DNA of 64,000 nt, taken from Streptomyces caniferus. GTDB lineage: Bacteria; Actinomycetota; Actinomycetes; Streptomycetales; Streptomycetaceae. The translations under genes and the position numbers were made by a program. Below are positions 1 through 64,000 of this stretch, piece after piece. Numbering within the stretch: position 1 is the first letter of the stretch; each line of letters starts with the position of its first letter. Location of the stretch: the NCBI RefSeq assembly GCF_009811555.1, contig NZ_BLIN01000002.1, forward strand, positions 1-64,000. The letters run 5' to 3'. The notes beneath the pieces were generated by a model. The model was not told where the DNA came from. It saw nothing but the letters and a program-made list of their open reading frames with translations, and ran no database searches.

Positions 1-16
1 TGGGTTGCATGGGGGC

Positions 17-2201
17 ATGAGCAACGAAGATCTGCGTGCCGCAGCCGATGCCGTCCTGACCCGCCTCGTCGGGGATCCCGGCGGCGAGGCCAGGCTGCGC
101 GAGGATCAGTGGCGGGCGATCGAGGCGCTGGTCGCCGACCACCGCCGCGCGCTGGTCGTACAGCGCACGGGCTGGGGCAAGTCCGCGGTCTATTTCGTCG
201 CGACGGCGCTGCTGCGTGAGCGCGGCAGCGGACCGACCGTGATCGTCTCCCCGCTGCTCGCGCTGATGCGCAATCAGGTCGAGGCCGCCGCGCGGGCCGG
301 GATCCGCGCCCGCACGATCAACTCCGCCAACACCGAGGAGTGGGACACCGTCCAGGCCGAGGTGGCGGCCGGCGAGGTGGACGTCCTGCTGGTCAGCCCC
401 GAGCGCCTCAACAACCCGGACTTCCGCGACCAGGTGCTGCCCAAGCTCGCGGCGGCGACCGGTCTGCTGGTGGTCGACGAAGCGCACTGCATCTCCGACT
501 GGGGCCATGATTTCCGGCCGGACTACCGACGGCTGCGCACCATGCTCGCCGATCTCACCGCCCGGTGTGCCCGTGCTCGCCACCACGGCGCACGGCCAAC
601 GCAGCGGGTGACCGCCGATGTCGCCGAACAGCTCGGCACGGGCGGGGGCTCCACGAGGCACTGGTGCTGCGCGGGCCGCTGGACCGGGAAGAGCCTGAGC
701 CTGGGCGTCCTCCCGCCTGCCGGACGCCGCGCACCGGCTCGCCTGGCTCGCGGACCATCTGCACGAGCTGCCGGGCTCGGGGAATCATCTATACGCTCAC
801 CGTTGCCGCAGCCGAGGAGGTCACGGGCCTTCCTGCGTCATCGGGGGCACACGGTCTCCTCGTACACCGGCAAGACGGAGAACGCCGACCGCCCAGCAGG
901 CCGAGGACGATCTGCTCGCCAATCGCGTCAAGGCGCTGGTGGCGACCTCGGTCGCCTAGGGCATGGGGCTTCGACAAGCCCGACCTGGTTTCGTGGTGCA
1001 CATGGGTTCGCCGTCGTCCCCCATCGCGTAACTACCAGCAGGTGGGCCGGGCCGGCCGTGGGGTCGAGCACGCCGAGGTGCTGTTGCTGCCCGGGCGGGA
1101 GGACGAGGCGATCTGGAAGTACTTTCGCCTCGCTGGCCTTCCCGCCCGAGGAGCAGGTGCGGCGGACGCTGGAACGTCCTGGCGGCCGCCGGCCGGCCGG
1201 TGTCCTGCCGGCCCTGGAGCCGCAGCGTCGAACTGCGCCGCTCACGCCTTGGCAGATCATGCTCAAGGTCGCTCGATGTGGACGGCGCCGTACAGCGCGT
1301 CAAGGGTGGCTGGACCTCCACCGGCCGCCCGTGGTCGTACGACGCCGAGCGTTATGCGTGGGTGACAGCGCCCAGCGCGAGGCCGAGCAGCAGGCGATGC
1401 GGGAGTACGCCACCACGACGGGCTGCCGCATGGAGTTCCTGCGACGGCAGCTGGACGACGAGGCGGCCGTGGCGTGCGGGCGCTGCGACAACTGTGCCGG
1501 GGCGCGGTTCACCACCGAGGTCGTCCGCCGCAGCGCTGGAGGGGGCGCGCGGTGAGCTGGGACGGCCCTGGGTGGAAGTGGAGCCGCGGCGGATGTGCCG
1601 ACGGGCCTTGCCGGCCGTCGGTGTCGACCTCAAGGGGCGTATCCCGGCAGGTGAGCTGGCCGCGACCGGCCGCGCACTGGGCCGGCTCTCCGATATCGGT
1701 GGGGCAACCGGCTGCGCCCGATGCTCGCCCCGCAGGCCCCGGACGGCCCGGTCCCCGACGATGTCGCGGCCGCGGTGGTCACCGTGCTCGCCGACTGGGC
1801 CAAGGGCCCCGGTGGTTGGGCCTCGGGGGCGGCGGACGCACCGGCCCGCCCGGTGGGCGTCGTCGCGCTCTCCTCGCGCAGCCGCCCGCAGCTGATCCGG
1901 TCGCTGGCCGAGCGGATCGCCGCAGTCGGCCGCATGCCGTTCCTGGGCGCGGTGACCTCGGTGGACGACGGTGCCGACGGCAGGATTCCGCGCAGCAACA
2001 GTGCCCAGCGGGCTCCGGGCTCTGGACGGTTCGCTGGGCGTACCACCCGAGCTGGCGCAGGCGTTGGAGTCGGCGGGCGGTCCGGTGCTGCTGGTGGACG
2101 ACTACGCCGATACCGGCTGGACGCTGGCCGTGGCCGCCCGGCTGCTGCGCCGGGCGGGGGCAGCGGAGGTGTTTCCGCTGGTCCTCGCCGTACAGGGCTA
2201 G
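17..2201 (+). pseudogene. recQ: Broken RecQ-type ATP-dependent DNA helicase with C-terminal phosphoribosyltransferase-like domain
   Basis: RecQ helicases unwind DNA 3'-5' in recombination and fork repair. The first ~180 codons from the ATG at 17 are intact: a helicase P-loop variant (TGWGKS, about residue 55) and the DEAH box (VVDEAHCISDW, nt ~472-502). After nt ~560 the homology jumps repeatedly between all three frames: GIIYTLTVAAAEEVTG near 780, GFDKPDL near 967, YQQVGRAGRG near 1032, FPPEEQVRRTL near 1140, the zinc-ribbon CGRCDNC near 1477, and a PRPP-type motif VLLVDDYADTGWT near 2088 before the stop at 2201. At least seven frame changes are needed, plus an in-frame TAG at ~957 just before the GMGFDKPDL helicase motif. 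Flanking genes are clean, so this is either a pseudogene or a poorly sequenced stretch. Family assignment is secure. Confidence 0.85.
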
Positions 2202-2418
2202 GGGCCGTACGGCACGCGGCGACGGGAAGGAACATTTGCCACTCCCCGGGCGATTCCGGTCACGGGCGGGAATTGCTCGTTGCCGCATGCCTGTACGACC
2301 GCGAGAATTGGAGTTGCTTCCCCGTACCGGCCGTCCGTGGTCAGGCAGGGCCATGCCGTGGTGCCCATCCGCGCCAGGCCGCCGCCCGACGTGCGGACGC
2401 GTAGACGATGGGAGGAAC

Positions 2419-3132
2419 GTGACCTTCGGCTTCGCCCCGCCCCCGCAGGTGCCCCCGCCCACGTCCGCCGACTCCGCCGCACGACTCGGCCGCATGCTGG
2501 AGCCCGCCGAATGGGCCTCGGCCGGCATCCCGTTGCTGCGCAATCCCCGTGAGGTCGTCGCCGGCCTGCACGACCGTCACCGGCCGGTGCCGTCGACGGC
2601 CATCGTCGCAGTGCTCGACGTGCAGGAGCGGGTGACGGCCAGCGCCTCGTTCACGGAGCTCACGGCCGCTCCCGACGGCTGGGAGTTCCGCAATGCGCTC
2701 CTGGTGCATCTGCGCCGGGTGATCCCGCACGACCTGCGGCTGCGCGCCCCGGTCCGGACCGCCGTGCTGCTCTACTGCCGTGAGGGCGAGCCTTTGTGGA
2801 CGGAGACGGACGGGGCCTGGATGTGGGGGCTGCGCGACGCCTGCACGCTGCACGGGCTCCGTTGCGGGGCATACATCACGCTGACCCCGGACCGCTGGCA
2901 GGTGCTGGGAGAGGGCCGGGGCGGGCGCCGCCCCAAACCGTCCACCGTGGACAAGCCCGTCACGGCAGCACGCCGGACGGGGGCGGAACGGATGGAGACT
3001 CGTCGCACGACGGCGGCGCGCCCCGAGGCGCCCCATACGGCCGCGCCTCTGCCCGCCGCACCGAACCGGTCGATGGCGCGGCGCACGGGAGGCGGCGCCC
3101 CGGAAGCCCATCGGCACACGGCCGCACGCTGA
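2419..3132 (+). CDS. Hypothetical protein, Streptomyces-type conserved
   Basis: I cannot assign a function to this 237-residue protein. The GTG start at 2419 is chosen because a GGGAGG ribosome binding site sits just upstream (about 2410-2415) and homology-like composition begins there. The N-terminal two thirds look like a folded globular domain (PAEWASAGIPLLRNP, ALLVHLRRVIPHDL, TAVLLYCREGEPLW). The last ~75 residues are Arg/Ala/Pro-rich low complexity with many RRT motifs and are probably disordered. It follows the broken recQ on the same strand. No membrane segment, signal peptide or recognisable catalytic motif is visible. Confidence 0.7.
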   Translation: MTFGFAPPPQVPPPTSADSAARLGRMLEPAEWASAGIPLLRNPREVVAGLHDRHRPVPSTAIVAVLDVQERVTASASFTELTAAPDGWEFRNALLVHLRRVIPHDLRLRAPVRTAVLLYCREGEPLWTETDGAWMWGLRDACTLHGLRCGAYITLTPDRWQVLGEGRGGRRPKPSTVDKPVTAARRTGAERMETRRTTAARPEAPHTAAPLPAAPNRSMARRTGGGAPEAHRHTAAR

Positions 3133-3373
3133 GCGGACCGGGCGGACGTACGCCCGGCTTCCGGCGGCAGAAGCAGGCACCTCGCCGGGCGTGCCATGAC
3201 CCACGGCAGACGGCCCGCGCATCCCGGTGGTGGCAGAAGTCAGACGGTCACGACCGGCACACCTCCGCCTCTCCGCCGAAGCCCCCGGCCCGGCGTCCCG
3301 ACCTCGTCCGGGCCGGAGCGCAAGCGAGCCCGACGGCCTTCGGGGCCGACGGGCTGTTGCGAACCGGAAGCGG

Positions 3374-4060
3374 TCAGGCGGGTGCTCCGAGAACGGTGTT
3401 GATCCGCTGCGGGTCGCCGCAGACGATCAGCAGCGTTCCGGCACGGGCCATCGCCGCGGGCAGCGCCTGCGCGGTGACCTCGTCCGTACCGCCGTTCATG
3501 GCGACGACCACGACGGGCCGGCCGGTGGCACGCTCGGCACCGGCGTCCGCGTAGAACACATCGTCCGCGGCGTCGTGTTGGGCCCAGTAGGACGCCTCGC
3601 CGAAGGACAGTTCATGCGCGGCCCACGGGTGCGTTTCACCGGTGGTCAGCATCAGGATGTCGCCCGGCGCACGCCCGGAGTCCAGCAGCAGGTCGACGGC
3701 CTCGTCGGCGGCGTCGACGGCGCCGGCGGCGGGTGCCGGGATCAGCTGGAGCTGTGCTCCCGCGGCGGCGCCGGGCTGGCCGGCGGGCGGCTGCGGGGAG
3801 CTGGTGCGCTGCGCCGGCGGAGCGGCGACAGGACCACGCGGCGGGGCAGCAGGTCCGGGCTTGCCCGGACGGACACTGGACGCGGGGCCACGCGGCGGCG
3901 CGGGGCGGGGACCGGGACCAGGAACGGGACGGGGGGTCGGCGCGGTACGGCCGGCGGCCGGAGTTGCGCGGGGACCCGGGACACTCTCGTGAATCTGAGG
4001 CTCCTCGGGGATGAGAGGCATAAAGGGATGTCTATCAAACGTAAGTGCGGAACGCGTCAT
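3374..4060 (-). CDS. Pro-rich protein with a helicase C-terminal-like domain
   Basis: This 228-residue protein is last in a leftward group, 27 nt after rnhB. Residues ~20-105 are Pro/Ala/Gly-rich and presumably unstructured. Residues ~110-228 form a compact alpha/beta unit (DEAVDLLLDSG, GDILMLTTGETHPWA, GRPVVVVAMNG, AGTLLIVCGDP). The spacing of these strands resembles the last RecA-like subdomain of UvrD-type helicases, where ILMLTTG-like and VVVVAMNG-like strands occur, but no Walker motif is present, so catalysis is not expected. That resemblance is my inference. The partner and role are unknown. Confidence 0.65.
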   Translation of the reverse strand: MTRSALTFDRHPFMPLIPEEPQIHESVPGPRATPAAGRTAPTPRPVPGPGPRPAPPRGPASSVRPGKPGPAAPPRGPVAAPPAQRTSSPQPPAGQPGAAAGAQLQLIPAPAAGAVDAADEAVDLLLDSGRAPGDILMLTTGETHPWAAHELSFGEASYWAQHDAADDVFYADAGAERATGRPVVVVAMNGGTDEVTAQALPAAMARAGTLLIVCGDPQRINTVLGAPA

Positions 4061-4087
4061 CGGGTACCGAATTGATGTGCGTACCGC

Positions 4088-4789
4088 TCAGAAATCGAAG
4101 CCGAGTTGGCCACCGGCTTCCAGAGCGGCTGCTTCGGGGGTGATGCGCGCCTTCTTCAGATGCCGCCAGCGGGGCAGGGCATCCATGTAGGACCACGACA
4201 CTCGGTGGTGCGGCGTAGGACCGTACTCCTCCAGGGCAATGCGATGGGTCGGTGAGGGGTAGCCTGCGTTGGCCGCGAAGTCGAAGTCGGCGTAGACCAG
4301 GCCCAGTTCGGCCATCATCGCGTCGCGTCGCACCTTGGCGATCACGGACGCGGCGGCGACCGCGATGCAGGACTGGTCGCCCTTGATGACCGTGCGGACT
4401 TGCCATGGCGCGCCCAGGTAGTTGTGCTTGCCGTCGAGAATGATCGCGTCCGGCTGAACCGGCAGCGCCTCCAGGGCCCGGACTGCCGCGAGCCGCAGGG
4501 CCGCGGTCATGCCCAGTGCGTCGATCTCCTCGGGCGAGGAGTGCCCCAGGGCGTACGACGTGACCCACTCGCCGAGCACTTCGCACAGTTCGGTGCGGCG
4601 CTTGGGGGTCAGCAGCTTGGAATCGGTGAGACCGTCGGGCGGCCGGCGCAGACCGGTGATGGCTGCGCAGACGCTGACCGGACCGGCCCAGGCTCCGCGC
4701 CCGACCTCGTCGATACCTGCAACGACCTTGGCGCCCGTCGTGGCGCGCAATGATCGCTCGACGGAATGGGTGGGGGGCTCGTACGGCAT
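4088..4789 (-). CDS. rnhB: Ribonuclease HII
   Basis: RNase HII cleaves the RNA strand of RNA-DNA hybrids and starts ribonucleotide excision. Over 233 residues all family marks are present: GIDEVGRG with catalytic Asp27 and Glu28, the ILDG Asp119, and [12 protein letters not shown] with Asp156, followed by the GYPSPTH segment. The start is placed at the ATG at 4789 (MPYEPP), because an upstream in-frame start would add 14 residues with no ribosome binding site. It lies in a leftward group behind the ADP-ribosylglycohydrolase gene, separated by ~350 nt, and is followed closely by the Pro-rich gene. Length and motifs match actinobacterial RNase HII. Confidence 0.95.
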
Positions 4790-4896
4790 GGCGCCAGCAA
4801 GGTTACGCCTATTCGGCTCAGCCGTCCGCACCGGATCCCCACCTGGTGGGAAACGGTGCGGGCAGCCGCATGAGCAGCATGCGAACGGGACCCGCC

Positions 4897-4925
4897 GCTT
4901 CCGCTACCGATGGGTATGCGGAAGC
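4897..4925 (-). terminator. Hairpin in the gap upstream of rnhB
   Basis: The arms GCTTCCGC+TACC and GGTA+GCGGAAGC pair around a GATG tetraloop with one bulged T, giving a 12-bp stem. It lies ~215 nt downstream of the ADP-ribosylglycohydrolase stop and ~110 nt before rnhB. It may therefore terminate the upstream transcript or separate two transcription units. There is no T-tract. I see nothing else, and no credible gene, in 4790-5141. Confidence 0.5.
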
Positions 4926-5141
4926 TGGATCAGGCGAGGCGCGGCCGGCGCCGGAGGCTGCCGTTCCCTCGCCCCGAGCGGAGCCGTGCGGGGTGAAGTA
5001 GCCGCCCGAGGCCGGTGGTTGGAGGACGCCCGGAAGACGGCAGCGGACCGCAGCGGACGGATACGGCGGATGGGCGCGACGAACAGGCGCGAGCACGCCG
5101 CAGCGGGCGGGATGGGCGCGGAGCGAGGCGGTGGCCGTGCG

Positions 5142-6050
5142 TCAGTCGGCGAGGGTGGGTGTCCAGGACGGGAGCGGCTCGGTGCCTTCCAGCCATGCCT
5201 CAGGAGGGTGGCCGGCGTGCCCGGCGGCGACGATGCCGCCGACGATGGCGCACGTGGTGTCCACATCGCCGCCCGCCTGAGCAGTGGTCCAAAACGCCCG
5301 CTCGTAGTTGCCCAGATGCCGGGCCGCGGCCCAGAGCGCGAAGGGCACCGTGTCGTGGGCGCTGGTGCGCCGTCCACAGCCCAGGACGGCGGCGACGGTG
5401 CTGGAGTCGGCGTAGTCGAGCATGTCGCGGGCGCGGCGCAGTCCGGCCTGCACGGCGCTGCGCGGGATCAGCTCCAGCACACCGTCCAGCAGCTGTTCGG
5501 GGCCGGTGTCACGGGCCGGGTCGGCCACCAGGGCGGCCGCGGCGGCGACGGCCATGGCGCCGACGACGGCCTCACGGTGCTGATGGGTGGTGTAGGCGGA
5601 GATCTCCGCCTGGTGGGTGGCCTGCTCGGGGTCGTCGGCGTACCAGGCGCCGAGGGGAGCGATACGCATGGCCGCTCCGTTGCCCCACGAGCCCTGACCG
5701 TTGAAGAGTCCCGATGCCAGCTCGCGCCAGTCCCCGCCCTCGCGGATCAGCCGCAGCATCCGATTGACGGCCGGGCCGTAGCCGCGGTCGAAGTCATGGC
5801 GGTCGGCGAAGGAGCGGGCGAGCGCGTCCTGATCGATCCGGCCGTGGGCGGTGAGCACGGCCAGGACGGAACAGGCCATCTCGGTGTCGTCGGTCCACTG
5901 CCAGGGGGAGGGAGGCAGCTCGCGGCGCTTGAGGGAGGGGTAATGGGCGGGGACGAAGAACTGGGATCCGAGCGCATCACCCACGGAGAGGCCGCGCAGG
6001 CTCGCCAGAGCTCGCGCACAGCGGTCTGCGTCACGGTGGTCGGGGGTCAT
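5142..6050 (-). CDS. ADP-ribosylglycohydrolase family protein (DraG/ARH type)
   Basis: This family removes ADP-ribose from proteins or small molecules using a dinuclear Mg site. The 302-residue product carries the N-terminal GLSVGDALGSQF glycine loop, the metal motif WTDDTEMA around residue 50, and the second metal cluster GGDVDTTCAIVGG near residue 265. The ATG at 6050 gives a product of family length. In-frame codons further upstream would overlap the histidine phosphatase gene. That gene ends only 11 nt upstream on the same strand, so the two are probably co-transcribed. The substrate cannot be told from sequence. Confidence 0.9.
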   Translation of the reverse strand: MTPDHRDADRCARALASLRGLSVGDALGSQFFVPAHYPSLKRRELPPSPWQWTDDTEMACSVLAVLTAHGRIDQDALARSFADRHDFDRGYGPAVNRMLRLIREGGDWRELASGLFNGQGSWGNGAAMRIAPLGAWYADDPEQATHQAEISAYTTHQHREAVVGAMAVAAAAALVADPARDTGPEQLLDGVLELIPRSAVQAGLRRARDMLDYADSSTVAAVLGCGRRTSAHDTVPFALWAAARHLGNYERAFWTTAQAGGDVDTTCAIVGGIVAAGHAGHPPEAWLEGTEPLPSWTPTLAD

Positions 6051-6061
6051 CGCTGTGCACT

Positions 6062-6721
6062 CTAACCGGTGACGCCATAAGACTCGGGTACACACCAGCG
6101 CTCGAAGGGCCGGTCCAGGCTGTAGCGGCCGTCCGGACCGAGCAGCAGGATGCGCCGCTCCGCGTTGTCGGGGTTGGACAGCGACTCGAAGTCGGCCACC
6201 GTCCAGTGGAACCACCGCATGCAGAACAGTCTCATGGTGAGACCGTGCGTGACGATGAGGACGTTCGGCGGGTGGTCCGGGTCCTCGAAGCTGCGCCACA
6301 GGCTCTCCAGGAACGCCCCGACCCGGTCGTAGACATCGGCCCCGGACTCGCCCTGGGCGAAGCGGTAGAAGAAGTGACCGTAGGCGTCCCGGTAGGCCTT
6401 CTGCCGTCGCACGTCGTCGCGGTCCTGCCAGTTCCCCCAGTCCTGCTCGCGCAGCCGGGGCTCCTCGCGCACCCGGACCCTGGCGGGATCGAGGCCGAGT
6501 TCGCGGAAGGTCTGGTGGGTTCGGCGGTAGGGCGAGACATAGGCGGAGACCCGTTCCTCGCCGAACATCTCGCGCAGCGGACCGCCGGCTTCCTTCGCCT
6601 GCCGCAGCCCGGTCTCGGTGAGGGAGAGCGCATGATCGGGCTCCCGCTCGTACACGGTGTCATCGACATTCCCCGCCGACTCTCCATGGCGGATGAGGAC
6701 GATGCGTCGGGGCCGAGCCAT
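6062..6721 (-). CDS. Histidine phosphatase (phosphoglycerate mutase-like) family protein
   Basis: The 219-residue cytosolic enzyme has the catalytic RHGESAGN motif at residues ~11-18 and the second histidine in VTHGLTMRLF near residue 162, with SPYRRTHQT supplying the phosphate-binding Arg. The branch transfers phosphate through phosphohistidine; the substrate is unknown. The first gene of the leftward pair with the ADP-ribosylglycohydrolase, it is divergent from the TetR gene at 6969, so the 247-nt gap should carry both promoters. Confidence 0.9.
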   Translation of the reverse strand: MARPRRIVLIRHGESAGNVDDTVYEREPDHALSLTETGLRQAKEAGGPLREMFGEERVSAYVSPYRRTHQTFRELGLDPARVRVREEPRLREQDWGNWQDRDDVRRQKAYRDAYGHFFYRFAQGESGADVYDRVGAFLESLWRSFEDPDHPPNVLIVTHGLTMRLFCMRWFHWTVADFESLSNPDNAERRILLLGPDGRYSLDRPFERWCVPESYGVTG

Positions 6722-6901
6722 GCCGCCAGCCTAAATCGCCCGCTTTGTACATGCCGCACGCAGTCAAGGGACCACAGCAGGACGGCGAGCCTCGCCGCGA
6801 CCCCGGCAAGGCCACGGCGGCACGCGGCGGGCAGCGACCGACCGCGGTGCCGACCGGCATCGCGTAATGAGTTCCGAGCGGACATTCCCCCTCCTCACGC
6901 A

Positions 6902-6957
6902 AATGCAACCCTCGTCGCATTACGATGAGGATGACACGGGCAACGCACTAATGCAAC
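6902..6957. promoter_or_regulatory. Repeated AATGC/GCATT half-sites upstream of tetR gene
   Basis: AATGCAAC occurs at 6902-6909 and again at 6950-6957, and GCATTA occurs in opposite orientation at 6917-6922. AATGC (6902) and GCATT (6917) form an inverted repeat with a 10-nt gap. This is the least GC-rich stretch of the gap and sits directly before the TetR start. It is a candidate autoregulatory operator. Confidence 0.35.
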
Positions 6958-6968
6958 AGGAGTAGCAA

Positions 6969-7724
6969 TTGTCTGACGAGACGGTGCACGAGAACGGGCG
7001 CGGGACCGGTGAGACCACGCCCACCCCCGGCACCCGGCGTCCGGGCGGCCGTACCGCCCGTACCCGTGCCGCCGTCCGCGACGCCGTACTGGCCGGGCTC
7101 ACCGAGCACGGTTATCCGGGCTTGACCGTCGAATACGTCGCGGCCCACTCCGGGGTGCACAAGACGACGCTGTATCGCCGCTGGAAGGACGTGGAGGGCC
7201 TGCTGGCGGACGCCCTCGACCTCGCGGGCGAGGACAGCTGGACCCCACCCGACACCGGGTCCCTGGAAGGTGATCTGCGCGCTCTGGCCCGCGAGGTCGT
7301 CGTGTCCTTCACCGACCCCGCGGTAGCCGCGTCGGGCTCCGCGATGATCGCCGCCGCCTTCCACTCGGAGCGGGCGGCCGTGGCGCTGCGTGACTACTAC
7401 GCCGAGCGGTTCGCGCGCTGCGAGGTACTCGTCGAGCGGGCCGTCGAGCGCGGGGAATTGCCGGCGACGCCGGGCTCCGCGCCCGATACCCCGGAAGCCG
7501 GCCCGCCACATTCCGCTTCCGGCACCACCGCAGCCGGTGCCATCGACGCCGGCGCACTCGCCCGCGCCGTCTCCGCGCCGCTCTTTTTCCGCCTGTTCAT
7601 CACCCGGGAGCCGGTGGACGACGCCCTCGCGGACCAGGCCGCGGCGGCCGCACTGGCCGCGGCCCGCGCCGGGGCGTTCACCACCGGGAGTACGGCCGGC
7701 ACCTCCCCCGGCGCCGCCTCCTGA
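6969..7724 (+). CDS. TetR/AcrR family transcriptional regulator
   Basis: A one-component repressor of 251 residues. The N-terminal helix-turn-helix spans about residues 35-85 (LTVEYVAAHSGVHKTTLYRRW). The start is TTG at 6969, supported by CAGGAG at 6956-6961. The first ~25 residues (Gly/Thr/Pro-rich) precede the DNA-binding domain. The C-terminal ligand domain is interrupted by a Pro/Ala/Ser-rich loop (residues ~160-190), and the final ~15 residues are Gly/Ser/Thr-rich. It is divergent from the histidine phosphatase gene and faces the YdbC-like gene end-to-end (9-nt gap). The target and ligand are unknown. Confidence 0.9.
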   Translation: MSDETVHENGRGTGETTPTPGTRRPGGRTARTRAAVRDAVLAGLTEHGYPGLTVEYVAAHSGVHKTTLYRRWKDVEGLLADALDLAGEDSWTPPDTGSLEGDLRALAREVVVSFTDPAVAASGSAMIAAAFHSERAAVALRDYYAERFARCEVLVERAVERGELPATPGSAPDTPEAGPPHSASGTTAAGAIDAGALARAVSAPLFFRLFITREPVDDALADQAAAAALAAARAGAFTTGSTAGTSPGAAS

Positions 7725-7733
7725 CCACTGTCC

Positions 7734-8339
7734 TCACACCGTCCACGACGGTTCGAGCTGCACCACATCGCCCGCGATCGCCCTGACATCGGCGGCTATC
7801 TGGGCCCGCAGCGCCAGCCGCTCCACCCGTTCGGGCCGGTACTTCCCCCGCTCGGCCGCCGACTGCCACATCGACAGCACCAAGAACTCCTCCCCCGGAG
7901 CCCGTCCCAGCATCCCCCGCAGCATTCCCGGCGAACCCGCCATGGCGGGGTTCCAGACCTTCTCCTGCATCAGCATGAAGTGATCCACCCGGTCCTGGCG
8001 CACCTGGCAGTGCGCCAGCCGCAGCACATCCACGTCGGCGAACGACGGACGGAAGCCCACCTTCACATCAAACTCGTGCTCGAAGAGCCGCACTTGGGCG
8101 TCCTTGAACATGCCGGCCTGGGCGGCCGCCAGCCGGTCGTGGGAGCGCGCCATGAAGGAGTCGTAGAAGGCCCGGCTCTCCCAGAAGGCCACCAGATGCG
8201 CCACGCCCGGCCGCCCACGGCTCCACCCCCCGCCCTGCCCTCGGAACCCCGGCTCACCCAGCAGCCCCGCCCATTTCCGCTGCCCCCGCTCGAACCCTCG
8301 ACGGTCCACAACGGTGAGGCGAATCCACTTGACCAGCAC
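7734..8339 (-). CDS. YdbC-like (DUF4937) protein, probable dimeric alpha/beta barrel
   Basis: A soluble 201-residue protein beginning MLVKWIRLTVVDRRGFERGQ. The sequence has two similar halves. Each carries a segment in the style of antibiotic-biosynthesis-monooxygenase or YdbC proteins: HLVAFWESRAFYDSFM in the first half and FLVLSMWQSAAERGKY in the second. That points to a duplicated ferredoxin-like barrel. No cofactor motif is visible and the function is unknown. It is co-oriented with the amidase gene (69-nt gap), so the two could be one transcript. The family name is from memory of the N-terminal signature and is moderately secure. Confidence 0.65.
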   Translation of the reverse strand: MLVKWIRLTVVDRRGFERGQRKWAGLLGEPGFRGQGGGWSRGRPGVAHLVAFWESRAFYDSFMARSHDRLAAAQAGMFKDAQVRLFEHEFDVKVGFRPSFADVDVLRLAHCQVRQDRVDHFMLMQEKVWNPAMAGSPGMLRGMLGRAPGEEFLVLSMWQSAAERGKYRPERVERLALRAQIAADVRAIAGDVVQLEPSWTV

Positions 8340-8408
8340 CGCGCCATCGTACGGCCCAGGGGCGAGCCGGGATCACTGCGCGTCACCTTCCGAACGGCCC
8401 GAACTTCC

Positions 8409-9821
8409 TTACGGGCGCGGGTCGATCGGCGCGAGAACACCCAGCCGCCGCTCCACCGCCTCGGCCGCCTCCAGGCACAGGTCCTCCCGGTAGGAGCGCC
8501 CGATCAGCTGCACGCCGTACGGGAGCCCCTCCACCACCCCGGTGGGGACGGCCACCGCAGGCACACCGACGAAACTGGTGGCGGTGCAGAGCCGCAGGGC
8601 ACGCTGTATCCGCTGATGGCTCTCCTCGTCCCGCAGCTCCTCCCCGGGTGCGAACGGCGGATCGGTGAACACGGGCGCCAGGACGAGCGGATACTCCTCC
8701 AGGAACACCGCCCAGTCCCGCTGGAGCCCCATCCGCACCCCGGTGAGCCGCAGGTACTCCGCCAGTTCCACGGGGCGGAACGTCGCCATCGCCCGCTCGA
8801 TATAGCGATGGCCGCCCTCCCCGAGCAGCGGCTTGACCACCGGCCAGGTGGTGGCGAACTCCGTGACCGTCATCCGGCCGTAGGCGTCGAGGGCGTCCTC
8901 CAGCCGCGGTACGTCCGCCACCTCGCACACCTCGTAGCCCGCGTCCCGGAGCGCCTCGGCCGCACTCTGCACGGCCCGGCGCACCACGGGGTGCACCCCG
9001 TGGCCTCCGGGGTCGGTCACCATCGCCACCTTCAAGGGGCGTCCCAACGGCTCCCCGTAGGGCGGCACCGGAACGGCCCGCGGGTCGCGCGGATCGGCCC
9101 CGGCCAGCACCTCGTACGCCAGCCGCAGATCATCGACCGTACGGGCCAGGGGGCCGTCGACCACGAGGACCTGTGCGGCGAGGGACGGGTCGTCGGGCCC
9201 GAGGCGGTGATCGGCGGCGAACCGCCCGTAGGTCGGCTTCAGCCCCGCGACGCCACAGAAGGACGCGGGAAGCCGCACCGACCCTCCGGAGTCGTTGCCG
9301 AGGCCGAGCGGGGCCATGCCGCTCGCCACGGCCGCGGCGTCGCCGCCACTGCTGCCGCCCGGTGTGACCGCGCGGCTCCAGGGGTTCACGGTGTCCCCGA
9401 ACAGCTCGCTGCGGGTATGGATCCCGGCGAGGATGAGCGTCGGGATGTTGCTGTGCCCGATCGGGATGCCCCCGGCCGCGCGCAGCCGCGACACCGGGGG
9501 CGCATCGCAGTGCGCGACAGCGTTCCGGAAGCGCTTCGCGCCGTAGGTCGTCGGCACCCCCTCGATGGCCGTGGTCTCCTTCACGGTGAACGGCACCCCG
9601 GCCAGCGGCCCCAGCCGCTCCCCCGCCGCGCGTCCGCGGTCGGTCCGCGCCGCCTCGTCCAGTGCCCGCTCGGCGAGGAGCTGGGTGACGGCGTTGACGG
9701 CCGGATTGACCTCGGCGATCCGCGCCAGATGCGCCTCGGCCAGCTCCACCGCCGACACCTCGCCGGTACGCACCGCCGTCGCCTGGGCCCGGGCCGTCAT
9801 TTTCCACAGCGTGTCGCGCAT
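8409..9821 (-). CDS. Amidase signature family enzyme
   Basis: This hydrolase of 470 residues cleaves amide bonds with a Ser-cisSer-Lys triad, and all three are visible: Lys81 (PFTVKETTAIEG), Ser158 in GGSSGGDA, and nucleophile Ser181 in DSGGSVRLPASFCG. The length is normal for bacterial amidases acting on small amides or acyl-amino compounds. No GatB/GatC partners lie nearby, so it is not the tRNA amidotransferase subunit. The gene is divergent from a TetR regulator at 9964. The shared gap holds two matching palindromes, suggesting that TetR controls the amidase in response to its substrate. Confidence 0.92.
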   Translation of the reverse strand: MRDTLWKMTARAQATAVRTGEVSAVELAEAHLARIAEVNPAVNAVTQLLAERALDEAARTDRGRAAGERLGPLAGVPFTVKETTAIEGVPTTYGAKRFRNAVAHCDAPPVSRLRAAGGIPIGHSNIPTLILAGIHTRSELFGDTVNPWSRAVTPGGSSGGDAAAVASGMAPLGLGNDSGGSVRLPASFCGVAGLKPTYGRFAADHRLGPDDPSLAAQVLVVDGPLARTVDDLRLAYEVLAGADPRDPRAVPVPPYGEPLGRPLKVAMVTDPGGHGVHPVVRRAVQSAAEALRDAGYEVCEVADVPRLEDALDAYGRMTVTEFATTWPVVKPLLGEGGHRYIERAMATFRPVELAEYLRLTGVRMGLQRDWAVFLEEYPLVLAPVFTDPPFAPGEELRDEESHQRIQRALRLCTATSFVGVPAVAVPTGVVEGLPYGVQLIGRSYREDLCLEAAEAVERRLGVLAPIDPRP

Positions 9822-9887
9822 GTCCCCACCCTCTTGTGCTCCTGGACGGCCCCCACGCGAACCGCTTCAGGCCGTCTTCGCATTTTT

Positions 9888-9905
9888 CCGATGCGCTTGC
9901 ATCGG
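9888..9905. promoter_or_regulatory. Palindromic operator candidate 1 (amidase/TetR divergent promoter)
   Basis: CCGATGC and GCATCGG form a perfect 7+7 inverted repeat around a 4-nt centre in the amidase-tetR gap. A second, closely related palindrome is centred 40 bp away, about four helical turns. Confidence 0.7.
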
Positions 9906-9928
9906 TTCAGTGATCGTAACCTGATTAC

Positions 9929-9944
9929 CGATACGAACGCATCG
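9929..9944. promoter_or_regulatory. Palindromic operator candidate 2 (amidase/TetR divergent promoter)
   Basis: CGATACG-AA-CGCATCG is a near-perfect inverted repeat sharing the half-site CGATRCG with the palindrome at 9888-9905. It lies 20 nt before the tetR start, a usual position for autoregulation. Confidence 0.65.
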
Positions 9945-9963
9945 AAAAAACGGAGTGCGGGGC

Positions 9964-10551
9964 ATGCCCAAGCAGGTCGACCACGAGAGCCGGCGCCGGC
10001 AGATCGCCGATGCCGTGTGCCAACTCGCCGACGAGAGCGGGCTGGAGGGCGTCACACTCCGCGACGTGGCGGGCCGCGCGCAGGTGTCCATGGGGGCCGT
10101 CCAGCGCTGCTTCGGCACCAAGGAGGAGATGCTGGTCTTCGCGCTCGGCCAGATCGGCGAGCGGGTCGCCACACGGGTGTCGGCCCGGCTCACCGCATCG
10201 CCCGCCCAGTCGGCCCGTACAGCGCTGGGGCACGCGGCGACCGAGGTGTCGCTGGTCCACGAGGAGCACCGCGCCGAGGCACGGGTCTGGCTGGCCTTCG
10301 TGGCACAGGCCGCGGTCAGTCCGCCGCTGGCCGGAATTCTGCGCACCAACTACGCACACCTGCAGGTGCTGTTCGCGCGGCTGATCGCCGAAGCCTCCGA
10401 CACCCCCGACCCGGACCGCGCGGCCCGCACCCTCCTCGCCCTGGCCGACGGCCTCACCACCCACGTCCTGATCGGCCACCTCTCCCCCGCCGAGGCGCTG
10501 GACGTCCTGGACGGCCAGCTCCGCCGCCTCTGGAACGAGCGGGCGCACTGA
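9964..10551 (+). CDS. TetR family transcriptional regulator, probable amidase repressor
   Basis: A repressor of 195 residues. The helix-turn-helix lies at about residues 12-60 (VTLRDVAGRAQVSMGAVQRCF), followed by an all-helical ligand domain with VWLAFVAQA near residue 103. The ATG at 9964 is preferred over the in-frame GTG at 9955 because it gives the usual short basic lead-in MPKQVDHESRRRQI and sits behind CGGAGTG. The divergent arrangement with the amidase and the two palindromes in between support local control. Its ligand is probably the amidase substrate or product (inference). Confidence 0.9.
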   Translation: MPKQVDHESRRRQIADAVCQLADESGLEGVTLRDVAGRAQVSMGAVQRCFGTKEEMLVFALGQIGERVATRVSARLTASPAQSARTALGHAATEVSLVHEEHRAEARVWLAFVAQAAVSPPLAGILRTNYAHLQVLFARLIAEASDTPDPDRAARTLLALADGLTTHVLIGHLSPAEALDVLDGQLRRLWNERAH

Positions 10552-10756
10552 GCGGACCCTGCGACCCACAACACCGCGCAGGGCACTTTCAAGCCACCGC
10601 AGGCCGAGCCAAACCGTGGGTGACCAGGGCCAGTTCGCCCCGCCCAGGGGCCGCCGGGCGTGGCACGATGGTCAGTCAACGGGAAGTCCCGGGGAGGGGT
10701 CCGCGTGCCCGCGTGGACCGCGCCGCGTCCCCGGGAGATGACGGGAGGGAAGTCCG

Positions 10757-11278
10757 GTGAGCACGTTCAACAAAGGGATCGAGAAGGTCGAGGTGACGCT
10801 CAAGTGGGATCCCAGCCCCCTCGGGACGCCGGACAATGACCTCGACATCGTCGCGGCGACGTACACGGCCGACGCGCCGCACGGCGATCCGGCCTATCTG
10901 GTGCACTTCGACAGCCGCTCGCCCGACGGGACCATCACCCTCAACCGGGACAGCAGGACCGGCCAGGGGTTCGGCTTCGACGAGATCATGACCCTGGAGC
11001 TGGACCGGCTGTCCGACACCTACACCCGGGTGATCGTGGGGGTGGCCATCCAGCAGGGCGAGGGCCGCAAGGTCTTCGGCGACATAGAGAACACGGTCGT
11101 ACGGATCCGCGAGGGCTACACCGACCTGGCCGAGAACGACTTCGGCGAGGTCGCGGGGGCGACCGCGGCGACGGTCGCCGAGTTCGTCCGGGACGAGTCG
11201 GGACAGTGGCGCATCCACGCGACGCTCCGGGGGTTCGACACCGACCCGGACGGGTTCGCCTCCCTGATGGGCCGCTGA
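10757..11278 (+). CDS. TerD family calcium-binding stress protein
   Basis: TerD-domain proteins bind Ca2+ and are linked to tellurite and stress resistance and to Ca-dependent development in Streptomyces. The 173-residue product starts at GTG 10757 (GGAGGGAAGTCC upstream). It has the domain's hallmark acidic loops: DNDLDIVA near residue 26 and RTGQGFGFDEIM near residue 67, with the Asp-rich DTDPDGF near the C terminus. It stands alone, without other ter genes, and ends at a strong terminator shared with nrdJ. The exact role is not readable. Confidence 0.88.
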   Translation: MSTFNKGIEKVEVTLKWDPSPLGTPDNDLDIVAATYTADAPHGDPAYLVHFDSRSPDGTITLNRDSRTGQGFGFDEIMTLELDRLSDTYTRVIVGVAIQQGEGRKVFGDIENTVVRIREGYTDLAENDFGEVAGATAATVAEFVRDESGQWRIHATLRGFDTDPDGFASLMGR

Positions 11279-11312
11279 CCGGGCAGCCGACGGGGAGCGG
11301 CACAGGCCACGG

Positions 11313-11363
11313 AGCAAGAAGAGGAGGGGACCGGCGCCCGGCCGGTCCCCTCCTCTTCTTGCT
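11313..11363. terminator. Bidirectional terminator between terD-like gene and nrdJ
   Basis: A perfect 23-bp inverted repeat (arms 11313-11335 and 11341-11363) with a 5-nt loop. The stem runs from an A/G-rich base (AGCAAGAAGAGG) to a G+C-rich top. It lies between two converging genes and can act in both directions. Confidence 0.92.
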
Positions 11364-11432
11364 GCCACGGGCGGTATCAGCCCGAGGCGCGGGCCGCGCG
11401 GGAGGACGTCTCCCGCGCGGACCCGCTCACGC

Positions 11433-14309
<2,877 letters not shown>

Positions 14310-14432
14310 GCCGCCTCCCTGTATACGGGCAAACGCCCATATGTGCGCACTCATTCCGTGGCACGGTGTATGTCTTTCTGCGCCGGGACGCCCTGCTCTC
14401 GCCCCGATTCAGGTCCTGGATGCGCGCCGAGC

Positions 14433-14963
14433 TCAGTCGGCGGCGGTGGCGGGCACGGGAACAGCCGGGCCGCCGGCCTCCCCGTCGGTCCCGCATTCCT
14501 GCCCGGGCGGTCCCTGCTCGCGCTGCTCGCGCAGCTCGGCGATGGCCGCCTCGAAGTCCTCGAGTGAATCGAAAGCCCGGTAAACGGACGCGAAGCGCAG
14601 GTACGCGACGAGGTCGAGTTCCTGCAGCGGGCCCAGTATGGCGAGCCCGACGTCATGGGTGGACAGCTCGGCGCTGCCGGTGGCCCGCACCGCCTCCTCG
14701 ACCCGCTGGCCGAGCTTGGCGAGGGCGTCCTCGGTGACCGGGCGCCCCTGGCACGCCTTGCGCACCCCCGCGATGACCTTGTTGCGGCTGAAGGGCTCGG
14801 TGACCCCGCTCCGCTTGATCACCATCAGCGATGCCGTCTCGATGGTCGTGAAACGGCGGGAGCAGTCGGGGCACTGGCGGCGCCGGCGGATCGCCGTCCC
14901 GTCATCGGTGGTGCGACTGTCGACGACCCGACTGTCCGGGTGCCTGCAGAAGGGGCAGTGCAT
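14433..14963 (-). CDS. nrdR: Transcriptional repressor of ribonucleotide reductase genes
   Basis: NrdR senses dATP/ATP through an ATP-cone and represses nrd operons. The 176-residue protein has an N-terminal zinc ribbon (Cys3, Cys6, Cys31, Cys34), then the ATP-cone with [23 protein letters not shown] and [12 protein letters not shown] Gly/Pro/Ala-rich tail of ~25 residues extends past the usual ~150-residue family length. The ATG at 14963 yields the invariant MHCPFC start. It is the first gene of nrdR-nrdJ. A long 5' leader (~150 nt) separates it from two candidate NrdR boxes, consistent with autoregulation. Confidence 0.97.
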
Positions 14964-15108
14964 GGGTCTCCACCCTCCTCACCCTCGATATACGGACGTA
15001 CGTACGCCAACGAACCCGGCGCACGGCGACAATCTCCGACCGGTCCGCATGGGCCCTTCGGAGCAGCCTCCAGCATAGGCGATTCCCGACCCCCTGAAGG
15101 ACCAGGCA

Positions 15109-15155
15109 CCACAACTTCTGGGTAACCGATCGCATCCAACCACTAGATGTGGTGT
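15109..15155 (-). promoter_or_regulatory. Tandem NrdR-box candidates upstream of nrdR-nrdJ
   Basis: On the minus strand, ACACCACATCTAGTGG (15140-15155) matches the NrdR-box consensus (acaCwAtATaTwGtgt) well. A second, weaker copy, TACCCAGAAGTTGTGG (15109-15124), lies exactly 31 bp away centre to centre, about three helical turns, as in known NrdR box pairs. Confidence 0.75.
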
Positions 15156-15434
15156 CGGGGCGCTTACATCCGCCTACCGCGTGTCGCGGCGGCGCCGGGC
15201 CGGACGGTCGCCCATGAGAGTACGGGAAGCCACCCGGTCGGCGGCGCGGCGGGGCCGGGGTGACAGAATCGGCCGGGTCGCGACGGCCCGCCACCACACC
15301 CCTGCGCTCACCGACGTCCCGACACACCGGAGGGCCGGGAAATCCGGGGCTACGGCGCCCGGCCAGGACCGGAATTACCGCACGGCCATACACCCAGCCA
15401 CTCGATCCGGTCAGCCATTCGGCGAATATTTCAC

Positions 15435-15450
15435 TCGAACGTGTGTTTGG
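15435..15450 (+). promoter_or_regulatory. LexA (SOS) box upstream of lexA
   Basis: TCGAACGTGTGTTTGG fits the Gram-positive SOS consensus CGAACRNRYGTTCG with one mismatch. It lies 63 nt before the lexA start, so LexA should repress its own gene. The rest of the 14964-15512 gap holds the NrdR boxes and no gene I can support. Confidence 0.85.
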
Positions 15451-15512
15451 CGCAACCTTTCGAAAGCAACTACCGTTGGCTAACTAGGGAGAACATTTCG
15501 AGAGGGGCCGAC

Positions 15513-16310
15513 GTGACCACCACCGCAGACAGCGCGACCATCACCGCACAGAGCCACTCCCAGAGCCGGTTCGATCCGCAACAGGCACAGCGGCCGCCGA
15601 TGGACGACGCCACGTCGGACTCCGAAGAGCCGAAGCCGGCCCGCTCGCTGCCCGGCCGTCCCCCGGGGATCCGGGCCGACAGCTCCGGACTCACGGACCG
15701 CCAGCGCAGGGTGATCGAGGTGATCCGGGATTCGGTGCAGCGGCGCGGCTACCCGCCGTCCATGCGCGAGATCGGCCAGGCGGTCGGGCTGTCCAGCACC
15801 TCGTCCGTTGCCCACCAGCTCATGGCTCTGGAGCGCAAGGGCTTCCTGCGGCGCGACCCGCACCGTCCCCGGGCGTACGAGGTGCGCGGCTCGGACCAGA
15901 CCGCCGCTGCCGCGACGGAGACCGCCGGCAAGCCCGCCGCCTCCTACGTCCCGCTGGTCGGCCGGATCGCCGCCGGTGGCCCGATCCTCGCGGAGGAGTC
16001 GGTCGAGGATGTCTTCCCGCTCCCCCGCCAGCTCGTCGGCGACGGCGAACTGTTCGTCCTGAAGGTCGTCGGCGACTCCATGATCGAGGCCGCGATCTGC
16101 GACGGCGACTGGGTCACGGTCCGCCGCCAGCCGGTCGCCGAGAACGGCGACATCGTGGCCGCCATGCTCGACGGCGAGGCCACCGTCAAGCGCTTCAAGC
16201 GCGAGGACGGCCATGTGTGGCTGCTGCCGCACAACGCCGCGTACCAGCCGATCCCCGGCGACGAGGCCACCATTCTCGGCAAGGTGGTCGCGGTGCTGCG
16301 CCGCGTCTGA
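15513..16310 (+). CDS. lexA: SOS response repressor LexA
   Basis: LexA represses DNA-repair genes and self-cleaves when RecA filaments form. The 265-residue protein has an extended N terminus of ~55 residues (Ser/Gln/Pro-rich, usual in Streptomyces). A winged helix follows ([12 protein letters not shown] to AYEVRG, residues 60-125), then the cleavage site Ala154-Gly155 in GRIAAGGPI, and the catalytic dyad Ser189 (GDSMIEAAI) and Lys226 (ATVKRF). The start is GTG at 15513 with GAGAGGGG upstream. It diverges from nrdR and converges on dinG. Confidence 0.97.
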
Positions 16311-16323
16311 CCCACCCCTGACC

Positions 16324-16363
16324 ACCGAGCCCCGGAACCACTGCGCCGGTTCCGGGGCTTGGT
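16324..16363. terminator. Bidirectional terminator between lexA and dinG
   Basis: AGCCCCGGAACC (16328-16339) pairs perfectly with GGTTCCGGGGCT (16348-16359), and flanking bases extend the stem by further pairs. It sits just past the lexA stop and between converging genes. Confidence 0.85.
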
Positions 16364-16505
16364 CTTGCCGCGGTGCCCTTGCCCCTCTGCCCCTTTGTGG
16401 CTTGTGCCGCTGAACCGCGGCCGCTCTCGCGGAAGTGACCGAGGTGGCCGAGGTCCGGCCGGGGATGCTCACCGGGTCAGTGCAGACCCGCTGGGGGCTG
16501 GGTGG

Positions 16506-18515
16506 CTAGGCCCCGGCATTCTCCGCTGCCGGCTCGGCCGCTTCGGGTGAGGCCGCCGCCTTCGCCGCCGCGTCGATGGCGGCGAGGGAGCGGCGAACCT
16601 GGTTCCGGTCGGTGGTGTACCAGAAGTCGGGCATCGACTTGCGGAGGAAGGAACCGTAGCGGGCCCGCTCCACCCGGGGGTCGAGGACGGCCACCACTCC
16701 GCGGTCGCCGGTGGCGCGGACCAGACGGCCGGCGCCCTGGGCCATCAGCAGCGCGGCATGGGTGGCGGCGACCGCCATGAAGCCATTGCCGCCGGCCTCC
16801 TCCACGGCCTTCTGCCGGGCACTCATCAGCGGGTCGTCCGGGCGCGGGAACGGCACCCGGTCCATCACCACCAGCTGGCAGTTCACCCCGGGAACATCGA
16901 CGCCCTGCCACAGGGACAGCGTGCCGAACAGGCACGTACGGGCATCGGAGGCGAAGGCCCGGATCAGCTCGCCGAGCGTCTCCTCGCCCTGGAGCAGGAT
17001 CGGCAGGTCCAGCCGGCCGCGCAGCTCCTCGGCCGCGGCCTGGGCGGCGCGCATGGAGGAGAAGAGGCCGAGGGTGCGGCCGCCGGCGGCCTCGATCAGC
17101 TCGGTGAGTTCGTCGAGCATGTCCGTGCGGCTGCCCTCGCGGCCGGGCTGGGCGAGGTGCTTGGCGACGTAGAGGATGCCCTGCTTCGAGTAGTCGAAGG
17201 GGGAGCCGACGTCCAGGCCCTTCCAGGGCGGGACGTCCTCGCCCTCGGTGCCCTCGGGGGCCAGGCCCAGGGAGGCCGCGACCCCGTTGAAGTCGCCGCC
17301 CAGCTTGAGGGTGGCGGAGGTGAGGGTCACCGAGCGGTCGTCGAAGAGCTTCTCGCGCAGCAGGCCCGAGACGGACAGCGGGGCCACCCGGAGGGACGCG
17401 CCGAAGCGGTCGTGGCGTTCGTACCAGACCACGTCGTACTCGGAGCCGTTCGCGATCCGCTCGGCGACGGCGTGGACGTTCTCCAGCGAGGCGAGGGCCT
17501 GCTTGCGGACGGCGTCCTCGTCCTGGACCGACTTGTCGCGGGTCGAACCGAGCGCCGAGATGACCGTCCGGGCCGCATCCCGCAGCGCCATCAGGCAGTA
17601 GCCGAGATCCTCGGGGATCTCTTCGAGGCGGCCGGGCAGGGCCAGCTCCATGAGGCGCTCGAAGGTCTCCGACGCGGTCTGGAGCTGGTCGGCGGCCTTT
17701 TCGTTGACGAGCTTGGCGGCCCGGCGGACGGCGCGGTTGACCTGGCCGGGGGTGAGCTCGCCGGTGGCGACGCCGGTGACCCGGGAGACCAGCTCATGGG
17801 CCTCGTCGATGATCAGGACCTCGTGCGAGGGGAGGACCGGGGCGCCCTCGATCGCGTCGATGGCGAGCAGCGCGTGGTTGGTGACGACGACATCGGCGAG
17901 CTTGGCGCGCTCGCGGGCGGCCTCGGCGAAGCACTCCGCCCCGTAGGCGCACTTCGAGGCGCCCAGGCACTCCCGGGAGGAGACCGAGACCTGGCCCCAG
18001 GCACGGTCGGAGACTCCCGGGGTCAGCGCGTCACGGTCGCCGGTCTCGGTCTCGTCCGCCCAGTCGCGCAGCCGCAGCAGATCCTTGCCGAGCTTGCTGG
18101 TCGGCGTCGCCTGCTCGAAGACGTCGAAGAGCCCGTCCTCCTCTTCCTGCGGGACGCCCTCATGGAGGCGGTGCAGGCACAGGTAGTTGGAACGGCCCTT
18201 GAGCATGGCGAACTCGGGGCGGCGGCGCAGCAGCGGATGCAGCGCGTCGACCGTGCGCGGAAGATCGCGCTCGACGAGCTGACGCTGCAGCGCCAGGGTG
18301 GCCGTGGCGACGACCACTCTCTCGCCGTGCGCGAGCGCCGGCACCAGATAGCCGAGGGACTTTCCGGTGCCGGTGCCGGCCTGCACCAGCAGATGGGCCT
18401 GGTCGTCCACGGCCTCGGCGACGGCCTCGGCCATCGCCACCTGGCCGGGGCGCTCGGTGCCGCCGACGGCGGTGACGGCGGCGTGGAGCAGATCGGGGAG
18501 AGAGGGCTTCGTCAT
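16506..18515 (-). CDS. dinG: DinG/XPD-type ATP-dependent DNA helicase
   Basis: A superfamily 2 iron-sulfur helicase of 669 residues that unwinds 5'-3' and clears R-loops or repair intermediates. Walker A AGTGTGKS is at residues 46-53 and DEAH at 237-240. Four cysteines fit a 4Fe-4S site (Cys113, Cys183, Cys189, Cys195, in YLCLHR, RECLGASKCAYGAEC). Motif VI-like GAGRLVRATGDRG lies near residue 610. The C terminus is Ala/Glu-rich. It converges on lexA. I saw no convincing LexA box at its start, and it might be transcribed together with the siderophore genes that end 43 nt upstream. Confidence 0.93.
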   Translation of the reverse strand: MTKPSLPDLLHAAVTAVGGTERPGQVAMAEAVAEAVDDQAHLLVQAGTGTGKSLGYLVPALAHGERVVVATATLALQRQLVERDLPRTVDALHPLLRRRPEFAMLKGRSNYLCLHRLHEGVPQEEEDGLFDVFEQATPTSKLGKDLLRLRDWADETETGDRDALTPGVSDRAWGQVSVSSRECLGASKCAYGAECFAEAARERAKLADVVVTNHALLAIDAIEGAPVLPSHEVLIIDEAHELVSRVTGVATGELTPGQVNRAVRRAAKLVNEKAADQLQTASETFERLMELALPGRLEEIPEDLGYCLMALRDAARTVISALGSTRDKSVQDEDAVRKQALASLENVHAVAERIANGSEYDVVWYERHDRFGASLRVAPLSVSGLLREKLFDDRSVTLTSATLKLGGDFNGVAASLGLAPEGTEGEDVPPWKGLDVGSPFDYSKQGILYVAKHLAQPGREGSRTDMLDELTELIEAAGGRTLGLFSSMRAAQAAAEELRGRLDLPILLQGEETLGELIRAFASDARTCLFGTLSLWQGVDVPGVNCQLVVMDRVPFPRPDDPLMSARQKAVEEAGGNGFMAVAATHAALLMAQGAGRLVRATGDRGVVAVLDPRVERARYGSFLRKSMPDFWYTTDRNQVRRSLAAIDAAAKAAASPEAAEPAAENAGA

Positions 18516-18558
18516 AGCGTGGCAAGCCTACGCGGGACCACTGACAGCCGGGCTTCGG

Positions 18559-20325
18559 TCACGGGTGATGGAGCGGGTTGGGCACGGTTCCGTGCACGGC
18601 CGCGTGCGGGCGGTCGCGGCGGTCCCGGTAACCGTCCACATGCAGACGGTTGCGGTTCAGGCACAGCCGCTCGATCCGCGGGGTGAGCAGGTCGAAGGTC
18701 TCGTACCGCTCCTTGAGCGCGGGGAAGCGCTCGTGGTGGCGCAGGATCTCGGTCCGTACGAGTGACCAGAACGCGGCCTCGGGAACGTCCAGTTGGTCCG
18801 CACACAGCGGCGCGAGGTAGCGGAAGACGCCGACGAACAGCCCGGAGTGGATGAACTGGGTGAGGAAGGCGGGCGGTTCGGTCAGCAGCACCGCCCGTAC
18901 GTCGTCCGGCATGGAGTCGTGCTCGGGGAGCGGCCGGGAGCTGGTGTTGACGTCGTCGACGAAGTCCTTGACCGCGAGGCGGGTGGGGACGTCGTGCTCG
19001 TCGAAGACGACGATGGCGTTCTCGCCGTGCGGGGAGAAGACCGTGCCGTACTGGTAGAGGAAGTGCAGCAGGGGCGGCAGCAGGGCGGCGAACAGCCGGG
19101 CCAGCCAGTCGCGCGGGGCCAGCCCCGAGCGGCGCACCAGCTCCGCGGTCAGGGCGCGCCCCTGGGGATCGGTCTGCAGCAGCGCGGCCAGGGTGCGGGC
19201 GCGTTCACCGGGGTCCAGATGGACGCTGACCGGCTCGCGCCAGATACAGCCGAGCAGCTCCTTGAACTGGTACGGGACGCCGGGAAGCCGGTCGTAGAGG
19301 GGGTGCTCGACGGTGACCGAGGCGGTCTCGCCGAGCAGGATCACCCGGGTCTCGTCGCGCAGATAGGGGTCGGCGTCGCGCAGGCCGTGCACCCAGCGGG
19401 TGACGGCGGGCGCGGCGAGGGTGCGCTCGGTGGGCAGTCCGCGCCAGACCAGGGTGTTGAGGATGGACAGCGGCAGTTTGACCGTGCGGGCCCGTGGGCG
19501 GCTGAGGTTGAGGAAGGTGCGGATCGACTGCTGCGGCAGGCGGAGGTCGTTGTCAGTGGGCAGCGCGATGATGGATCTGTCGGCGAGCTGCGGGGCGAAG
19601 AGCGGGGCGGTGGTCTCGTCCCACTGCCAGGGATGGACGGGGAGGTAGAGGTAGTCGGCGGGGTCGTGGCCCTCGTCGGAGATGGTGCGGGCGAAGGCGT
19701 GACGGGTGGCGGGGTCGAGCTCCTCGCCGTAGAGACGGTCGGGGGTGGCCAGGGTGGGGATACCGCGGTAGTGGGCGATGCTGTGGTGCGCGGCGAGCCA
19801 GGGCAGGCGCTGGGCGGTGCGGGCCTCGGGGGCCCAGGTCGCCGCGTCGTGGGCGGAGAAGCCGAGCCGGCCCTTGTTCGCGACGAGCCAGGGGTGGCCG
19901 GTCTGGTGGCCTTCGAGGGTGGCGTAGTCCAGGTCCGCGAGTTCGGCGGCGCTGAGTGCGGTGGCGTCGAGCCGGGTGTCGGCGGCGAGGGTGGCGGTCA
20001 GCTCGCGGATGAGATGGCCGGTGGTGTCGCCGGACAGGCCCAGCACGGTGTCGTGCGCGTGGGTCAGGAAGCGGAAGGGGTCGGCGTCGGGGGTGATCGA
20101 CTCGGGGTCCACGCGCCAGTGGCCGTAGGCGCCGCGGCGGGCGCGGAAGCGGTAGACCAGGCCGTCGGTGACCGGCAGCCGGTATTGCGGGGTGCCGTCG
20201 TGGGCCGTGCCGTCGGGCTCGGGGGTGAGGACTTCCTCGTACGCGAACTCCGCCAGGGTCTTGGCGAACAGTCGGCGCGCGGCGTGCTGCCAGGCGCTGT
20301 GCGAAGGCTGGGGCTCAGGCGACAA
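18559..20325 (-). CDS. IucA/IucC family siderophore synthetase (DesD-like)
   Basis: NRPS-independent siderophore (NIS) synthetases adenylate a carboxylate and condense it with an amine or hydroxylamine. At 588 residues this matches the family. Marks include KLPLSILNTLVWRG, the HPWQWDE motif, SPHGENAIVVFDEHDVPTRL (nucleotide site) and KDFVDDVN. I chose the TTG at 20325, 6 nt behind GAGGAG, over an ATG 11 codons upstream that has no ribosome binding site. It is the last gene of the four-gene operon. Like the other synthetase it ends in VPNPL. Overall it is closer in style to the DesD/IucC branch. The substrate is unknown. Confidence 0.9.
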   Translation of the reverse strand: MSPEPQPSHSAWQHAARRLFAKTLAEFAYEEVLTPEPDGTAHDGTPQYRLPVTDGLVYRFRARRGAYGHWRVDPESITPDADPFRFLTHAHDTVLGLSGDTTGHLIRELTATLAADTRLDATALSAAELADLDYATLEGHQTGHPWLVANKGRLGFSAHDAATWAPEARTAQRLPWLAAHHSIAHYRGIPTLATPDRLYGEELDPATRHAFARTISDEGHDPADYLYLPVHPWQWDETTAPLFAPQLADRSIIALPTDNDLRLPQQSIRTFLNLSRPRARTVKLPLSILNTLVWRGLPTERTLAAPAVTRWVHGLRDADPYLRDETRVILLGETASVTVEHPLYDRLPGVPYQFKELLGCIWREPVSVHLDPGERARTLAALLQTDPQGRALTAELVRRSGLAPRDWLARLFAALLPPLLHFLYQYGTVFSPHGENAIVVFDEHDVPTRLAVKDFVDDVNTSSRPLPEHDSMPDDVRAVLLTEPPAFLTQFIHSGLFVGVFRYLAPLCADQLDVPEAAFWSLVRTEILRHHERFPALKERYETFDLLTPRIERLCLNRNRLHVDGYRDRRDRPHAAVHGTVPNPLHHP

Positions 20326-20430
20326 GGCGGGCTCCTCGAAGCGGGACCGCCCCGGCACGTACGGGGGACAACCGGGGCAGCGGGGGTGGACGGCGGACCG
20401 GAACGGGACCGTCGACGGACGGCGCCGGGG

Positions 20431-21132
20431 TCAGAGCAGGTGGCGGTGGGCGCGGTCGCGGACCATCAACGCCGCGCGTTTGCCGGGAAGTTCGATCTCG
20501 TCGCCGTAGCGGAATCCCGCGCTCAGGAAGGCCGCGACGGAGACGGTGTTGCGCAGATCGGGTTCGGCGAGGACACGTGCGCACTGCGGTCGGTGATCGA
20601 GTACGAGATCGGCGGTGGCGCGCAGCAGCATGCCGCCCAGCCCGCGTCCCCGGTCGCCGGCGCCGCCGATGAGCAGATGGACACCGGTGTCCTGGAGCCG
20701 GGCCGGGTAGTGGCGGGCGAGCGGGTCCAGATCGGCGCGGTAGATCTCCCAGTAGCTCATCGGAACCCCGGCCAGCACCCCCAGGCAGGGCACACTGCGG
20801 CCGTCGCCGTCGAGCTGGCCGCGCAGATGGGCGGCCGTGGTCTCCGGCGGGCCCGCCAGCTCCCAGAAGGCCGCCACGGCCGGATCGTTCATCCAGCCGG
20901 TGATCCGGTCGAGATCGCGGTCCGGCCGGACGGGGACGAGCTCGAACGGCCCGGCGGGGGTGTCGGCCGCCCCCCAGCCCGCGAGCTGGTCGAGCAGCGG
21001 GCCGGCGGCCGGCTCGTCCGGGGGCGTTTGCTGCCCGTGTCCCTCGGCGAACAGCGCGCTGAATTCGGGCGGGAGCTGCAGGTCGAGGGTGTCCTCGGAA
21101 CTGGAGCCGAGGTCGGACTCGGTGGGTGGCAC
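20431..21132 (-). CDS. GNAT-family acyltransferase of the siderophore operon (RhbD/IucB-like)
   Basis: This group acylates an amine or hydroxylamine during siderophore assembly. The product has 233 residues. The N-terminal ~60 residues are variable and acidic; the C-terminal GNAT domain shows WMNDPAVAAFWEL, YWEIYRADLDPLARHY, then the acetyl-CoA loop GDRGRGLGGMLLRA and RVLAEPDLRNTVSVAAFLSAGF. These are the hallmarks of the RhbD/AlcB/IucB-type lysine- or diamine-N-acetyltransferases. It lies between two synthetase genes on the same strand. Confidence 0.88.
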   Translation of the reverse strand: MPPTESDLGSSSEDTLDLQLPPEFSALFAEGHGQQTPPDEPAAGPLLDQLAGWGAADTPAGPFELVPVRPDRDLDRITGWMNDPAVAAFWELAGPPETTAAHLRGQLDGDGRSVPCLGVLAGVPMSYWEIYRADLDPLARHYPARLQDTGVHLLIGGAGDRGRGLGGMLLRATADLVLDHRPQCARVLAEPDLRNTVSVAAFLSAGFRYGDEIELPGKRAALMVRDRAHRHLL

Positions 21133-21234
21133 GGCGACACTCTCCTCTCGTGGCCGCGTGCCGCGTGGCCTGATGGGTCGCGGGGCGCCGGCGCCGGGGG
21201 GCGGAAGGCTGCTGACGGAGGTTGCGGTGGGCGG

Positions 21235-23253
21235 CTACGGGGCGAGGGGGTTGGGCACGGTGACGTAGACGGACTGGGTCTCGACCGGGCCGACGAGTTC
21301 GTCCATGCCGTGCAGCCGGGTCGCCAGGTTGGCCTTGCAGCGCAGCGTGCGGGCGGCGAGCAACTGCTCCGGGAGCGGCGAGCGGTGCGCCCGGGGGGCC
21401 GCGGCGGCATCGGCCAGGAACCGCCGGAAGGCGGCGAGCAGGATCTCCTCACGGACCAGGCGCTGGGAGCCGAAGGCGCCGATGAGGCCTAGGACGTTGT
21501 TGATGCCGAGGTAGTAGGCGAAGCGTTCGTCGGTGACGTCGTCGGCGACGAAGCTGTCGCTGGACTCGCCGATGCCGGGCAGCCGCCGCTCCAGCTCGGC
21601 GCGGCGGGAGGCGCGGAAATAGTAGCCCTGGTTGTCGCGGTAGCGGCCGCCGACCGGCCAGCCGTCGGGGTCCAGCAGCACCACGGTGTTCTGCTGGTGG
21701 GCTTCGAGCACGATGCCGGCCGTGCCGTCGAGCCACAGCACGGGCCGGACGACCGCTTCCAGGTAGCGCAGGAACCACTCGGTGGCCACCGCCTCCAGGG
21801 GGCGGCCGGTGCGGGCGCCGAGCGTGTGGACCAGGTCTTCGAGCCGGGAGCGCACGCCCGAGCGGCCGGGCCAGGGCCGGGGGGAGGTGAGGCCGGCGAT
21901 GCACACCGCGTCGTCGGTGGTGCTGAAGGGGTTGTGGCGGATGACGACATCGAGGCCCTGGACCGGCGCGCCGTCGAAGCCGTCGACGGCGAGATAGGCC
22001 GGGTCGCGGACGATGTCGAAGCCCGGGTGGACGGTCTGCCACTGCTCGGCGAGGCCGGTGCGCAGCAGGCGGTGCACCTCGACGCCGCGGGCGAGCTCCT
22101 TACGGAGGTTCTCCCGGCGGGAGTTGGTGATCCGCAGCCCGAGGGAGAGCTTCAGCATGGCGTTCGCGTCGGGGCGGTAGACCGTGCGGACGGAGGAGGT
22201 GGGGTGCCAGAGCGGGCCGTGGACCCCGAGGTCGTGCAGCAGGCCGGCCTCGCGGAGGGCCGCGATGTCGGCGCGGTCGGCGAGCTCCCTGGCCTGCCAG
22301 GGGTGCAGCGGCAACGGCACGGTGTCGTCGGGGAGTCGGAGGCCGTCGCCCGCGAGGTCCCGGGCGAGCTGCTCGGCCGGTACGGGCTTGCCGCGTTCGG
22401 TCCAGGCGGAGTCGGCGGCCAGGACGGAGCGGTGCACGGCCGTCCAGTGGAGCGGGAAGGCGCCGCGGAGTTCGGGCGAATAGGCCCGGGTCTCGGCATC
22501 GGAGAGGCCCTCGCGGCTCTTGGGTGTGGGGTGCAGCGGGTGGCCGAGGAGCAGGGACTGTTCGGCTTCGAGGAAGAGGGCGCCGTGGTCGTCGGCGGGC
22601 CGGGCCCGCCGGTCGGTGAGGAAGGTGGCGACGTTCCGTACGGAGTTGGCGACCCGGCCGATGAGTTCGGCACCGGCGCCGTCCGGGGCCTGCTGCCGTT
22701 CGGCGTCCGGAGCCGGCCGCTCGTCGGTGTCCGCCACCCGGTGCTCGCCGCCGTCGGAGGCCCGGCGGTCGCCGTACGCGGCCTCCCGGCGCAGCAGCGC
22801 GGCGAGGGTGACGGCGTCCAGGGGGGCGGCGCCGGCCGGGGCGCCTTCGAGGGTGGGGGCGCCGAGACGGTGCCAGCCCGTGGGCGACCAGTAGCGGACG
22901 GGGAGGTGCAGGGCGCCCGCGGCGGCGCGCAGGGGGATGCGCACTCCGCCTTCGGCCGGGCGGGGGGTGCCGCTCTCGCGGATCCAGCAGCGCAGCAGGT
23001 GCTCGATGCCCGCGGCGTCGGCGGCGACCGCCGGGTCGGGGTGGTCGAGGGGGTCGTGGTCACCGGACGGGAGGTGGTCGTAGGGGCCGGGGGCACCGTG
23101 GTGGGCGGCCGGGTCCGGGGCCTCGTGGGTGTGGCAGGCGTCGCCCGGGGCGCGCCGCTGCTGGCGCGGTACGGACTCGATGGTGCCCGCGCCCTGGTGG
23201 GCGGGGACGCGCTCGGCGGACTGGCCGCCGTCGGGGCCGGGGCGTTCGTTCAT
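21235..23253 (-). CDS. IucA/IucC family siderophore synthetase, second copy with long N-terminal extension
   Basis: A second NIS synthetase of 672 residues. Motifs: HPWQARELADRAD, KLSLGLRITNSRRENLRKEL, RHNPFSTTDDAV and LEAHQQNTVVLLD. The first ~75 residues are Gly/Pro/His/Asp-rich (DHDPLDHPDPA) and look disordered, an unusual extension for the family. The ATG at 23253 overlaps the aminotransferase stop by 4 nt (ATGA), implying translational coupling. The C terminus VTVPNPLAP repeats the VPNPL ending of the partner synthetase. The two enzymes presumably perform two sequential condensations. Confidence 0.9.
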   Translation of the reverse strand: MNERPGPDGGQSAERVPAHQGAGTIESVPRQQRRAPGDACHTHEAPDPAAHHGAPGPYDHLPSGDHDPLDHPDPAVAADAAGIEHLLRCWIRESGTPRPAEGGVRIPLRAAAGALHLPVRYWSPTGWHRLGAPTLEGAPAGAAPLDAVTLAALLRREAAYGDRRASDGGEHRVADTDERPAPDAERQQAPDGAGAELIGRVANSVRNVATFLTDRRARPADDHGALFLEAEQSLLLGHPLHPTPKSREGLSDAETRAYSPELRGAFPLHWTAVHRSVLAADSAWTERGKPVPAEQLARDLAGDGLRLPDDTVPLPLHPWQARELADRADIAALREAGLLHDLGVHGPLWHPTSSVRTVYRPDANAMLKLSLGLRITNSRRENLRKELARGVEVHRLLRTGLAEQWQTVHPGFDIVRDPAYLAVDGFDGAPVQGLDVVIRHNPFSTTDDAVCIAGLTSPRPWPGRSGVRSRLEDLVHTLGARTGRPLEAVATEWFLRYLEAVVRPVLWLDGTAGIVLEAHQQNTVVLLDPDGWPVGGRYRDNQGYYFRASRRAELERRLPGIGESSDSFVADDVTDERFAYYLGINNVLGLIGAFGSQRLVREEILLAAFRRFLADAAAAPRAHRSPLPEQLLAARTLRCKANLATRLHGMDELVGPVETQSVYVTVPNPLAP

Positions 23254-24644
23254 GGGGAGGTGCCTCGCATTGTCGTGGGGGACGAGCCCGTCGGCCCGGG
23301 GGTGGTGCGGACCGCCGCCGTGATGGCGTCGGCGAGGCGGTCGAGGATGGCGTCCGCCTGTTCGTCGGTGATGGTGAGGGGTGGCAGCAGCCGGACGACG
23401 GCGGAGTGCCTGCCGCCCAGTTCGACGATCAGGCCGCGGTCCAGGCAGGCGTGCTGGACGGCGGCGGCGAGCCGGGGGTCGGCGGGGCGGGCGCCCGTGG
23501 CATCCGCGTCGGCGGAGCGGTCGACGAGCTCGACGCCGAGCATCAGCCCGCGGCCGCGGACGTCACCGATGCAGTCATGGGCGGCGGCGAGGGAGCCGAG
23601 GCGGTCGAGCATCCGGGCGCCGAGTTCCCCGGCCCGCCGGTCGAGGCCGTGGGTGCGGACGTAGGCGAGGGTGGCGGCGCCGGCGGCCATGGCGAGCTGG
23701 TTGCCGCGGAAGGTGCCCGCGTGAGCGCCGGGCTGCCAGGCGTCGAGTTCCTCGCGGTAGACGATCACGGCGAGCGGCAGGCTGCCGCCGATCGCCTTCG
23801 ACAGCACGATCACATCGGGCACGATGCCGCTGTGGTCGACCGCCCAGAAGGCGCCGGTGCGGCCGACGCCGGTCTGCACCTCGTCCACGATCAGCGGGAT
23901 CTGCCGGGCTGCGGTGATCTCCCGCATCCGCCGCAGCCAGCCGTCTGGCGCGGGGATCACTCCGCCCTCGCCCTGGACGGGTTCGAGGATCATCCCGGCC
24001 GGCTGGGACACCCCGCTCTTGTGGTCGTCCAGCAGGCTCTGGGTCCAGCGCGCGGCGAGCTCGGCACCGCGCTCGCCGCCGGTCTGGAAGGGGCAGCGGT
24101 AGTCATAGGGGTAGGGCAGCCGGACCACGCTGGTGTGCTGCGCTCCCCCGGAGGCGGCGAGCGCCTGTGAGGTCATGCCGTGGTAGGCGCCGGAGAAGGC
24201 CATCAGCCCGTCCCGGCCGGTCGCGGTGCGGACGAGCTTGAACGCGGCCTCGACGGCGTCCGTGCCGGCCGGGCCGCAGAACTGGATGCGCCCCTTTTCG
24301 GCCAACTCACGCGGCAGGGTGGCGAACAGCTCGGTGGTGAAGGCGTCCTTGACGGGGGTGGCCAGGTCGAGGACGTGCAGCGGCGCACCGGAGTCGAGGA
24401 CCGCCCGGATCGCTTCGAGCACCACCGGGTGGTTGTGGCCGAGCGCCAGGGTTCCGGCGCCGGAGAGGCAGTCGAGGTAGCGCCTGCCGTCGGCGCCCTC
24501 GATGGTCAGCCCGCGGGCGCGCACCGGGACGATGGGCAGCGAGCGCGCGTAGGTGCGGGCAGCGGACTCGCGCAGGGACTGCCGCCGCAGGATCCCCTCA
24601 TGGGCCGACGGCACGGCCGCCGGCATGGTTTCGGTCAACGCCAC
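23250..24644 (-). CDS. Diaminobutyrate--2-oxoglutarate aminotransferase-like enzyme (RhbA/EctB type)
   Basis: A fold-type I PLP aminotransferase of 464 residues. The likely reaction is aspartate semialdehyde plus an amino donor to L-2,4-diaminobutyrate, the diamine precursor seen in rhizobactin-type siderophores. Motifs: YLDCLSGAGTLALGHNHP, GAYHGMTSQ, LIVDEVQTGVGRTG and the PLP lysine in VLSKAIGGSLPLAV. The start is GTG at 24644, behind AGGAGG. It is the first gene of the operon and overlaps the next by 4 nt. No ectA or ectC is nearby, so an ectoine role is unlikely. The 280-nt upstream gap lacks an obvious TTAGG-type iron box. Confidence 0.9.
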   Translation of the reverse strand: MALTETMPAAVPSAHEGILRRQSLRESAARTYARSLPIVPVRARGLTIEGADGRRYLDCLSGAGTLALGHNHPVVLEAIRAVLDSGAPLHVLDLATPVKDAFTTELFATLPRELAEKGRIQFCGPAGTDAVEAAFKLVRTATGRDGLMAFSGAYHGMTSQALAASGGAQHTSVVRLPYPYDYRCPFQTGGERGAELAARWTQSLLDDHKSGVSQPAGMILEPVQGEGGVIPAPDGWLRRMREITAARQIPLIVDEVQTGVGRTGAFWAVDHSGIVPDVIVLSKAIGGSLPLAVIVYREELDAWQPGAHAGTFRGNQLAMAAGAATLAYVRTHGLDRRAGELGARMLDRLGSLAAAHDCIGDVRGRGLMLGVELVDRSADADATGARPADPRLAAAVQHACLDRGLIVELGGRHSAVVRLLPPLTITDEQADAILDRLADAITAAVRTTPGPTGSSPTTMRGTSP

Positions 24645-24924
24645 GGCAGTTGTGTCCTCCTGCTGGTGAGCTGCTGGTGCCGCGCGGGCTGGGGGCAGCC
24701 CGGGACGTCCCCCGTACGTACCAACGACGGCGGCGACCCGAGATCACGGTTGTCGGCAAGATCCTTGATGGCGTGGAACCGGGGACCCGAGTACCGCCGT
24801 CCCCATCGTCACCGGCATAGTGGGGTGTTGCGCCGGGATCTTGGGGTTCATGACAAAGAACAGACCGGTGCAACACCGAACACGCCACACCGGATCAGTC
24901 CGATTCACCAGGGGGAGCTCACCC

Positions 24925-26115
24925 ATGCGATCCATACGTCGGCCAGTCCTGGCCGCCGCCGCCCTCACCGCCGTCGTGGCGCTCACCGCCACCGGCTGCG
25001 GCCCCGAGGGCGACAACGCGGACGCCAAGCCCAGCCAGTCCGCGGCCCAGGACTCCACGGGCGGGGGTGGCTTCCAGATTCCGCAGGACATTCAGGACAA
25101 GCTCAAGGAACACGGCTTCGACCTGGACAAGTGGAAGAACGGCGAGTGGAAGAACTGGAACCGGGACAAGTGGCTCCGGGAAGCCGGTGAGTTCATCAAC
25201 CCGATCATCAAGGACTTCTGGGACAAGGACAAGATCGACAAGGTCAAGCCGCCCCAGGACCCGAGCAAGCCCGAGGACATCTCGGAGGACCAGGGCAAGA
25301 CCGACCCCGAGCCCGCCGCCGTTCCGGCTCAGGCCGTCAAGACCCCGTACACCTCGACCGCTCCCGGCGTGGGCCTGCTGCTGTTCAGCACCCCCGAGGG
25401 CGGCTCGCGTTGCTCGGCCACCGTCGTCAAGGACCCGGCGCACCCCGGTAAGTCCAACCTCGTGTGGACCGCGGCGCACTGTGTGCACGCCGGCAAGAAC
25501 GGCGGCTGGTACCGCAACATGATGTTCGTGCCGAACTTCAACAAGACCGGCGGCACCGAAGGCCAGTTGAAGGGCAAGCCCTACGAGGAGCGCGTCCCCT
25601 CGGGCAAGTGGTGGGCGGACGACATGGCGACGTCCCAGCAGTGGATCAAGGCCGGCGGCGCCGTTCCCGGTGTGCCGATGGCTCCCTACGACTTCGCGCT
25701 GATGCACGTGAAGCCCGAGGAGAGCACGGGCGGCAAGTCGCTGGAGGAGGTCGCCGGCGGTGCGTACCAGGTCGACTTCAACGCGCCCGCGATGGCCAAG
25801 ATCCCGAGCCTGACCGCGCAGGGCTACCCGGCCGAGGCGCCGTTCGACGGTGCGGCGCAGCAGCAGTGCACCGACAAGCCGACCCGTCTGTCGATGGACG
25901 CCAAGAAGCCGACCATGTACCGGATCGGCTGCACCATGACCGGTGGTTCCTCCGGCGGCCCCTGGTTCATCAAGGGCACGGACGGCAAGCCGGTGCTGGT
26001 CTCCAACATGTCGATGGGGCCGCGCCCGGCCCGCTGGTCCGCCGGTCCCCACCTGGGCCCCGAGGCCAAGAGCATGTTCGACACCATGAGCAAGAAGTGG
26101 GCCGGCAAGCAGTAA
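24925..26115 (+). CDS. Secreted trypsin-like serine peptidase, predicted lipoprotein
   Basis: An exported protease of 396 residues. A signal peptide (MRSIRRPVLAAAALTAVVALTATGC) ends in a lipobox with Cys25, so it is probably anchored on the outer face of the membrane. A charged Lys/Asp/Trp-rich region (residues ~45-110, DKWKNGEWKNWNRDKW) precedes the chymotrypsin-fold domain. The triad is visible: His in WTAAHC, Asp in YDFALM, Ser in TGGSSGGPW. Start ATG 24925 follows GGGGGAG. The gap before it (24645-24924) has an 8-bp inverted repeat GGTGTTGC/GCAACACC at 24824-24877. It converges on hflX at a strong terminator. Confidence 0.93.
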   Translation: MRSIRRPVLAAAALTAVVALTATGCGPEGDNADAKPSQSAAQDSTGGGGFQIPQDIQDKLKEHGFDLDKWKNGEWKNWNRDKWLREAGEFINPIIKDFWDKDKIDKVKPPQDPSKPEDISEDQGKTDPEPAAVPAQAVKTPYTSTAPGVGLLLFSTPEGGSRCSATVVKDPAHPGKSNLVWTAAHCVHAGKNGGWYRNMMFVPNFNKTGGTEGQLKGKPYEERVPSGKWWADDMATSQQWIKAGGAVPGVPMAPYDFALMHVKPEESTGGKSLEEVAGGAYQVDFNAPAMAKIPSLTAQGYPAEAPFDGAAQQQCTDKPTRLSMDAKKPTMYRIGCTMTGGSSGGPWFIKGTDGKPVLVSNMSMGPRPARWSAGPHLGPEAKSMFDTMSKKWAGKQ

Positions 26116-26177
26116 GCAGGTGAGGCGGGCGGTGCCGGGAACGGCGCCGCCCGCCACCCGCCCACAGGCACCACGCA

Positions 26178-26211
26178 AAGGCCCGCCCCCGGTCTCCCGG
26201 GGGCGGGCCTT
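26178..26211. terminator. Bidirectional terminator between serine peptidase and hflX
   Basis: The 15-nt arm AAGGCCCGCCCCCGG (26178-26192) pairs perfectly with 26197-26211 around a TCTC loop, between converging genes. Confidence 0.92.
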
Positions 26212-26229
26212 GTCCGTGCTCCGCGGCCG

Positions 26230-27717
26230 CTACGCCGCGGGGACGAAGCGCTGGAGTTCGGCGGCCAGCTCCTCGTGCACCCGCGCCTTGAGGACCGTGC
26301 CGTCCGCGGTGTGCTCCTCGGAGATGACCTCGCCCTCGGCGTGTGCCCGCGAGACCAGGGCGCCGTGGGTGTAAGGCACCAGGACCTCGATCTCGACCCG
26401 CGGCCGGGGAAGTTCCGCGTCCAGCAGGGCCAGCAGTTCGTCCAGGCCCTGGCCGGTACGGGCCGAGACCGCGAGGGCGTGCTTCTCCTGGCGCAGCAGT
26501 CGCTGCAGCACCAGCGGATCGGCCGCGTCGGCCTTGTTGACGACCACGATCTCGGGCACGTCCGTCGCGCCCACGTCGCGGATCACCTCGCGTACCGCGG
26601 CCAGCTGCTCCTCCGGCACCGGATGCGAACCGTCGACCACGTGCAGGATGAGATCGGACTCGCCGACCTCCTCCATCGTGGAGCGGAAGGCCTCGACGAG
26701 GTGGTGCGGCAGGTGCCGGACGAAGCCGACGGTGTCGGCGAGGGTGTAGAGCCGCCCGCTGGGCGTCTCGGCCCGCCGGACGGTCGGGTCCAGGGTGGCG
26801 AACAGCGCGTTCTCCACCAGGACACCGGCGCCGGTGAGGCGGTTGAGCAGGGAGGACTTGCCGGCGTTGGTGTAGCCGGCGATGGCGACCGAGGGGACCT
26901 TGTGGCGCCGGCGTTCCTGGCGCTTGATGTCCCGGCCGGTCTTCATCTCCGCGATCTCCCGGCGCATCTTCGCCATCTTCTCGCGGATCCGCCGCCGGTC
27001 CGTCTCGATCTTGGTCTCACCGGGACCACGGGTGGCCATACCGCCGCCCGCCGAACCGGAGCCACCGCCACCCATCTGCCGGGACAGCGACTGGCCCCAG
27101 CCGCGGAGCCTGGGGAGCATGTACTGCATCTGCGCCAGCGCGACCTGCGCCTTGCCCTCACGGGACTTGGCGTGCTGGGCGAAGATGTCGAGGATCAGGG
27201 CGGTCCGGTCGACCACCTTGACCTTGACGACGTCCTCGAGGTGGATCAGCTGGCCCGGGGAGAGCTCACCGTCGCAGACCACGGTGTCCGCCCCGGACTC
27301 GAGCACGATGTCGCGCAGCTCCAGGGCCTTGCCCGAGCCGATGTACGTGGCGGGGTCGGGCTTGTCGCGGCGCTGGATGACGCCGTCGAGCACCAGGGCG
27401 CCGGCGGTCTCGGCGAGTGCGGCGAGCTCGGCGAGGGAGTTCTCGGCCTCCTGGACCGTGCCGGAGGTCCAGACGCCCACGAGCACCACGCGCTCCAGAC
27501 GGAGCTGCCGGTACTCGACCTCGGTGACGTCCTCGAGCTCGGTGGACAGGCCCGCTACACGGCGTAGCGCGGCACGGGCCGAACGGTCGTACTGGTCGCC
27601 GTCACGCTCCCCGTCGATCTCGTGGCTCCAGGCGACGTCCTCTTCCATCAGGGCGTTGGCCCGAAGGCTCTCGGGGAGGCGCTGCCGGTCCTGCGGAAGG
27701 GAAGAAGAGGAGGTCAT
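26230..27717 (-). CDS. hflX: GTPase HflX
   Basis: HflX binds the 50S subunit and rescues or splits stalled ribosomes. The 495-residue protein has the N-terminal HflX domain (VVLVGVWTSG, YIGSGKALEL, DGELSPGQ), the Gly-rich hinge SRQMGGGGSGSAGGGMATRGPGETKIE, and the G domain: G1 GYTNAGKSSLL, G3 DTVGFVRHLP, G4 NKAD, then SARTGQGLDEL. The ATG at 27717 follows AAAGGA, and codons further upstream are low-quality. It is the last gene of a leftward run after the M1 peptidase, with a short hairpin in the gap. The Gly-rich loop is longer than in E. coli but normal for actinobacteria. Confidence 0.96.
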   Translation of the reverse strand: MTSSSSLPQDRQRLPESLRANALMEEDVAWSHEIDGERDGDQYDRSARAALRRVAGLSTELEDVTEVEYRQLRLERVVLVGVWTSGTVQEAENSLAELAALAETAGALVLDGVIQRRDKPDPATYIGSGKALELRDIVLESGADTVVCDGELSPGQLIHLEDVVKVKVVDRTALILDIFAQHAKSREGKAQVALAQMQYMLPRLRGWGQSLSRQMGGGGSGSAGGGMATRGPGETKIETDRRRIREKMAKMRREIAEMKTGRDIKRQERRRHKVPSVAIAGYTNAGKSSLLNRLTGAGVLVENALFATLDPTVRRAETPSGRLYTLADTVGFVRHLPHHLVEAFRSTMEEVGESDLILHVVDGSHPVPEEQLAAVREVIRDVGATDVPEIVVVNKADAADPLVLQRLLRQEKHALAVSARTGQGLDELLALLDAELPRPRVEIEVLVPYTHGALVSRAHAEGEVISEEHTADGTVLKARVHEELAAELQRFVPAA

Positions 27718-27851
27718 TTGATCCTTTGCGTCGTTGGGTAGCCTCGCGGGGACCAGGTGTTCCCGCCGGGACTGTCGGTCGTGCGGCGACCGCCGCGGTG
27801 CTCCCGCCGCCGTCGCTGGTGTCAACGTCCGAGCCGTCCCGGAGATTCCCC

Positions 27852-27871
27852 GGGACGGCCGGTGCCGTCCC
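27852..27871 (-). terminator. Short hairpin downstream of M1 peptidase gene
   Basis: GGGACGGC pairs with GCCGTCCC around CGGT in the 183-nt gap between the M1 peptidase stop and hflX. Confidence 0.5.
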
Positions 27872-27900
27872 CTAGATGGTCCCACGCCCCGGGAAGGCCG

Positions 27901-29589
27901 TCACACGGGTTTTCCGGGGGTCGCGACGGCTCCCTTGGACGCGGGATGCACGGCTGCCCCCTTGGGCACGGGGCTCACGGCTGCCCCGTGTGGCCCAGGG
28001 CTCACCGCCGGCCCGTGAGGCCCTGGGCTCACCGCCGGACCCTTGGGCTGCACCGGCTTTGCCGCGGCCCCCTTGTGCTGCCACTCCGGATGCCCCGGCA
28101 TCGGCGGGGTCCGGTCGCCGTAGAGCCATTCCTGGAAGAAGCCGGTGAGGTCCTGCCCGGCGACCTGGGAGGCGAGCTGGACGAAGTCGGAGGTGTCCGC
28201 CACGCCGTCGCGGTGCCGCTCGACCCATGCGCGTTCCAGGCGGTCGAAGGCGGCGAACCCGATCTTCTGCCGCAGGGCGTAGAGGACCAGTGCGCTGCCG
28301 TCGTAGACGATGGGACGGAAGATCCCGATCTTCTGTCCCGCGCCGGGAGCCTTGGGCGCGGCGGGCGGCCCGCCCTCGGCGCGCCAGCCGTCGGACTCCT
28401 GGTACGCGTGGCGCATACGGGCCTCCAGGGAGACCCGGCTGCCGCCCTTCTCCTCGGCGTAGAGGGACTCGTACCAGGTGGCATGGGCCTCGTTGAGCCA
28501 GACGTCGGACCAGCGGCGCGGGCTGACGCTGTCGCCGAACCACTGGTGGGCCAGCTCGTGCACCATCACGGACTCCACGTACCAGCCGGGCAGCTGGTGG
28601 GTGGTGAACATGGCCTTCTCGAAGAGCGACAGGGTCTGGGTCTCCAGCTCGAAGCCGGTCCGGGCGTTGGCGATCAGCACCCCGTACGCCTCGAAGGGGA
28701 AGGGCCCGACCTTGCGCTCCATCCAGGCCATGTGGGCCGGGGTCTTCGCCAGCCAGTGCGCGAGGGCGGCACGGTCCGCGGTCGGGACGACATCGCGGAG
28801 CGGCAGGCCGTGGGGTCCGTGGCGCAGCACCACGCTGGACTTCCCGATGGAGACCTGCGCCAGCTCGGTGGCCATGGGGTGGCTGGTGCGATAGGTCCAG
28901 GTGCGGCGCCCCGCGCGGGCGCCGGGGCTCAGCGGCAGCCCGTTGGCGACGGCGGTCAGCTCCTGCGGCGCGGTGATGCGGAAGGTGAAGAGCGCCTTGT
29001 CGGAGGGGTGATCGTTGCAGGGGAAGACGCGGTGTGCGGCGTCGGCCTGGTTGGCCATCGCCAGGCCGTCGGAGGTGCGGAGCCAGCCGCCGTCGCCCTT
29101 GGCCCGGGGGTCGCTGGTGTGCGCGATGGCGATCGTGACCTCCTGGCCCCGGGAGACGTGGAAGGCCGGGGTGAGCACCAGGTCCTCGCCGTGCTGCTCG
29201 TGCGCGGCGGGCAGGCCACCGATTTTGACGGAGCGTACGGTCCCGCGGGCGAAGTCGAGGTTGATGTGGTCGAGCTCGGTCGTGGCACGGACGGTGATCT
29301 CGGTGGTGGCGTCGAGCGGCTGGTCGTTGTGGCCGGAGTAGTCCAGGGAGACGTCGTAGGAGAGGGCGTCGTAGCCGGTGTTGCCGAGCATGGGGAAGAG
29401 CCGGTCGCCGAGGCCTTGCGGCCCTCTGGGGGGCGGCTCGGCCATGCCGAGGGTGGCGAGCGCGGCCAGCCCGAGGGCGGCGGCCCGTCGGCCGGTCCGG
29501 CGGAGCCCACCGCTCGGACCGCGGGGCAGGGCGCGGGCGGGGACGGGGCGACCGGGGTCGCGGAACGGGCGGCGCAGGGGAAGGGGCAT
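27901..29589 (-). CDS. Exported M1-family metallopeptidase with a 9-residue repeat tail
   Basis: A gluzincin aminopeptidase of 562 residues. An Arg-rich, twin-Arg-like N terminus (LRRTGRRAAALGLAALATLG) suggests export. The zinc site is HELAHQW (344-350) with Glu367 in NEAHATWYE. GFELETQT (~312) replaces the usual GAMEN exopeptidase motif, so specificity may be altered. The last ~57 residues are 9-residue units of the type GPAVSPGPH ending TPGKPV. It is shorter than full M1 enzymes (~850 residues), lacking the C-terminal helical domain. It lies between rshA and hflX, all leftward. The start at 29589 is not backed by a clear ribosome binding site. Confidence 0.88.
   Translation of the reverse strand: MPLPLRRPFRDPGRPVPARALPRGPSGGLRRTGRRAAALGLAALATLGMAEPPPRGPQGLGDRLFPMLGNTGYDALSYDVSLDYSGHNDQPLDATTEITVRATTELDHINLDFARGTVRSVKIGGLPAAHEQHGEDLVLTPAFHVSRGQEVTIAIAHTSDPRAKGDGGWLRTSDGLAMANQADAAHRVFPCNDHPSDKALFTFRITAPQELTAVANGLPLSPGARAGRRTWTYRTSHPMATELAQVSIGKSSVVLRHGPHGLPLRDVVPTADRAALAHWLAKTPAHMAWMERKVGPFPFEAYGVLIANARTGFELETQTLSLFEKAMFTTHQLPGWYVESVMVHELAHQWFGDSVSPRRWSDVWLNEAHATWYESLYAEEKGGSRVSLEARMRHAYQESDGWRAEGGPPAAPKAPGAGQKIGIFRPIVYDGSALVLYALRQKIGFAAFDRLERAWVERHRDGVADTSDFVQLASQVAGQDLTGFFQEWLYGDRTPPMPGHPEWQHKGAAAKPVQPKGPAVSPGPHGPAVSPGPHGAAVSPVPKGAAVHPASKGAVATPGKPV
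27904..28050 (-). repeat. In-frame 27-nt tandem repeats encoding a Pro/Gly/Ala tail
   Basis: Five consecutive, increasingly diverged 9-residue units follow GPAVSPGPH: two near-identical copies, then GAAVSPVPK, GAAVHPASK and GAVATPGK. They form the C terminus of the M1 peptidase. Confidence 0.85.
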
Positions 29590-29732
29590 GCACTACGGCT
29601 ACCAACGCGGCCCCCTCCCCCGCGGGTGACGGGGCAAACGGCACCCGAACGGGCGGCGGATCGTGCGTCCGTCTTACGCCGCCGGGCGGAGAAGTTTCCG
29701 ACGGACCGTCACCCGGCGGGCCCCCGGCCCCG

Positions 29733-31928
29733 TCAGGGCCGCAGCGCCGCCGCCTGCCGGGCCCGCCCGGCACGCAACACGTCGAAGACGCCGGGCACTT
29801 GGCGCATGGCCCGCATCAGGGACGGCAGCCCGGCGGCGTTCGGCAGATGCAGGGTGTAGGTGTGGCGGACCCGCTGTTCGTGCGGGGGTTCGACGGCGGC
29901 GGACACCACGGCGGCGCCCTGGGAGGCGATGGCCTCGGTGAGGTCGGCAAGGAGGTGCGGCCGGCTGAAGGCCTCTGCCAGGAGGGTGACCCGGCAGCCG
30001 TGGCCCCCCTGCCCGGCGCCCCGCCAGCGGACCCCGACCGGCTGCCGGCCGGTGGCCGCCATGCGCGCCACGGCGGGACACAGAGCGCGGTGGACGGTGA
30101 CCGTGCCGCCCCGTACGGCGAAGCCGGTGACGGTGTCCGGCGGCACCGGGGTGCAGCAGCCCGCCAGCCGGACCGCCGCACCGGGCAGGTCCGCCACCAC
30201 GAGGACCGAGGCGGGGGCGACCGGGTCCGCTCCGCACCGGTCGTGGCCGGCGGCCCGGCGGTCGGCGGGGGGTTCCGTGACGGGCCCCTCGCCGGCGCTC
30301 GCCGGGCGGGCGCCGGGCTCCTGCGGCCCGGCCAGCCACCGGGCGATGGCGAGCCGGGCGGCGGGCGTACGGGCATGGTCGAGCCATTCGGGCGAGGGTC
30401 CGGCCGCGGAGTCCGGGGCCATCAGCAGCTGCAGGCTGTCGCCGTCGTGCAGGACGGTGGAGAGCGTGGCGAGCCGGCCGTTGACGCGGGCGCCGATGCA
30501 GCAGTGCGCCACTTCGCCGTGCCGTTCGTAGGCGGCGTCCACGCAACTCGCCCCGGCGGGCAGACCGATCGCACCGCCCCCGACGGGGGGCGAGCCGTCC
30601 GACGGGGCGTCGGCGCAGAAGACGGTGATCTCCCGGTCCTGGGCGAGGTCGTCGCGCAGCGAGGTCCAGAACGTGTCCGGGTCGGGGGTGGTGCGCTGCC
30701 ACTCCAGCAGCCGGGAGAGCCATCCCGGCCGGGTCGGGTCGGCCCGCTCGCCCTCGGGGGCGTCCGCGCCGTCCGTGGGGGCGTAGGGGTTGCCCAGCGC
30801 GATCACCCCGGCCTCGGCGACCCGGTGCATCTGGTGGGTGCGGATCAGCGTCTCGGCGATCTCCCCGGACGGGCCGGTGACCGCCGTGTGCAGCGACTGG
30901 TAGAGGTTGAACTTGGGGGCCGCGATGAAGTCCTTGAACTCGGAGACGACCGGGGTGAAGCAGGTGTGCAGTTCACCGAGGACGGCGTAGCAGTCGGCGT
31001 CCTCCGCCACCAGCACCAGCAGCCGTCCGAGGTCCGCGCCGGTCAGCTCGCGGCGGGCGAGGCGTACGCGGTGCACGGAGACGAAGTGCCGGGGCCGGAC
31101 GAGGACTTCGGCGTCGATGCCCGCCTCGTCCAGGACCGTGCGCACCCGCCGGGCGAGCGCGGTGAGCGGGTCGGGCCGGGCGGTGTACTCCATGACCAGG
31201 GCCCGGGTGGTGGCGTACTCCTCGGGGTGCAGGATCGCGAAGACCAGGTCCTCCAGCTCGGCCTTGAGCGCCTGGACGCCGAGGCGTTCGGCGAGCGGGA
31301 TCAGCACATCGCGGGTCACCTTGGCGATCCGGGCCTGCTTCTCGGGGCGCATCACCCCGAGGGTGCGCATGTTGTGCAGCCGGTCGGCGAGCTTGATGGA
31401 CATCACCCGGACGTCGTTGCCGGTCGCCACCAGCATCTTGCGGAAGGTCTCCGGCTCGGCGGCCGCGCCGTAGTCGACCTTCTCCAGCTTGGTGACGCCG
31501 TCGACCAGATAGCAGACCTCCGCGCCGAACAGCTCCCGCACCTGATCCAGCGTCACTTCCGTGTCCTCGACGGTGTCGTGGAGCAGGGAGGCGGTCAAGG
31601 TCGTGGTCTCCGCGCCGAGTTCGGCGAGGATGAGGGTCACCGCGAGCGGGTGGGTGATGTACGGCTCGCCGCTCTTGCGCAGTTGGCCGCGGTGCGAGGA
31701 CTCGGCGAGCAGATAGGCCCTGGCGAGGATGTCCAGGTCGGCGTCCGGGTGGTGGCCGCGGTGCACCTTGGCGACGTGCTCCATGGCGTGCGGGAGGCCG
31801 TCGCGCGGGGCGGGGCCGAGCAGCGCCGCCCGGCCGATACGGCGCAGCCCTCTGAGCTCCAGTCGGCGGCGGCCGCGCTTGCGGCCCGCTGCTCCAGGGT
31901 TACCAGGGTTAGTGGCCTCTGCGCTCAT
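29733..31928 (-). CDS. rshA: RelA/SpoT homologue, (p)ppGpp hydrolase/synthetase paralogue
   Basis: A stringent-response enzyme of 731 residues. Domains in order: HD hydrolase with intact RGQLRKSGEPYITHP, LLHDTVEDT and DRLHNMRTL; a synthetase domain with EFKDFIAAPKFNLYQSLHT; TGS (LPAGASCVDAAYERHGEVAH); a zinc-finger-like CCTPVPPDT; and a C-terminal ACT region. The synthetase active site looks worn: RPRH for RPKH, ETLIRT for EVQIRT, and GVIALGNPY where AAHWxYK is expected. Hydrolysis is therefore the safer prediction. ATG 31928 lies behind GGAGGTGCCC. It is upstream of the M1 gene and downstream of dapF. It corresponds in position to S. coelicolor rshA, the second Rel homologue. Confidence 0.93.
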   Translation of the reverse strand: MSAEATNPGNPGAAGRKRGRRRLELRGLRRIGRAALLGPAPRDGLPHAMEHVAKVHRGHHPDADLDILARAYLLAESSHRGQLRKSGEPYITHPLAVTLILAELGAETTTLTASLLHDTVEDTEVTLDQVRELFGAEVCYLVDGVTKLEKVDYGAAAEPETFRKMLVATGNDVRVMSIKLADRLHNMRTLGVMRPEKQARIAKVTRDVLIPLAERLGVQALKAELEDLVFAILHPEEYATTRALVMEYTARPDPLTALARRVRTVLDEAGIDAEVLVRPRHFVSVHRVRLARRELTGADLGRLLVLVAEDADCYAVLGELHTCFTPVVSEFKDFIAAPKFNLYQSLHTAVTGPSGEIAETLIRTHQMHRVAEAGVIALGNPYAPTDGADAPEGERADPTRPGWLSRLLEWQRTTPDPDTFWTSLRDDLAQDREITVFCADAPSDGSPPVGGGAIGLPAGASCVDAAYERHGEVAHCCIGARVNGRLATLSTVLHDGDSLQLLMAPDSAAGPSPEWLDHARTPAARLAIARWLAGPQEPGARPASAGEGPVTEPPADRRAAGHDRCGADPVAPASVLVVADLPGAAVRLAGCCTPVPPDTVTGFAVRGGTVTVHRALCPAVARMAATGRQPVGVRWRGAGQGGHGCRVTLLAEAFSRPHLLADLTEAIASQGAAVVSAAVEPPHEQRVRHTYTLHLPNAAGLPSLMRAMRQVPGVFDVLRAGRARQAAALRP

Positions 31929-32124
31929 GGGCACCTCCGGCAGCGTCGACCGGCGGTGGGACGTGCCAGTTCGGACGTCCGGGCCGGTGCTTGATGCTAT
32001 CGACCCCATCACGCAGCGCTGTCCGGCTCTCGCTCAGAGTGATACGGATCACCCGTTCGAGCGAACCTTCCGGCCGGAACCGTTTCTTGCGGGAGGCCCG
32101 CTGCCCGGGACGCCCCGGGGCGTG

Positions 32125-33000
32125 TCAGGCGAGCGCGGCGGCCAGCCAGGCGGGGTCGAAGGTGCCCTCGGCGACGATCTCGGCCGGGCCGGTCATCTCG
32201 ACCGTGCCGTCGGGCTGCTCGGTGATCGAGAGGCTGCCGCCGAGCACATCGACCCGGTAGGTGACGGGTGTTCCGGTCTCCGCGGGGGCCGCGCCGTCCC
32301 GGCGGGCGGTGGCGACGGCGACCGCACAGGCGCCGGTGCCGCAGGAGCGGGTCTCGCCCGAACCGCGCTCGTGGACCCGCATCGCCACATGGCGCGGACC
32401 GCGGTCCACGACGAACTCGATGTTCACGCCGTCGGGATAAACCGACGCTGGGCCGAACGGCGGTACGGCCAGCAGGTCGCCGGCGTGGGCCAGGTCGTCG
32501 ACGAAGACGACGGCGTGCGGATTGCCCATGTTCACGTTCGTCGACGGCCGGCCGCGGCCGTCGACGGTGACGACGACGCTGTCCTCGGGGAGCACGGCGC
32601 GGCCCATCGAGACCGTGACGTCGCCGGTCTTGGCGACGTGGACGCGGCGTACGCCGGCGCGGGTGGCGATGGCGAGGTCACCGGCCTCGACCAGGCCGGC
32701 GTGCAGCAGATAGCGCGCGAAGACGCGGACGCCGTTGCCGCACATCTCGGCGATCGAGCCGTCGCCGTTGCGGTAGTCCATGAACCACTCGGCCTCGTCG
32801 GCCTGGGCGCGCGCCTCGGGGTGCGCGGCGGAGCGCACGACGCGCAGCAGGCCGTCGCCGCCGAGTCCGGCCCGCCGGTCGCAGATCCTGGCGACGGCGG
32901 TCGCGGGCAGGTCGAGGCGGCCGTCCGGGTCGGGGACGATCACAAAGTCGTTCTCGGTGCCGTGGCCCTTGAGGAAGGCGAGGCGCTGCGTGCTGGTCAC
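32125..33000 (-). CDS. dapF: Diaminopimelate epimerase
   Basis: DapF converts LL- to meso-diaminopimelate for lysine; in Streptomyces the wall itself uses LL-DAP. The 291-residue protein has both catalytic cysteines in mirror motifs: Cys87 (AEMCGNGVRVF) and Cys220 (RSCGTGACAV), plus NVNMGNPH and the opening KGHGTENDFV. The GTG at 33000 is the family start position. Its ribosome binding site is weak (AAGGGTGACC region). It follows the membrane-protein gene on the same strand with a 91-nt gap. Confidence 0.96.
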   Translation of the reverse strand: MTSTQRLAFLKGHGTENDFVIVPDPDGRLDLPATAVARICDRRAGLGGDGLLRVVRSAAHPEARAQADEAEWFMDYRNGDGSIAEMCGNGVRVFARYLLHAGLVEAGDLAIATRAGVRRVHVAKTGDVTVSMGRAVLPEDSVVVTVDGRGRPSTNVNMGNPHAVVFVDDLAHAGDLLAVPPFGPASVYPDGVNIEFVVDRGPRHVAMRVHERGSGETRSCGTGACAVAVATARRDGAAPAETGTPVTYRVDVLGGSLSITEQPDGTVEMTGPAEIVAEGTFDPAWLAAALA

Positions 33001-33091
33001 CCTTGCATCGTACGGGGGCGACCGGGGAATCGGCTTTACGGGGGCGGACGGGGCTCGTCGGCCGCAGGCGCGGGAGAAAGGCCCCGGCGGT

Positions 33092-33616
33092 TCAGCGCAG
33101 CCGGGCCACGCGCCAGATGGCCAGCGATGCCGGGATCGCCACCACGACGGCGTAGAGCAGCACCACGCGCCAGCAGGCACGGCGGCCGGAGCCCGGCGCC
33201 GGGAGACCGGGCCAGGTGTAGCCGACGCGGCGGGCGGCCATCATGCCCCAGCCCGCGGCGCAGCAGCACAGCAGCAGACCGAGCATCGCGATCATGGCGC
33301 CGCCGTCGCCGCCGAGCTCGAAGGCGAGGGGGAAGGCGAACATCAGCGAGCCGAGGGCGGCGAGCGTGACGATCGGCGCCAGCTGCCACAGCCGCAGCCG
33401 GCGCGGCGGGCGCAGCTCCCGGAAGGACTCGCCGCCCTCGCCGGGACCGCCGGTGCCGGAGTCCGGGGCGTCGGAGTCGTCCAGGGCGTCCGGATCGGTG
33501 CCGCCGGTGCCGGGCAAGCCGTCTGCGGGGTCCGGACCGTCGTCCGTCAGGGGTGCCGTGTCAGCGCCGTTGTCCGGTTGCTGCGCTCGGTTGCGAGGGC
33601 CGGCCTCCATTGCCAC
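33092..33616 (-). CDS. Small integral membrane protein, unknown function
   Basis: The 174-residue product has an acidic Asp/Gly/Pro-rich cytosolic N terminus (~65 residues, GTDPDALDDSDAPDSGTGG), then three hydrophobic segments: LAPIVTLAALGSLMFAFPLAFE, MIAMLGLLLCCCAAGWGMMA and VVLLYAVVVAIPASLAI, ending with basic WRVARLR. No family is recognised. The start is GTG 33616, or possibly ATG 33610. It sits between miaA and dapF in the same direction, a position I recall being kept in Streptomyces. Confidence 0.75.
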   Translation of the reverse strand: MAMEAGPRNRAQQPDNGADTAPLTDDGPDPADGLPGTGGTDPDALDDSDAPDSGTGGPGEGGESFRELRPPRRLRLWQLAPIVTLAALGSLMFAFPLAFELGGDGGAMIAMLGLLLCCCAAGWGMMAARRVGYTWPGLPAPGSGRRACWRVVLLYAVVVAIPASLAIWRVARLR

Positions 33617-33718
33617 GCGCCCTCCCCACTGCAGACTGCACGCCTCGATCGAAGGTCGATGATGACACGCCCTCAGGGGCCCGGATGACGGCCGGTGCGT
33701 CCCGATGCCATGACGTGA

Positions 33719-34657
33719 TCAGGCTGTGACCGGTCGTTCGAGCAACGCCAGCGCCTGCCCGGGAAGTTCCGCCCGGTGCTCGGCGGCGCCGCTGAGCCAG
33801 TGGACCCGCGGGTCCCGGCGGAACCACGAGTCCTGACGGCGCGCGAAGCGCTTGGTGGCACGTACCGTCTCGTCGCGCGCCTCCTGCTCGGTGCACTCCC
33901 CCGCGAGCTGGGCCAGCACCTGCTGGTAGCCGAGCGCCCGGGAGGCGGTACGGCCCTCGCGCAGCCCCTCGCCCTCCAGCCGGCGCACCTCGTCGACCAG
34001 GCCCGACTCCCACATGCGGTCGACCCGTCGGGCGATCCGCTCGTCGAGCTCGGGGCGCGCGACGTCGACGCCGATCTGCAGGGTGTCGTAGACCGCTTCG
34101 TGGCCGGGGAGGTTGGCGGTGAAGGGGCGGCCGGTGATCTCGATGACCTCCAGGGCGCGCACGATGCGCCGGCCGTTGCTCGCCAGGATCGCGCGGCCCG
34201 CCTCGGGGTCGGCGGCGGCCAGCCGGGCATGGAGGGGGCCGCTGCCCACTTCGGCGAGTTCGGCCTCCAGGCGGGCGCGCACCTCCGGATCGGTGCCGGG
34301 GAAGTCGAGGGCGTCGATGGCGCCGCGTACGTAGAGGCCGGAGCCGCCGACGAGGACGGGGGTGCGGCCCTCGGCGAGCAGCCGGTCGATCTCGGCGCGG
34401 GCCAGCCGCTGGTACTCGGCGACGCTGGCGGCGCAGGTCACGTCCCAGATGTCCAGGAGGCGGTGCGGGACGCCCTGCCGTTCCTCGGGCGTGAGCTTGG
34501 CGGTGCCGATGTCCATGCCGCGGTAGAGCTGCATGGAGTCGGCGTTGATGACCTCGCCCCCCACGTGCTGTGCGAGTGCGACGCCCAGATCGGACTTTCC
34601 GGCCGCGGTGGGACCGACGACGGCGATGACCCGCGGAGCGGGAACGGCGGTGTTCAC
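33719..34657 (-). CDS. miaA: tRNA dimethylallyltransferase
   Basis: MiaA prenylates A37 of tRNAs reading U-starting codons. The 312-residue protein has the P-loop GPTAAGKSDLG at residue ~15, DSMQLYRGMDIGTAKL, the DVARPELDERI region, and the RRQDSWFRRDPRVHWL C-terminal signature. ATG 34657 is the natural start. Its partner miaB (methylthiolation of the same base) lies 1.4 kb away on the same strand, with two unrelated genes in between. Confidence 0.96.
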   Translation of the reverse strand: MNTAVPAPRVIAVVGPTAAGKSDLGVALAQHVGGEVINADSMQLYRGMDIGTAKLTPEERQGVPHRLLDIWDVTCAASVAEYQRLARAEIDRLLAEGRTPVLVGGSGLYVRGAIDALDFPGTDPEVRARLEAELAEVGSGPLHARLAAADPEAGRAILASNGRRIVRALEVIEITGRPFTANLPGHEAVYDTLQIGVDVARPELDERIARRVDRMWESGLVDEVRRLEGEGLREGRTASRALGYQQVLAQLAGECTEQEARDETVRATKRFARRQDSWFRRDPRVHWLSGAAEHRAELPGQALALLERPVTA

Positions 34658-34839
34658 CCCGTCAGTCTCGCAAACATCACGCCCCCATCTCGAACGAGCG
34701 ACGTGACGGGCTACGGATGGGGTCGTTGCCTGTTGCGAGGCCCCGAGAGGCCGGTGCGTCCCACCGGCGCCCGCGGGCGGCGCAATGGGCCGTTCCCGGC
34801 GGCAGGGGGTCTCGCCACATGAAGAGCGTAGGAGCAGTT

Positions 34840-35187
34840 ATGGGCGTGTTTTCGCGGTTTCGCCGCCGTCGGTCCGAAGCGTCGACGGAGGAGGCCACCG
34901 CTGCGGCGGTGACGGCCGGGGCGGAGGAGCCTGCGCGGTCGGCCGGTTCCGCGGCCCCCGAGGGCGCCGAGGCCGCCGAGGAGGCCACGGGCTCCGGCGA
35001 GGCCGCGGGTGCCGCGGACGACGCCGCACCCGTGGTGGAGGCGACAGCGGAGGCGGCAGCTCCGGAAGCGTCCGGAGGGACGGCGGCCGACGAGGCCGCG
35101 CCGGCGGAGAAGGCCACCGAGAGCGCCGGGATCCCCCGGCAGCAGTCGGCGGAGGCCGCCGCGGACAGCGAGAGCGCCCGGCAGTAG
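34840..35187 (+). CDS. Ala/Glu-rich low-complexity protein (Streptomyces 'gliding motility protein' type)
   Basis: A 115-residue protein beginning MGVFSRFRRRRSE, followed by almost pure Ala/Glu/Thr/Pro/Ser sequence. The basic start and long acidic disordered tail resemble short Streptomyces proteins carried in databases under the doubtful name gliding motility protein. GGAG at 34831 and the ATG at 34840 support this start. It is the only rightward gene in this leftward stretch and ends at a convergent terminator. The function is unknown. Confidence 0.65.
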   Translation: MGVFSRFRRRRSEASTEEATAAAVTAGAEEPARSAGSAAPEGAEAAEEATGSGEAAGAADDAAPVVEATAEAAAPEASGGTAADEAAPAEKATESAGIPRQQSAEAAADSESARQ

Positions 35188-35212
35188 CCCGCCGTGCGCG
35201 GAGTACCCGGTT

Positions 35213-35247
35213 CGACGGCCGCGGGGCGGAGCGCCTCGCGGCCGTCG
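35213..35247. terminator. Bidirectional terminator, Ala/Glu-rich gene vs dioxygenase-like gene
   Basis: CGACGGCCGCG (35213-35223) pairs perfectly with CGCGGCCGTCG (35237-35247) across a 13-nt loop between converging genes. Confidence 0.75.
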
Positions 35248-35270
35248 CCGTTCCCGCCCCCGGCTCCTCG

Positions 35271-35981
35271 CTACGACCAGGCAGCCACGAAGTAGCCCAC
35301 GCCGTACGGGGCCTCCTCGCGGAGCAGCCGCCCGCTCAGGCCGGCACCCTCGGCCGCGCCCGCCAGCACCTGCCAGCAGGCCCGTCCGGATGCCTGGAGG
35401 GCGGCGGCCGGCTCCTCGTCGAGTGCGGCCAGCGCCGCGAGGTCGGCGGTGCCCAGAGCATGGGCCACGGCGGCGTCGAAGGCCTCGGCCCGCTCGTCGA
35501 AGTAGCCGGGCGCCTTCACCGTCCGGCAGGCGCTGCCGTCGCCCATCACCAGCAGCGCTACCCGGGGCGCGGAGGCCGCGATCTCCCGGCCCGTCTCCGG
35601 CGCGCGCTCGCGCGGTAGCGACTCGGCCACTCCCAGCGCCTCCACGGGGGCGTCGGCCCAGTCCGTACGCGACAGCAGCCAGGCGCCGACCGACAGCGAC
35701 GGCGGGAGTTCCCGATCCGCAGCGGTCTTCGCGGCGCCCAGCCGCACCTCCAGGTCCACCCCGAAACCGCGGAAGGAGCCGACGGCGCCCTGCGGGTGCT
35801 CGCCCCGGCAGCTCTCCCCGGCCGGGCCGAGGACGACCAGCCGGTCGGGGCGGGCCGCGGCGAGCACGCCGATCGCGTCCAGGCAGGCGGCGCGCAGCGC
35901 ATCCAGTTCGGGGGCGGCGCCGGCGGCCACCTCCGGGACGAGGAGCGGCGGGCAGGGGCAGACAGCGGCGGCTACGAGCAT
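35271..35981 (-). CDS. Class III extradiol dioxygenase subunit B-like protein
   Basis: A 236-residue protein with the LigB/MEMO-type fold features: MLVAAAVCPCPPLLVPEVA at the start, RLVVLGPAG, a conserved RVALLVMGDGSACRT strand-loop, and a C-terminal PYGVGYFVAAW. Metal-binding His residues typical of active extradiol dioxygenases are sparse (no HxH near the start), so it may be a non-catalytic or MEMO-like relative. It follows miaB on the same strand, 70 nt downstream, and is probably co-transcribed. ATG 35981 is the only good start. Confidence 0.75.
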   Translation of the reverse strand: MLVAAAVCPCPPLLVPEVAAGAAPELDALRAACLDAIGVLAAARPDRLVVLGPAGESCRGEHPQGAVGSFRGFGVDLEVRLGAAKTAADRELPPSLSVGAWLLSRTDWADAPVEALGVAESLPRERAPETGREIAASAPRVALLVMGDGSACRTVKAPGYFDERAEAFDAAVAHALGTADLAALAALDEEPAAALQASGRACWQVLAGAAEGAGLSGRLLREEAPYGVGYFVAAWS

Positions 35982-36051
35982 GCCACGCAGCGTAACGCCC
36001 CTGGTGCGAGGCCGGTCGTGGTGCCCTGCCCGGTCCCCGCGGCGCGGCCGG

Positions 36052-37566
36052 TCAGTCGCAGCCGCAGCCGGCGGTGGGCGCCGGGCTCGGCGCCGGGGCA
36101 CCGATGCCGGGCAGGCCCAGCAGCACGCCCTTGGCCTTCTCCGCCGGGGCGGCGTTGCGCTTCTCCCAGGCGTCACCGGCGCGGGTCCGGCGGACCGCCT
36201 TGGCCGGGCCCTCCGCCAGCAGGTGGTGCGGGGCGGCGTAGGTGACCTCGACGGTCACCGTGTCGCCGGGGCGGACCGGCTCCTGGGGGCGCGTGAAGTG
36301 CACCAGACGGTTGTCGGGGGCCCGCCCGGACAGGCGGTGGGTCGCCTCGTCCTTGCGGCCCTCGCCCTCGGCGACCAGGACCTCCAGGGTGCGGCCGACC
36401 TGCTTCTTGTTCTCCTCCCAGGAGATCTCCTCCTGGAGGGCGACCAGGCGCTCGTAGCGCTCCTGGACGACGGCCTTGGGGATCTGGCCCTCCATGTCGG
36501 CCGCGGGGGTGCCGGGGCGCTTGGAGTACTGGAAGGTGAAGGCCTGGGCGAAGCGGGACTCGCGGACCGTGTGCAGGGTCTGCGCGAAGTCCTCCTCGGT
36601 CTCGCCGGGGAAGCCGACGATGATGTCCGTGGAGATCGCGGCGTCCGGCATCGCGGCGCGCACCTTCTCGATGATGCCGAGGAAGCGCTCCTGGCGGTAC
36701 GAGCGGCGCATCGCCTTGAGCACGGTGTCCGAACCGGACTGCAGCGGCATGTGGAGCTGGGGCATGACGTTGGGCGTCTCGGCCATGGCGGCGATGACGT
36801 CGTCGGTGAAGTCGCGGGGGTGCGGGGAGGTGAAGCGGACCCGCTCCAGGCCCTCGATCCGCCCGCAGGCGCGCAGCAGCTTGCTGAAGGCCTCGCGGTC
36901 GCCGATGTCGGAACCGTAGGCGTTGACGTTCTGGCCGAGCAGGGTGATCTCGCTGACTCCCTCGTCGACCAGCGCCTCGATCTCGGCGAGGATGTCGCCG
37001 GGCCGGCGGTCCTTCTCCTTGCCGCGCAGCGCCGGGACGATACAGAACGTACAGGTGTTGTTGCAGCCCACCGAGATCGAGACCCAGGCCGCGTACGCGC
37101 TCTCGCGCCGGGTGGGCAGGGTCGAGGGGAACGCCTCCAGCGACTCGGCGATCTCGACCTGCGCCTCTTCCCGGATGCGGGCGCGCTCCAGCAGCACCGG
37201 CAGCTTGCCGATGTTGTGGGTCCCGAAGACCACGTCGACCCAGGGGGCCTTCTTGACGATGGTGTCGCGGTCCTTCTGGGCCAGGCAGCCGCCCACGGCG
37301 ATCTGCATACCGGGCCGCGCGGCCTTCTTCGGGGCGAGCTGACCGAGGTTGCCGTAGAGCCGGTTGTCGGCGTTCTCCCGCACCGCGCAGGTGTTGAAGA
37401 CGACGACGTCGGCGCCCTCGCCGTCCTTGGGCGCGGGAACGTATCCGGCCTCTTCCAGCAGGCCCGACAACCGCTCGGAGTCGTGGACGTTCATCTGGCA
37501 CCCGTAGGTGCGGATCTCGTAACTCTTGTTCACGCCCACTGCCTGGCTCCGGTCGCTGCTGGTCAT
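36052..37566 (-). CDS. miaB: tRNA-2-methylthio-N6-dimethylallyladenosine synthase
   Basis: A radical-SAM methylthiotransferase of 504 residues acting on i6A37 made by MiaA. Auxiliary-cluster cysteines: Cys23 (YGCQMN), Cys60 (NTCAVRE), Cys94 (GGCLAQ). Radical-SAM cluster: Cys168, Cys172, Cys175 ([12 protein letters not shown]). The TRAM domain is near the C terminus ([20 protein letters not shown]). The tail ends GCGCD, an extra Cys pair not needed by the family. ATG 37566 gives [10 protein letters not shown]; a start closer to [10 protein letters not shown] is possible. Confidence 0.96.
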
Positions 37567-37660
37567 GCAACAAGGGTAGGCGGTACGGGAAGTACCTCCC
37601 GACCCCGGAGTCTTCGGGCCGGCTCCGGCCCCGGGCATGCCGGGACGCGGGCGGCCCGCT

Positions 37661-38221
37661 CTACAGGGCCAGCACGATGGCGGCGCCGACACCGCCCGCC
37701 ACCAGCGCGAAGGCCGCGCTGCCCAGGCCGCCGTGCCCCCAGCGGAAGGGGCGGTCGAGGGCGAAGCGGCCGGGGCCGGTGGCCGCGACGGCCAGCGCGA
37801 CGACGGCGATGGTCAGGGGATATTCGATACCGCCGGTCATCGCCCAGAGTCCCTGGGACGCCGAGGTGGCCATGGCGTTGATCATCACCCCGATGAGGGC
37901 GGCGGCCGCGAGGGGCGTGAGCAGCCCCACGGCGAGGCCGAGGCCGCCGAGGAGTTCCGAGACCCCGGCGAGGCATGCGAAGAACTCGCCGGGGCGGTAG
38001 CCGAGGGCCGCGAAACCCTTGCCAGTGGCGGCAAGGCCGTGGCCACCGAAGATGCCGAAGAGCTTCTGGGCGCCGTGGCCGGCCAGGATCAGTCCGACGG
38101 CCAGGCGCAGGAGGAGCAGGCCGAGGTCGGCGACGAGCGGGGGTGAGCGGAGGGTGTCGGGCCGGGCCTGGGTATCCGTCCTGGGCTCGGTGTGCGGTTT
38201 CAGGGGTCTCAGCGGTTTCAT
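37661..38221 (-). CDS. DoxX family membrane protein
   Basis: A four-helix inner-membrane protein of 186 residues: [22 protein letters not shown] (the DoxX signature), then [34 protein letters not shown] and a C-terminal [18 protein letters not shown]. Family members take part in redox or thiol stress complexes. The ATG at 38221 is chosen; an in-frame ATG ten codons upstream also exists. It lies upstream of miaB on the same strand (94-nt gap) and is divergent from the TAXI gene across a 323-nt gap (38222-38544). That gap holds a 16-bp palindrome GCACCGGCGCCGGTGC at 38268 but no gene I can support. Confidence 0.88.
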
Positions 38222-38544
38222 GGGGGTTCGCTTCCCGCACCGGCGCGTCATGGGGCCGCGGTGCCGAGCACCGGCGCCGGTGCGCTCATGGTGGAGGGGA
38301 TCGCGTACGGTGCGCGCCGGTCGGCGCGCGGTGGGAGACGTGCCAGGTCCCCGCTACGTCGAGAGGTCGGGAGGGCAGGACCCTCCACCCCCGATCGTGC
38401 TACGCGAAGCGCCGTCTGCAAAGGGCGGTCGCCCGCGCCGGGGCGAGCGACCGCGGGCGCATGCCCCCGCAGGAGAGGCAGCGCACTTCCGCGGAAGGCC
38501 CCTGCCCCTCCCTTTCCGGCCGCGGTACTGGCAGGATCCCGCCC

Positions 38545-39540
38545 ATGGTCACCGCACTCTCCCGCACCGGCCGCCGGGCCTCCCAGGCGGCGCTCGCGGC
38601 ACTGGTCGCCCTCGGGCTGGCGCTGTGGTGGCTGCTGGCGATGGGCGGTGAGCCCACGCCCAGCGGCCGGCTGACGCTGGCGACGGGCGTGCCGACCGGG
38701 GTGTACGCCCGCTACGGGGAGCTGCTCAAGCAGGACCTGGCCCACGACCTGCCGGATGTCGATCTGCGGCTGGCCCGCAGCGAGGGCTCCATCGACAATC
38801 TGCGGCAACTGGTCTCGGGGCACGCGGAGTTCGCCATCGCGACGGCCGACGCGGTCGCGGCGTACCAGGTCAGGGGCGAGGCGGGCGCGGACCGGCTGCG
38901 GGCCTGTGCGCGGCTGTACGACGACTACATGCAGCTGGTGGTGCCGAAGAAGTCCGCGGTGCGCTCGACGAAGGACCTGCGGCGGCTGCGGGTGGGCGTG
39001 GGGACCGACGGCTCCGGCGTGCAGCTGATCACCCGGCGGCTGCTGGAGGCGGCCGGGCTGGACTTCCACAAGGACATCGAGCCGGTGCGGGTCGGCATCG
39101 ACCAGATGCCGAAGCTGCTGGAACAGCACAAGCTGGATGCCTTCTTCTGGTCCGGCGGACTGCCGACGACGGCCGTCCAGCGGCTGGCACAGCGCTTCCC
39201 GGTGCGGCTGGTCCAGCTCGGGGACCTGAGCGCCGCGCTGCACCGGCAGGGCGAGCGCACCCGCTACTACCGCGCGGCGGTGATGCCCGCCGACGCCTAC
39301 CCCCTGGCCCAGGACGGGCAGGCGGTGAAGACGATCGCGGTGGCGAATCTGCTGGTCACGACGGACCGCGAGGATGCGGTGATGGCCCAGGGCATCACCC
39401 GTACGGTCATCGACAGCCGGGACTGGATCGGGCGCCAGGTGCATGCCGCGCAGAAGGTGGATCTGCGGACGGCGGTGTTCACCGACCCGCTGGAGCTCCA
39501 CGAGGGTGCCCGGCGCTATTACCTGTCCCAGAAGCCCTGA
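38545..39540 (+). CDS. TAXI-family solute-binding protein
   Basis: A periplasmic-binding-type protein of 331 residues anchored by an N-terminal hydrophobic segment (ALAALVALGLALWWLLAM, ~15-33). Family motifs: LATGVPTGVYARYGELL, SEGSIDNLRQLVSGHAEFAIATADAV, LYDDYMQLVVPK, RVGVGTDGSGVQ, FFWSGGLPTTAV. TAXI proteins usually feed a TRAP transporter, but no DctM-like permease is visible here. It may act alone as a sensor or serve a distant system. AGGA lies 13 nt before the ATG at 38545. It ends at a convergent terminator with the cold-shock gene. Confidence 0.88.
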   Translation: MVTALSRTGRRASQAALAALVALGLALWWLLAMGGEPTPSGRLTLATGVPTGVYARYGELLKQDLAHDLPDVDLRLARSEGSIDNLRQLVSGHAEFAIATADAVAAYQVRGEAGADRLRACARLYDDYMQLVVPKKSAVRSTKDLRRLRVGVGTDGSGVQLITRRLLEAAGLDFHKDIEPVRVGIDQMPKLLEQHKLDAFFWSGGLPTTAVQRLAQRFPVRLVQLGDLSAALHRQGERTRYYRAAVMPADAYPLAQDGQAVKTIAVANLLVTTDREDAVMAQGITRTVIDSRDWIGRQVHAAQKVDLRTAVFTDPLELHEGARRYYLSQKP

Positions 39541-39605
39541 GCCGGCCGCGCCGGACCCGCGGTCTCCCCGCGCGGCCGGCGAGCGGACGGGGCCCGCAAA
39601 CGGAC

Positions 39606-39640
39606 CGGGGCCCGCACCGGACTGGCCGGTGCGGGCCCCG
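39606..39640. terminator. Bidirectional terminator between TAXI protein gene and cold-shock gene
   Basis: A perfect 15-bp stem (39606-39620 with 39626-39640), loop ACTGG, lies between converging genes. Confidence 0.92.
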
Positions 39641-39659
39641 ATCACGGGACGCGAGAGCG

Positions 39660-39863
39660 TCAGGCGGCGACGATGTTCTCCGCCTGCGGGCCCTTCGGGC
39701 CCTGGGTCACGTCGAAGGTGACCTTCTGGCCCTCGAGGAGCTCACGGAAGCCCTGGGCGGCGATGTTCGAGTAGTGGGCGAAGACGTCGGGGCCGCCGCC
39801 GTCCTGCTCGATGAAGCCGAAGCCCTTTTCCGAGTTGAACCACTTGACGGTGCCGGAAGCCAT
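39660..39863 (-). CDS. Cold-shock protein (CspA family)
   Basis: A 67-residue OB-fold RNA chaperone. RNP1 (KGFGFIEQ) and RNP2-like (DVFAHYSNI) are present: [20 protein letters not shown] at the start, ending PQAENIVAA. The ATG at 39863 has an ideal AAGGAG. The ~235-nt gap upstream is AT-richer than its surroundings and holds a TCCGGA..TCCGGT hairpin, so a long regulated 5' leader like those of cold-shock genes is likely (inference). Streptomyces carry many paralogues, so no specific symbol is given. Confidence 0.95.
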
Positions 39864-40100
39864 GTTTTTCTCCTTCATGGGGCAAGCCGGAGACCACACT
39901 GCGCGGCCTCCTTGTCGCCGAGATGATTGCCCCATACCGGAACAGGTCCGGAAAACAAGGAACGCCCGGGGCTTCAGCCTCCGGGCGCGCACAAAGTTCA
40001 TCATGGGTACCACAACTGCAACGCCGTTCACGGTAGCACAGGTGGCGGGGAGGATCGAGGACCGTGCCGGCGGCGCCCCCGTATCCCGTGCCCGCCGCCC

Positions 40101-41516
40101 TCACGGCCCGGTGCGCGGCACGGTGACGGTGACCTTCAGCCCGTGCGGGGGATGCGGGGCGTAGTCGATGGTGGCGCCGCCCGCGGCCAGCAGGGCGCGG
40201 GTGATCGACAGGCCGAGCCCGGAGCCGGAGACGTTCTGGTGGCGGCCGCTGCGCCAGAAGCGGTCACCGACCCGGGCGAGTTCGTCCTCGGCCAGGCCGG
40301 GGCCACGGTCGGCGACGGTGACATGGACGCGCTCGCCCTCCGGCGTGACGGCGACGGTGACCGGCCGGCCCTCCGGGGTGAACTTCAGGGCGTTGTCGAC
40401 GACGGCGTCCAGCGCGCTGGACAGCGCGATCGGGTCGGCCCAGCCGGTGACGGCGGGCTGCCCCTCGTAGGTGAGGAGCACCCCCTTGTCGTCGGCCAGC
40501 GGGCGCCAGGAGTCGACGCGCTCGGCGGCCAGCGCCGCGACGTCGGTGAGCTGGAGGTCGGCGGCGGAGTGTTCGGCGAGCGCGAGGTCGAGCAGATCGT
40601 CCAGGACGCGGGCCAGCCGCTTGCCCTCCGTGCGCACCGAGGCGATCTCCGCGTTGCCGTCGGGGAGTTCGAGGGCCAGCAGCTCGATGCGCAGCAGCAG
40701 CGCGGACAGCGGGTTGCGCAGCTGGTGGGAGGCGTCGGCGACGAAGGCGCGCTGCTGCTCCAGGACGTCTTCGACGTTGTCGGCCATCTCGTTGAACGAG
40801 CGGGCCAGCCGGCGCAGTTCGGGCGGGCCCGCGGTGGCCGCCACCCGGGCGTTCATCCGGCCGGTGGCGATGTCGTGGCTGGCCGCGTCCAGGACCCGTA
40901 CCGGCCGCAGCACCCAGCCGGTGAGGCGGATGGCCGCGGCGACGGCGACGAGCATGGCCGCGCACTCCCCGGCCGCGATCAGCAGCCAGCTGCGCAGGAC
41001 GCGGGAGCGCATCTGTGCGGTGGGCGAATCGGTCATGACGACGGCGACCACGTCGCCGTCGCGGATCACCGGTGAGGCGACCGGAATGCGGCCGGTGTCG
41101 TCCCAGGGCCAGATCTGGTGCGGGTCGTGGCTGCGACGGCCGGCCAGCGCCTCCCTGAAGGCCTGGGCGCTCTCGCCGTCGCGGGGGGCCGGCGTACCGG
41201 ACGGGGCGGCGGCCATCGGGGTGTGATCGCGGTAGAAGACACCGGCACGTATGCCGTAGAGGCCGTAGTAGCGCGCGAGCTCGGTACGGAGGGTGGCGCG
41301 CCGCTCGTCCTCCTCGGGGGTCTTGCCGTCGGCGTCCCCGGCGGGGCGGGCGGTGACGAACTGGGCGAGGGAGGCGAAGCGGGCGGCGTCGTCGATCCGG
41401 TCGATGACCACCCGCTGCTGCTCCACACCGGCCGTGATGACGCCCAGCGGGATGCCCAGCGCGAGGAGCACACCGGCCATGAGGACGATGAGGAGCGGCA
41501 GGAGTCGGGTGCGCAC
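40101..41516 (-). CDS. gluK: Sensor histidine kinase, probable glutamate sensor
   Basis: A membrane kinase of 471 residues. TM1 (~4-30, LLIVLMAGVLLALGIPLGVI), an extracytoplasmic sensor of ~140 residues, TM2 (~177-200), HAMP (LRPVRVLDAASHDIATGRM), a dimerisation/phosphorylation helix with His264 (DASHQLRNPLSAL), and an ATPase domain with DNALKFTPEG, DRGPGLAEDE and GSGLGLSITRAL. It lies 16 nt after the response regulator gene. The name rests on position: the pair is divergent from gluABCD, as for GluR-GluK of S. coelicolor, reported to sense glutamate. The ligand cannot be read from sequence. Confidence 0.9.
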   Translation of the reverse strand: MRTRLLPLLIVLMAGVLLALGIPLGVITAGVEQQRVVIDRIDDAARFASLAQFVTARPAGDADGKTPEEDERRATLRTELARYYGLYGIRAGVFYRDHTPMAAAPSGTPAPRDGESAQAFREALAGRRSHDPHQIWPWDDTGRIPVASPVIRDGDVVAVVMTDSPTAQMRSRVLRSWLLIAAGECAAMLVAVAAAIRLTGWVLRPVRVLDAASHDIATGRMNARVAATAGPPELRRLARSFNEMADNVEDVLEQQRAFVADASHQLRNPLSALLLRIELLALELPDGNAEIASVRTEGKRLARVLDDLLDLALAEHSAADLQLTDVAALAAERVDSWRPLADDKGVLLTYEGQPAVTGWADPIALSSALDAVVDNALKFTPEGRPVTVAVTPEGERVHVTVADRGPGLAEDELARVGDRFWRSGRHQNVSGSGLGLSITRALLAAGGATIDYAPHPPHGLKVTVTVPRTGP

Positions 41517-41532
41517 GTGGTCGCGGCGGCCT

Positions 41533-42273
41533 TCAGGAGGCCGGGGAGGCGGGCAGCCGCGGCCCCGCGCCGGCGGCCGGGACGACCAGGCGGTAGCCGA
41601 CGCCGCGGACCGTCTCGATCAGGGCGGGCATCCGCAGTTTGGCGCGCAGCGAGGCGATGTGGACCTCCAGGGTCCGGCCGGTGCCCTCCCAGCTCGTGCG
41701 CCACACCTCGCTGATGATCTGCTCCCGGCGGAAGACCACTCCGGGGCGCTGGGCGAGCAGCGCGAGCAGGTCGAACTCCTTGCGGGTGAGCGGGACCGCC
41801 GAGCCGTCCACGGACACCTGGCGGGTGGGGAGTTCGACGGTGACCGCGCCCAGCCGCAGCGCCTCCTCGGGGGCACCCTCCTCGACGGGCGGCTCCACGC
41901 CGCCGGTCGCGTTGCGCCGGCTCACCGCATGGATGCGGGCCAGCAGCTCACCGGTGTCGTACGGCTTGACCACATAGTCGTCGGCGCCGAGGTTGAGGCC
42001 GTGGATGCGGGAGCGCACGTCGGAGCGCGCGGTGACCATGATGACGGGGATGGCGCAGATCTTGCGTATCCGGCCGCACACCTCGAAACCGTCCTGGTCG
42101 GGCAGCCCGAGGTCGAGCAGCACCACCGCGAACGGTTCCGCGTGGTCGGGCAGCAGGGCCTTGAGGGCCTCCTCGCCGTTGCGTGCGTGCACGACGGACA
42201 GGCCGTGCTTGGCGAGCACCGCGGACAGGGCCGCGGCGACATGATCGTCGTCCTCGACGAGCAGCAGTCTCAT
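41533..42273 (-). CDS. gluR: OmpR/PhoB-type response regulator, partner of the adjacent kinase
   Basis: A 246-residue protein. The receiver domain has acidic Asp8/Asp9, phosphoacceptor Asp54 (VVLLDLGLPDQDG) and the Lys of VVKPYDTGEL. The C-terminal winged helix carries TRKEFDLLALLAQRPG and the VEVHIASLRAKL-like recognition region. First gene of the pair. It is divergent from gluA across 274 nt, a gap that should contain the controlled promoters; I did not find a clean direct repeat to name as its site. Confidence 0.92.
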   Translation of the reverse strand: MRLLLVEDDDHVAAALSAVLAKHGLSVVHARNGEEALKALLPDHAEPFAVVLLDLGLPDQDGFEVCGRIRKICAIPVIMVTARSDVRSRIHGLNLGADDYVVKPYDTGELLARIHAVSRRNATGGVEPPVEEGAPEEALRLGAVTVELPTRQVSVDGSAVPLTRKEFDLLALLAQRPGVVFRREQIISEVWRTSWEGTGRTLEVHIASLRAKLRMPALIETVRGVGYRLVVPAAGAGPRLPASPAS

Positions 42274-42547
42274 CGGACCTCCTCCCGGGGTGCGCTTCTA
42301 CAGGCCACAGGGCATCTACGGTGATACGAGGCATGCGCGTCAAGAGCAGGTCACCTGACGGCCGCCATCCGTTACCCAGCCGGTACGCCGAGGGAAACGG
42401 ACCCCGTCGCCCTCCGGACACCCCGCTTGACGCAGAGTGTCCGTTTGCGGCCGGATCGTTATCCTCAAGTTCCCCTCAGAACTGATGACGCTGGTCTCAG
42501 GGCGTTACTAGGGTCCTCCCAACCGAGGAGGACGGAGCTACACGCCG

Positions 42548-43333
42548 ATGAGCGAAGTATCGGTGACCAAGAACGCCGAGGGTCCCGCGCCGGCAGCGGA
42601 CCAGCTGGTCGTGCTGGACAACGTGAACAAGCACTTCGGCGCGCTGCACGTGCTCCAGGACATCGACCTGACGATCCACCGCGGCGAAGTCGTCGTCGTG
42701 ATCGGGCCTTCGGGCTCCGGCAAGTCGACGCTCTGCCGCACGATCAACCGCCTGGAGACCATAGACACCGGCAGCATCACGATCGACGGCAAGCCGTTGC
42801 CGCAGGAGGGACGGGAGCTGGCCCGGCTGCGCGCCGACGTGGGCATGGTCTTCCAGTCGTTCAACCTGTTCGCGCACAAGACGGTGCTCGAGAACGTGAT
42901 GCTGGGGCAGACCAAGGTCCGCAGGACGGACAAGGCCGCCGCCATGACGAAGGCCCGGGCGCTGCTCGACCGGGTCGGCGTCGGCACCCAGGCGGACAAG
43001 TACCCCGCACAGCTCTCCGGCGGTCAGCAGCAGCGTGTGGCGATCGCCCGCGCGCTGGCGATGGACCCGAAGGTGATGCTGTTCGACGAGCCGACGTCCG
43101 CGCTGGACCCGGAAATGATCAACGAGGTGCTGGACGTGATGCAGCAGCTCGCCCGGGACGGCATGACCATGATCGTGGTCACCCATGAGATGGGGTTCGC
43201 GCGCTCCGCGGCGAACCGGGTCGTCTTCATGGCGGACGGCCGCATCGTCGAAGAGGCTGAGCCGAACCAGTTCTTCAACAACCCGCGCAGCGACCGCGCC
43301 AAGGACTTCCTGTCGAAGATCCTCCATCACTGA
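42548..43333 (+). CDS. gluA: Glutamate ABC transporter ATP-binding protein
   Basis: The ATPase of the amino-acid uptake complex, 261 residues. Walker [11 protein letters not shown]-loop [12 protein letters not shown], signature LSGGQQQR, Walker [16 protein letters not shown]-loop VVTHEMGF. The ~18-residue N-terminal extension ([17 protein letters not shown]) is longer than in GlnQ. ATG 42548 follows GAGGACGG. First of gluABCD. Confidence 0.95.
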
Positions 43334-43389
43334 GGCCGTAGTTGGGCCACCATCATTGCCAACACTTGTTGAACCAAAGGATGTTCACC

Positions 43390-44298
43390 ATGAGGATGCG
43401 TAAGACGGCTGCGGCCGGTGCGGTGGTGCTCGCGCTGGCGGCCACGGCGACTGCGTGCGGCGGCGAGAAGGGCACGGCGGGCGACAAGCCGGCCGGCGGG
43501 GACGTCTACAGCGGCACCTACAAGGTCTCGGCCCCGAAGATCGACTCGGCGGTGCTGAAGAAGGCCCAGAAGGCCAAGAAGATCGTCGTCGGCGTCAAGG
43601 CGGACCAGCCGTTCCTGGGCTTCAAGGACCCCGCCACCGGCAAGTACTCCGGGTTCGACATCGAGATCGCCAAGATGGTCGCGGCCGACCTGGGCTTCTC
43701 CGCGAAGCAGATCAGCTTCCAGACGGTCGACTCCAACGTCCGTGAGACCACCATCTCCCACGGCCAGGTCGACTACTACGTCGGTACGTACACGATCAAC
43801 GACGAGCGCAAGAAGCAGGTCGGCTTCGCGGGCCCGTACTACACCGCCGGTGCGGACCTCCTCGTGCGCAAGGACGACAAGGCCATCACCGGGCCGGACT
43901 CGCTCAAGGGCAAGAAGGTCTGCTCGATCGTCGGCTCGACTCCGCTCCAGGAGATCAAGAAGCCGAAGTACGGCGCCAAGACCAACGAGATGTCGAAGTA
44001 CTCGGACTGCGTGAAGTCCCTGCTCGACGGACAGGTCGACGCGGTCACCACCGACGACGCGATCCTCAAGGGCTACGCCGCCCAGCGCCCGGAGAAGCTC
44101 CGGGTCGTCGGCAAGCCCTTCACCAAGGAGCCCTACGGCGTCGGCATGGACAAGGACGACAAGGCGCTGCGTGACGCGATCACCAGCGCCCTGGAGAAGC
44201 ACATCAAGAACGGCGACTACCAGAAGGCGTACGAAGGCACGCTCGGCAAGTCGGGCTCGAAGTACGTCGCCCCGCAGACGCCGCTGCCCCGCTACTGA
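43390..44298 (+). CDS. gluB: Glutamate-binding lipoprotein of the ABC transporter
   Basis: The extracellular substrate-binding protein, 302 residues. Its signal peptide has a lipobox (LALAATATAC), then a type II binding fold with IVVGVKADQPFLGFKDP, YSGFDIEIAKMVAADLG, DYYVGTYTINDERKKQVGFAGPYY and GKKVCSIVGSTPLQ. The start is taken at ATG 43390 (AAGGA at 43375). In-frame ATGs at 43381 and 43396 are alternatives. It is followed by a strong hairpin before gluC, which would favour excess binding protein over permease. Confidence 0.95.
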   Translation: MRMRKTAAAGAVVLALAATATACGGEKGTAGDKPAGGDVYSGTYKVSAPKIDSAVLKKAQKAKKIVVGVKADQPFLGFKDPATGKYSGFDIEIAKMVAADLGFSAKQISFQTVDSNVRETTISHGQVDYYVGTYTINDERKKQVGFAGPYYTAGADLLVRKDDKAITGPDSLKGKKVCSIVGSTPLQEIKKPKYGAKTNEMSKYSDCVKSLLDGQVDAVTTDDAILKGYAAQRPEKLRVVGKPFTKEPYGVGMDKDDKALRDAITSALEKHIKNGDYQKAYEGTLGKSGSKYVAPQTPLPRY

Positions 44299-44324
44299 GG
44301 CGCCGGCAGCCTCTTGACTGCGCC

Positions 44325-44359
44325 GCCCCGCATGCCCGCCGTGGCCGGGTGTGCGGGGC
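44325..44359 (+). terminator. Intercistronic hairpin between gluB and gluC
   Basis: 44325-44338 pairs with 44346-44359 (14 pairs, two of them G.U) around a 7-nt loop, within the 127-nt gluB-gluC gap. It probably causes partial termination or protects the gluAB transcript from 3' decay. Confidence 0.7.
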
Positions 44360-44425
44360 GCGCTGGCTTCCCCCGCTCCCCGCCCCTCTTCCCGCCGTCG
44401 ACCTGACCGCTACCGCGGAGACCCC

Positions 44426-45073
44426 ATGAACGTACTCCTCGATCATCTGCCCGAGTTCCGTGACGGGTTCCTCGGAACCCTGGCGATCACTGGGGCCAGT
44501 GCGCTGCTGGCTCTGGTCCTCGGCGTACTCATAGCCAGCTTCCGGGTCTCTCCGATACCGCCGCTGCGGGCCTTCGGGACGGCCTGGGTGACGCTGCTGC
44601 GCAACACGCCGCTGACCCTGCTCTTCCTCGTCGCGGTGTTCGTCGTACCGCAGATCCTGGTACCCGGCGCGAGCCCGTTCGTGCTGGCCACGCTGGCACT
44701 CGGCTTCTACACCTCGGCGTTCGTGTGCGAGGCGGTGCGCTCCGGCATCAACACCGTGCCGCTGGGGCAGGCCGAGGCCGCCCGCTCGATCGGCATGACC
44801 TTCTCGCAGACGCTGCGCCTGATCGTGCTCCCGCAGGCCACCCGCACCGTCCTGTCGCCGCTGAGCAGCATCTTCATCGCCATGACGAAGAACTCCGCGA
44901 TCGCGGGTGCGTTCAGCGTCGGCGAGCTGTTCGGCGTCGCCAAGCTGCTCAGCGACCAGGGGTACGCCATCGCCTGGATCTTCCTGTGGGTCGCCCTCGC
45001 CTACCTCGTCATCACCTTCTCCATCAGCGGTCTGTTCCGGCTGCTGGAGCGCCGGCTGGGAGTGGGCCGATGA
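44426..45073 (+). CDS. gluC: Glutamate ABC transporter permease (first)
   Basis: An inner-membrane permease of 215 residues with five to six helices. The EAA-type loop is visible: EAARSIGMTFSQTLRLIVLPQATRTVLSP, and SAFVCEAVRSGINTVPLGQ precedes it. GCGGAG sits before ATG 44426. It pairs with GluD and is energised by GluA. Confidence 0.95.
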   Translation: MNVLLDHLPEFRDGFLGTLAITGASALLALVLGVLIASFRVSPIPPLRAFGTAWVTLLRNTPLTLLFLVAVFVVPQILVPGASPFVLATLALGFYTSAFVCEAVRSGINTVPLGQAEAARSIGMTFSQTLRLIVLPQATRTVLSPLSSIFIAMTKNSAIAGAFSVGELFGVAKLLSDQGYAIAWIFLWVALAYLVITFSISGLFRLLERRLGVGR

Positions 45074-45146
45074 CCGGACACGACAGGCGGAACGGCATGA
45101 CGAGGGTGCCACGCACGGGCGAGGCGGAACGAAGTGAGGTAAAGGG

Positions 45147-46082
45147 ATGAGCGGGGCCAGCGTTCTCTACGACGTACCGGGGCCGAAGGCCAGGGTGCGC
45201 AACCGTCTCTACATGGTCGCCGGCTCCGTCGCGCTGCTGGCGTTGCTCGCCTTCGTCGTGCTGCGACTGGACGAGAAGGGCCAGTTCGACGCCGCGAAGT
45301 GGAACATCTTCAACTACGCGGGGGTGCGCACCAGCATCCGCGACGGTGTGCTCGCCACACTGGAGGTCTTCGCGATCGCGGCGGTGCTGTCGCTGGTCCT
45401 GGGCGTGGTGCTCGCGGTGGCGCGCCTGTCCGACCACAAGCCCGTCCGCTGGGTGGCGACCGGATTCATCGAGTTCTTCCGTGCCGTGCCTCTGCTGATC
45501 ACCGTCTACGCACTGTGGGTGATCATTCTCAGCAACCGGGAGGACCTCGGCTTCTCCGGAAACCAGGCGCAGTTCTGGGCCCTGGTCCTCGGACTGACGG
45601 TCTACAACGGCTCGGTGCAGGCCGAGGTGCTGCGGGCCGGCGTCAACTCCGTGCCCAAGGGACAGAGCGAGGCCGCCTACGCGCTGGGCATGAGCAAGAC
45701 GCAGGTCATGACGACCGTGCTGATCCCGCAGGCCGTCCGCGCGATGCTGCCGACGATCATCAGCCAGCTCGTGGTGACCCTCAAGGACACGTCCCTCGGC
45801 TACATCATTCTGTACGAGGAGCTGCTCTACAACGCCCGCTCGATCAGCACCAACATCATCGTCGACGGCGATGACACGTACGTCCCGGTGCTCATCGTCA
45901 CCGGCAGCATCTACGTCGCGATGTGTCTGGCCCTGTCCGCCCTCGCCAACTGGATCGAGCAGCGCGGCCGTCGCACCAAGACCGGTATCGGTGTCGCCGC
46001 CGCCGGCGAGCCGGTGGCAGCCACCGACGCCCTGGAGGTCAACGACGCCGTGCCCACCGCACCGGCGCGCAAGGAGAGCTGA
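45147..46082 (+). CDS. gluD: Glutamate ABC transporter permease (second)
   Basis: The second membrane subunit, 311 residues. It is longer than GluC because of N- and C-terminal cytosolic extensions (the C-terminal RRTKTGIGVAAAGEP region is polar). The coupling loop is SEAAYALGMSKTQVMTTVLIPQAVRAMLP, with FIEFFRAVPLLITVYALWVI upstream. ATG 45147 follows GAGGTAAAGGG. Last gene of the operon; the hairpin at 46111 ends it. Confidence 0.95.
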   Translation: MSGASVLYDVPGPKARVRNRLYMVAGSVALLALLAFVVLRLDEKGQFDAAKWNIFNYAGVRTSIRDGVLATLEVFAIAAVLSLVLGVVLAVARLSDHKPVRWVATGFIEFFRAVPLLITVYALWVIILSNREDLGFSGNQAQFWALVLGLTVYNGSVQAEVLRAGVNSVPKGQSEAAYALGMSKTQVMTTVLIPQAVRAMLPTIISQLVVTLKDTSLGYIILYEELLYNARSISTNIIVDGDDTYVPVLIVTGSIYVAMCLALSALANWIEQRGRRTKTGIGVAAAGEPVAATDALEVNDAVPTAPARKES

Positions 46083-46110
46083 CAGCGCGGCAGACCTCGC
46101 ACACGATCCG

Positions 46111-46135
46111 ACGGCGGCGCCCTTGGCGCCGCCGT
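46111..46135 (+). terminator. Terminator of gluABCD
   Basis: ACGGCGGCGCC (46111-46121) pairs perfectly with GGCGCCGCCGT (46125-46135), loop CTT, 28 nt past the gluD stop. Confidence 0.85.
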
Positions 46136-46224
46136 TCGGCGTTGCGGGGGGGGCGGGCGGCGCCGGGCAGGCTGCTTGTCGGTGGGCATTCGCTGCTCGC
46201 CGTTTTCCGCTCGGCCGGTTCCCG

Positions 46225-46264
46225 CGGCGGGTCCCGACGGAAAGCGGCGGGTCCCGACGGAAAG
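46225..46264. repeat. 20-bp exact tandem duplication
   Basis: Two adjacent identical 20-nt copies (46225-46244, 46245-46264), each starting CGGCGGGTCCC. They lie in the 459-nt gap after gluD, which otherwise holds the gluD terminator, an 8-G run near 46146 and no gene I can support. Confidence 0.9.
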
Positions 46265-46541
46265 AAGAGCACGAGTGCCGCATTGAGCGCCGATATCACG
46301 TAAAAACCGACTTCCCGCCCACAGCTCAATTGCCGGAAACAGGGAGACGCATTCCCCGTTCACCTTTTTGCACCATGCACAGGGGCGCGAAAAACAGCGG
46401 CGAGCAATCCGCACCGGAATTGCATGGACGCTACACCCGAAGGCCAACTAGGCTTCACGATCAAGAGGGTTGGCAATCGGCTTCCCGGGGAGCCCACGGG
46501 CGCGGAAGCCGATGCCCTCTCCATGCAAGGGGGACAGATAG

Positions 46542-46961
46542 ATGAAGAAGACTCTGCGTACTCTGGCCGTCGGCTCGATTGCCCTGACGTGCGTACTGAC
46601 GTCCGGAGCCGGCGCCCAGGCCGCTTCGGGCCACGGGAAGAAGTATCACGGGTGCACGAACTCCATCTCGGTCTGGCGCACCGGCGGCAAGGTCTACGCA
46701 CAGGGCAAGATGACCTGTAGCAACTCCCATTCCGTCCTGCGCCCCGACGCGGCACTCTCCTCGTACAAGAACGGGAAGCTCCAGGACATCAACATCCACG
46801 GGGAGAAGGGCTGCCCGGTGGCCAAGACGTGCACCTCCAAGAAAATCTCACTGAAGGCCCACAAGGGCTGGAGCTACCACGCCACGAACCCCGGAACGGC
46901 CGACGCCGACAACGTCTGGCCCATCAACACCAATGCGAGCGCCTGGTACAAGTACCGCTAA
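46542..46961 (+). CDS. Small secreted Cys-containing protein, unknown function
   Basis: Sec export is expected: MKKTLRTLAVGSIALTCVLTSGAGAQAAS is a clean signal peptide with AQA cleavage, leaving a ~110-residue mature domain. The mature part is basic (many Lys) and has four cysteines (HGCTN, KMTCSN, EKGCPVAKTC), enough for two disulfides. Aromatic pairs near the end (WSYHATNP, ASAWYKYR) suggest a compact extracellular fold. GGGGGAC lies before ATG 46542. The codon third positions are G/C but the protein is Lys/Asn-richer than its neighbours. It is a single-gene unit ending in a long hairpin at 47052. No family is recognised. Confidence 0.8.
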   Translation: MKKTLRTLAVGSIALTCVLTSGAGAQAASGHGKKYHGCTNSISVWRTGGKVYAQGKMTCSNSHSVLRPDAALSSYKNGKLQDINIHGEKGCPVAKTCTSKKISLKAHKGWSYHATNPGTADADNVWPINTNASAWYKYR

Positions 46962-47051
46962 TACCCAGCGGGGCGGATCTCCTGCTCTGCTGCACACCTC
47001 AGCGGACGGAACGACGGGCACGACGGTGCGACTGATGTTCCGATAGCTGTG

Positions 47052-47089
47052 CGCGTGGCCGCCGTCCCGGCCGGGACGGCGGCCACGCG
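47052..47089. terminator. 38-bp perfect palindrome downstream of the secreted-protein gene
   Basis: The 19-nt arm 47052-47070 pairs fully with 47071-47089 with no spacer (centre CCGG/CCGG; the RNA loop would be about 4 nt). It is likely the terminator of the small secreted-protein gene. The remaining 47090-47416 sequence shows no gene I can support. Confidence 0.85.
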
Positions 47090-47416
47090 GCGTGTTCACC
47101 GGGCCCCCGGGCCGCAGGAGGGCGTCGGCCCTTTCGGCGGCCGAGACCCCCGCGACATGCACGGGACGCACGAGACACACGTCATGACGACGGTGCCGAT
47201 GCGCCGGCCCCTGCGCCCCCGCGCGGGCCTGACGGTGCGACAGCCGTTCCGCGGCCGAGAGGAGACCGTCCGGAGGCAGTGGCATCGTTGCCGCCGCCTC
47301 CGTCACTTGACGCGAGCGGTCGCAGTGGGTTGCATACGCTGTGTGATCACGCACCGGGCTCCAACTGCCAGTTCCCGCCTGTCCCGTACGTACCAGCGGC
47401 CCTGGGGAGCTGCGCC

Positions 47417-49360
47417 GTGGACCCGGTGATCATCGTCGGGGCCGGCCCGGTCGGCCTCTCCCTCTCGCTCACCCTCGCCCGTCTCGGCGTGCCCAGCGTC
47501 GTCCTCGACGAGACCACCGGCCAGGAGGACACCCGGCCCGCCCGCACCGCCGTGCTCCGCCAGGACACCGCCGCCTTCGTGAGCCGGCTCGGCTGTGCCG
47601 ACATCCTGGAGACCGCCGGCACGCACTGGACGGCCTGGCGCACGATGCGCCGCCGGCGCCTGCTGGAACGCATCGCCTTCGCCCCGCAGACCCCGGACGG
47701 CGCGGCCGCCCCCGCCGCCGTCTCCCCGGTCCACCTCCCGCAGCATGCGCTCACCCGCGCCCTGCGCGCCGCCCTCGCCGACGAGAAGCTCGCCGAGGTC
47801 GTCACCGGCAGCCGGCTCGCCGACCTCGAACAGGACGAGCACGGCGTCAGCGCCCAGACCCGCGGGCCCAACGGAACGTGGTGGCGCGGGAGTTACCTCA
47901 TCGGCTGCGACGGCCCGCGCTCGACCGTCCGCAAGCTGCTGGACATCCGCTTCCCGGGCCGTACGGCCGTGGAACGGCATGCGGTGGCCGCGCTGCGCTG
48001 CGAGCTGCCCTGGCCCGGCGAGGCGCTGCTGCACCGCTCGCCGCCCCGGCACGGCGGCGGACCGGGCAACGAGGTTTCCGCCCGTCCGCTGGCCGATGGC
48101 CTGTGGCGGCTGGACTGGCTGCTGCCACCGGGACGCGAACTGGTCACCCCGGACGCCCTGGTCGCCCGGATCCGCGACTCGCTGGCCGGCTGGACCACCG
48201 AGTCCCCGGCGGACGCGGCCCGCACGGACGGCGGCGCAGCGCCCGCACGGGGACGCGGCCACGGGCGGTTGGTCCCGCCGTACGACCTCCTCGACACCGG
48301 CGTGCACACCGTTCACCACCGGCTGGCCCGGTGCTGGCGGCAGGGCCGCGCCTTCCTCGCCGGGGACGCCGCCCACCTGCTGGGCGCGCTCGGCACCCAG
48401 GGCCTGGACGAGGGGCTGCGGGACGCCGAGAACCTTGCCTGGAAGCTGGGCCTGGCCTGGCACCACGGGGCCTCCGAGGTACTGCTCGACAGCTACCAGG
48501 CCGAGCGCCGGGGCGCCGTCTCGGCCCGGCTGCGCGCCGCGGACCAGGCACTGCCACTACTGCGCGACGGCCGCTCGGCCCGCTGGCGGACCGTGCTCCC
48601 GGGGGCGGTGCGCGGCCGCAGCACCCTGCTGACCGATGGCCATCTGGGCCGCGGCCCGCTGGGGGCGCCGCCGGTGTACGCCCGTACCCCGCTCGCGCCG
48701 CCCACCGCCGAGGGCCCCGTCGTCGAGACGCCCCCCGGGGCGGCCGTCACCGACGTGCCGGTCACCGCCTCCGACGGCTCGGCGGTCCGGCTGCGCGACC
48801 GGCTCGGGAAGGGCCTCCTGGTGGTGCTGGTGGCGCCCGGCACCGGCGTCTGGGACCGGCGGCACTGGCAGTCGGCGGGACTGATGCCCCGGCTGACCGA
48901 GGCGGTCGACGCGCTGCCGATGGACGCCGAGATCCTGGTCACCGAGGCCTACCCCGGTGCGGCCGCCCACACCGTGCTGCTCGTACGGCCGGACGGCCAT
49001 CTGGTCACCACACTGTCCGGGGTCCGCCCGGCCGAGATGGCTGCCTGCGCGAACGCGGTACGGGGCAGGGCGTACGGCGGGGAGGACGGGCAGGAGCCGG
49101 GGTCCGGCCGGGCCCCGCGCACGGAAGGGGCCGGGGATTCCGCGGGGTCCCGGGACGGCGGCGACGGTGGAGCCGGGGGACGCGAGGCCAGGGGACGCGG
49201 GGCAGATCCGGGCGGGCCCGGGGCGGGCGGAACCGAGGCGGACGGAACCGCAGATTCCAGGTCCGGGGATGTCGGATCCGGGGGCACCGGAGGCGGGGAG
49301 GGCGGCCCCTCCGCTGTTGACCCTGTGCGAACGTCCATGTTTCACTCCGAGGGTGACTGA
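47417..49360 (+). CDS. FAD-dependent aromatic monooxygenase family protein with Gly-rich tail
   Basis: A class A flavoprotein hydroxylase of 647 residues. FAD-binding GAGPVGLSLSL is at residue ~8, the DG-type motif YLIGCDGPRSTVRKL lies near residue 165, and GRAFLAGDAAHLLGALGTQGLDEGLRDAENLAWKL near residue 315. A thioredoxin-like C-terminal domain follows (to ~554). The last ~93 residues are Gly/Asp/Ser/Ala low complexity, not part of the family. GTG 47417 is chosen because the Rossmann strand begins two residues later and GGGGAG lies upstream. Its stop overlaps the start of a leader peptide. The substrate is unknown. Confidence 0.88.
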   Translation: MDPVIIVGAGPVGLSLSLTLARLGVPSVVLDETTGQEDTRPARTAVLRQDTAAFVSRLGCADILETAGTHWTAWRTMRRRRLLERIAFAPQTPDGAAAPAAVSPVHLPQHALTRALRAALADEKLAEVVTGSRLADLEQDEHGVSAQTRGPNGTWWRGSYLIGCDGPRSTVRKLLDIRFPGRTAVERHAVAALRCELPWPGEALLHRSPPRHGGGPGNEVSARPLADGLWRLDWLLPPGRELVTPDALVARIRDSLAGWTTESPADAARTDGGAAPARGRGHGRLVPPYDLLDTGVHTVHHRLARCWRQGRAFLAGDAAHLLGALGTQGLDEGLRDAENLAWKLGLAWHHGASEVLLDSYQAERRGAVSARLRAADQALPLLRDGRSARWRTVLPGAVRGRSTLLTDGHLGRGPLGAPPVYARTPLAPPTAEGPVVETPPGAAVTDVPVTASDGSAVRLRDRLGKGLLVVLVAPGTGVWDRRHWQSAGLMPRLTEAVDALPMDAEILVTEAYPGAAAHTVLLVRPDGHLVTTLSGVRPAEMAACANAVRGRAYGGEDGQEPGSGRAPRTEGAGDSAGSRDGGDGGAGGREARGRGADPGGPGAGGTEADGTADSRSGDVGSGGTGGGEGGPSAVDPVRTSMFHSEGD

Positions 49361-49439
49361 TCACAGCTCGCGATTCTGGCGGAGGGTCCATCTCGACCTG
49401 CTCCGCTATGCGGGCTCCATGTGTCGTCCGTCCTGTTGA
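49353..49439 (+). CDS. Cysteine-containing leader peptide upstream of cysteine dioxygenase
   Basis: A 28-codon ORF begins at GTG 49353, inside the last codons of the monooxygenase gene, and ends in SMCRPSC-stop at 49439. The core RRVHLDLLRYAGSMCR fits the actinobacterial putative leader peptide pattern (RRHVDLLR..SAMCR) found before sulfur and cysteine genes, where cysteinyl-tRNA supply controls downstream expression. GAGG precedes the GTG. A GCGGC..CTGCC/GGCAG..GCCGC hairpin follows in 49440-49500, before the dioxygenase. Coding by attenuation is inferred, but the family match is strong. Confidence 0.82.
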   Translation: MTDHSSRFWRRVHLDLLRYAGSMCRPSC

Positions 49440-49515
49440 TCCGCATCTCCTTCCCCGCGCGGCCGCCTGCCCTTCCGGCAGCCGCGCCTCTTCGCGATCA
49501 CCCAGGACGGTTTCC

Positions 49516-50058
49516 GTGCCCGACGTACGCACCCCTGCGCAGCCTCGTCCCACCGGCCACGACGGTGGGCCCAGCGCCTCCGCGCTGCTCGACTTCGTCC
49601 GCCGCACCGCCGCGGACGCGGAACTCATCGCCTCGCTCCCGCTCGACCCCGAGGGCCGTACCTGGATCCGGCTGAACGGGCCGGGCGGCAGCGAGGCATG
49701 GCTGATCAGCTGGCCGCCCGGCACCGGCACCGGCTGGCACGATCACGGCGGCTCGCACGGCGCCTTCGCGACGGCCGCGGGTGAGCTGACGGAACAGTCG
49801 CTCACCGCGCAACTCCCCACCGAGGGCTGGAAGACCCTGGAGCTCGCCGACGGCGTGGACCGGGAGCGCAAGCTCAGCGACGGCGGCGGCCGGGCGTTCG
49901 GCCCGCACCATGTGCATCAGGTGCTCAACCTCTCCGGAGAGACCCATGCGGTGTCGGTGCACGCCTACTATCCGCCGCTGCCGTTGATGCGCCGCTACAG
50001 CCGCACCGGACCGGTGCTGCGGCTCGAAGCGGTCGAGCAGCCGGAGGAGTGGACATGA
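49516..50058 (+). CDS. Cysteine dioxygenase family protein
   Basis: A cupin Fe(II) enzyme of 180 residues oxidising cysteine thiol to sulfinate. Metal histidines are in WHDHGGSHGAF (residues ~75-85) and HHVHQVLN (~134). The GTG at 49516 follows AGGACGG. It lies between a Cys leader peptide and a rhodanese gene that it overlaps by 4 nt (ATGA at 50055), so the three act in cysteine/sulfane-sulfur metabolism. The related mercaptopropionate dioxygenases cannot be excluded. Confidence 0.92.
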   Translation: MPDVRTPAQPRPTGHDGGPSASALLDFVRRTAADAELIASLPLDPEGRTWIRLNGPGGSEAWLISWPPGTGTGWHDHGGSHGAFATAAGELTEQSLTAQLPTEGWKTLELADGVDRERKLSDGGGRAFGPHHVHQVLNLSGETHAVSVHAYYPPLPLMRRYSRTGPVLRLEAVEQPEEWT

Positions 50059-50432
50059 GCGCGGTCGACGAGCTGCTGGATCGGGCCCGGCGCGAGCTGG
50101 GGCACCGGGTGGGTCCTCGGGAGGCCGCCGGCGTCCAGGCGGCCGGTGGACTGCTGGTGGACATCCGCTACGCGGAGCTGAGGGAGCGCGACGGCCTCAT
50201 CCCCGGTGCGCTGATCGTGGAGCGCAACGAGCTGGAGTGGCGACTCGACCCGACGGGTGAGCACCGCGCTCCGGAAGCGACCCATCACGACCTGCCGGTC
50301 GTCGTCGTCTGCAACGAGGGCTACGCATCCAGCCTCGCGGCACTCTCGCTCCGCGCATTGGGCCTGCACCGGGCCACCGACCTGGAGGGCGGTTTCCAGG
50401 CTTGGCGCAGCGCGGGGTTGCCGGTGGGGTGA
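50055..50432 (+). CDS. Rhodanese-like sulfurtransferase
   Basis: A 125-residue single-domain rhodanese. The substrate loop CNEGYASS carries the catalytic cysteine, preceded by VVVVCNEG, and ends GFQAWRSAGLPVG. The family DIR motif is LLVDIRYAELRERDGLIPGA. GGAGGAG at 50042-50048 supports ATG 50055, which overlaps the dioxygenase stop by 4 nt. A sulfur-transfer role next to cysteine oxidation is expected. Confidence 0.93.
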   Translation: MSAVDELLDRARRELGHRVGPREAAGVQAAGGLLVDIRYAELRERDGLIPGALIVERNELEWRLDPTGEHRAPEATHHDLPVVVVCNEGYASSLAALSLRALGLHRATDLEGGFQAWRSAGLPVG

Positions 50433-50552
50433 GGGGCGATGGGGGGAGAGGCGGGCAGGGGGATGAGAGGGCGCGAGATGGGGTGGGGCTGAGGTGGGCG
50501 TCGGCTTCGCTGCCCCCCGGCCCCGCCCCGCCCCTCCCCCACCCACCCCGCA
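50424..50552. repeat. Polypurine tract followed by polypyrimidine tract after the rhodanese gene
   Basis: A G-rich stretch (50424-50498, several runs of four or more G) is followed by a C-rich one (50512-50552). The first part has the run pattern of a possible G-quadruplex. The two could pair imperfectly. Confidence 0.6.
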
Positions 50553-50581
50553 TTCCAGCCATGGCGCGGCTCGGCAGCGAC

Positions 50582-50617
50582 GTCGACATCAACGTCAACG
50601 TCAACGTCAACGTCAAC
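50582..50617. repeat. GTCAAC hexamer microsatellite
   Basis: Four perfect GTCAAC units (50594-50617), preceded by the variants GTCGAC and ATCAAC, lie in the non-coding gap. On both strands the translation alternates Val with Asn or Asp, which argues for DNA expansion rather than coding. Confidence 0.85.
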
Positions 50618-50845
50618 CGCAGCGTCGAGTGCCACGGCTCGCAGCCACGCGACCCGCTCCACGCCCGTGGTGCCCGGCTACGACACCCGGGATGCCCGAC
50701 CCTGGCCGCGTGAGGTCCGAGGCCGGCGCCATGACGCGCGGCCGCTGACGCCGTGATGCCCGGCTCCACCCTTACGGCGCGCAAGTGATCCCCCGAGGGT
50801 CAGCTCCGCCTCGTCGCGCAGGCCTGCCCCGGGACGGTCGACCTC

Positions 50846-50968
50846 ACCCTCACAGTGCACGCAACTGCTCGGCGACGGCCGGCCCCACCCTCACAGTGCA
50901 CGCAACTGCTCGGCGACGGCCGGCCCCACCCTCACCGTGCGCGCAACTGCCCCGCGACGGCCGGCCCA
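50846..50968. repeat. 41-bp tandem repeat array
   Basis: Two near-identical 41-nt units (50846-50886, 50887-50927) are followed by a diverged third (50928-50968), with more decayed traces on both sides (CGGGACGGTCGACCTCACC before, ACGGTCGG after). Period 41 is not a multiple of three and the units abut with no spacers. The whole 50433-51304 gap has no gene I can support. Confidence 0.85.
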
Positions 50969-51304
50969 CACGCGTACCTGCCCCCGCGACGGTCGGTTCC
51001 GCATTCCTTCAAAGCATGTATGCCTGCCGCCCCGATGGCCGACTCCGCCCCATGGCACGCATGCCTTCTTCTCCCCCGGCGGTAGCCAGCCCCCGCAGCA
51101 CGCAAGCCCCCCCGTGCTGCCCGGCTCCGTTTCCGCGGCGGGCTCGATCGGCCGGCACAGTGTCCGGCCCCAGCACCGCAGCCTCCGGGACCGGGCCGCC
51201 GACCGCTGCGTCCGGCCCCGCCGCCACAGCAAGCCCGCATCGGTCGCCGCCGCGCCGACTCGGCATCCGCGGTGCCCGCACGGCTGCCGTGCCTGCCGGC
51301 TTCC

Positions 51305-51961
51305 TCACATCCCCGGCTGATAGTGCTGATCCAGAAGTTCCGGATCCTCGCCTTCCTCCTCGAGGGCTCGTTTGACGACCCTGAGGGCGAGGCCCTCCGG
51401 GTAGCCCTTGCGGGCCAGCATTCCGGCCAGCCGGCGCAGGCGCTTTTCGCGGTCCAGGCCTCGGGTGGAGCGCAGTTTGCGGTCGACCAGTTCGCGGGCG
51501 GTGGACTCCTCCTGTTCGGAGTCGAGCCGGCCGACCGCCTCGTCGATGAGGGCGGAGTCCACACCCTTGGTGCGGAGTTCACGGGCCAGGGCGCGGCGGG
51601 CCAGGCCGCGGCCGTGGTGGCGGGACTCCACCCAGGCGTCGGCGAAGGCCGCGTCATCGATCAGTCCGACGTCCTCGAACCGGGAGAGCACCTCCTCCGC
51701 GACCTCCTCGGGGATGTCCCGTCGGCGCAGGGCGTCCCCGAGCTGTTTGCGCGTACGGGGGCTCCCGGTGAGCAGGCGCAGGCAGATGGCCCGTGCCTGC
51801 TCTTCGGGTGTACGCGGTGGTCCCGACTCGGCCCTCGACGTGTCGGGACCACCGCTGTTCTCCCGGCCATGACGGCCCCTGCGGCCATGACGGGTCTCGG
51901 CGTCGCCGGCAGCGCTGGTGGTGTCGTCCTCGCTGCCCGGCCATTCCGTTCGCCGCGTCAT
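51305..51961 (-). CDS. recX: RecA regulatory protein RecX
   Basis: RecX caps RecA filaments. The 218-residue protein has an N-terminal low-complexity extension (~45 residues, Arg/Gly/Ser), then the three-helix RecX repeats (ICLRLLTGSPRTRKQLGDALRRRDIPEE, VSRFEDVGLIDDAAFADAWVESRHH-type). ATG 51961 is only 6 nt downstream of the recA stop, so recA-recX form one transcript. Confidence 0.95.
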   Translation of the reverse strand: MTRRTEWPGSEDDTTSAAGDAETRHGRRGRHGRENSGGPDTSRAESGPPRTPEEQARAICLRLLTGSPRTRKQLGDALRRRDIPEEVAEEVLSRFEDVGLIDDAAFADAWVESRHHGRGLARRALARELRTKGVDSALIDEAVGRLDSEQEESTARELVDRKLRSTRGLDREKRLRRLAGMLARKGYPEGLALRVVKRALEEEGEDPELLDQHYQPGM

Positions 51962-51967
51962 GGCGGG

Positions 51968-53089
<1,122 letters not shown>

Positions 53090-53225
53090 GGGTTCCACCC
53101 GATTTGCTTGAGTCGATCGCTTCACGTCCATGACGCTAACGCCTGCCACTGACAATGCGCCCGGACCCGGCCCCGGCCTGTGGATAACTCCCCGAAAAGC
53201 CCGAGGACACAGGTCGGATCTCCCA

Positions 53226-53254
53226 TAAGAATGGATGTTCGATTTTGGTGTCAA
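53226..53254 (-). promoter_or_regulatory. recA promoter with internal SOS box
   Basis: On the minus strand a perfect -35 TTGACA (53249-53254) is followed ~17-18 nt later by TTCTTAT. Between them sits CGAACATCCATTC (53229-53241), the GAAC-N4-type LexA box known upstream of Streptomyces recA. LexA bound there would block RNA polymerase. The start of recA is ~137 nt downstream. Confidence 0.8.
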
Positions 53255-53325
53255 GCGACACCGCTCGCGTCGCCGACGGGTTGCCGGGCGGCCCTGCGCC
53301 CTCGGCCGTGCGCCGCGGTCCGGGG

Positions 53326-53351
53326 CCGCTGACCCCGCGCAGGGTCAGCGG
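53326..53351 (-). terminator. Hairpin overlapping the AI-2E gene stop
   Basis: CCGCTGACCC (53326-53335) pairs with GGGTCAGCGG (53342-53351) around a 6-nt loop. The right arm includes the AI-2E stop codon, so it ends that transcript ahead of the recA promoter region. Confidence 0.65.
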
Positions 53352-54649
53352 ACGCTCTCCCCGTCCTCCTCGACGCCGCCGGTCGCCTTCCGGTCCTCCA
53401 GCGGGGCCGACGGCTGTGCGTCGTGCAAGGTCCGCCGGACGCGGGCCAGCATCCGGGCGCCGCGCGGCCGCCTGCCATGGACCCGCAGGTCGTCGGTGAC
53501 CTCGTACCGCTTGACGTAGGCACCGAGGAACGCCTGCAGCGTCGCCGTGGCCGGGATCGCGATCAGTGCGCCCACCGCGCCCATCAGGGCCGTGCCGGCG
53601 ACGACCGAGCCGAAGGCGACGGCGGGATGGATGTCCACCGTCTTGGCGGTGATCCGCGGCTGCAGGAGGTAGTTCTCGAACTGCTGGTAGATCACCACGA
53701 AACCGAAGACCCACAGGGCGTACCAGGGGTCGACGGTGAAGGCGATCAGGATGGGCAGTGCGCCCGCGAGGTAGGTGCCTATGGTCGGGATGAACTGGGA
53801 GACCAGGCCCACCCACATGCCCAGTGCCGGGGCGTAGGGCACTTCCAGGATCTGCAGCAGGACATAGTGCGCCATGCCGGAGATCAGCGCCATCAGGCCG
53901 CGCGAGTAGAGATAACCGCCGGTCTTGGCGACCGCGATCTCCCAGGCGCGCAGCACCTCCGCCTGGCGGTGCGGCGGAAGCACGGAGCACAGGGCGCGGC
54001 GCAGCCGGGGGCCGTCGGCCGCGAAGTAGAACGAGAACAGCGCCACCGTCAGAAGGTTGAACAGGCTGCCCAGCACCGTCGCGGAGACGGCCAGGACGTT
54101 GTTGGCGCTGTCCTGGACGTACTTCTGCAGCCAGTCGGACTTGAGCAGGTTGTTCTGCACCTCGACCCGCGAGAGGTGGGTGTGCAGGGTGCTGTTGATC
54201 CAGCTGATGACGGAGTCCAGATACTGCGGGAACTCCTCCACCATGTTGGCGATCTGGCCGGCGAGCATGGAGCCCAGGAGGGCGAAGAAGCCGGCCGCGG
54301 CGCCGAGGATGCTCACGAAGACCAGACCCGTGGCCAGCCCGCGCCGCATGCCCCTGGCCGCCATCCAGTCGACGGCCGGTTCGACGGCCAGTGCCAGGAA
54401 GAACGCGATCAGCACCTTCAGCAGCAGGGTGATCAGCTGGTGGAATCCCCAGGTGGCGAGCTGGAAACAGGCCACCAGGGCGAGCGCGAGCACCATGGCG
54501 CGCGGCAGCCAGCGCGGCATCCGCGCATCGGACCGGTCCTCGGGCCGAACCTCGGACCGGCCGGGCCGGTCCTCGGAGCGTGGCACATCGTTGCTGGTGA
54601 TCTCATCTGACTCGGGCACGGAGCCAAGTGTCGCGCACGGCTGCGACAT
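53345..54649 (-). CDS. AI-2E family (PF01594-type) membrane protein
   Basis: A 434-residue polytopic protein with about eight hydrophobic segments: VLALALVACFQLATWG, LLLKVLIAFFLALAVEPAVDWMA, GLVFVSILGAAAGFFALLG, LLTVALFSFYFAADGPRL, the signature FIPTIGTYLAGALPILIAF and YQQFENYLLQPRI. The N-terminal ~40 residues are charged (SEDRPGRSEVRPEDR). Transport of an autoinducer is not implied by the name; many members are of unknown substrate. The ATG at 54649 (AGGA 8 nt upstream) is preferred; GTG 54619 is an alternative. It follows DUF3046. Confidence 0.88.
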   Translation of the reverse strand: MSQPCATLGSVPESDEITSNDVPRSEDRPGRSEVRPEDRSDARMPRWLPRAMVLALALVACFQLATWGFHQLITLLLKVLIAFFLALAVEPAVDWMAARGMRRGLATGLVFVSILGAAAGFFALLGSMLAGQIANMVEEFPQYLDSVISWINSTLHTHLSRVEVQNNLLKSDWLQKYVQDSANNVLAVSATVLGSLFNLLTVALFSFYFAADGPRLRRALCSVLPPHRQAEVLRAWEIAVAKTGGYLYSRGLMALISGMAHYVLLQILEVPYAPALGMWVGLVSQFIPTIGTYLAGALPILIAFTVDPWYALWVFGFVVIYQQFENYLLQPRITAKTVDIHPAVAFGSVVAGTALMGAVGALIAIPATATLQAFLGAYVKRYEVTDDLRVHGRRPRGARMLARVRRTLHDAQPSAPLEDRKATGGVEEDGESVR

Positions 54650-54735
54650 CCCAGGTCCTGGCCCGTGCGCCGACCGGTGACACCCGCCCGCCGGGGCCGC
54701 TTCCTCCCAGGTCAGAGCGCTGCTCCCGGCCCCAC

Positions 54736-54930
54736 TCAGCGCTTTTCCGGTGGTACGTCCATCACCGAGCAGACCACCTGCCACACCTCTTTGGCGCTCC
54801 ATCCCGCGTCCAGCGCCTCGTGCACGGTCCGGCCGCCCAGGCCTGCCATCACATGATCGCGCGCGAACGAGTCGGCATACGCCGCCCCGAAGTGATCAGC
54901 CATCCGCTGCCAGAAGATCGTCAACCGCAT
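54736..54930 (-). CDS. DUF3046 protein
   Basis: A 64-residue protein, MRLTIFWQRMADHFGAAYA to MDVPPEKR, matching the short actinobacterial DUF3046 family found near recA. The motif FARDHVMAGLGGRTVHEALDAG is recognisable. GGAGCGGAA lies before ATG 54930. The function is unknown. Confidence 0.88.
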   Translation of the reverse strand: MRLTIFWQRMADHFGAAYADSFARDHVMAGLGGRTVHEALDAGWSAKEVWQVVCSVMDVPPEKR

Positions 54931-55170
54931 GAGTTCCGCTCCGTACCCACTCTGACCTGCATGTTCCCTGCCCACACGCCCAGCCCGCCCCGCAGGGCGA
55001 TTCCAGCGAGTGCGCCTCCCTGTGGACTCAAGCATCCATGGCGGCGCGAACTGGTGCGCCCCCTCACGCATGACGCATGGGGAGAAACGCAGAGTGCAGA
55101 GTAAGGCCGGGCGCCGCGCCGGGGCCGACAGTCGGGGGGATCGCGGCGTCCGGAGCACGGAGATCTCCGG

Positions 55171-55326
55171 CACGACACGGCACGGCACGGCACGCAACGG
55201 GCGGTCGGGGAGCGAAGCGGCGGCGACGACGACAGCTGCAACGACATGAGAAATGATCGCCGAATCCTCGGAATCCCAAAACCCTGAAGTCCCGAAGTTC
55301 CGCAGTCCCGAAGTCCCGAAGTCCCG
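55171..55326. repeat. Short tandem repeats in the gap downstream of the DUF3046 promoter
   Basis: A (CGGCA)n-like stretch lies around 55171-55199. A run of AAGTCCCG-type units (55286-55326, five imperfect copies with period about 8-9) follows. The 54931-55532 gap is otherwise without a supportable gene except the terminator at 55465. Confidence 0.7.
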
Positions 55327-55464
55327 CTGGCGAGAAAAGATCCCTTCCGGACACGAATACGGAACCGGCCCCGGCCCCGGATAGCGACGCACGCCCGGAT
55401 TTCGCGTACGGGCCTTCCCGACTCTCCCCCCAGATTCCCGCCCCCCACGCAGAAGAGCCCCTCA

Positions 55465-55510
55465 CGCACGGGTGGGGACCGGATACCGAGTTCCGGTCCC
55501 CACCCGTGCG
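55465..55510 (-). terminator. Terminator of the small hydrophobic protein gene
   Basis: A perfect 19-bp stem (55465-55483 with 55492-55510) with an 8-nt loop, just past the stop of the 55533-55703 gene. Confidence 0.85.
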
Positions 55511-55532
55511 ATGAGGATGACGCGCGCTAAAT

Positions 55533-55703
55533 TCACCAGCGATACCACCGGCCCCGCTTGCCGCCGGCGCCTGCGGAGCGCAGGACGAATCCCAGCAGCC
55601 ACACGGCGAGCACGATGACCGCCACGATCCACAGGGCCTTCAGGGCGAACCCGGCGCCGAAGAGAAGCAGTGCGAGAAGGAGTACGAGAAGAAGGGGAAC
55701 CAT
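55533..55703 (-). CDS. Small hydrophobic membrane protein
   Basis: A 56-residue protein that is almost wholly two membrane helices (VPLLLVLLLALLLFGAGFAL, LWIVAVIVLAVWLLGFVLR) with a basic C-terminal tail (GGKRGRWYRW). GGAGG 9 nt before ATG 55703 fixes the start; an ATG seven codons upstream overlaps that ribosome binding site. This type of two-helix peptide is common in Streptomyces stress regulons, but no function is known. Confidence 0.72.
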   Translation of the reverse strand: MVPLLLVLLLALLLFGAGFALKALWIVAVIVLAVWLLGFVLRSAGAGGKRGRWYRW

Positions 55704-55985
55704 AGTTATCAACCTCCGAGGCATCGTGTGCCCCGCGGAATTCCCGTCAACCTCTCGAATTTATGCGTTTCTTACTCGAATCCCGGGGCACCAGGACAGA
55801 TTCGCCGGAGGCGCGATCCATGGGCCGGACAGGCCTCTGCACCGCCCTTCGCGCAGCATCCGCCGCGGGCCCGATTTCCCCTGGGAATACGGGTTGTGGA
55901 GTGCCGTGAGCGGTTCAGGGCCGCGGCCGGGCCGCCGTCCGAGGGATCACACCCCCTGCGTACGGGGCGGCGGCCCACCCACCCG

Positions 55986-56252
55986 CTAGAGGTGCCAGCT
56001 GAGCGTCCCGCTGTGGGAGGACAGCACCACGAGCAGCACGATGTCGAGGGCGCCGAACGCCAGGCCCAGACAGGCGCGGAGGCGTCGGACGGTTCCCCGG
56101 TAGAGGGACGCGGCGCCGAAGAACAGGGCGCACGGGCCGAGGACGATGTTGAAGACCAGGACACCCAGCAGCCCGCAGACGAACGCGGCGACGGCCATGC
56201 GGTCGGCCTGGGGGTGCGGTCCGGTCCTGACCGGTATCCGGGCGGAGGTCAT
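55986..56252 (-). CDS. Small two-helix membrane protein (DUF4190-like)
   Basis: An 88-residue protein. MAVAAFVCGLLGVLVFNIVLGPCALFFGAASLYRG has the small-helix, Gly-rich style of DUF4190, then a second helix LGLAFGALDIVLLVVL. ATG 56252 overlaps the upstream gene stop by 4 nt (ATGA), so the two are translationally coupled. Confidence 0.78.
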   Translation of the reverse strand: MTSARIPVRTGPHPQADRMAVAAFVCGLLGVLVFNIVLGPCALFFGAASLYRGTVRRLRACLGLAFGALDIVLLVVLSSHSGTLSWHL

Positions 56253-56413
56253 CGGCCGCCTCCCTTCGCCGCCTTACGGCGTTCTTTGGTGAAGAAGACC
56301 ACCAGCCAGGCCAGGATGGCGAGACCGGCGACGACGGTGACGGGTACGGGGACGTGGCCCGCGGTCCCCATCAGCACTCCGAAGAGGAACAGCGCTACGA
56401 CCAGGAAGAGCAT
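56249..56413 (-). CDS. Small membrane protein
   Basis: A 54-residue protein with two helices (MLFLVVALFLFGVLMGTAG, VPVTVVAGLAILAWLVVFF) and a charged tail (TKERRKAAKGGGR). AAAGG six nt before ATG 56413 sets the start. First gene of a coupled pair with the DUF4190-like gene. Confidence 0.7.
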   Translation of the reverse strand: MLFLVVALFLFGVLMGTAGHVPVPVTVVAGLAILAWLVVFFTKERRKAAKGGGR

Positions 56414-56608
56414 GATGCACCTTTCCCATAGGTGGGACGGCAAGGAGGCGGCGAGCCCTCGGGGGCTCCAACTGCGTCTTTGCGGTGCCGCTTTGGCCCG
56501 GGTACCCAGACCGGGCGCCCGGCGAACCCGATCGCACCGGGCACAGGATGTCGGGTCCGGCGGACCGGCTTCTTTCTAGCGTGCAGGTCGAAAGGGAAGG
56601 AGACCGAG

Positions 56609-57475
56609 GTGCTGGAGCGGCTGAACCAGGCCATGGACCACATCGAGTCGCATCTCGACCAGTCGGTCGACGTGCGGCGTCTGGCGCACATCGCGGTGAC
56701 GTCGGAGTACCACTTCCGCCGGCTGTTCTCGGCGCTGGCGGGCATGCCGCTGTCGGAGTACGTCCGGCGCAGGCGGCTGACCGTGGCGGGCGCCGAGGTG
56801 CTCGCCGGTGAACGGACGCTGCTGGACGTCGCGATGCGCTACGGCTACGGCTCGGGAGAGGCCTTCGCCCGTGCGTTCCGCGTCATGCACGGGGTGGGTC
56901 CGGGCGAGGCCCGGCGGACCGGTGCGGTGCTGCGCTCCCAGCCACGGATGTCCTTCCGGCTCATCGTCGAAGGGAGCAGCAGTATGCGATACCGGATCGT
57001 GGAGAAGGAGGAGTTCCGGGTGGTGGGCCGGAAGGCCCGTGTCCCGCTCGTGCACGTGGGGGTCAACCCGGCGATAGCCGAGTTCGTCCGGGGCATCGGC
57101 CCCGAGACGCTGCAGCGCATGACGGAGCTGTCCGACCAGCAGCCGGAGGGGATCGTCGCGGTGAGCGACCAGCTCGACCCGAGCCGGGCGGAAGGGACCG
57201 AACTCGACTACTACCACGGCGTGGTGACCCGCGCCGAGGCGCCCGGGGACATGGACGTCCTCGGCGTCCCGGCGGGTACGTGGGCCGTCTTCGAGAGCTC
57301 CGGACCGTTCCCGCAGACGCTGCAGTACCTGTGGCGGGACGTGTTCACGCAGTGGTTCCCGTCGAATCCGTACCAGAGCAGGCAGGGGCCGGAGATCCTG
57401 CGGGTCCGTCTGTCGCAGGACGGTGCGCAGGCCGACGCGGAGCTGTGGATTCCCGTGGAGCGGTCCGCCGCCTGA
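56609..57475 (+). CDS. AraC-family regulator with GyrI-like effector domain
   Basis: A 288-residue protein. Two helix-turn-helices at the N terminus (VDVRRLAHIAVTSEYHFRRLFS, LLDVAMRYGYGSGEAFARAFRVMHG, residues 1-105) are followed by a GyrI-like small-molecule domain (MRYRIVEKEEFRVVGRKARV to LWIPVERSAA), as in Rob/SoxS-type regulators with ligand domains. GTG 56609 has AAGGAG at 56597. It is divergent from the small membrane-protein pair and convergent with the phosphatase gene. The effector is unknown. Confidence 0.92.
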   Translation: MLERLNQAMDHIESHLDQSVDVRRLAHIAVTSEYHFRRLFSALAGMPLSEYVRRRRLTVAGAEVLAGERTLLDVAMRYGYGSGEAFARAFRVMHGVGPGEARRTGAVLRSQPRMSFRLIVEGSSSMRYRIVEKEEFRVVGRKARVPLVHVGVNPAIAEFVRGIGPETLQRMTELSDQQPEGIVAVSDQLDPSRAEGTELDYYHGVVTRAEAPGDMDVLGVPAGTWAVFESSGPFPQTLQYLWRDVFTQWFPSNPYQSRQGPEILRVRLSQDGAQADAELWIPVERSAA

Positions 57476-57489
57476 GCGGGGCGTCGTAC

Positions 57490-57517
57490 GGCGGCCCGGG
57501 CCGGAGCCCGGGCCGCC
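57490..57517. terminator. Bidirectional terminator between AraC-type gene and phosphatase gene
   Basis: A perfect 12-bp stem (57490-57501 with 57506-57517), loop CGGA, between converging genes. Confidence 0.85.
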
Positions 57518-57528
57518 TCCGCGTGCGC

Positions 57529-58689
57529 CTACGGCTTGCCGAACCAGTCGACGCACAACACCAAGGAGTCGTCCAGGGACTCCGCGGCGCGGTACTCGGC
57601 CAGGTCACGGAGCACGGCGCGGGGCACGGTGGCGGCCGGCAGGAGCATGCTGGCGTGCAGGGCCCGGGCCAGGGCACGCTGGGCGTACCCCTCCCCCTGG
57701 GGCGAGACCGCCGCGTACACCCCGTCGCTGACAATGAGGAGCCGGTCCCCGGGCAGTACTTCGAACTCCTTCGCCACGTAGTGGGTCTCCTCGAACATGC
57801 CGAGCGGCATCTGCGGATCGAGGTCGATGAGCTCGACCGTCCGGCCCCGCATCCGCCACAGCTGCGGCGATCCCGCGTCCACCGCCTGTACCCGGCCGGT
57901 CGCGAGATCGAACCGCAGCAGCAGGCTGGAGACGTAGGAAGCGCCGCGGTACTGGGCGTAGAGCGCCTGGTCGGCCAGGGCCGCCTGGTCCTCCAGGCCG
58001 ATGCCTGCCCGGCGGGCGTTGCGCAGCGCGTTGACCGCGAGGTGGGTGAGCAGGGAGGCGTTGACGCCGGTGCCCATGCCGTCGGTGACGGCGAGCGTCA
58101 GCTCGTGGGCGTCCGAGGCCCAGTCGTAGTTGTCGCCGTGGATGGCGTAGGCCGGCTCCAACTGGGCGCCGATGGCGTACTCGGCGGCGGAACAGGCCCG
58201 GGCCGGGAGCAGTTGCCACTGCATCTCGGCGGCGAGGGTGAGCCGGCTGATGCGCCGCGCCCGCTGGTAGACGTCGGTGTCGCGCTCCGCCACCAGGAGT
58301 TCGTGGCCGAGCAGATCCGCCGCGTGGACCAGGGCATCGACGGTACGGGGCACGGACCGCTCGACGGGCAGCCGCACGGTGAGGATGCCGGTGCGCTCGC
58401 CGCGGACCGATACCGGCAGGTGGTGTTCCACCACGTCGCCCTGCCGGACCTGCCGGCGGGGCTCCTGGCTCCCGAAGGCCCTGCCCTCGACGCTGTTCGC
58501 CACCGGGATCGCGGCGCCGGGCGTGCCCAGCGCGTCGAAGGGGGTGAGCGCCGTTGCCCCGTAGTCGGCGAGCAACAGCTGTACGGAGAGCGCTCCGTAC
58601 GCCTCGGTGAGCACCTCACGGAGCGTGTCCACCAGAGCGTGCGGGGCCGACGCCCGCAGCGCTCGTTCTACATCACAGGGTTGAGTCAC
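57529..58689 (-). CDS. SpoIIE-type PP2C protein serine phosphatase
   Basis: A 386-residue protein. An N-terminal sensor-like half (residues 1-140, no named motif) is followed by a PP2C/SpoIIE domain: MQWQLLPARACS, GDNYDWASDAHELTLAVTDGMGTGVNASLL (metal Asp residues), GSPQLWRMRG, LLIVSDGVYAAVSP and SLDDSLVLCVDW. Such enzymes dephosphorylate STAS anti-anti-sigma factors. The 582-nt gap upstream (58690-59271) shows no credible gene. The partner may be the STAS protein at 59272. Confidence 0.9.
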   Translation of the reverse strand: MTQPCDVERALRASAPHALVDTLREVLTEAYGALSVQLLLADYGATALTPFDALGTPGAAIPVANSVEGRAFGSQEPRRQVRQGDVVEHHLPVSVRGERTGILTVRLPVERSVPRTVDALVHAADLLGHELLVAERDTDVYQRARRISRLTLAAEMQWQLLPARACSAAEYAIGAQLEPAYAIHGDNYDWASDAHELTLAVTDGMGTGVNASLLTHLAVNALRNARRAGIGLEDQAALADQALYAQYRGASYVSSLLLRFDLATGRVQAVDAGSPQLWRMRGRTVELIDLDPQMPLGMFEETHYVAKEFEVLPGDRLLIVSDGVYAAVSPQGEGYAQRALARALHASMLLPAATVPRAVLRDLAEYRAAESLDDSLVLCVDWFGKP

Positions 58690-59271
58690 GGTCTCTCAGA
58701 CATTCTTCGTCCACGGACGACGCAAAGGCGGGGCTGACTGGGGACCGCGCCGGATGACAGAGTGGCCGGGTGTTCCGTTCCACTGGCTCGCCGCCTCCTC
58801 GCGAGCGCGCGAGTGCGGCCGCCCGCACCGCCTCCGAGCTGCCGAGGTCGCTGTGGGGGCGCGGTCGGGAGGCGTCCCGCCGGGCGGGGGTCTCGCCGTC
58901 ACAGGCGCGGGCCCTTGGCGTGACCGGCGGCCAGGAAGGCCTTGCGCGCGGGGAACCGGCGGCGGCCGTCGCACACCGTGCGGCGGGACTCGAAACGTTC
59001 CACGCTGCGGCGCCCTCCCCCTTCGCAGATGAGGGTGACGGCCCACTCGTCGTCGGCGGCCACGCTCGTGTGTCTGACAGCGCGTAGCGGGTCTCAGGCC
59101 GCTTCTCGTTCCCCGGCCGCGTCGGGCGCGGCCGTCTTGCCAGGTGTCGAGAACAGATTGTTGCCTTACGGCGAATGTTGTCAAACGGCAACTATCGCTT
59201 CTATCCTCGACAGTGCCGCATCACCAGGACCTGTCCCTCACGAAGCGTCAGCCCCTACAGCGAGGTTCATC

Positions 59272-59622
59272 GTGCTGTCCCAGTCCCACGGAGGCCGACC
59301 CATACGTATCGACACGCGACAGGATCACGGGGCCGTGATCCTCGCCGTCACGGGGCCGCTCGACGTGGACAACATCGCGCCGCTCGACGAGGCGCTGCAG
59401 CAGGTGGCGCGGGACGGCACCGGCCCGGTCGTCGTCGACCTGTCGGCCGTCGAGTTCGCGGATTCCACCACGGTCAACGTCCTGATCCAGGCGCACGACG
59501 CGCTGGGCCCCGCCCTGCGGCTCGCCGCCCCCTCCGCGGTTCTGCAGCGGCTCTTCGCGCTCACCGGACTCGACACGGTGCTGCCGCTCCACGCGTCGGT
59601 CCGCGCGGCTCTCGACGCCTGA
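59272..59622 (+). CDS. STAS-domain anti-sigma factor antagonist
   Basis: A 116-residue anti-anti-sigma factor. GPVVVDLSAVEFADSTTVNVLIQA carries the conserved Ser target (DS) used for phosphorylation. The start GTG 59272 follows GAGG. Upstream AT-richer DNA at 59156-59215 includes GTTGCC..GGCAAC inverted half-sites, a plausible promoter area. It converges on the MarR gene with a 3-nt gap. Confidence 0.9.
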   Translation: MLSQSHGGRPIRIDTRQDHGAVILAVTGPLDVDNIAPLDEALQQVARDGTGPVVVDLSAVEFADSTTVNVLIQAHDALGPALRLAAPSAVLQRLFALTGLDTVLPLHASVRAALDA

Positions 59623-59625
59623 GCG

Positions 59626-60099
59626 TCAGCCGCGTTCGGACCCCACGGCGGCGACGGCGAGGACAAGTTCTCCCAGCGCCGTGACCAGCGCCCCTCGTTC
59701 GTCCGCCGGCATCCGGCGCAGCACCGCGGCCGCACGGTCCACCCGGCTCCTGCGGAAGCGCTCCAGGAACGCGCTGCCCTCCTGGCTCAGTTGCAGTCCG
59801 ATCGCGCGCCGGTCGCCGTCCGTCGGGCCGCGCAGCAGCAGACCGGCGGACTCCAGTGCGGCGCACACCCGGCTGGCGCGCGGCAGACCGAGGCCCACGG
59901 CGGCGGCAACGCTGGTCAGGTTCCGCCCGGGACGGGCCGAGACGACGGACAGCACTCTCAGGCCGTGCGGGGACAGGCGCGGTTCCACCGGGGCGGCCGC
60001 CTCTCTCACCAGGGCGGCGATCGCCTCCCCGGCGGCGGCCAGCTGTTCGGCGGCCTCGCGCAGTGTCTCCGTCGACCCTTCGGCTCTGTGGCGTTGCAT
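59626..60099 (-). CDS. MarR-family transcriptional regulator
   Basis: A 157-residue winged-helix protein: LSPHGLRVLSVVSARPGRNL, TSVAAAVGLGLPRASRVCAALESAGLLLRG, then the wing DGDRRAIGLQLSQEG. The start is ATG 60099 after a GGGAACGGGA stretch. It sits between the STAS gene and the HATPase gene, so it probably controls one of them (inference). Confidence 0.9.
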   Translation of the reverse strand: MQRHRAEGSTETLREAAEQLAAAGEAIAALVREAAAPVEPRLSPHGLRVLSVVSARPGRNLTSVAAAVGLGLPRASRVCAALESAGLLLRGPTDGDRRAIGLQLSQEGSAFLERFRRSRVDRAAAVLRRMPADERGALVTALGELVLAVAAVGSERG

Positions 60100-60270
60100 G
60101 GACGCATCCCGTTCCCACGGTCCGACGACAGGTGCGGCGCACCCCGCGGGCGGGGCCCGGCGGCCGGCCGCCCGAGGAGCATCCGCAAGCGCACACTCCT
60201 GTGCGCCCTGCCCGCTTCTCCCTCGATCACACGGCCCTCGCACGTCAACGGCCTGGTGTCAGGCCCGTCT

Positions 60271-60693
60271 TCAGCGGGCGAGGGCGGCCTGTACGATCTT
60301 GCCGCCGCCGGGGCGGGGCCGGACGGTGACCTCACGGGCCAGCGTGCACACCATCGGCCATCCGAAGCCGCCCCCGCGGCCGGTCAGATCCGGACTGCGC
60401 CCTTCCGGTCGCGCGGGACTGGGGTCCTCGACGCGCACCTGGATGCTGTCGTGATCCGCGCTGAGACGCAGCGCCGTGACGGCACCGGCGTGCCGCAGCG
60501 CGTTGGTCACGAGCTCGGACACCAGCAGAAGCAGGTTCTGGGTGGTCCGCGCGGCGGGCGCCGGATGGAGCAGGTCGGCGAAGCCCCGGGCGAAGTCGCG
60601 GGCGTCCGCCGCAGTCCCTGGTCGGCAGTCGCCCCGGGCCGGCTGGAATGCGGGGTCGTCGGTCGCAAGCGATTGGTGCATAAGCTCTTTCAC
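60271..60693 (-). CDS. HATPase-fold (RsbW-like) regulatory kinase
   Basis: A 140-residue GHKL ATPase. N-box LLLLVSELVTNALRHAG, G1-like VRVEDPSPARPEGR, and GGGFGWPMVCTLAREV for the lid; the typical shape of Streptomyces anti-sigma-factor kinases. GTG 60693 is one start; ATG 60681 is another. A GGGTAC element lies 66 nt upstream (60759-60764). Confidence 0.88.
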   Translation of the reverse strand: MKELMHQSLATDDPAFQPARGDCRPGTAADARDFARGFADLLHPAPAARTTQNLLLLVSELVTNALRHAGAVTALRLSADHDSIQVRVEDPSPARPEGRSPDLTGRGGGFGWPMVCTLAREVTVRPRPGGGKIVQAALAR

Positions 60694-60758
60694 CCCGGTG
60701 AGTGGAACTCCTCGTTCGGCTGGTGTGCAACAAGCGTCATCAGGTGTTCGTGAGGCGT

Positions 60759-60764
60759 GTACCC
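60759..60764 (-). promoter_or_regulatory. Possible SigB-like -10 element
   Basis: GGGTAC on the minus strand, preceded 16 nt upstream by GTT, is close to the SigB-family consensus (GNNT-N14-16-GGGTAY) but the -35 fit is incomplete. It is in the right place for the HATPase gene. Confidence 0.3.
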
Positions 60765-60891
60765 AACAGAGCCCCGGCGGAACGGGACACTTGGTGTGTC
60801 TGCCCGGCCGGGGCCGCCCGGATGCCCGACGACGCTGATGGCGACCTGCCCCGGCCCCGCCGCGGAGGCGGGGCGTCGAAGCCCCGGCCGC

Positions 60892-62205
60892 TCACTTCTC
60901 GGCGTGCGTCCCCGCCCGCGGGGCGCCCTGCCGGGCCCGGCGGACGGCGAGGGCCAGAGTGTCGTCCGAGTGGAGGATGACGGTGTGCATGTCCTCCGCG
61001 ACGGCGCCGGGGATCTCGTCGACCGGCCGGCGGGCGTGGACCCGGGCGCTCTTGACGAGGCGCGCCTCGCCTTCGATGGGGTCCCTGCGGCTCTCGGTCA
61101 GACCGTCGGTGTACAGCACCAGCAGGTCGCCCTCGTGCAGCGTGTCCTCCCGCACGGCCTCGCTCCCCGGCAGCGGGAACCCGATCCCCCGGCCGCGGAC
61201 CTCCAGGTAGTCGGACGTCCCGTCGGCACGCAACAGCAGGGCCGGCGGATGGCTGCCGTTGGCCAGGCGGACCTCACCGGTTTCGGGGTGGATACGGGCG
61301 AGCAGAACCGTCGCCATGATCTCCGGGTCGAACGGGACCAGGATGTCGTGGGTACGGGCGATGATGGATTCGAGCGGGTGGCCTTCGAGCGCCAGGGTGC
61401 GCACGGCGTGCGTGACGTTGAGCGCGCTGCGGGTGCTGCGTACACCATGGCCCAGCGCATCGACGACGGTGATGTGCACGGTGCCGTCGGGGAGGCAGAG
61501 CCAGTCGTAGAAGTCGCCGCCCGTGGGCGCGTCGGTGTCGGCGGGCTCGTAGTGGACGGCGAACTCCAGGCCGTCCACGGTGATCGGCGAGGGACGCAGG
61601 GCGTCCTCGAGCTCGCGCAGGATCTGGCCGTGGGCCCGGCGGAGCTGTTCGTCCCGCTCCTCCAGCTGGACGTAGAGGGCGAGCACGCCGCTGTTGGTAT
61701 CGGCGAGTTCGTCCTTGAGGCGGTGCAGCTCCGTGGAGAGGGTGTCCACCCGGGAGAGCGCAGCGGCGAGGTCGCCCTCGAGCGCCGCGAGCTGCGCTTC
61801 GTAGACCTCGGCGCTCTCCGCCCCGCGAGTGCGGCCCTGGACGGGTACGGCGCCGCGCGGGGCGGGAGCGGACGGGGCCGGCTCCGGCGCCTCGCCCAGC
61901 GGCAGGTGCCAGGCGACCACGCCGTCGGACGTGGCCCGGCCCGGCAGCGGGAGGTGGGCCCAGCTCGGCGGTGCCGGCGTCGGTCCGGCGTGCAGGGTGA
62001 CGGCCAGCAGCGTGCTGCCGCCCGGAGCGGGCTGCTCGGCGGCCTCCAGGCGGACGGGGCCGCCGGCGGTCAGGGCGGCGCCGGCCACCTCGGCCACGGA
62101 GAGCACGAGGCGCCCTCCGGTCCGGGAGGGAAGCCGGTGCGCTTCGCAGATCCGCCGTACGGCGCGGCGGAGGGCCGGCAGGTCATGGAAGGTGTGGGGG
62201 TTCAC
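60892..62205 (-). CDS. PP2C/SpoIIE phosphatase with coiled-coil linker
   Basis: A 437-residue protein. The N-terminal ~120 residues contain an HATPase remnant-like segment (GGRLVLSVAEVAGAALTAGG). A coiled coil follows (~135-200, YEAQLAALEGDLAAALSRVDTLSTELHRLKDEL). The PP2C domain has GGDFYDWLCLPDG, VDALGHGVRSTRSALN, GSHPPALLLRADG and LVLYTDGLTESRRDP. GTG 62205 overlaps the stop of the upstream gene by 4 nt. Last gene of the stressosome-type operon, an RsbU-like output. Confidence 0.92.
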   Translation of the reverse strand: MNPHTFHDLPALRRAVRRICEAHRLPSRTGGRLVLSVAEVAGAALTAGGPVRLEAAEQPAPGGSTLLAVTLHAGPTPAPPSWAHLPLPGRATSDGVVAWHLPLGEAPEPAPSAPAPRGAVPVQGRTRGAESAEVYEAQLAALEGDLAAALSRVDTLSTELHRLKDELADTNSGVLALYVQLEERDEQLRRAHGQILRELEDALRPSPITVDGLEFAVHYEPADTDAPTGGDFYDWLCLPDGTVHITVVDALGHGVRSTRSALNVTHAVRTLALEGHPLESIIARTHDILVPFDPEIMATVLLARIHPETGEVRLANGSHPPALLLRADGTSDYLEVRGRGIGFPLPGSEAVREDTLHEGDLLVLYTDGLTESRRDPIEGEARLVKSARVHARRPVDEIPGAVAEDMHTVILHSDDTLALAVRRARQGAPRAGTHAEK

Positions 62206-63227
62206 GGAAGTCTCTGGCGGGGACGGGCGGCGAGCACGGTCGCATCGTCGCGGGGGAGGCGGTGGCTGTGGACGAGGGACGCGACGAGCAACGGCGGGGG
62301 CAGGCGGTGCACGAAGGCCGAGGGTGCCTGGGCCCAGCGGTGGTCGATGCCGTCGGAATGCAGCAGTACCGTACCGCCGGGCGGCACGGGGAAGGCGCGC
62401 ACATGCGGTGGCGTCATGTTCAGTCCGGCGATCCCCGGCTGACCGCTCAGACGGTGGCTCAGATCGAGCGGGGTCAGCGTCACGACGCGGACGTTGCCGA
62501 CACCGCAGTACTCCGCCCGCCCGGGGTGCAGCCGCAGCAGACCGACGGCCGCGCCGCGGGTGCGGCGCAGCGCCCGGTGGAGCCCCGTGAGGAGTTCCGG
62601 CAGGGGGCTGTCGGGCCCACGGTGGAAGGACCGCAGGGCCACGTGCGCGGCCTCGGCGGCCTGCGGCCCGTGGCCGAGACCGTCCACGACGAGTGCGGTG
62701 CGCACGGAGTCGTGCTCGACGATGGCGCACCCGTCGCCGCTGTCCTGTTCCCGGTCCGCCGGTACGCAGAGGGCACCCACGTCCTGGTCGGCCGACGCCG
62801 TCTCGTCGGGTGCGGTGAGGCGGGCGCAGACGAGGGTTCCGGCACCGGGCCGGGTGCGGATGGTGAGGGTGGTCGCTATGCGTTTCACGGCCCCCAGGCC
62901 GGCGCCGAGGGTGTTGCTGGTGGTGTAGCCGTCGGCGAGGCACTGCTGCAGTTCGCCGATGCCGGGCCCGTGGTCCGCGGCGATCATCTCCATGCCGCCG
63001 CCCAGGGGCAGGGACTGGATGAACAGCACGCCGTTGGTCGCGTGATTGGCCAGATTGCTGGCCAGTTCCGAGGCGATGACCGCGGCCCGGTCGGGCAGCG
63101 CCCCTGGCAGCCCGCACTGCCCGGCGACCGACCGGGCCGTTTCGGCGGCCAGATGGACGGCGCTGTAGTGGTCCACCGCGATGTACGCCGTCGGCCGGAG
63201 GTGGGGAAGCGTCAACGACTCGCCCAT
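62202..63227 (-). CDS. HATPase plus SpoIIE/RsbX-like phosphatase fusion
   Basis: A 341-residue protein combining an N-terminal GHKL ATPase (ASELASNLANHA, ADHGPGIGELQQCLADGYTT, NTLGAGLGAVKRIA) with a C-terminal PP2C (VVDGLGHGPQAAEAAHVAL, GVGNVRVVTL, LLHSDGIDHRW, RDDATVLAAR). The order RsbT-like then RsbX-like fits feedback control of a stressosome. It overlaps the RsbT-like gene by 16 nt. Confidence 0.9.
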   Translation of the reverse strand: MGESLTLPHLRPTAYIAVDHYSAVHLAAETARSVAGQCGLPGALPDRAAVIASELASNLANHATNGVLFIQSLPLGGGMEMIAADHGPGIGELQQCLADGYTTSNTLGAGLGAVKRIATTLTIRTRPGAGTLVCARLTAPDETASADQDVGALCVPADREQDSGDGCAIVEHDSVRTALVVDGLGHGPQAAEAAHVALRSFHRGPDSPLPELLTGLHRALRRTRGAAVGLLRLHPGRAEYCGVGNVRVVTLTPLDLSHRLSGQPGIAGLNMTPPHVRAFPVPPGGTVLLHSDGIDHRWAQAPSAFVHRLPPPLLVASLVHSHRLPRDDATVLAARPRQRLP

Positions 63228-63685
63228 CGCGTGACGATCACGGTCGTGCCCTGGCCCGGAGACGAGCGGAGTTCGAAGTCGTTCATCAGCCGCCGGGCGC
63301 CCCCCAGGCCGTGGCCGAGCCCTCCGCCGGTGGTGAAGCCGTCGGCCAGCGCGGCGTCGACGTCCGCGATGCCGGGCCCGTCGTCGGTGAACGTCAGACG
63401 GAGCCCCGCGGCGCCGCGCGACGCGAGGTGGTCGATGGTCACGGTGCCGCCTCCGCCGTGGATGTAGGCGTTACGGGCCAGCTCACTGGCCGCGGTGACC
63501 ACGCGGGTCTGGTCGACGATGCTGAATCCGGCCCGCACGGTGGCCGCCCGCACGGCGTGCCGGACGGTCAGCAGGTCCTCTTCGGTCCGCACCTGGTGCA
63601 CCGATGTGCTGCCCTCCGCGTCGGCGACATGTCGAGGGGCCGTGACCAGGCCCACCGCGCGGCTACTACTCCGTGCGGAACTCAC
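63212..63685 (-). CDS. RsbT-like anti-sigma/switch kinase
   Basis: A 157-residue GHKL kinase: ASELARNAYIHGGGG, FTDDGPGIADVDAALADGFTTGGGLGHGLGGARRLMND, as in RsbT. It would phosphorylate the STAS protein encoded just upstream. It overlaps that gene by 20 nt and the next by 16 nt, typical of tight co-translation. Confidence 0.93.
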   Translation of the reverse strand: MSSARSSSRAVGLVTAPRHVADAEGSTSVHQVRTEEDLLTVRHAVRAATVRAGFSIVDQTRVVTAASELARNAYIHGGGGTVTIDHLASRGAAGLRLTFTDDGPGIADVDAALADGFTTGGGLGHGLGGARRLMNDFELRSSPGQGTTVIVTRWASR

Positions 63686-64000
63686 GCAGGACCCCTCCGG
63701 ACGGCTGCAGGCTCTGATGCCAGCCCAGCGCGGCCATGCCTTGCTCGGCGTTGAGCGCCGTTTCCACCCCGGTCAGCTGCAGGCCCAGCTCGACCAGGGT
63801 GATGGCGACCGGCGGCCGCATCCCGGCGACGATCACCCGGGCGCCCAGCAGCCGCGCCATGGTGGTCAGCTCCATCAAAGTACGGGCCACGAAGGAATCG
63901 ACGATTTCCAGCCGGGAGATGTCGATGAGCACACCTCGCGCCCGGTCGCTGCTGATGCGCGCGGTCAGCTCGTCGGTGAAGGCCACGGCCGTCTTGTCGT
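63666..64000 (-). CDS. RsbS-like STAS protein (5' end outside window)
   Basis: In-frame coding continues to the right edge (the codons before GTG 63986 read on without a stop), so the N terminus is missing. The visible part has RARGVLIDISRLEIVDSFVARTLMEL with the phospho-Ser in VDSF, the classic RsbS core, then a GVETALNAEQGMAALGW tail. Upstream, outside the window, an RsbR-type gene is expected. Confidence 0.93.
   Translation of the reverse strand, partial: DKTAVAFTDELTARISSDRARGVLIDISRLEIVDSFVARTLMELTTMARLLGARVIVAGMRPPVAITLVELGLQLTGVETALNAEQGMAALGWHQSLQPSGGVLREFRTE

Follow-up and report, generated by a model that had tools for sequence, protein, structure and literature searches.

A schizokinen-type siderophore pathway probably split over two distant loci in Streptomyces caniferus

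The genes for rhizobactin 1021 in Sinorhizobium meliloti, rhbABCDEF, form a single six-gene operon. Schizokinen consists of citrate carrying two acetyl-hydroxy-diaminopropane arms. Its production in Streptomyces has been reported from LC-MS for S. anulatus RLA103, S. mutomycini SL02 and Streptomyces sp. SL03, the last two in putative or tentative wording, and the available text of these reports gives one numbered BGC per strain and mentions neither a second locus nor a knock-out of the BGC (PMC11865988, PMC13136089). In S. coelicolor, SCO5799-5801, a cluster mentioned in a preliminary description of the DNA studied here, is indeed designated as siderophore-type, or as a putative siderophore cluster, in published work (PMC3224560, PMC7324645), and the available portions of the literature on it give no product.

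The window, i.e. the whole 64-kb stretch of S. caniferus DNA that was analysed, was read for ORFs and domains, and four co-directional genes on the minus strand at positions 18559-24644 were found to form one operon. These genes, and an element conserved upstream of them, are as follows.

23250..24644, minus strand: aminotransferase, RhbA-like, L-2,4-diaminobutyrate type (464 aa, PF00202, operon gene 1, GTG start)
21235..23253, minus strand: NIS synthetase 1, type A-like, RhbC-like (672 aa, IucA/IucC and FhuF domains, PF04183 and PF06276)
20431..21132, minus strand: GNAT N-acyltransferase, RhbD-like (233 aa, PF13523, 151.9 bits)
18559..20358, minus strand: NIS synthetase 2, type C-like, RhbF-like (599 aa, IucA/IucC and FhuF domains, PF04183 and PF06276, last gene of the operon)
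24707..24730, minus strand: 24-base conserved element CCGTCGTTGGTACGTACGGGGGAC, upstream of the operon, possible promoter or regulator site

The aminotransferase and synthetase 1 genes overlap by 4 bases, and 102 and 72 bases lie between the genes that follow. A helicase gene, taken by eye to be dinG, starts 43 bases beyond synthetase 2; the names of the operon's neighbours (dinG, hflX, lexA and a serine protease) were assigned by eye or from gene order, and SCO5799-SCO5801 is presumably located near the same genes. No receptor or transporter was recognised in a non-exhaustive look at the ORFs adjoining the operon.

Identities were computed against the annotated S. meliloti rhb proteins (L062, NZ_CP021821.1). 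The aminotransferase is 53% identical to RhbA, with which it shares the VLSKAIGG motif, and scores 501.8 bits against a cut-off of 401.6 for the diaminobutyrate--2-oxoglutarate transaminase family (TIGR00709). Synthetase 1 is 40% identical to RhbC (HPWQ and SSVRT common to both), and its top solved relative is IucA; by this likeness it would be of the citrate-activating type. The GNAT protein is closer to RhbD (37% identity) than to DesC (28%), and has MbtK as its top solved relative. Synthetase 2, which is 40% identical to RhbF and 35% to DesD, has AlcC-type, DesD and IucC structures as its nearest solved relatives, and by likeness appears to be of type C.

Whole-genome profile searches gave zero matches to either the decarboxylase family PF00282 or the monooxygenase family PF13434 in the window. 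The preliminary description of a four-gene NIS operon without a hydroxylase or decarboxylase was therefore correct for the operon, but both enzymes are encoded elsewhere in the genome. The search for RhbB/DesA and RhbE/DesB homologues that it had proposed recovered the des genes, which we name by eye or from gene order, and an extra pair of adjacent decarboxylase and monooxygenase genes at G000:C5:2276271-2279141, near pyruvate kinase and separate from the des genes. Between the monooxygenase and a SIMPL gene lies a conserved gene in the opposite orientation, nucleotidase-like as judged by eye.

The monooxygenase of this second locus matches PF13434, and its top three solved relatives (294-304 bits) are a 'monooxygenase', which we take to be DesB, the 'L-lysine 6-monooxygenase' of the desferrioxamine pathway, and a putrescine N-hydroxylase; MbtG and ornithine hydroxylases trail at no more than 154 bits. 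As its closest solved relatives come from diamine-hydroxylating pathways, it would be classed as a diamine N-monooxygenase. In pairwise comparison its score with DesB (323 bits) is slightly higher than with RhbE (305 bits). The NCBIfam model that the decarboxylase fits best is RhbB, yet an intact copy reaches just 280 bits where the equivalog cut-off is 900, and DesA does better on the same model (451 bits), so that by sequence diaminobutyrate is only a putative substrate of the decarboxylase.

In S. caniferus, the reading frame of the decarboxylase gene is interrupted near codon 400, where there is a run of C. A single 960-codon open frame with both domains in the first genome searches had suggested a fused decarboxylase-monooxygenase; this was dropped when translations revealed a separate decarboxylase gene (L043, L044, L045) and the frame change within the S. 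caniferus decarboxylase. On re-checking of 20 congeneric stretches, 18 gave a single uninterrupted decarboxylase match, one (L083) a match with an internal stop, perhaps the gene end, and one (L088) two abutting pieces. The decarboxylase was not seen at 5 of the 80 named monooxygenase loci with upstream room.

Outside Streptomyces, 11 of 12 genomes of the same order had a monooxygenase match (none in G202). All 11 loci are contiguous, in the order aminotransferase, decarboxylase, synthetase 1, GNAT, monooxygenase and synthetase 2, which is that annotated for rhbABCDEF, and the decarboxylase and monooxygenase are present in every one. The six genes are complete in 10, with no detectable GNAT in L047; the search for an RhbD-type GNAT gave no match in L047 or in L052, which has a weak GNAT-like gene, and an Orn/Arg-type decarboxylase gene adjoins both clusters. 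As they come from three genera only (7, 3 and 1 clusters), the 11 clusters are not independent.

In phylogenetic trees, the split monooxygenases (12 rows from 9 genomes) and the split decarboxylases (31 rows from 26 genomes) each came out as a single group within the sequences from clusters, away from the Des and Rhb proteins. Support for this separation was 100/99 for the decarboxylase and only 88/78 for the monooxygenase; some genomes appear twice among the rows (3 in the monooxygenase tree, 5 in the decarboxylase tree), and the S. caniferus decarboxylase row covers only the portion ahead of the frame change. The suggestion in the preliminary description that the missing steps may be borrowed from another locus is well supported, orthologues of the pair being part of the cluster in the sister genera.

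Among 199 Streptomyces genomes, the operon and the monooxygenase were both found in 175, the operon only in 8, the monooxygenase only in 11 and neither in 5 (threshold E 1e-140, rows read by hand; with 6-8 candidates scored per genome, some absences may be false). Synthetase 2 was looked for in only 28 of the 199. In 2 of the 8 operon-only genomes the monooxygenase is in pieces, and for synthetase 1, 8 of the 11 monooxygenase-only genomes have just a weaker match, between 1e-104 and 1e-136. A reference S. anulatus genome, of a strain other than RLA103, contains the monooxygenase and the genes for synthetase 1, GNAT and synthetase 2 beside the helicase gene.

The two loci are only moderately associated (kinship uncorrected; Fisher p 0.0015), and among congeners that keep the monooxygenase without a clear operon the decarboxylase match was uninterrupted in 7 of 8 fetched (none found in G014). 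Hence the pair may have another role as well. That it chiefly serves another pathway, such as one to shorter-diamine desferrioxamines, and shares with the operon its ancestry and not its present function, is nevertheless unlikely, given the six-gene order in the sister genera, the monooxygenase in 175 of the 183 operon-bearing genomes, and the location of the pair, with no des gene or synthetase alongside in the stretches examined.

The operon itself varies between species. At 20 congeneric operon loci, a non-random sample of the first ones with coordinates, synthetase 2 is absent or partial at 10, and the aminotransferase is absent before synthetase 1 in 4 of the 20 upstream stretches (G013, G047, G089 and G105); in stretches L073, L074, L079 and L080 the protease is present with no aminotransferase ahead of synthetase 1. 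These absent aminotransferases slightly lower our confidence in a split pathway. They also count against the carboxylate siderophore built directly on diaminobutyrate that the preliminary description had put forward, a hydroxamate-free product resembling staphyloferrin or achromobactin. The lack of both the decarboxylase and the hydroxylase in the operon would suit such a product, as would the 8 operon-bearing congeners without a clear monooxygenase. However, a carboxylate pathway would have no hydroxamate-forming enzymes and no obvious use for the RhbD/MbtK-type acyltransferase that the operon encodes; a monooxygenase sits at the second locus, synthetase 2 is type-C-like, and a decarboxylase and a monooxygenase recur in all the sister-genus clusters fetched. 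We regard a carboxylate product as highly improbable.

The upstream regions were scanned for an iron box by match to a consensus only. No box with up to 3 mismatches was found in the 64-kb window, and later scans agree. Upstream of the split operon the best fits had 7-12 mismatches, which is the background level, and no box is recognisable ahead of either the operon or the pair, whereas 9 of 12 contiguous clusters have one with 1-3 mismatches (stretches of 660 bases for the contiguous clusters and 410 for the background). One of two positive controls failed, desA of L055 having 10 mismatches in the stretch examined. By this consensus, the split operon does not appear to have an iron-regulated promoter. 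A box is seen at a des gene of S. caniferus, so that the desferrioxamine genes and the operon would likely be expressed apart.

This bears on a further alternative, that DesA and DesB of the desferrioxamine cluster supply the steps missing from the operon, the product being a cadaverine-based citrate hydroxamate. A des-type cluster is present in the genome, DesA and DesB catalyse the same types of reaction, the other decarboxylase is frame-shifted in the S. caniferus assembly, and the aminotransferase, which would be needless with lysine, is missing from some operons. Yet where present, that enzyme would be pointless if lysine were the precursor, and nearly all operon-bearing congeners have a separate pair, which the trees set off from the DesA and DesB rows (two of each). 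DesA and DesB may contribute in the cell, but we consider them very unlikely to be the source of the diamine.

The 24-base element was found with up to 4 mismatches in 24 of the 33 congeneric upstream regions scored (S. caniferus included), and its 21-base core has one match in the window and 0 in 100 shuffles. In an iron-box scan, 17 of the 21 aminotransferase stretches given yielded rows, the missing four being L073, L074, L079 and L080; L076, anchored within the gene, was omitted from the element count. No motif common to the upstream regions of both split loci was found, the element having 8 or more mismatches in the 23 upstream regions of the decarboxylase, nor does it occur in the contiguous clusters (at least 7 mismatches upstream of all 12). 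We do not claim that it resembles a promoter of a developmental sigma factor.

An absence of iron control, loss of synthetase 2 or the aminotransferase in many species and the broken S. caniferus decarboxylase could also be taken to mean that the operon is a decaying relic. We think this distinctly unlikely, as the operon is kept in 183 of 199 congeners with its frames open in the window, and a conserved element lies upstream. Schizokinen, moreover, has been reported from Streptomyces, and the available text on S. coelicolor has SCO5799 and SCO5801 transcripts going up in differentiated mycelium.

The operon and the distant pair thus probably constitute one schizokinen/rhizobactin-type NIS pathway split over two loci, for which we infer the following steps. 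The aminotransferase would convert aspartate semialdehyde to L-2,4-diaminobutyrate, from which the decarboxylase of the pair would form 1,3-diaminopropane. One amine would then be hydroxylated by the monooxygenase, and the hydroxylamine acylated by the GNAT protein, probably with acetyl. With a first arm coupled to citrate by synthetase 1 and another added by synthetase 2, the product would be a citrate dihydroxamate, for example schizokinen.

The ancestral state would be six genes in one cluster with an iron box, as in the sister genera, and the split arrangement, in which the box is not seen, would have arisen in Streptomyces. More tentatively, it is possible that the break freed the pathway from iron control, so that a citrate hydroxamate is now made late in development and not on iron starvation, and that in a large clade which lost synthetase 2, S. 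coelicolor perhaps among its members, the product is a mono-arm citrate hydroxamate or an intermediate goes to DesD, giving a cross-wired siderophore.

Clusters of the SCO5799-5801 type are widespread in Streptomyces, and their probable completion by a second, equally widespread locus leads to a precise product hypothesis. The split would explain why cluster-finding programs see an incomplete cluster, and the orphan decarboxylase-hydroxylase pair near pyruvate kinase becomes a named candidate. With no iron box seen and synthetase 2 lost across a clade, the questions arise of when the chelator is produced and what the three-gene form makes.

Among described systems, rhizobactin 1021 is similar in all six enzyme types, in the gene order of the sister clusters and in shared motifs, and its proteins are 37-53% identical to the four from the window. 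It differs in that the equivalents of rhbB and rhbE are at another locus in S. caniferus, and its lipid is unaccounted for by the S. caniferus genes. Schizokinen is the kind of product that the enzyme set would predict. The desferrioxamine genes desABCD have decarboxylase, diamine hydroxylase, acyltransferase and type-C synthetase reactions in common with the proposed pathway, but include neither a citrate-activating synthetase nor a diaminobutyrate aminotransferase. SCO5799-SCO5801 comprises three genes, by numbering alone, and would agree with the congeneric form that lacks synthetase 2. No description of a split schizokinen-type pathway was found in the available text of the open-licence literature searched. 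Split pathways are known for the NRPS siderophores rhodochelin and erythrochelin, where distant tailoring genes feed one assembly line, whereas in Streptomyces the split would affect an NIS pathway and extend to most of a genus.

The observation in the preliminary description is correct: the four minus-strand genes of the operon are all co-directional and were found where it had placed them. As judged by Pfam and NCBIfam, the aminotransferase is a class-III enzyme of the diaminobutyrate--2-oxoglutarate family (TIGR00709 score above the cut-off), and the remaining genes encode two IucA/IucC synthetases and a PF13523 GNAT acyltransferase. Identities to the annotated S. meliloti rhb proteins (L062) were 53% (RhbA), 40% (RhbC), 37% (RhbD) and 40% (RhbF), and the Rhb match exceeded the match to the Des proteins of the same genome for each window protein, wherever the latter matched at all. 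The closest solved relatives are IucA (type A) for synthetase 1, the alcaligin protein, DesD and IucC (type C) for synthetase 2, and MbtK for the GNAT. Motifs common to the Rhb and window proteins include HPWQ and S-x-RT in the synthetases, VLSKAIGG in the aminotransferase and PMSYWE in the acyltransferase.

Window 18559..24644, minus strand: operon of aminotransferase, synthetase 1, GNAT and synthetase 2
Window 24707-24730: 24-base element before the aminotransferase
G000:C5:2276271-2279141 (L024): decarboxylase-monooxygenase pair of the S. caniferus genome
L024:10707-12141, G000:C5, minus strand: rhbB-like decarboxylase of this pair
L025:6400-15605 (G000:C5:1290400-1299605): second two-synthetase NIS cluster of the same genome, also encoding a periplasmic binding protein, an ATP-grasp protein and an HpcH/HpaI aldolase

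The whole-genome search for RhbB/DesA and RhbE/DesB homologues proposed earlier revealed two strong PF13434 monooxygenases and five PF00282 matches in S. caniferus. One decarboxylase-monooxygenase set belongs to a des-type cluster (L026), and the second is an adjoining pair with no synthetase found beside it at L024. The suggestion that the missing steps are borrowed from another locus is well supported by this additional pair, and a carboxylate siderophore built on diaminobutyrate, the other interpretation offered, is unlikely. The pair is flanked on one side by genes for a SIMPL protein and pyruvate kinase, with one intervening gene that is nucleotidase-like by eye, and on the other by those for an MBL-fold protein, an M1 peptidase and an AraC regulator. 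Near codon 400, the decarboxylase reading frame changes at a poly-C run, which may reflect an assembly error or a real break; uninterrupted copies occur in relatives. A fusion protein was dismissed given this internal frame change and the separate genes in relatives.

The decarboxylase is closer to RhbB (254 bits) than to DesA (201 bits), and the monooxygenase scored slightly higher with DesB (323 bits) than with RhbE (305 bits). Its top three solved relatives (294-304 bits) are labelled 'monooxygenase' (DesB), desferrioxamine-pathway L-lysine 6-monooxygenase and putrescine N-hydroxylase, and MbtG and ornithine hydroxylases reached at most 154 bits. This ranking is consistent with a diamine substrate supplied by the decarboxylase.

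A monooxygenase match was present in 11 of 12 genomes from other genera of the order, and the counterparts of the operon and pair genes were contiguous in all 11 sister-genus loci fetched (three genera, seven loci from one). The gene order is that of rhbABCDEF, namely aminotransferase, decarboxylase, synthetase 1, GNAT, monooxygenase and synthetase 2, and all six genes are present in 10 clusters, no GNAT being detectable in the L047 cluster. In maximum-likelihood trees, each split enzyme formed one group among cluster-derived sequences, with support of 100/100 for the monooxygenases (12 rows, 9 genomes) and 99/98 for the decarboxylases (31 rows, 26 genomes). The branch dividing split and cluster sequences from Des and Rhb was supported at 100/99 in the decarboxylase tree and at only 88/78 in the monooxygenase tree, Rhb being a long branch in both. 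In two Streptomyces, a contiguous cluster of this kind exists alongside the split genes. The G018 cluster (L052) has an Orn/Arg-type decarboxylase, a weak GNAT-like gene and an iron box with 2 mismatches, and gave no RhbD-type GNAT match; no aminotransferase matched in the cluster stretch of G006 (L060). A further decarboxylase-monooxygenase pair in G005 (L053:6988-9904; monooxygenase identity 65%) adjoins cobalamin-independent methionine synthase, with no synthetase match within the 17-kb stretch.

Across 199 Streptomyces genomes, synthetase 1 was found in 191 (E 1e-30) and the monooxygenase in 197 (E 1e-60, a count that takes in DesB-level matches). At 1e-140 for either synthetase, with synthetase 2 re-searched in 28 genomes, 175 genomes had both operon and monooxygenase, 8 the operon only, 11 the monooxygenase only and 5 neither (Fisher p 0.0015, uncorrected for kinship). 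The association is not strict. Two operon-only genomes (G010, G012) hold the monooxygenase in pieces. In 8 of the 11 monooxygenase-only genomes, synthetase 1 matched less strongly (1e-104 to 1e-136), and the match may belong to a divergent cluster. The decarboxylase match was uninterrupted in seven of eight monooxygenase-only genomes fetched, none being found at the G014 locus, so the pair may also have another role. G079 (78% complete), G099 and G196 combine a strong synthetase 1 with a synthetase 2 match no better than DesD level and lack a clear monooxygenase, a pattern that would fit joint loss of these parts. At 80 named monooxygenase loci, a nearly complete decarboxylase match was seen in 61 and a partial one in 11; of the 8 with none, five had room upstream. 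Among 12 named genomes, synthetase 2 was a close copy in seven (S. noursei, kronopolitis, rimosus, alfalfae, indicus, globisporus and anulatus), a 51% copy in two and not found at 1e-100 in three.

All four genes were present in 10 of 20 congeneric operon loci fetched. Synthetase 2 was absent from eight, including L205, which also lacks the aminotransferase, and L204 is broken, retaining only GNAT and synthetase 1. In L213 (G024, 3593-3838), a synthetase 2 remnant of ~82 residues between the GNAT and helicase genes is perhaps a loss caught part-way. In the synthetase 1 tree, loss fell mainly in one clade of eight (L213 included) plus two other rows. In another set, no aminotransferase lay between protease and synthetase 1 in 4 of 20 upstream stretches (L073 of G089, L074 of G013, L079 of G105 and L080 of G047, all with synthetase 1); these strains would need another source of diaminobutyrate, such as the ectoine pathway. 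The divergent serine-protease gene beside the operon appeared as two tandem matches in L198, L200, L201, L206, L210, L211, L212, L214 and L217.

Iron boxes were scored as mismatches to a consensus, against which random window stretches gave 7-11. Upstream of the aminotransferase in contiguous clusters, 1-3 mismatches were found in 9 of 12 and 5-6 in the others; of the des controls, the S. caniferus desA site had 1, and no box was found at the second (L055). No box was recognised upstream of the split operon (best sites 9-10 mismatches at 17 loci, one anchored inside a gene, and 7-12 at 19 loci) or the decarboxylase (6-11 at 24 loci; 7-10 at 59 of the 80 named loci). The core of the 24-base element occurs once in the window. 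A copy of the element with no more than 4 mismatches precedes the aminotransferase in 24 of the 33 Streptomyces scored and, in one set, the element is present in 11/11 four-gene and 2/8 three-gene operons. The numbering SCO5799-5801 in S. coelicolor, judged by numbering alone, fits the three-gene form. Array values available from PMC3610822 for differentiated mycelium (48 and 72 h) are log2 +1.3/+1.8 for SCO5799, +1.8/+1.3 for SCO5801 and -3.7/-3.2 for desA, a pattern that agrees with, and does not prove, release from iron control.

Schizokinen is reported by LC-MS from S. anulatus RLA103 (PMC11865988) and, tentatively, from S. mutomycini SL02 and Streptomyces sp. SL03 (PMC13136089), each attributed to a numbered cluster. 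A reference S. anulatus genome, of a strain other than the producer, encodes the monooxygenase, and next to its helicase gene lie GNAT, synthetase 2 and the end of synthetase 1. Schizokinen or a close acyl variant is therefore the favoured product of the four-gene form; the three-gene form would need another ending, hypothetically a mono-arm product or completion with the aid of DesD. No description of a split pathway was found among open-licence papers. Overall, this is a variant form of an established pathway: its chemistry is familiar, its genes are split in an unusual way, no iron box is recognisable and synthetase 2 has been partly lost.
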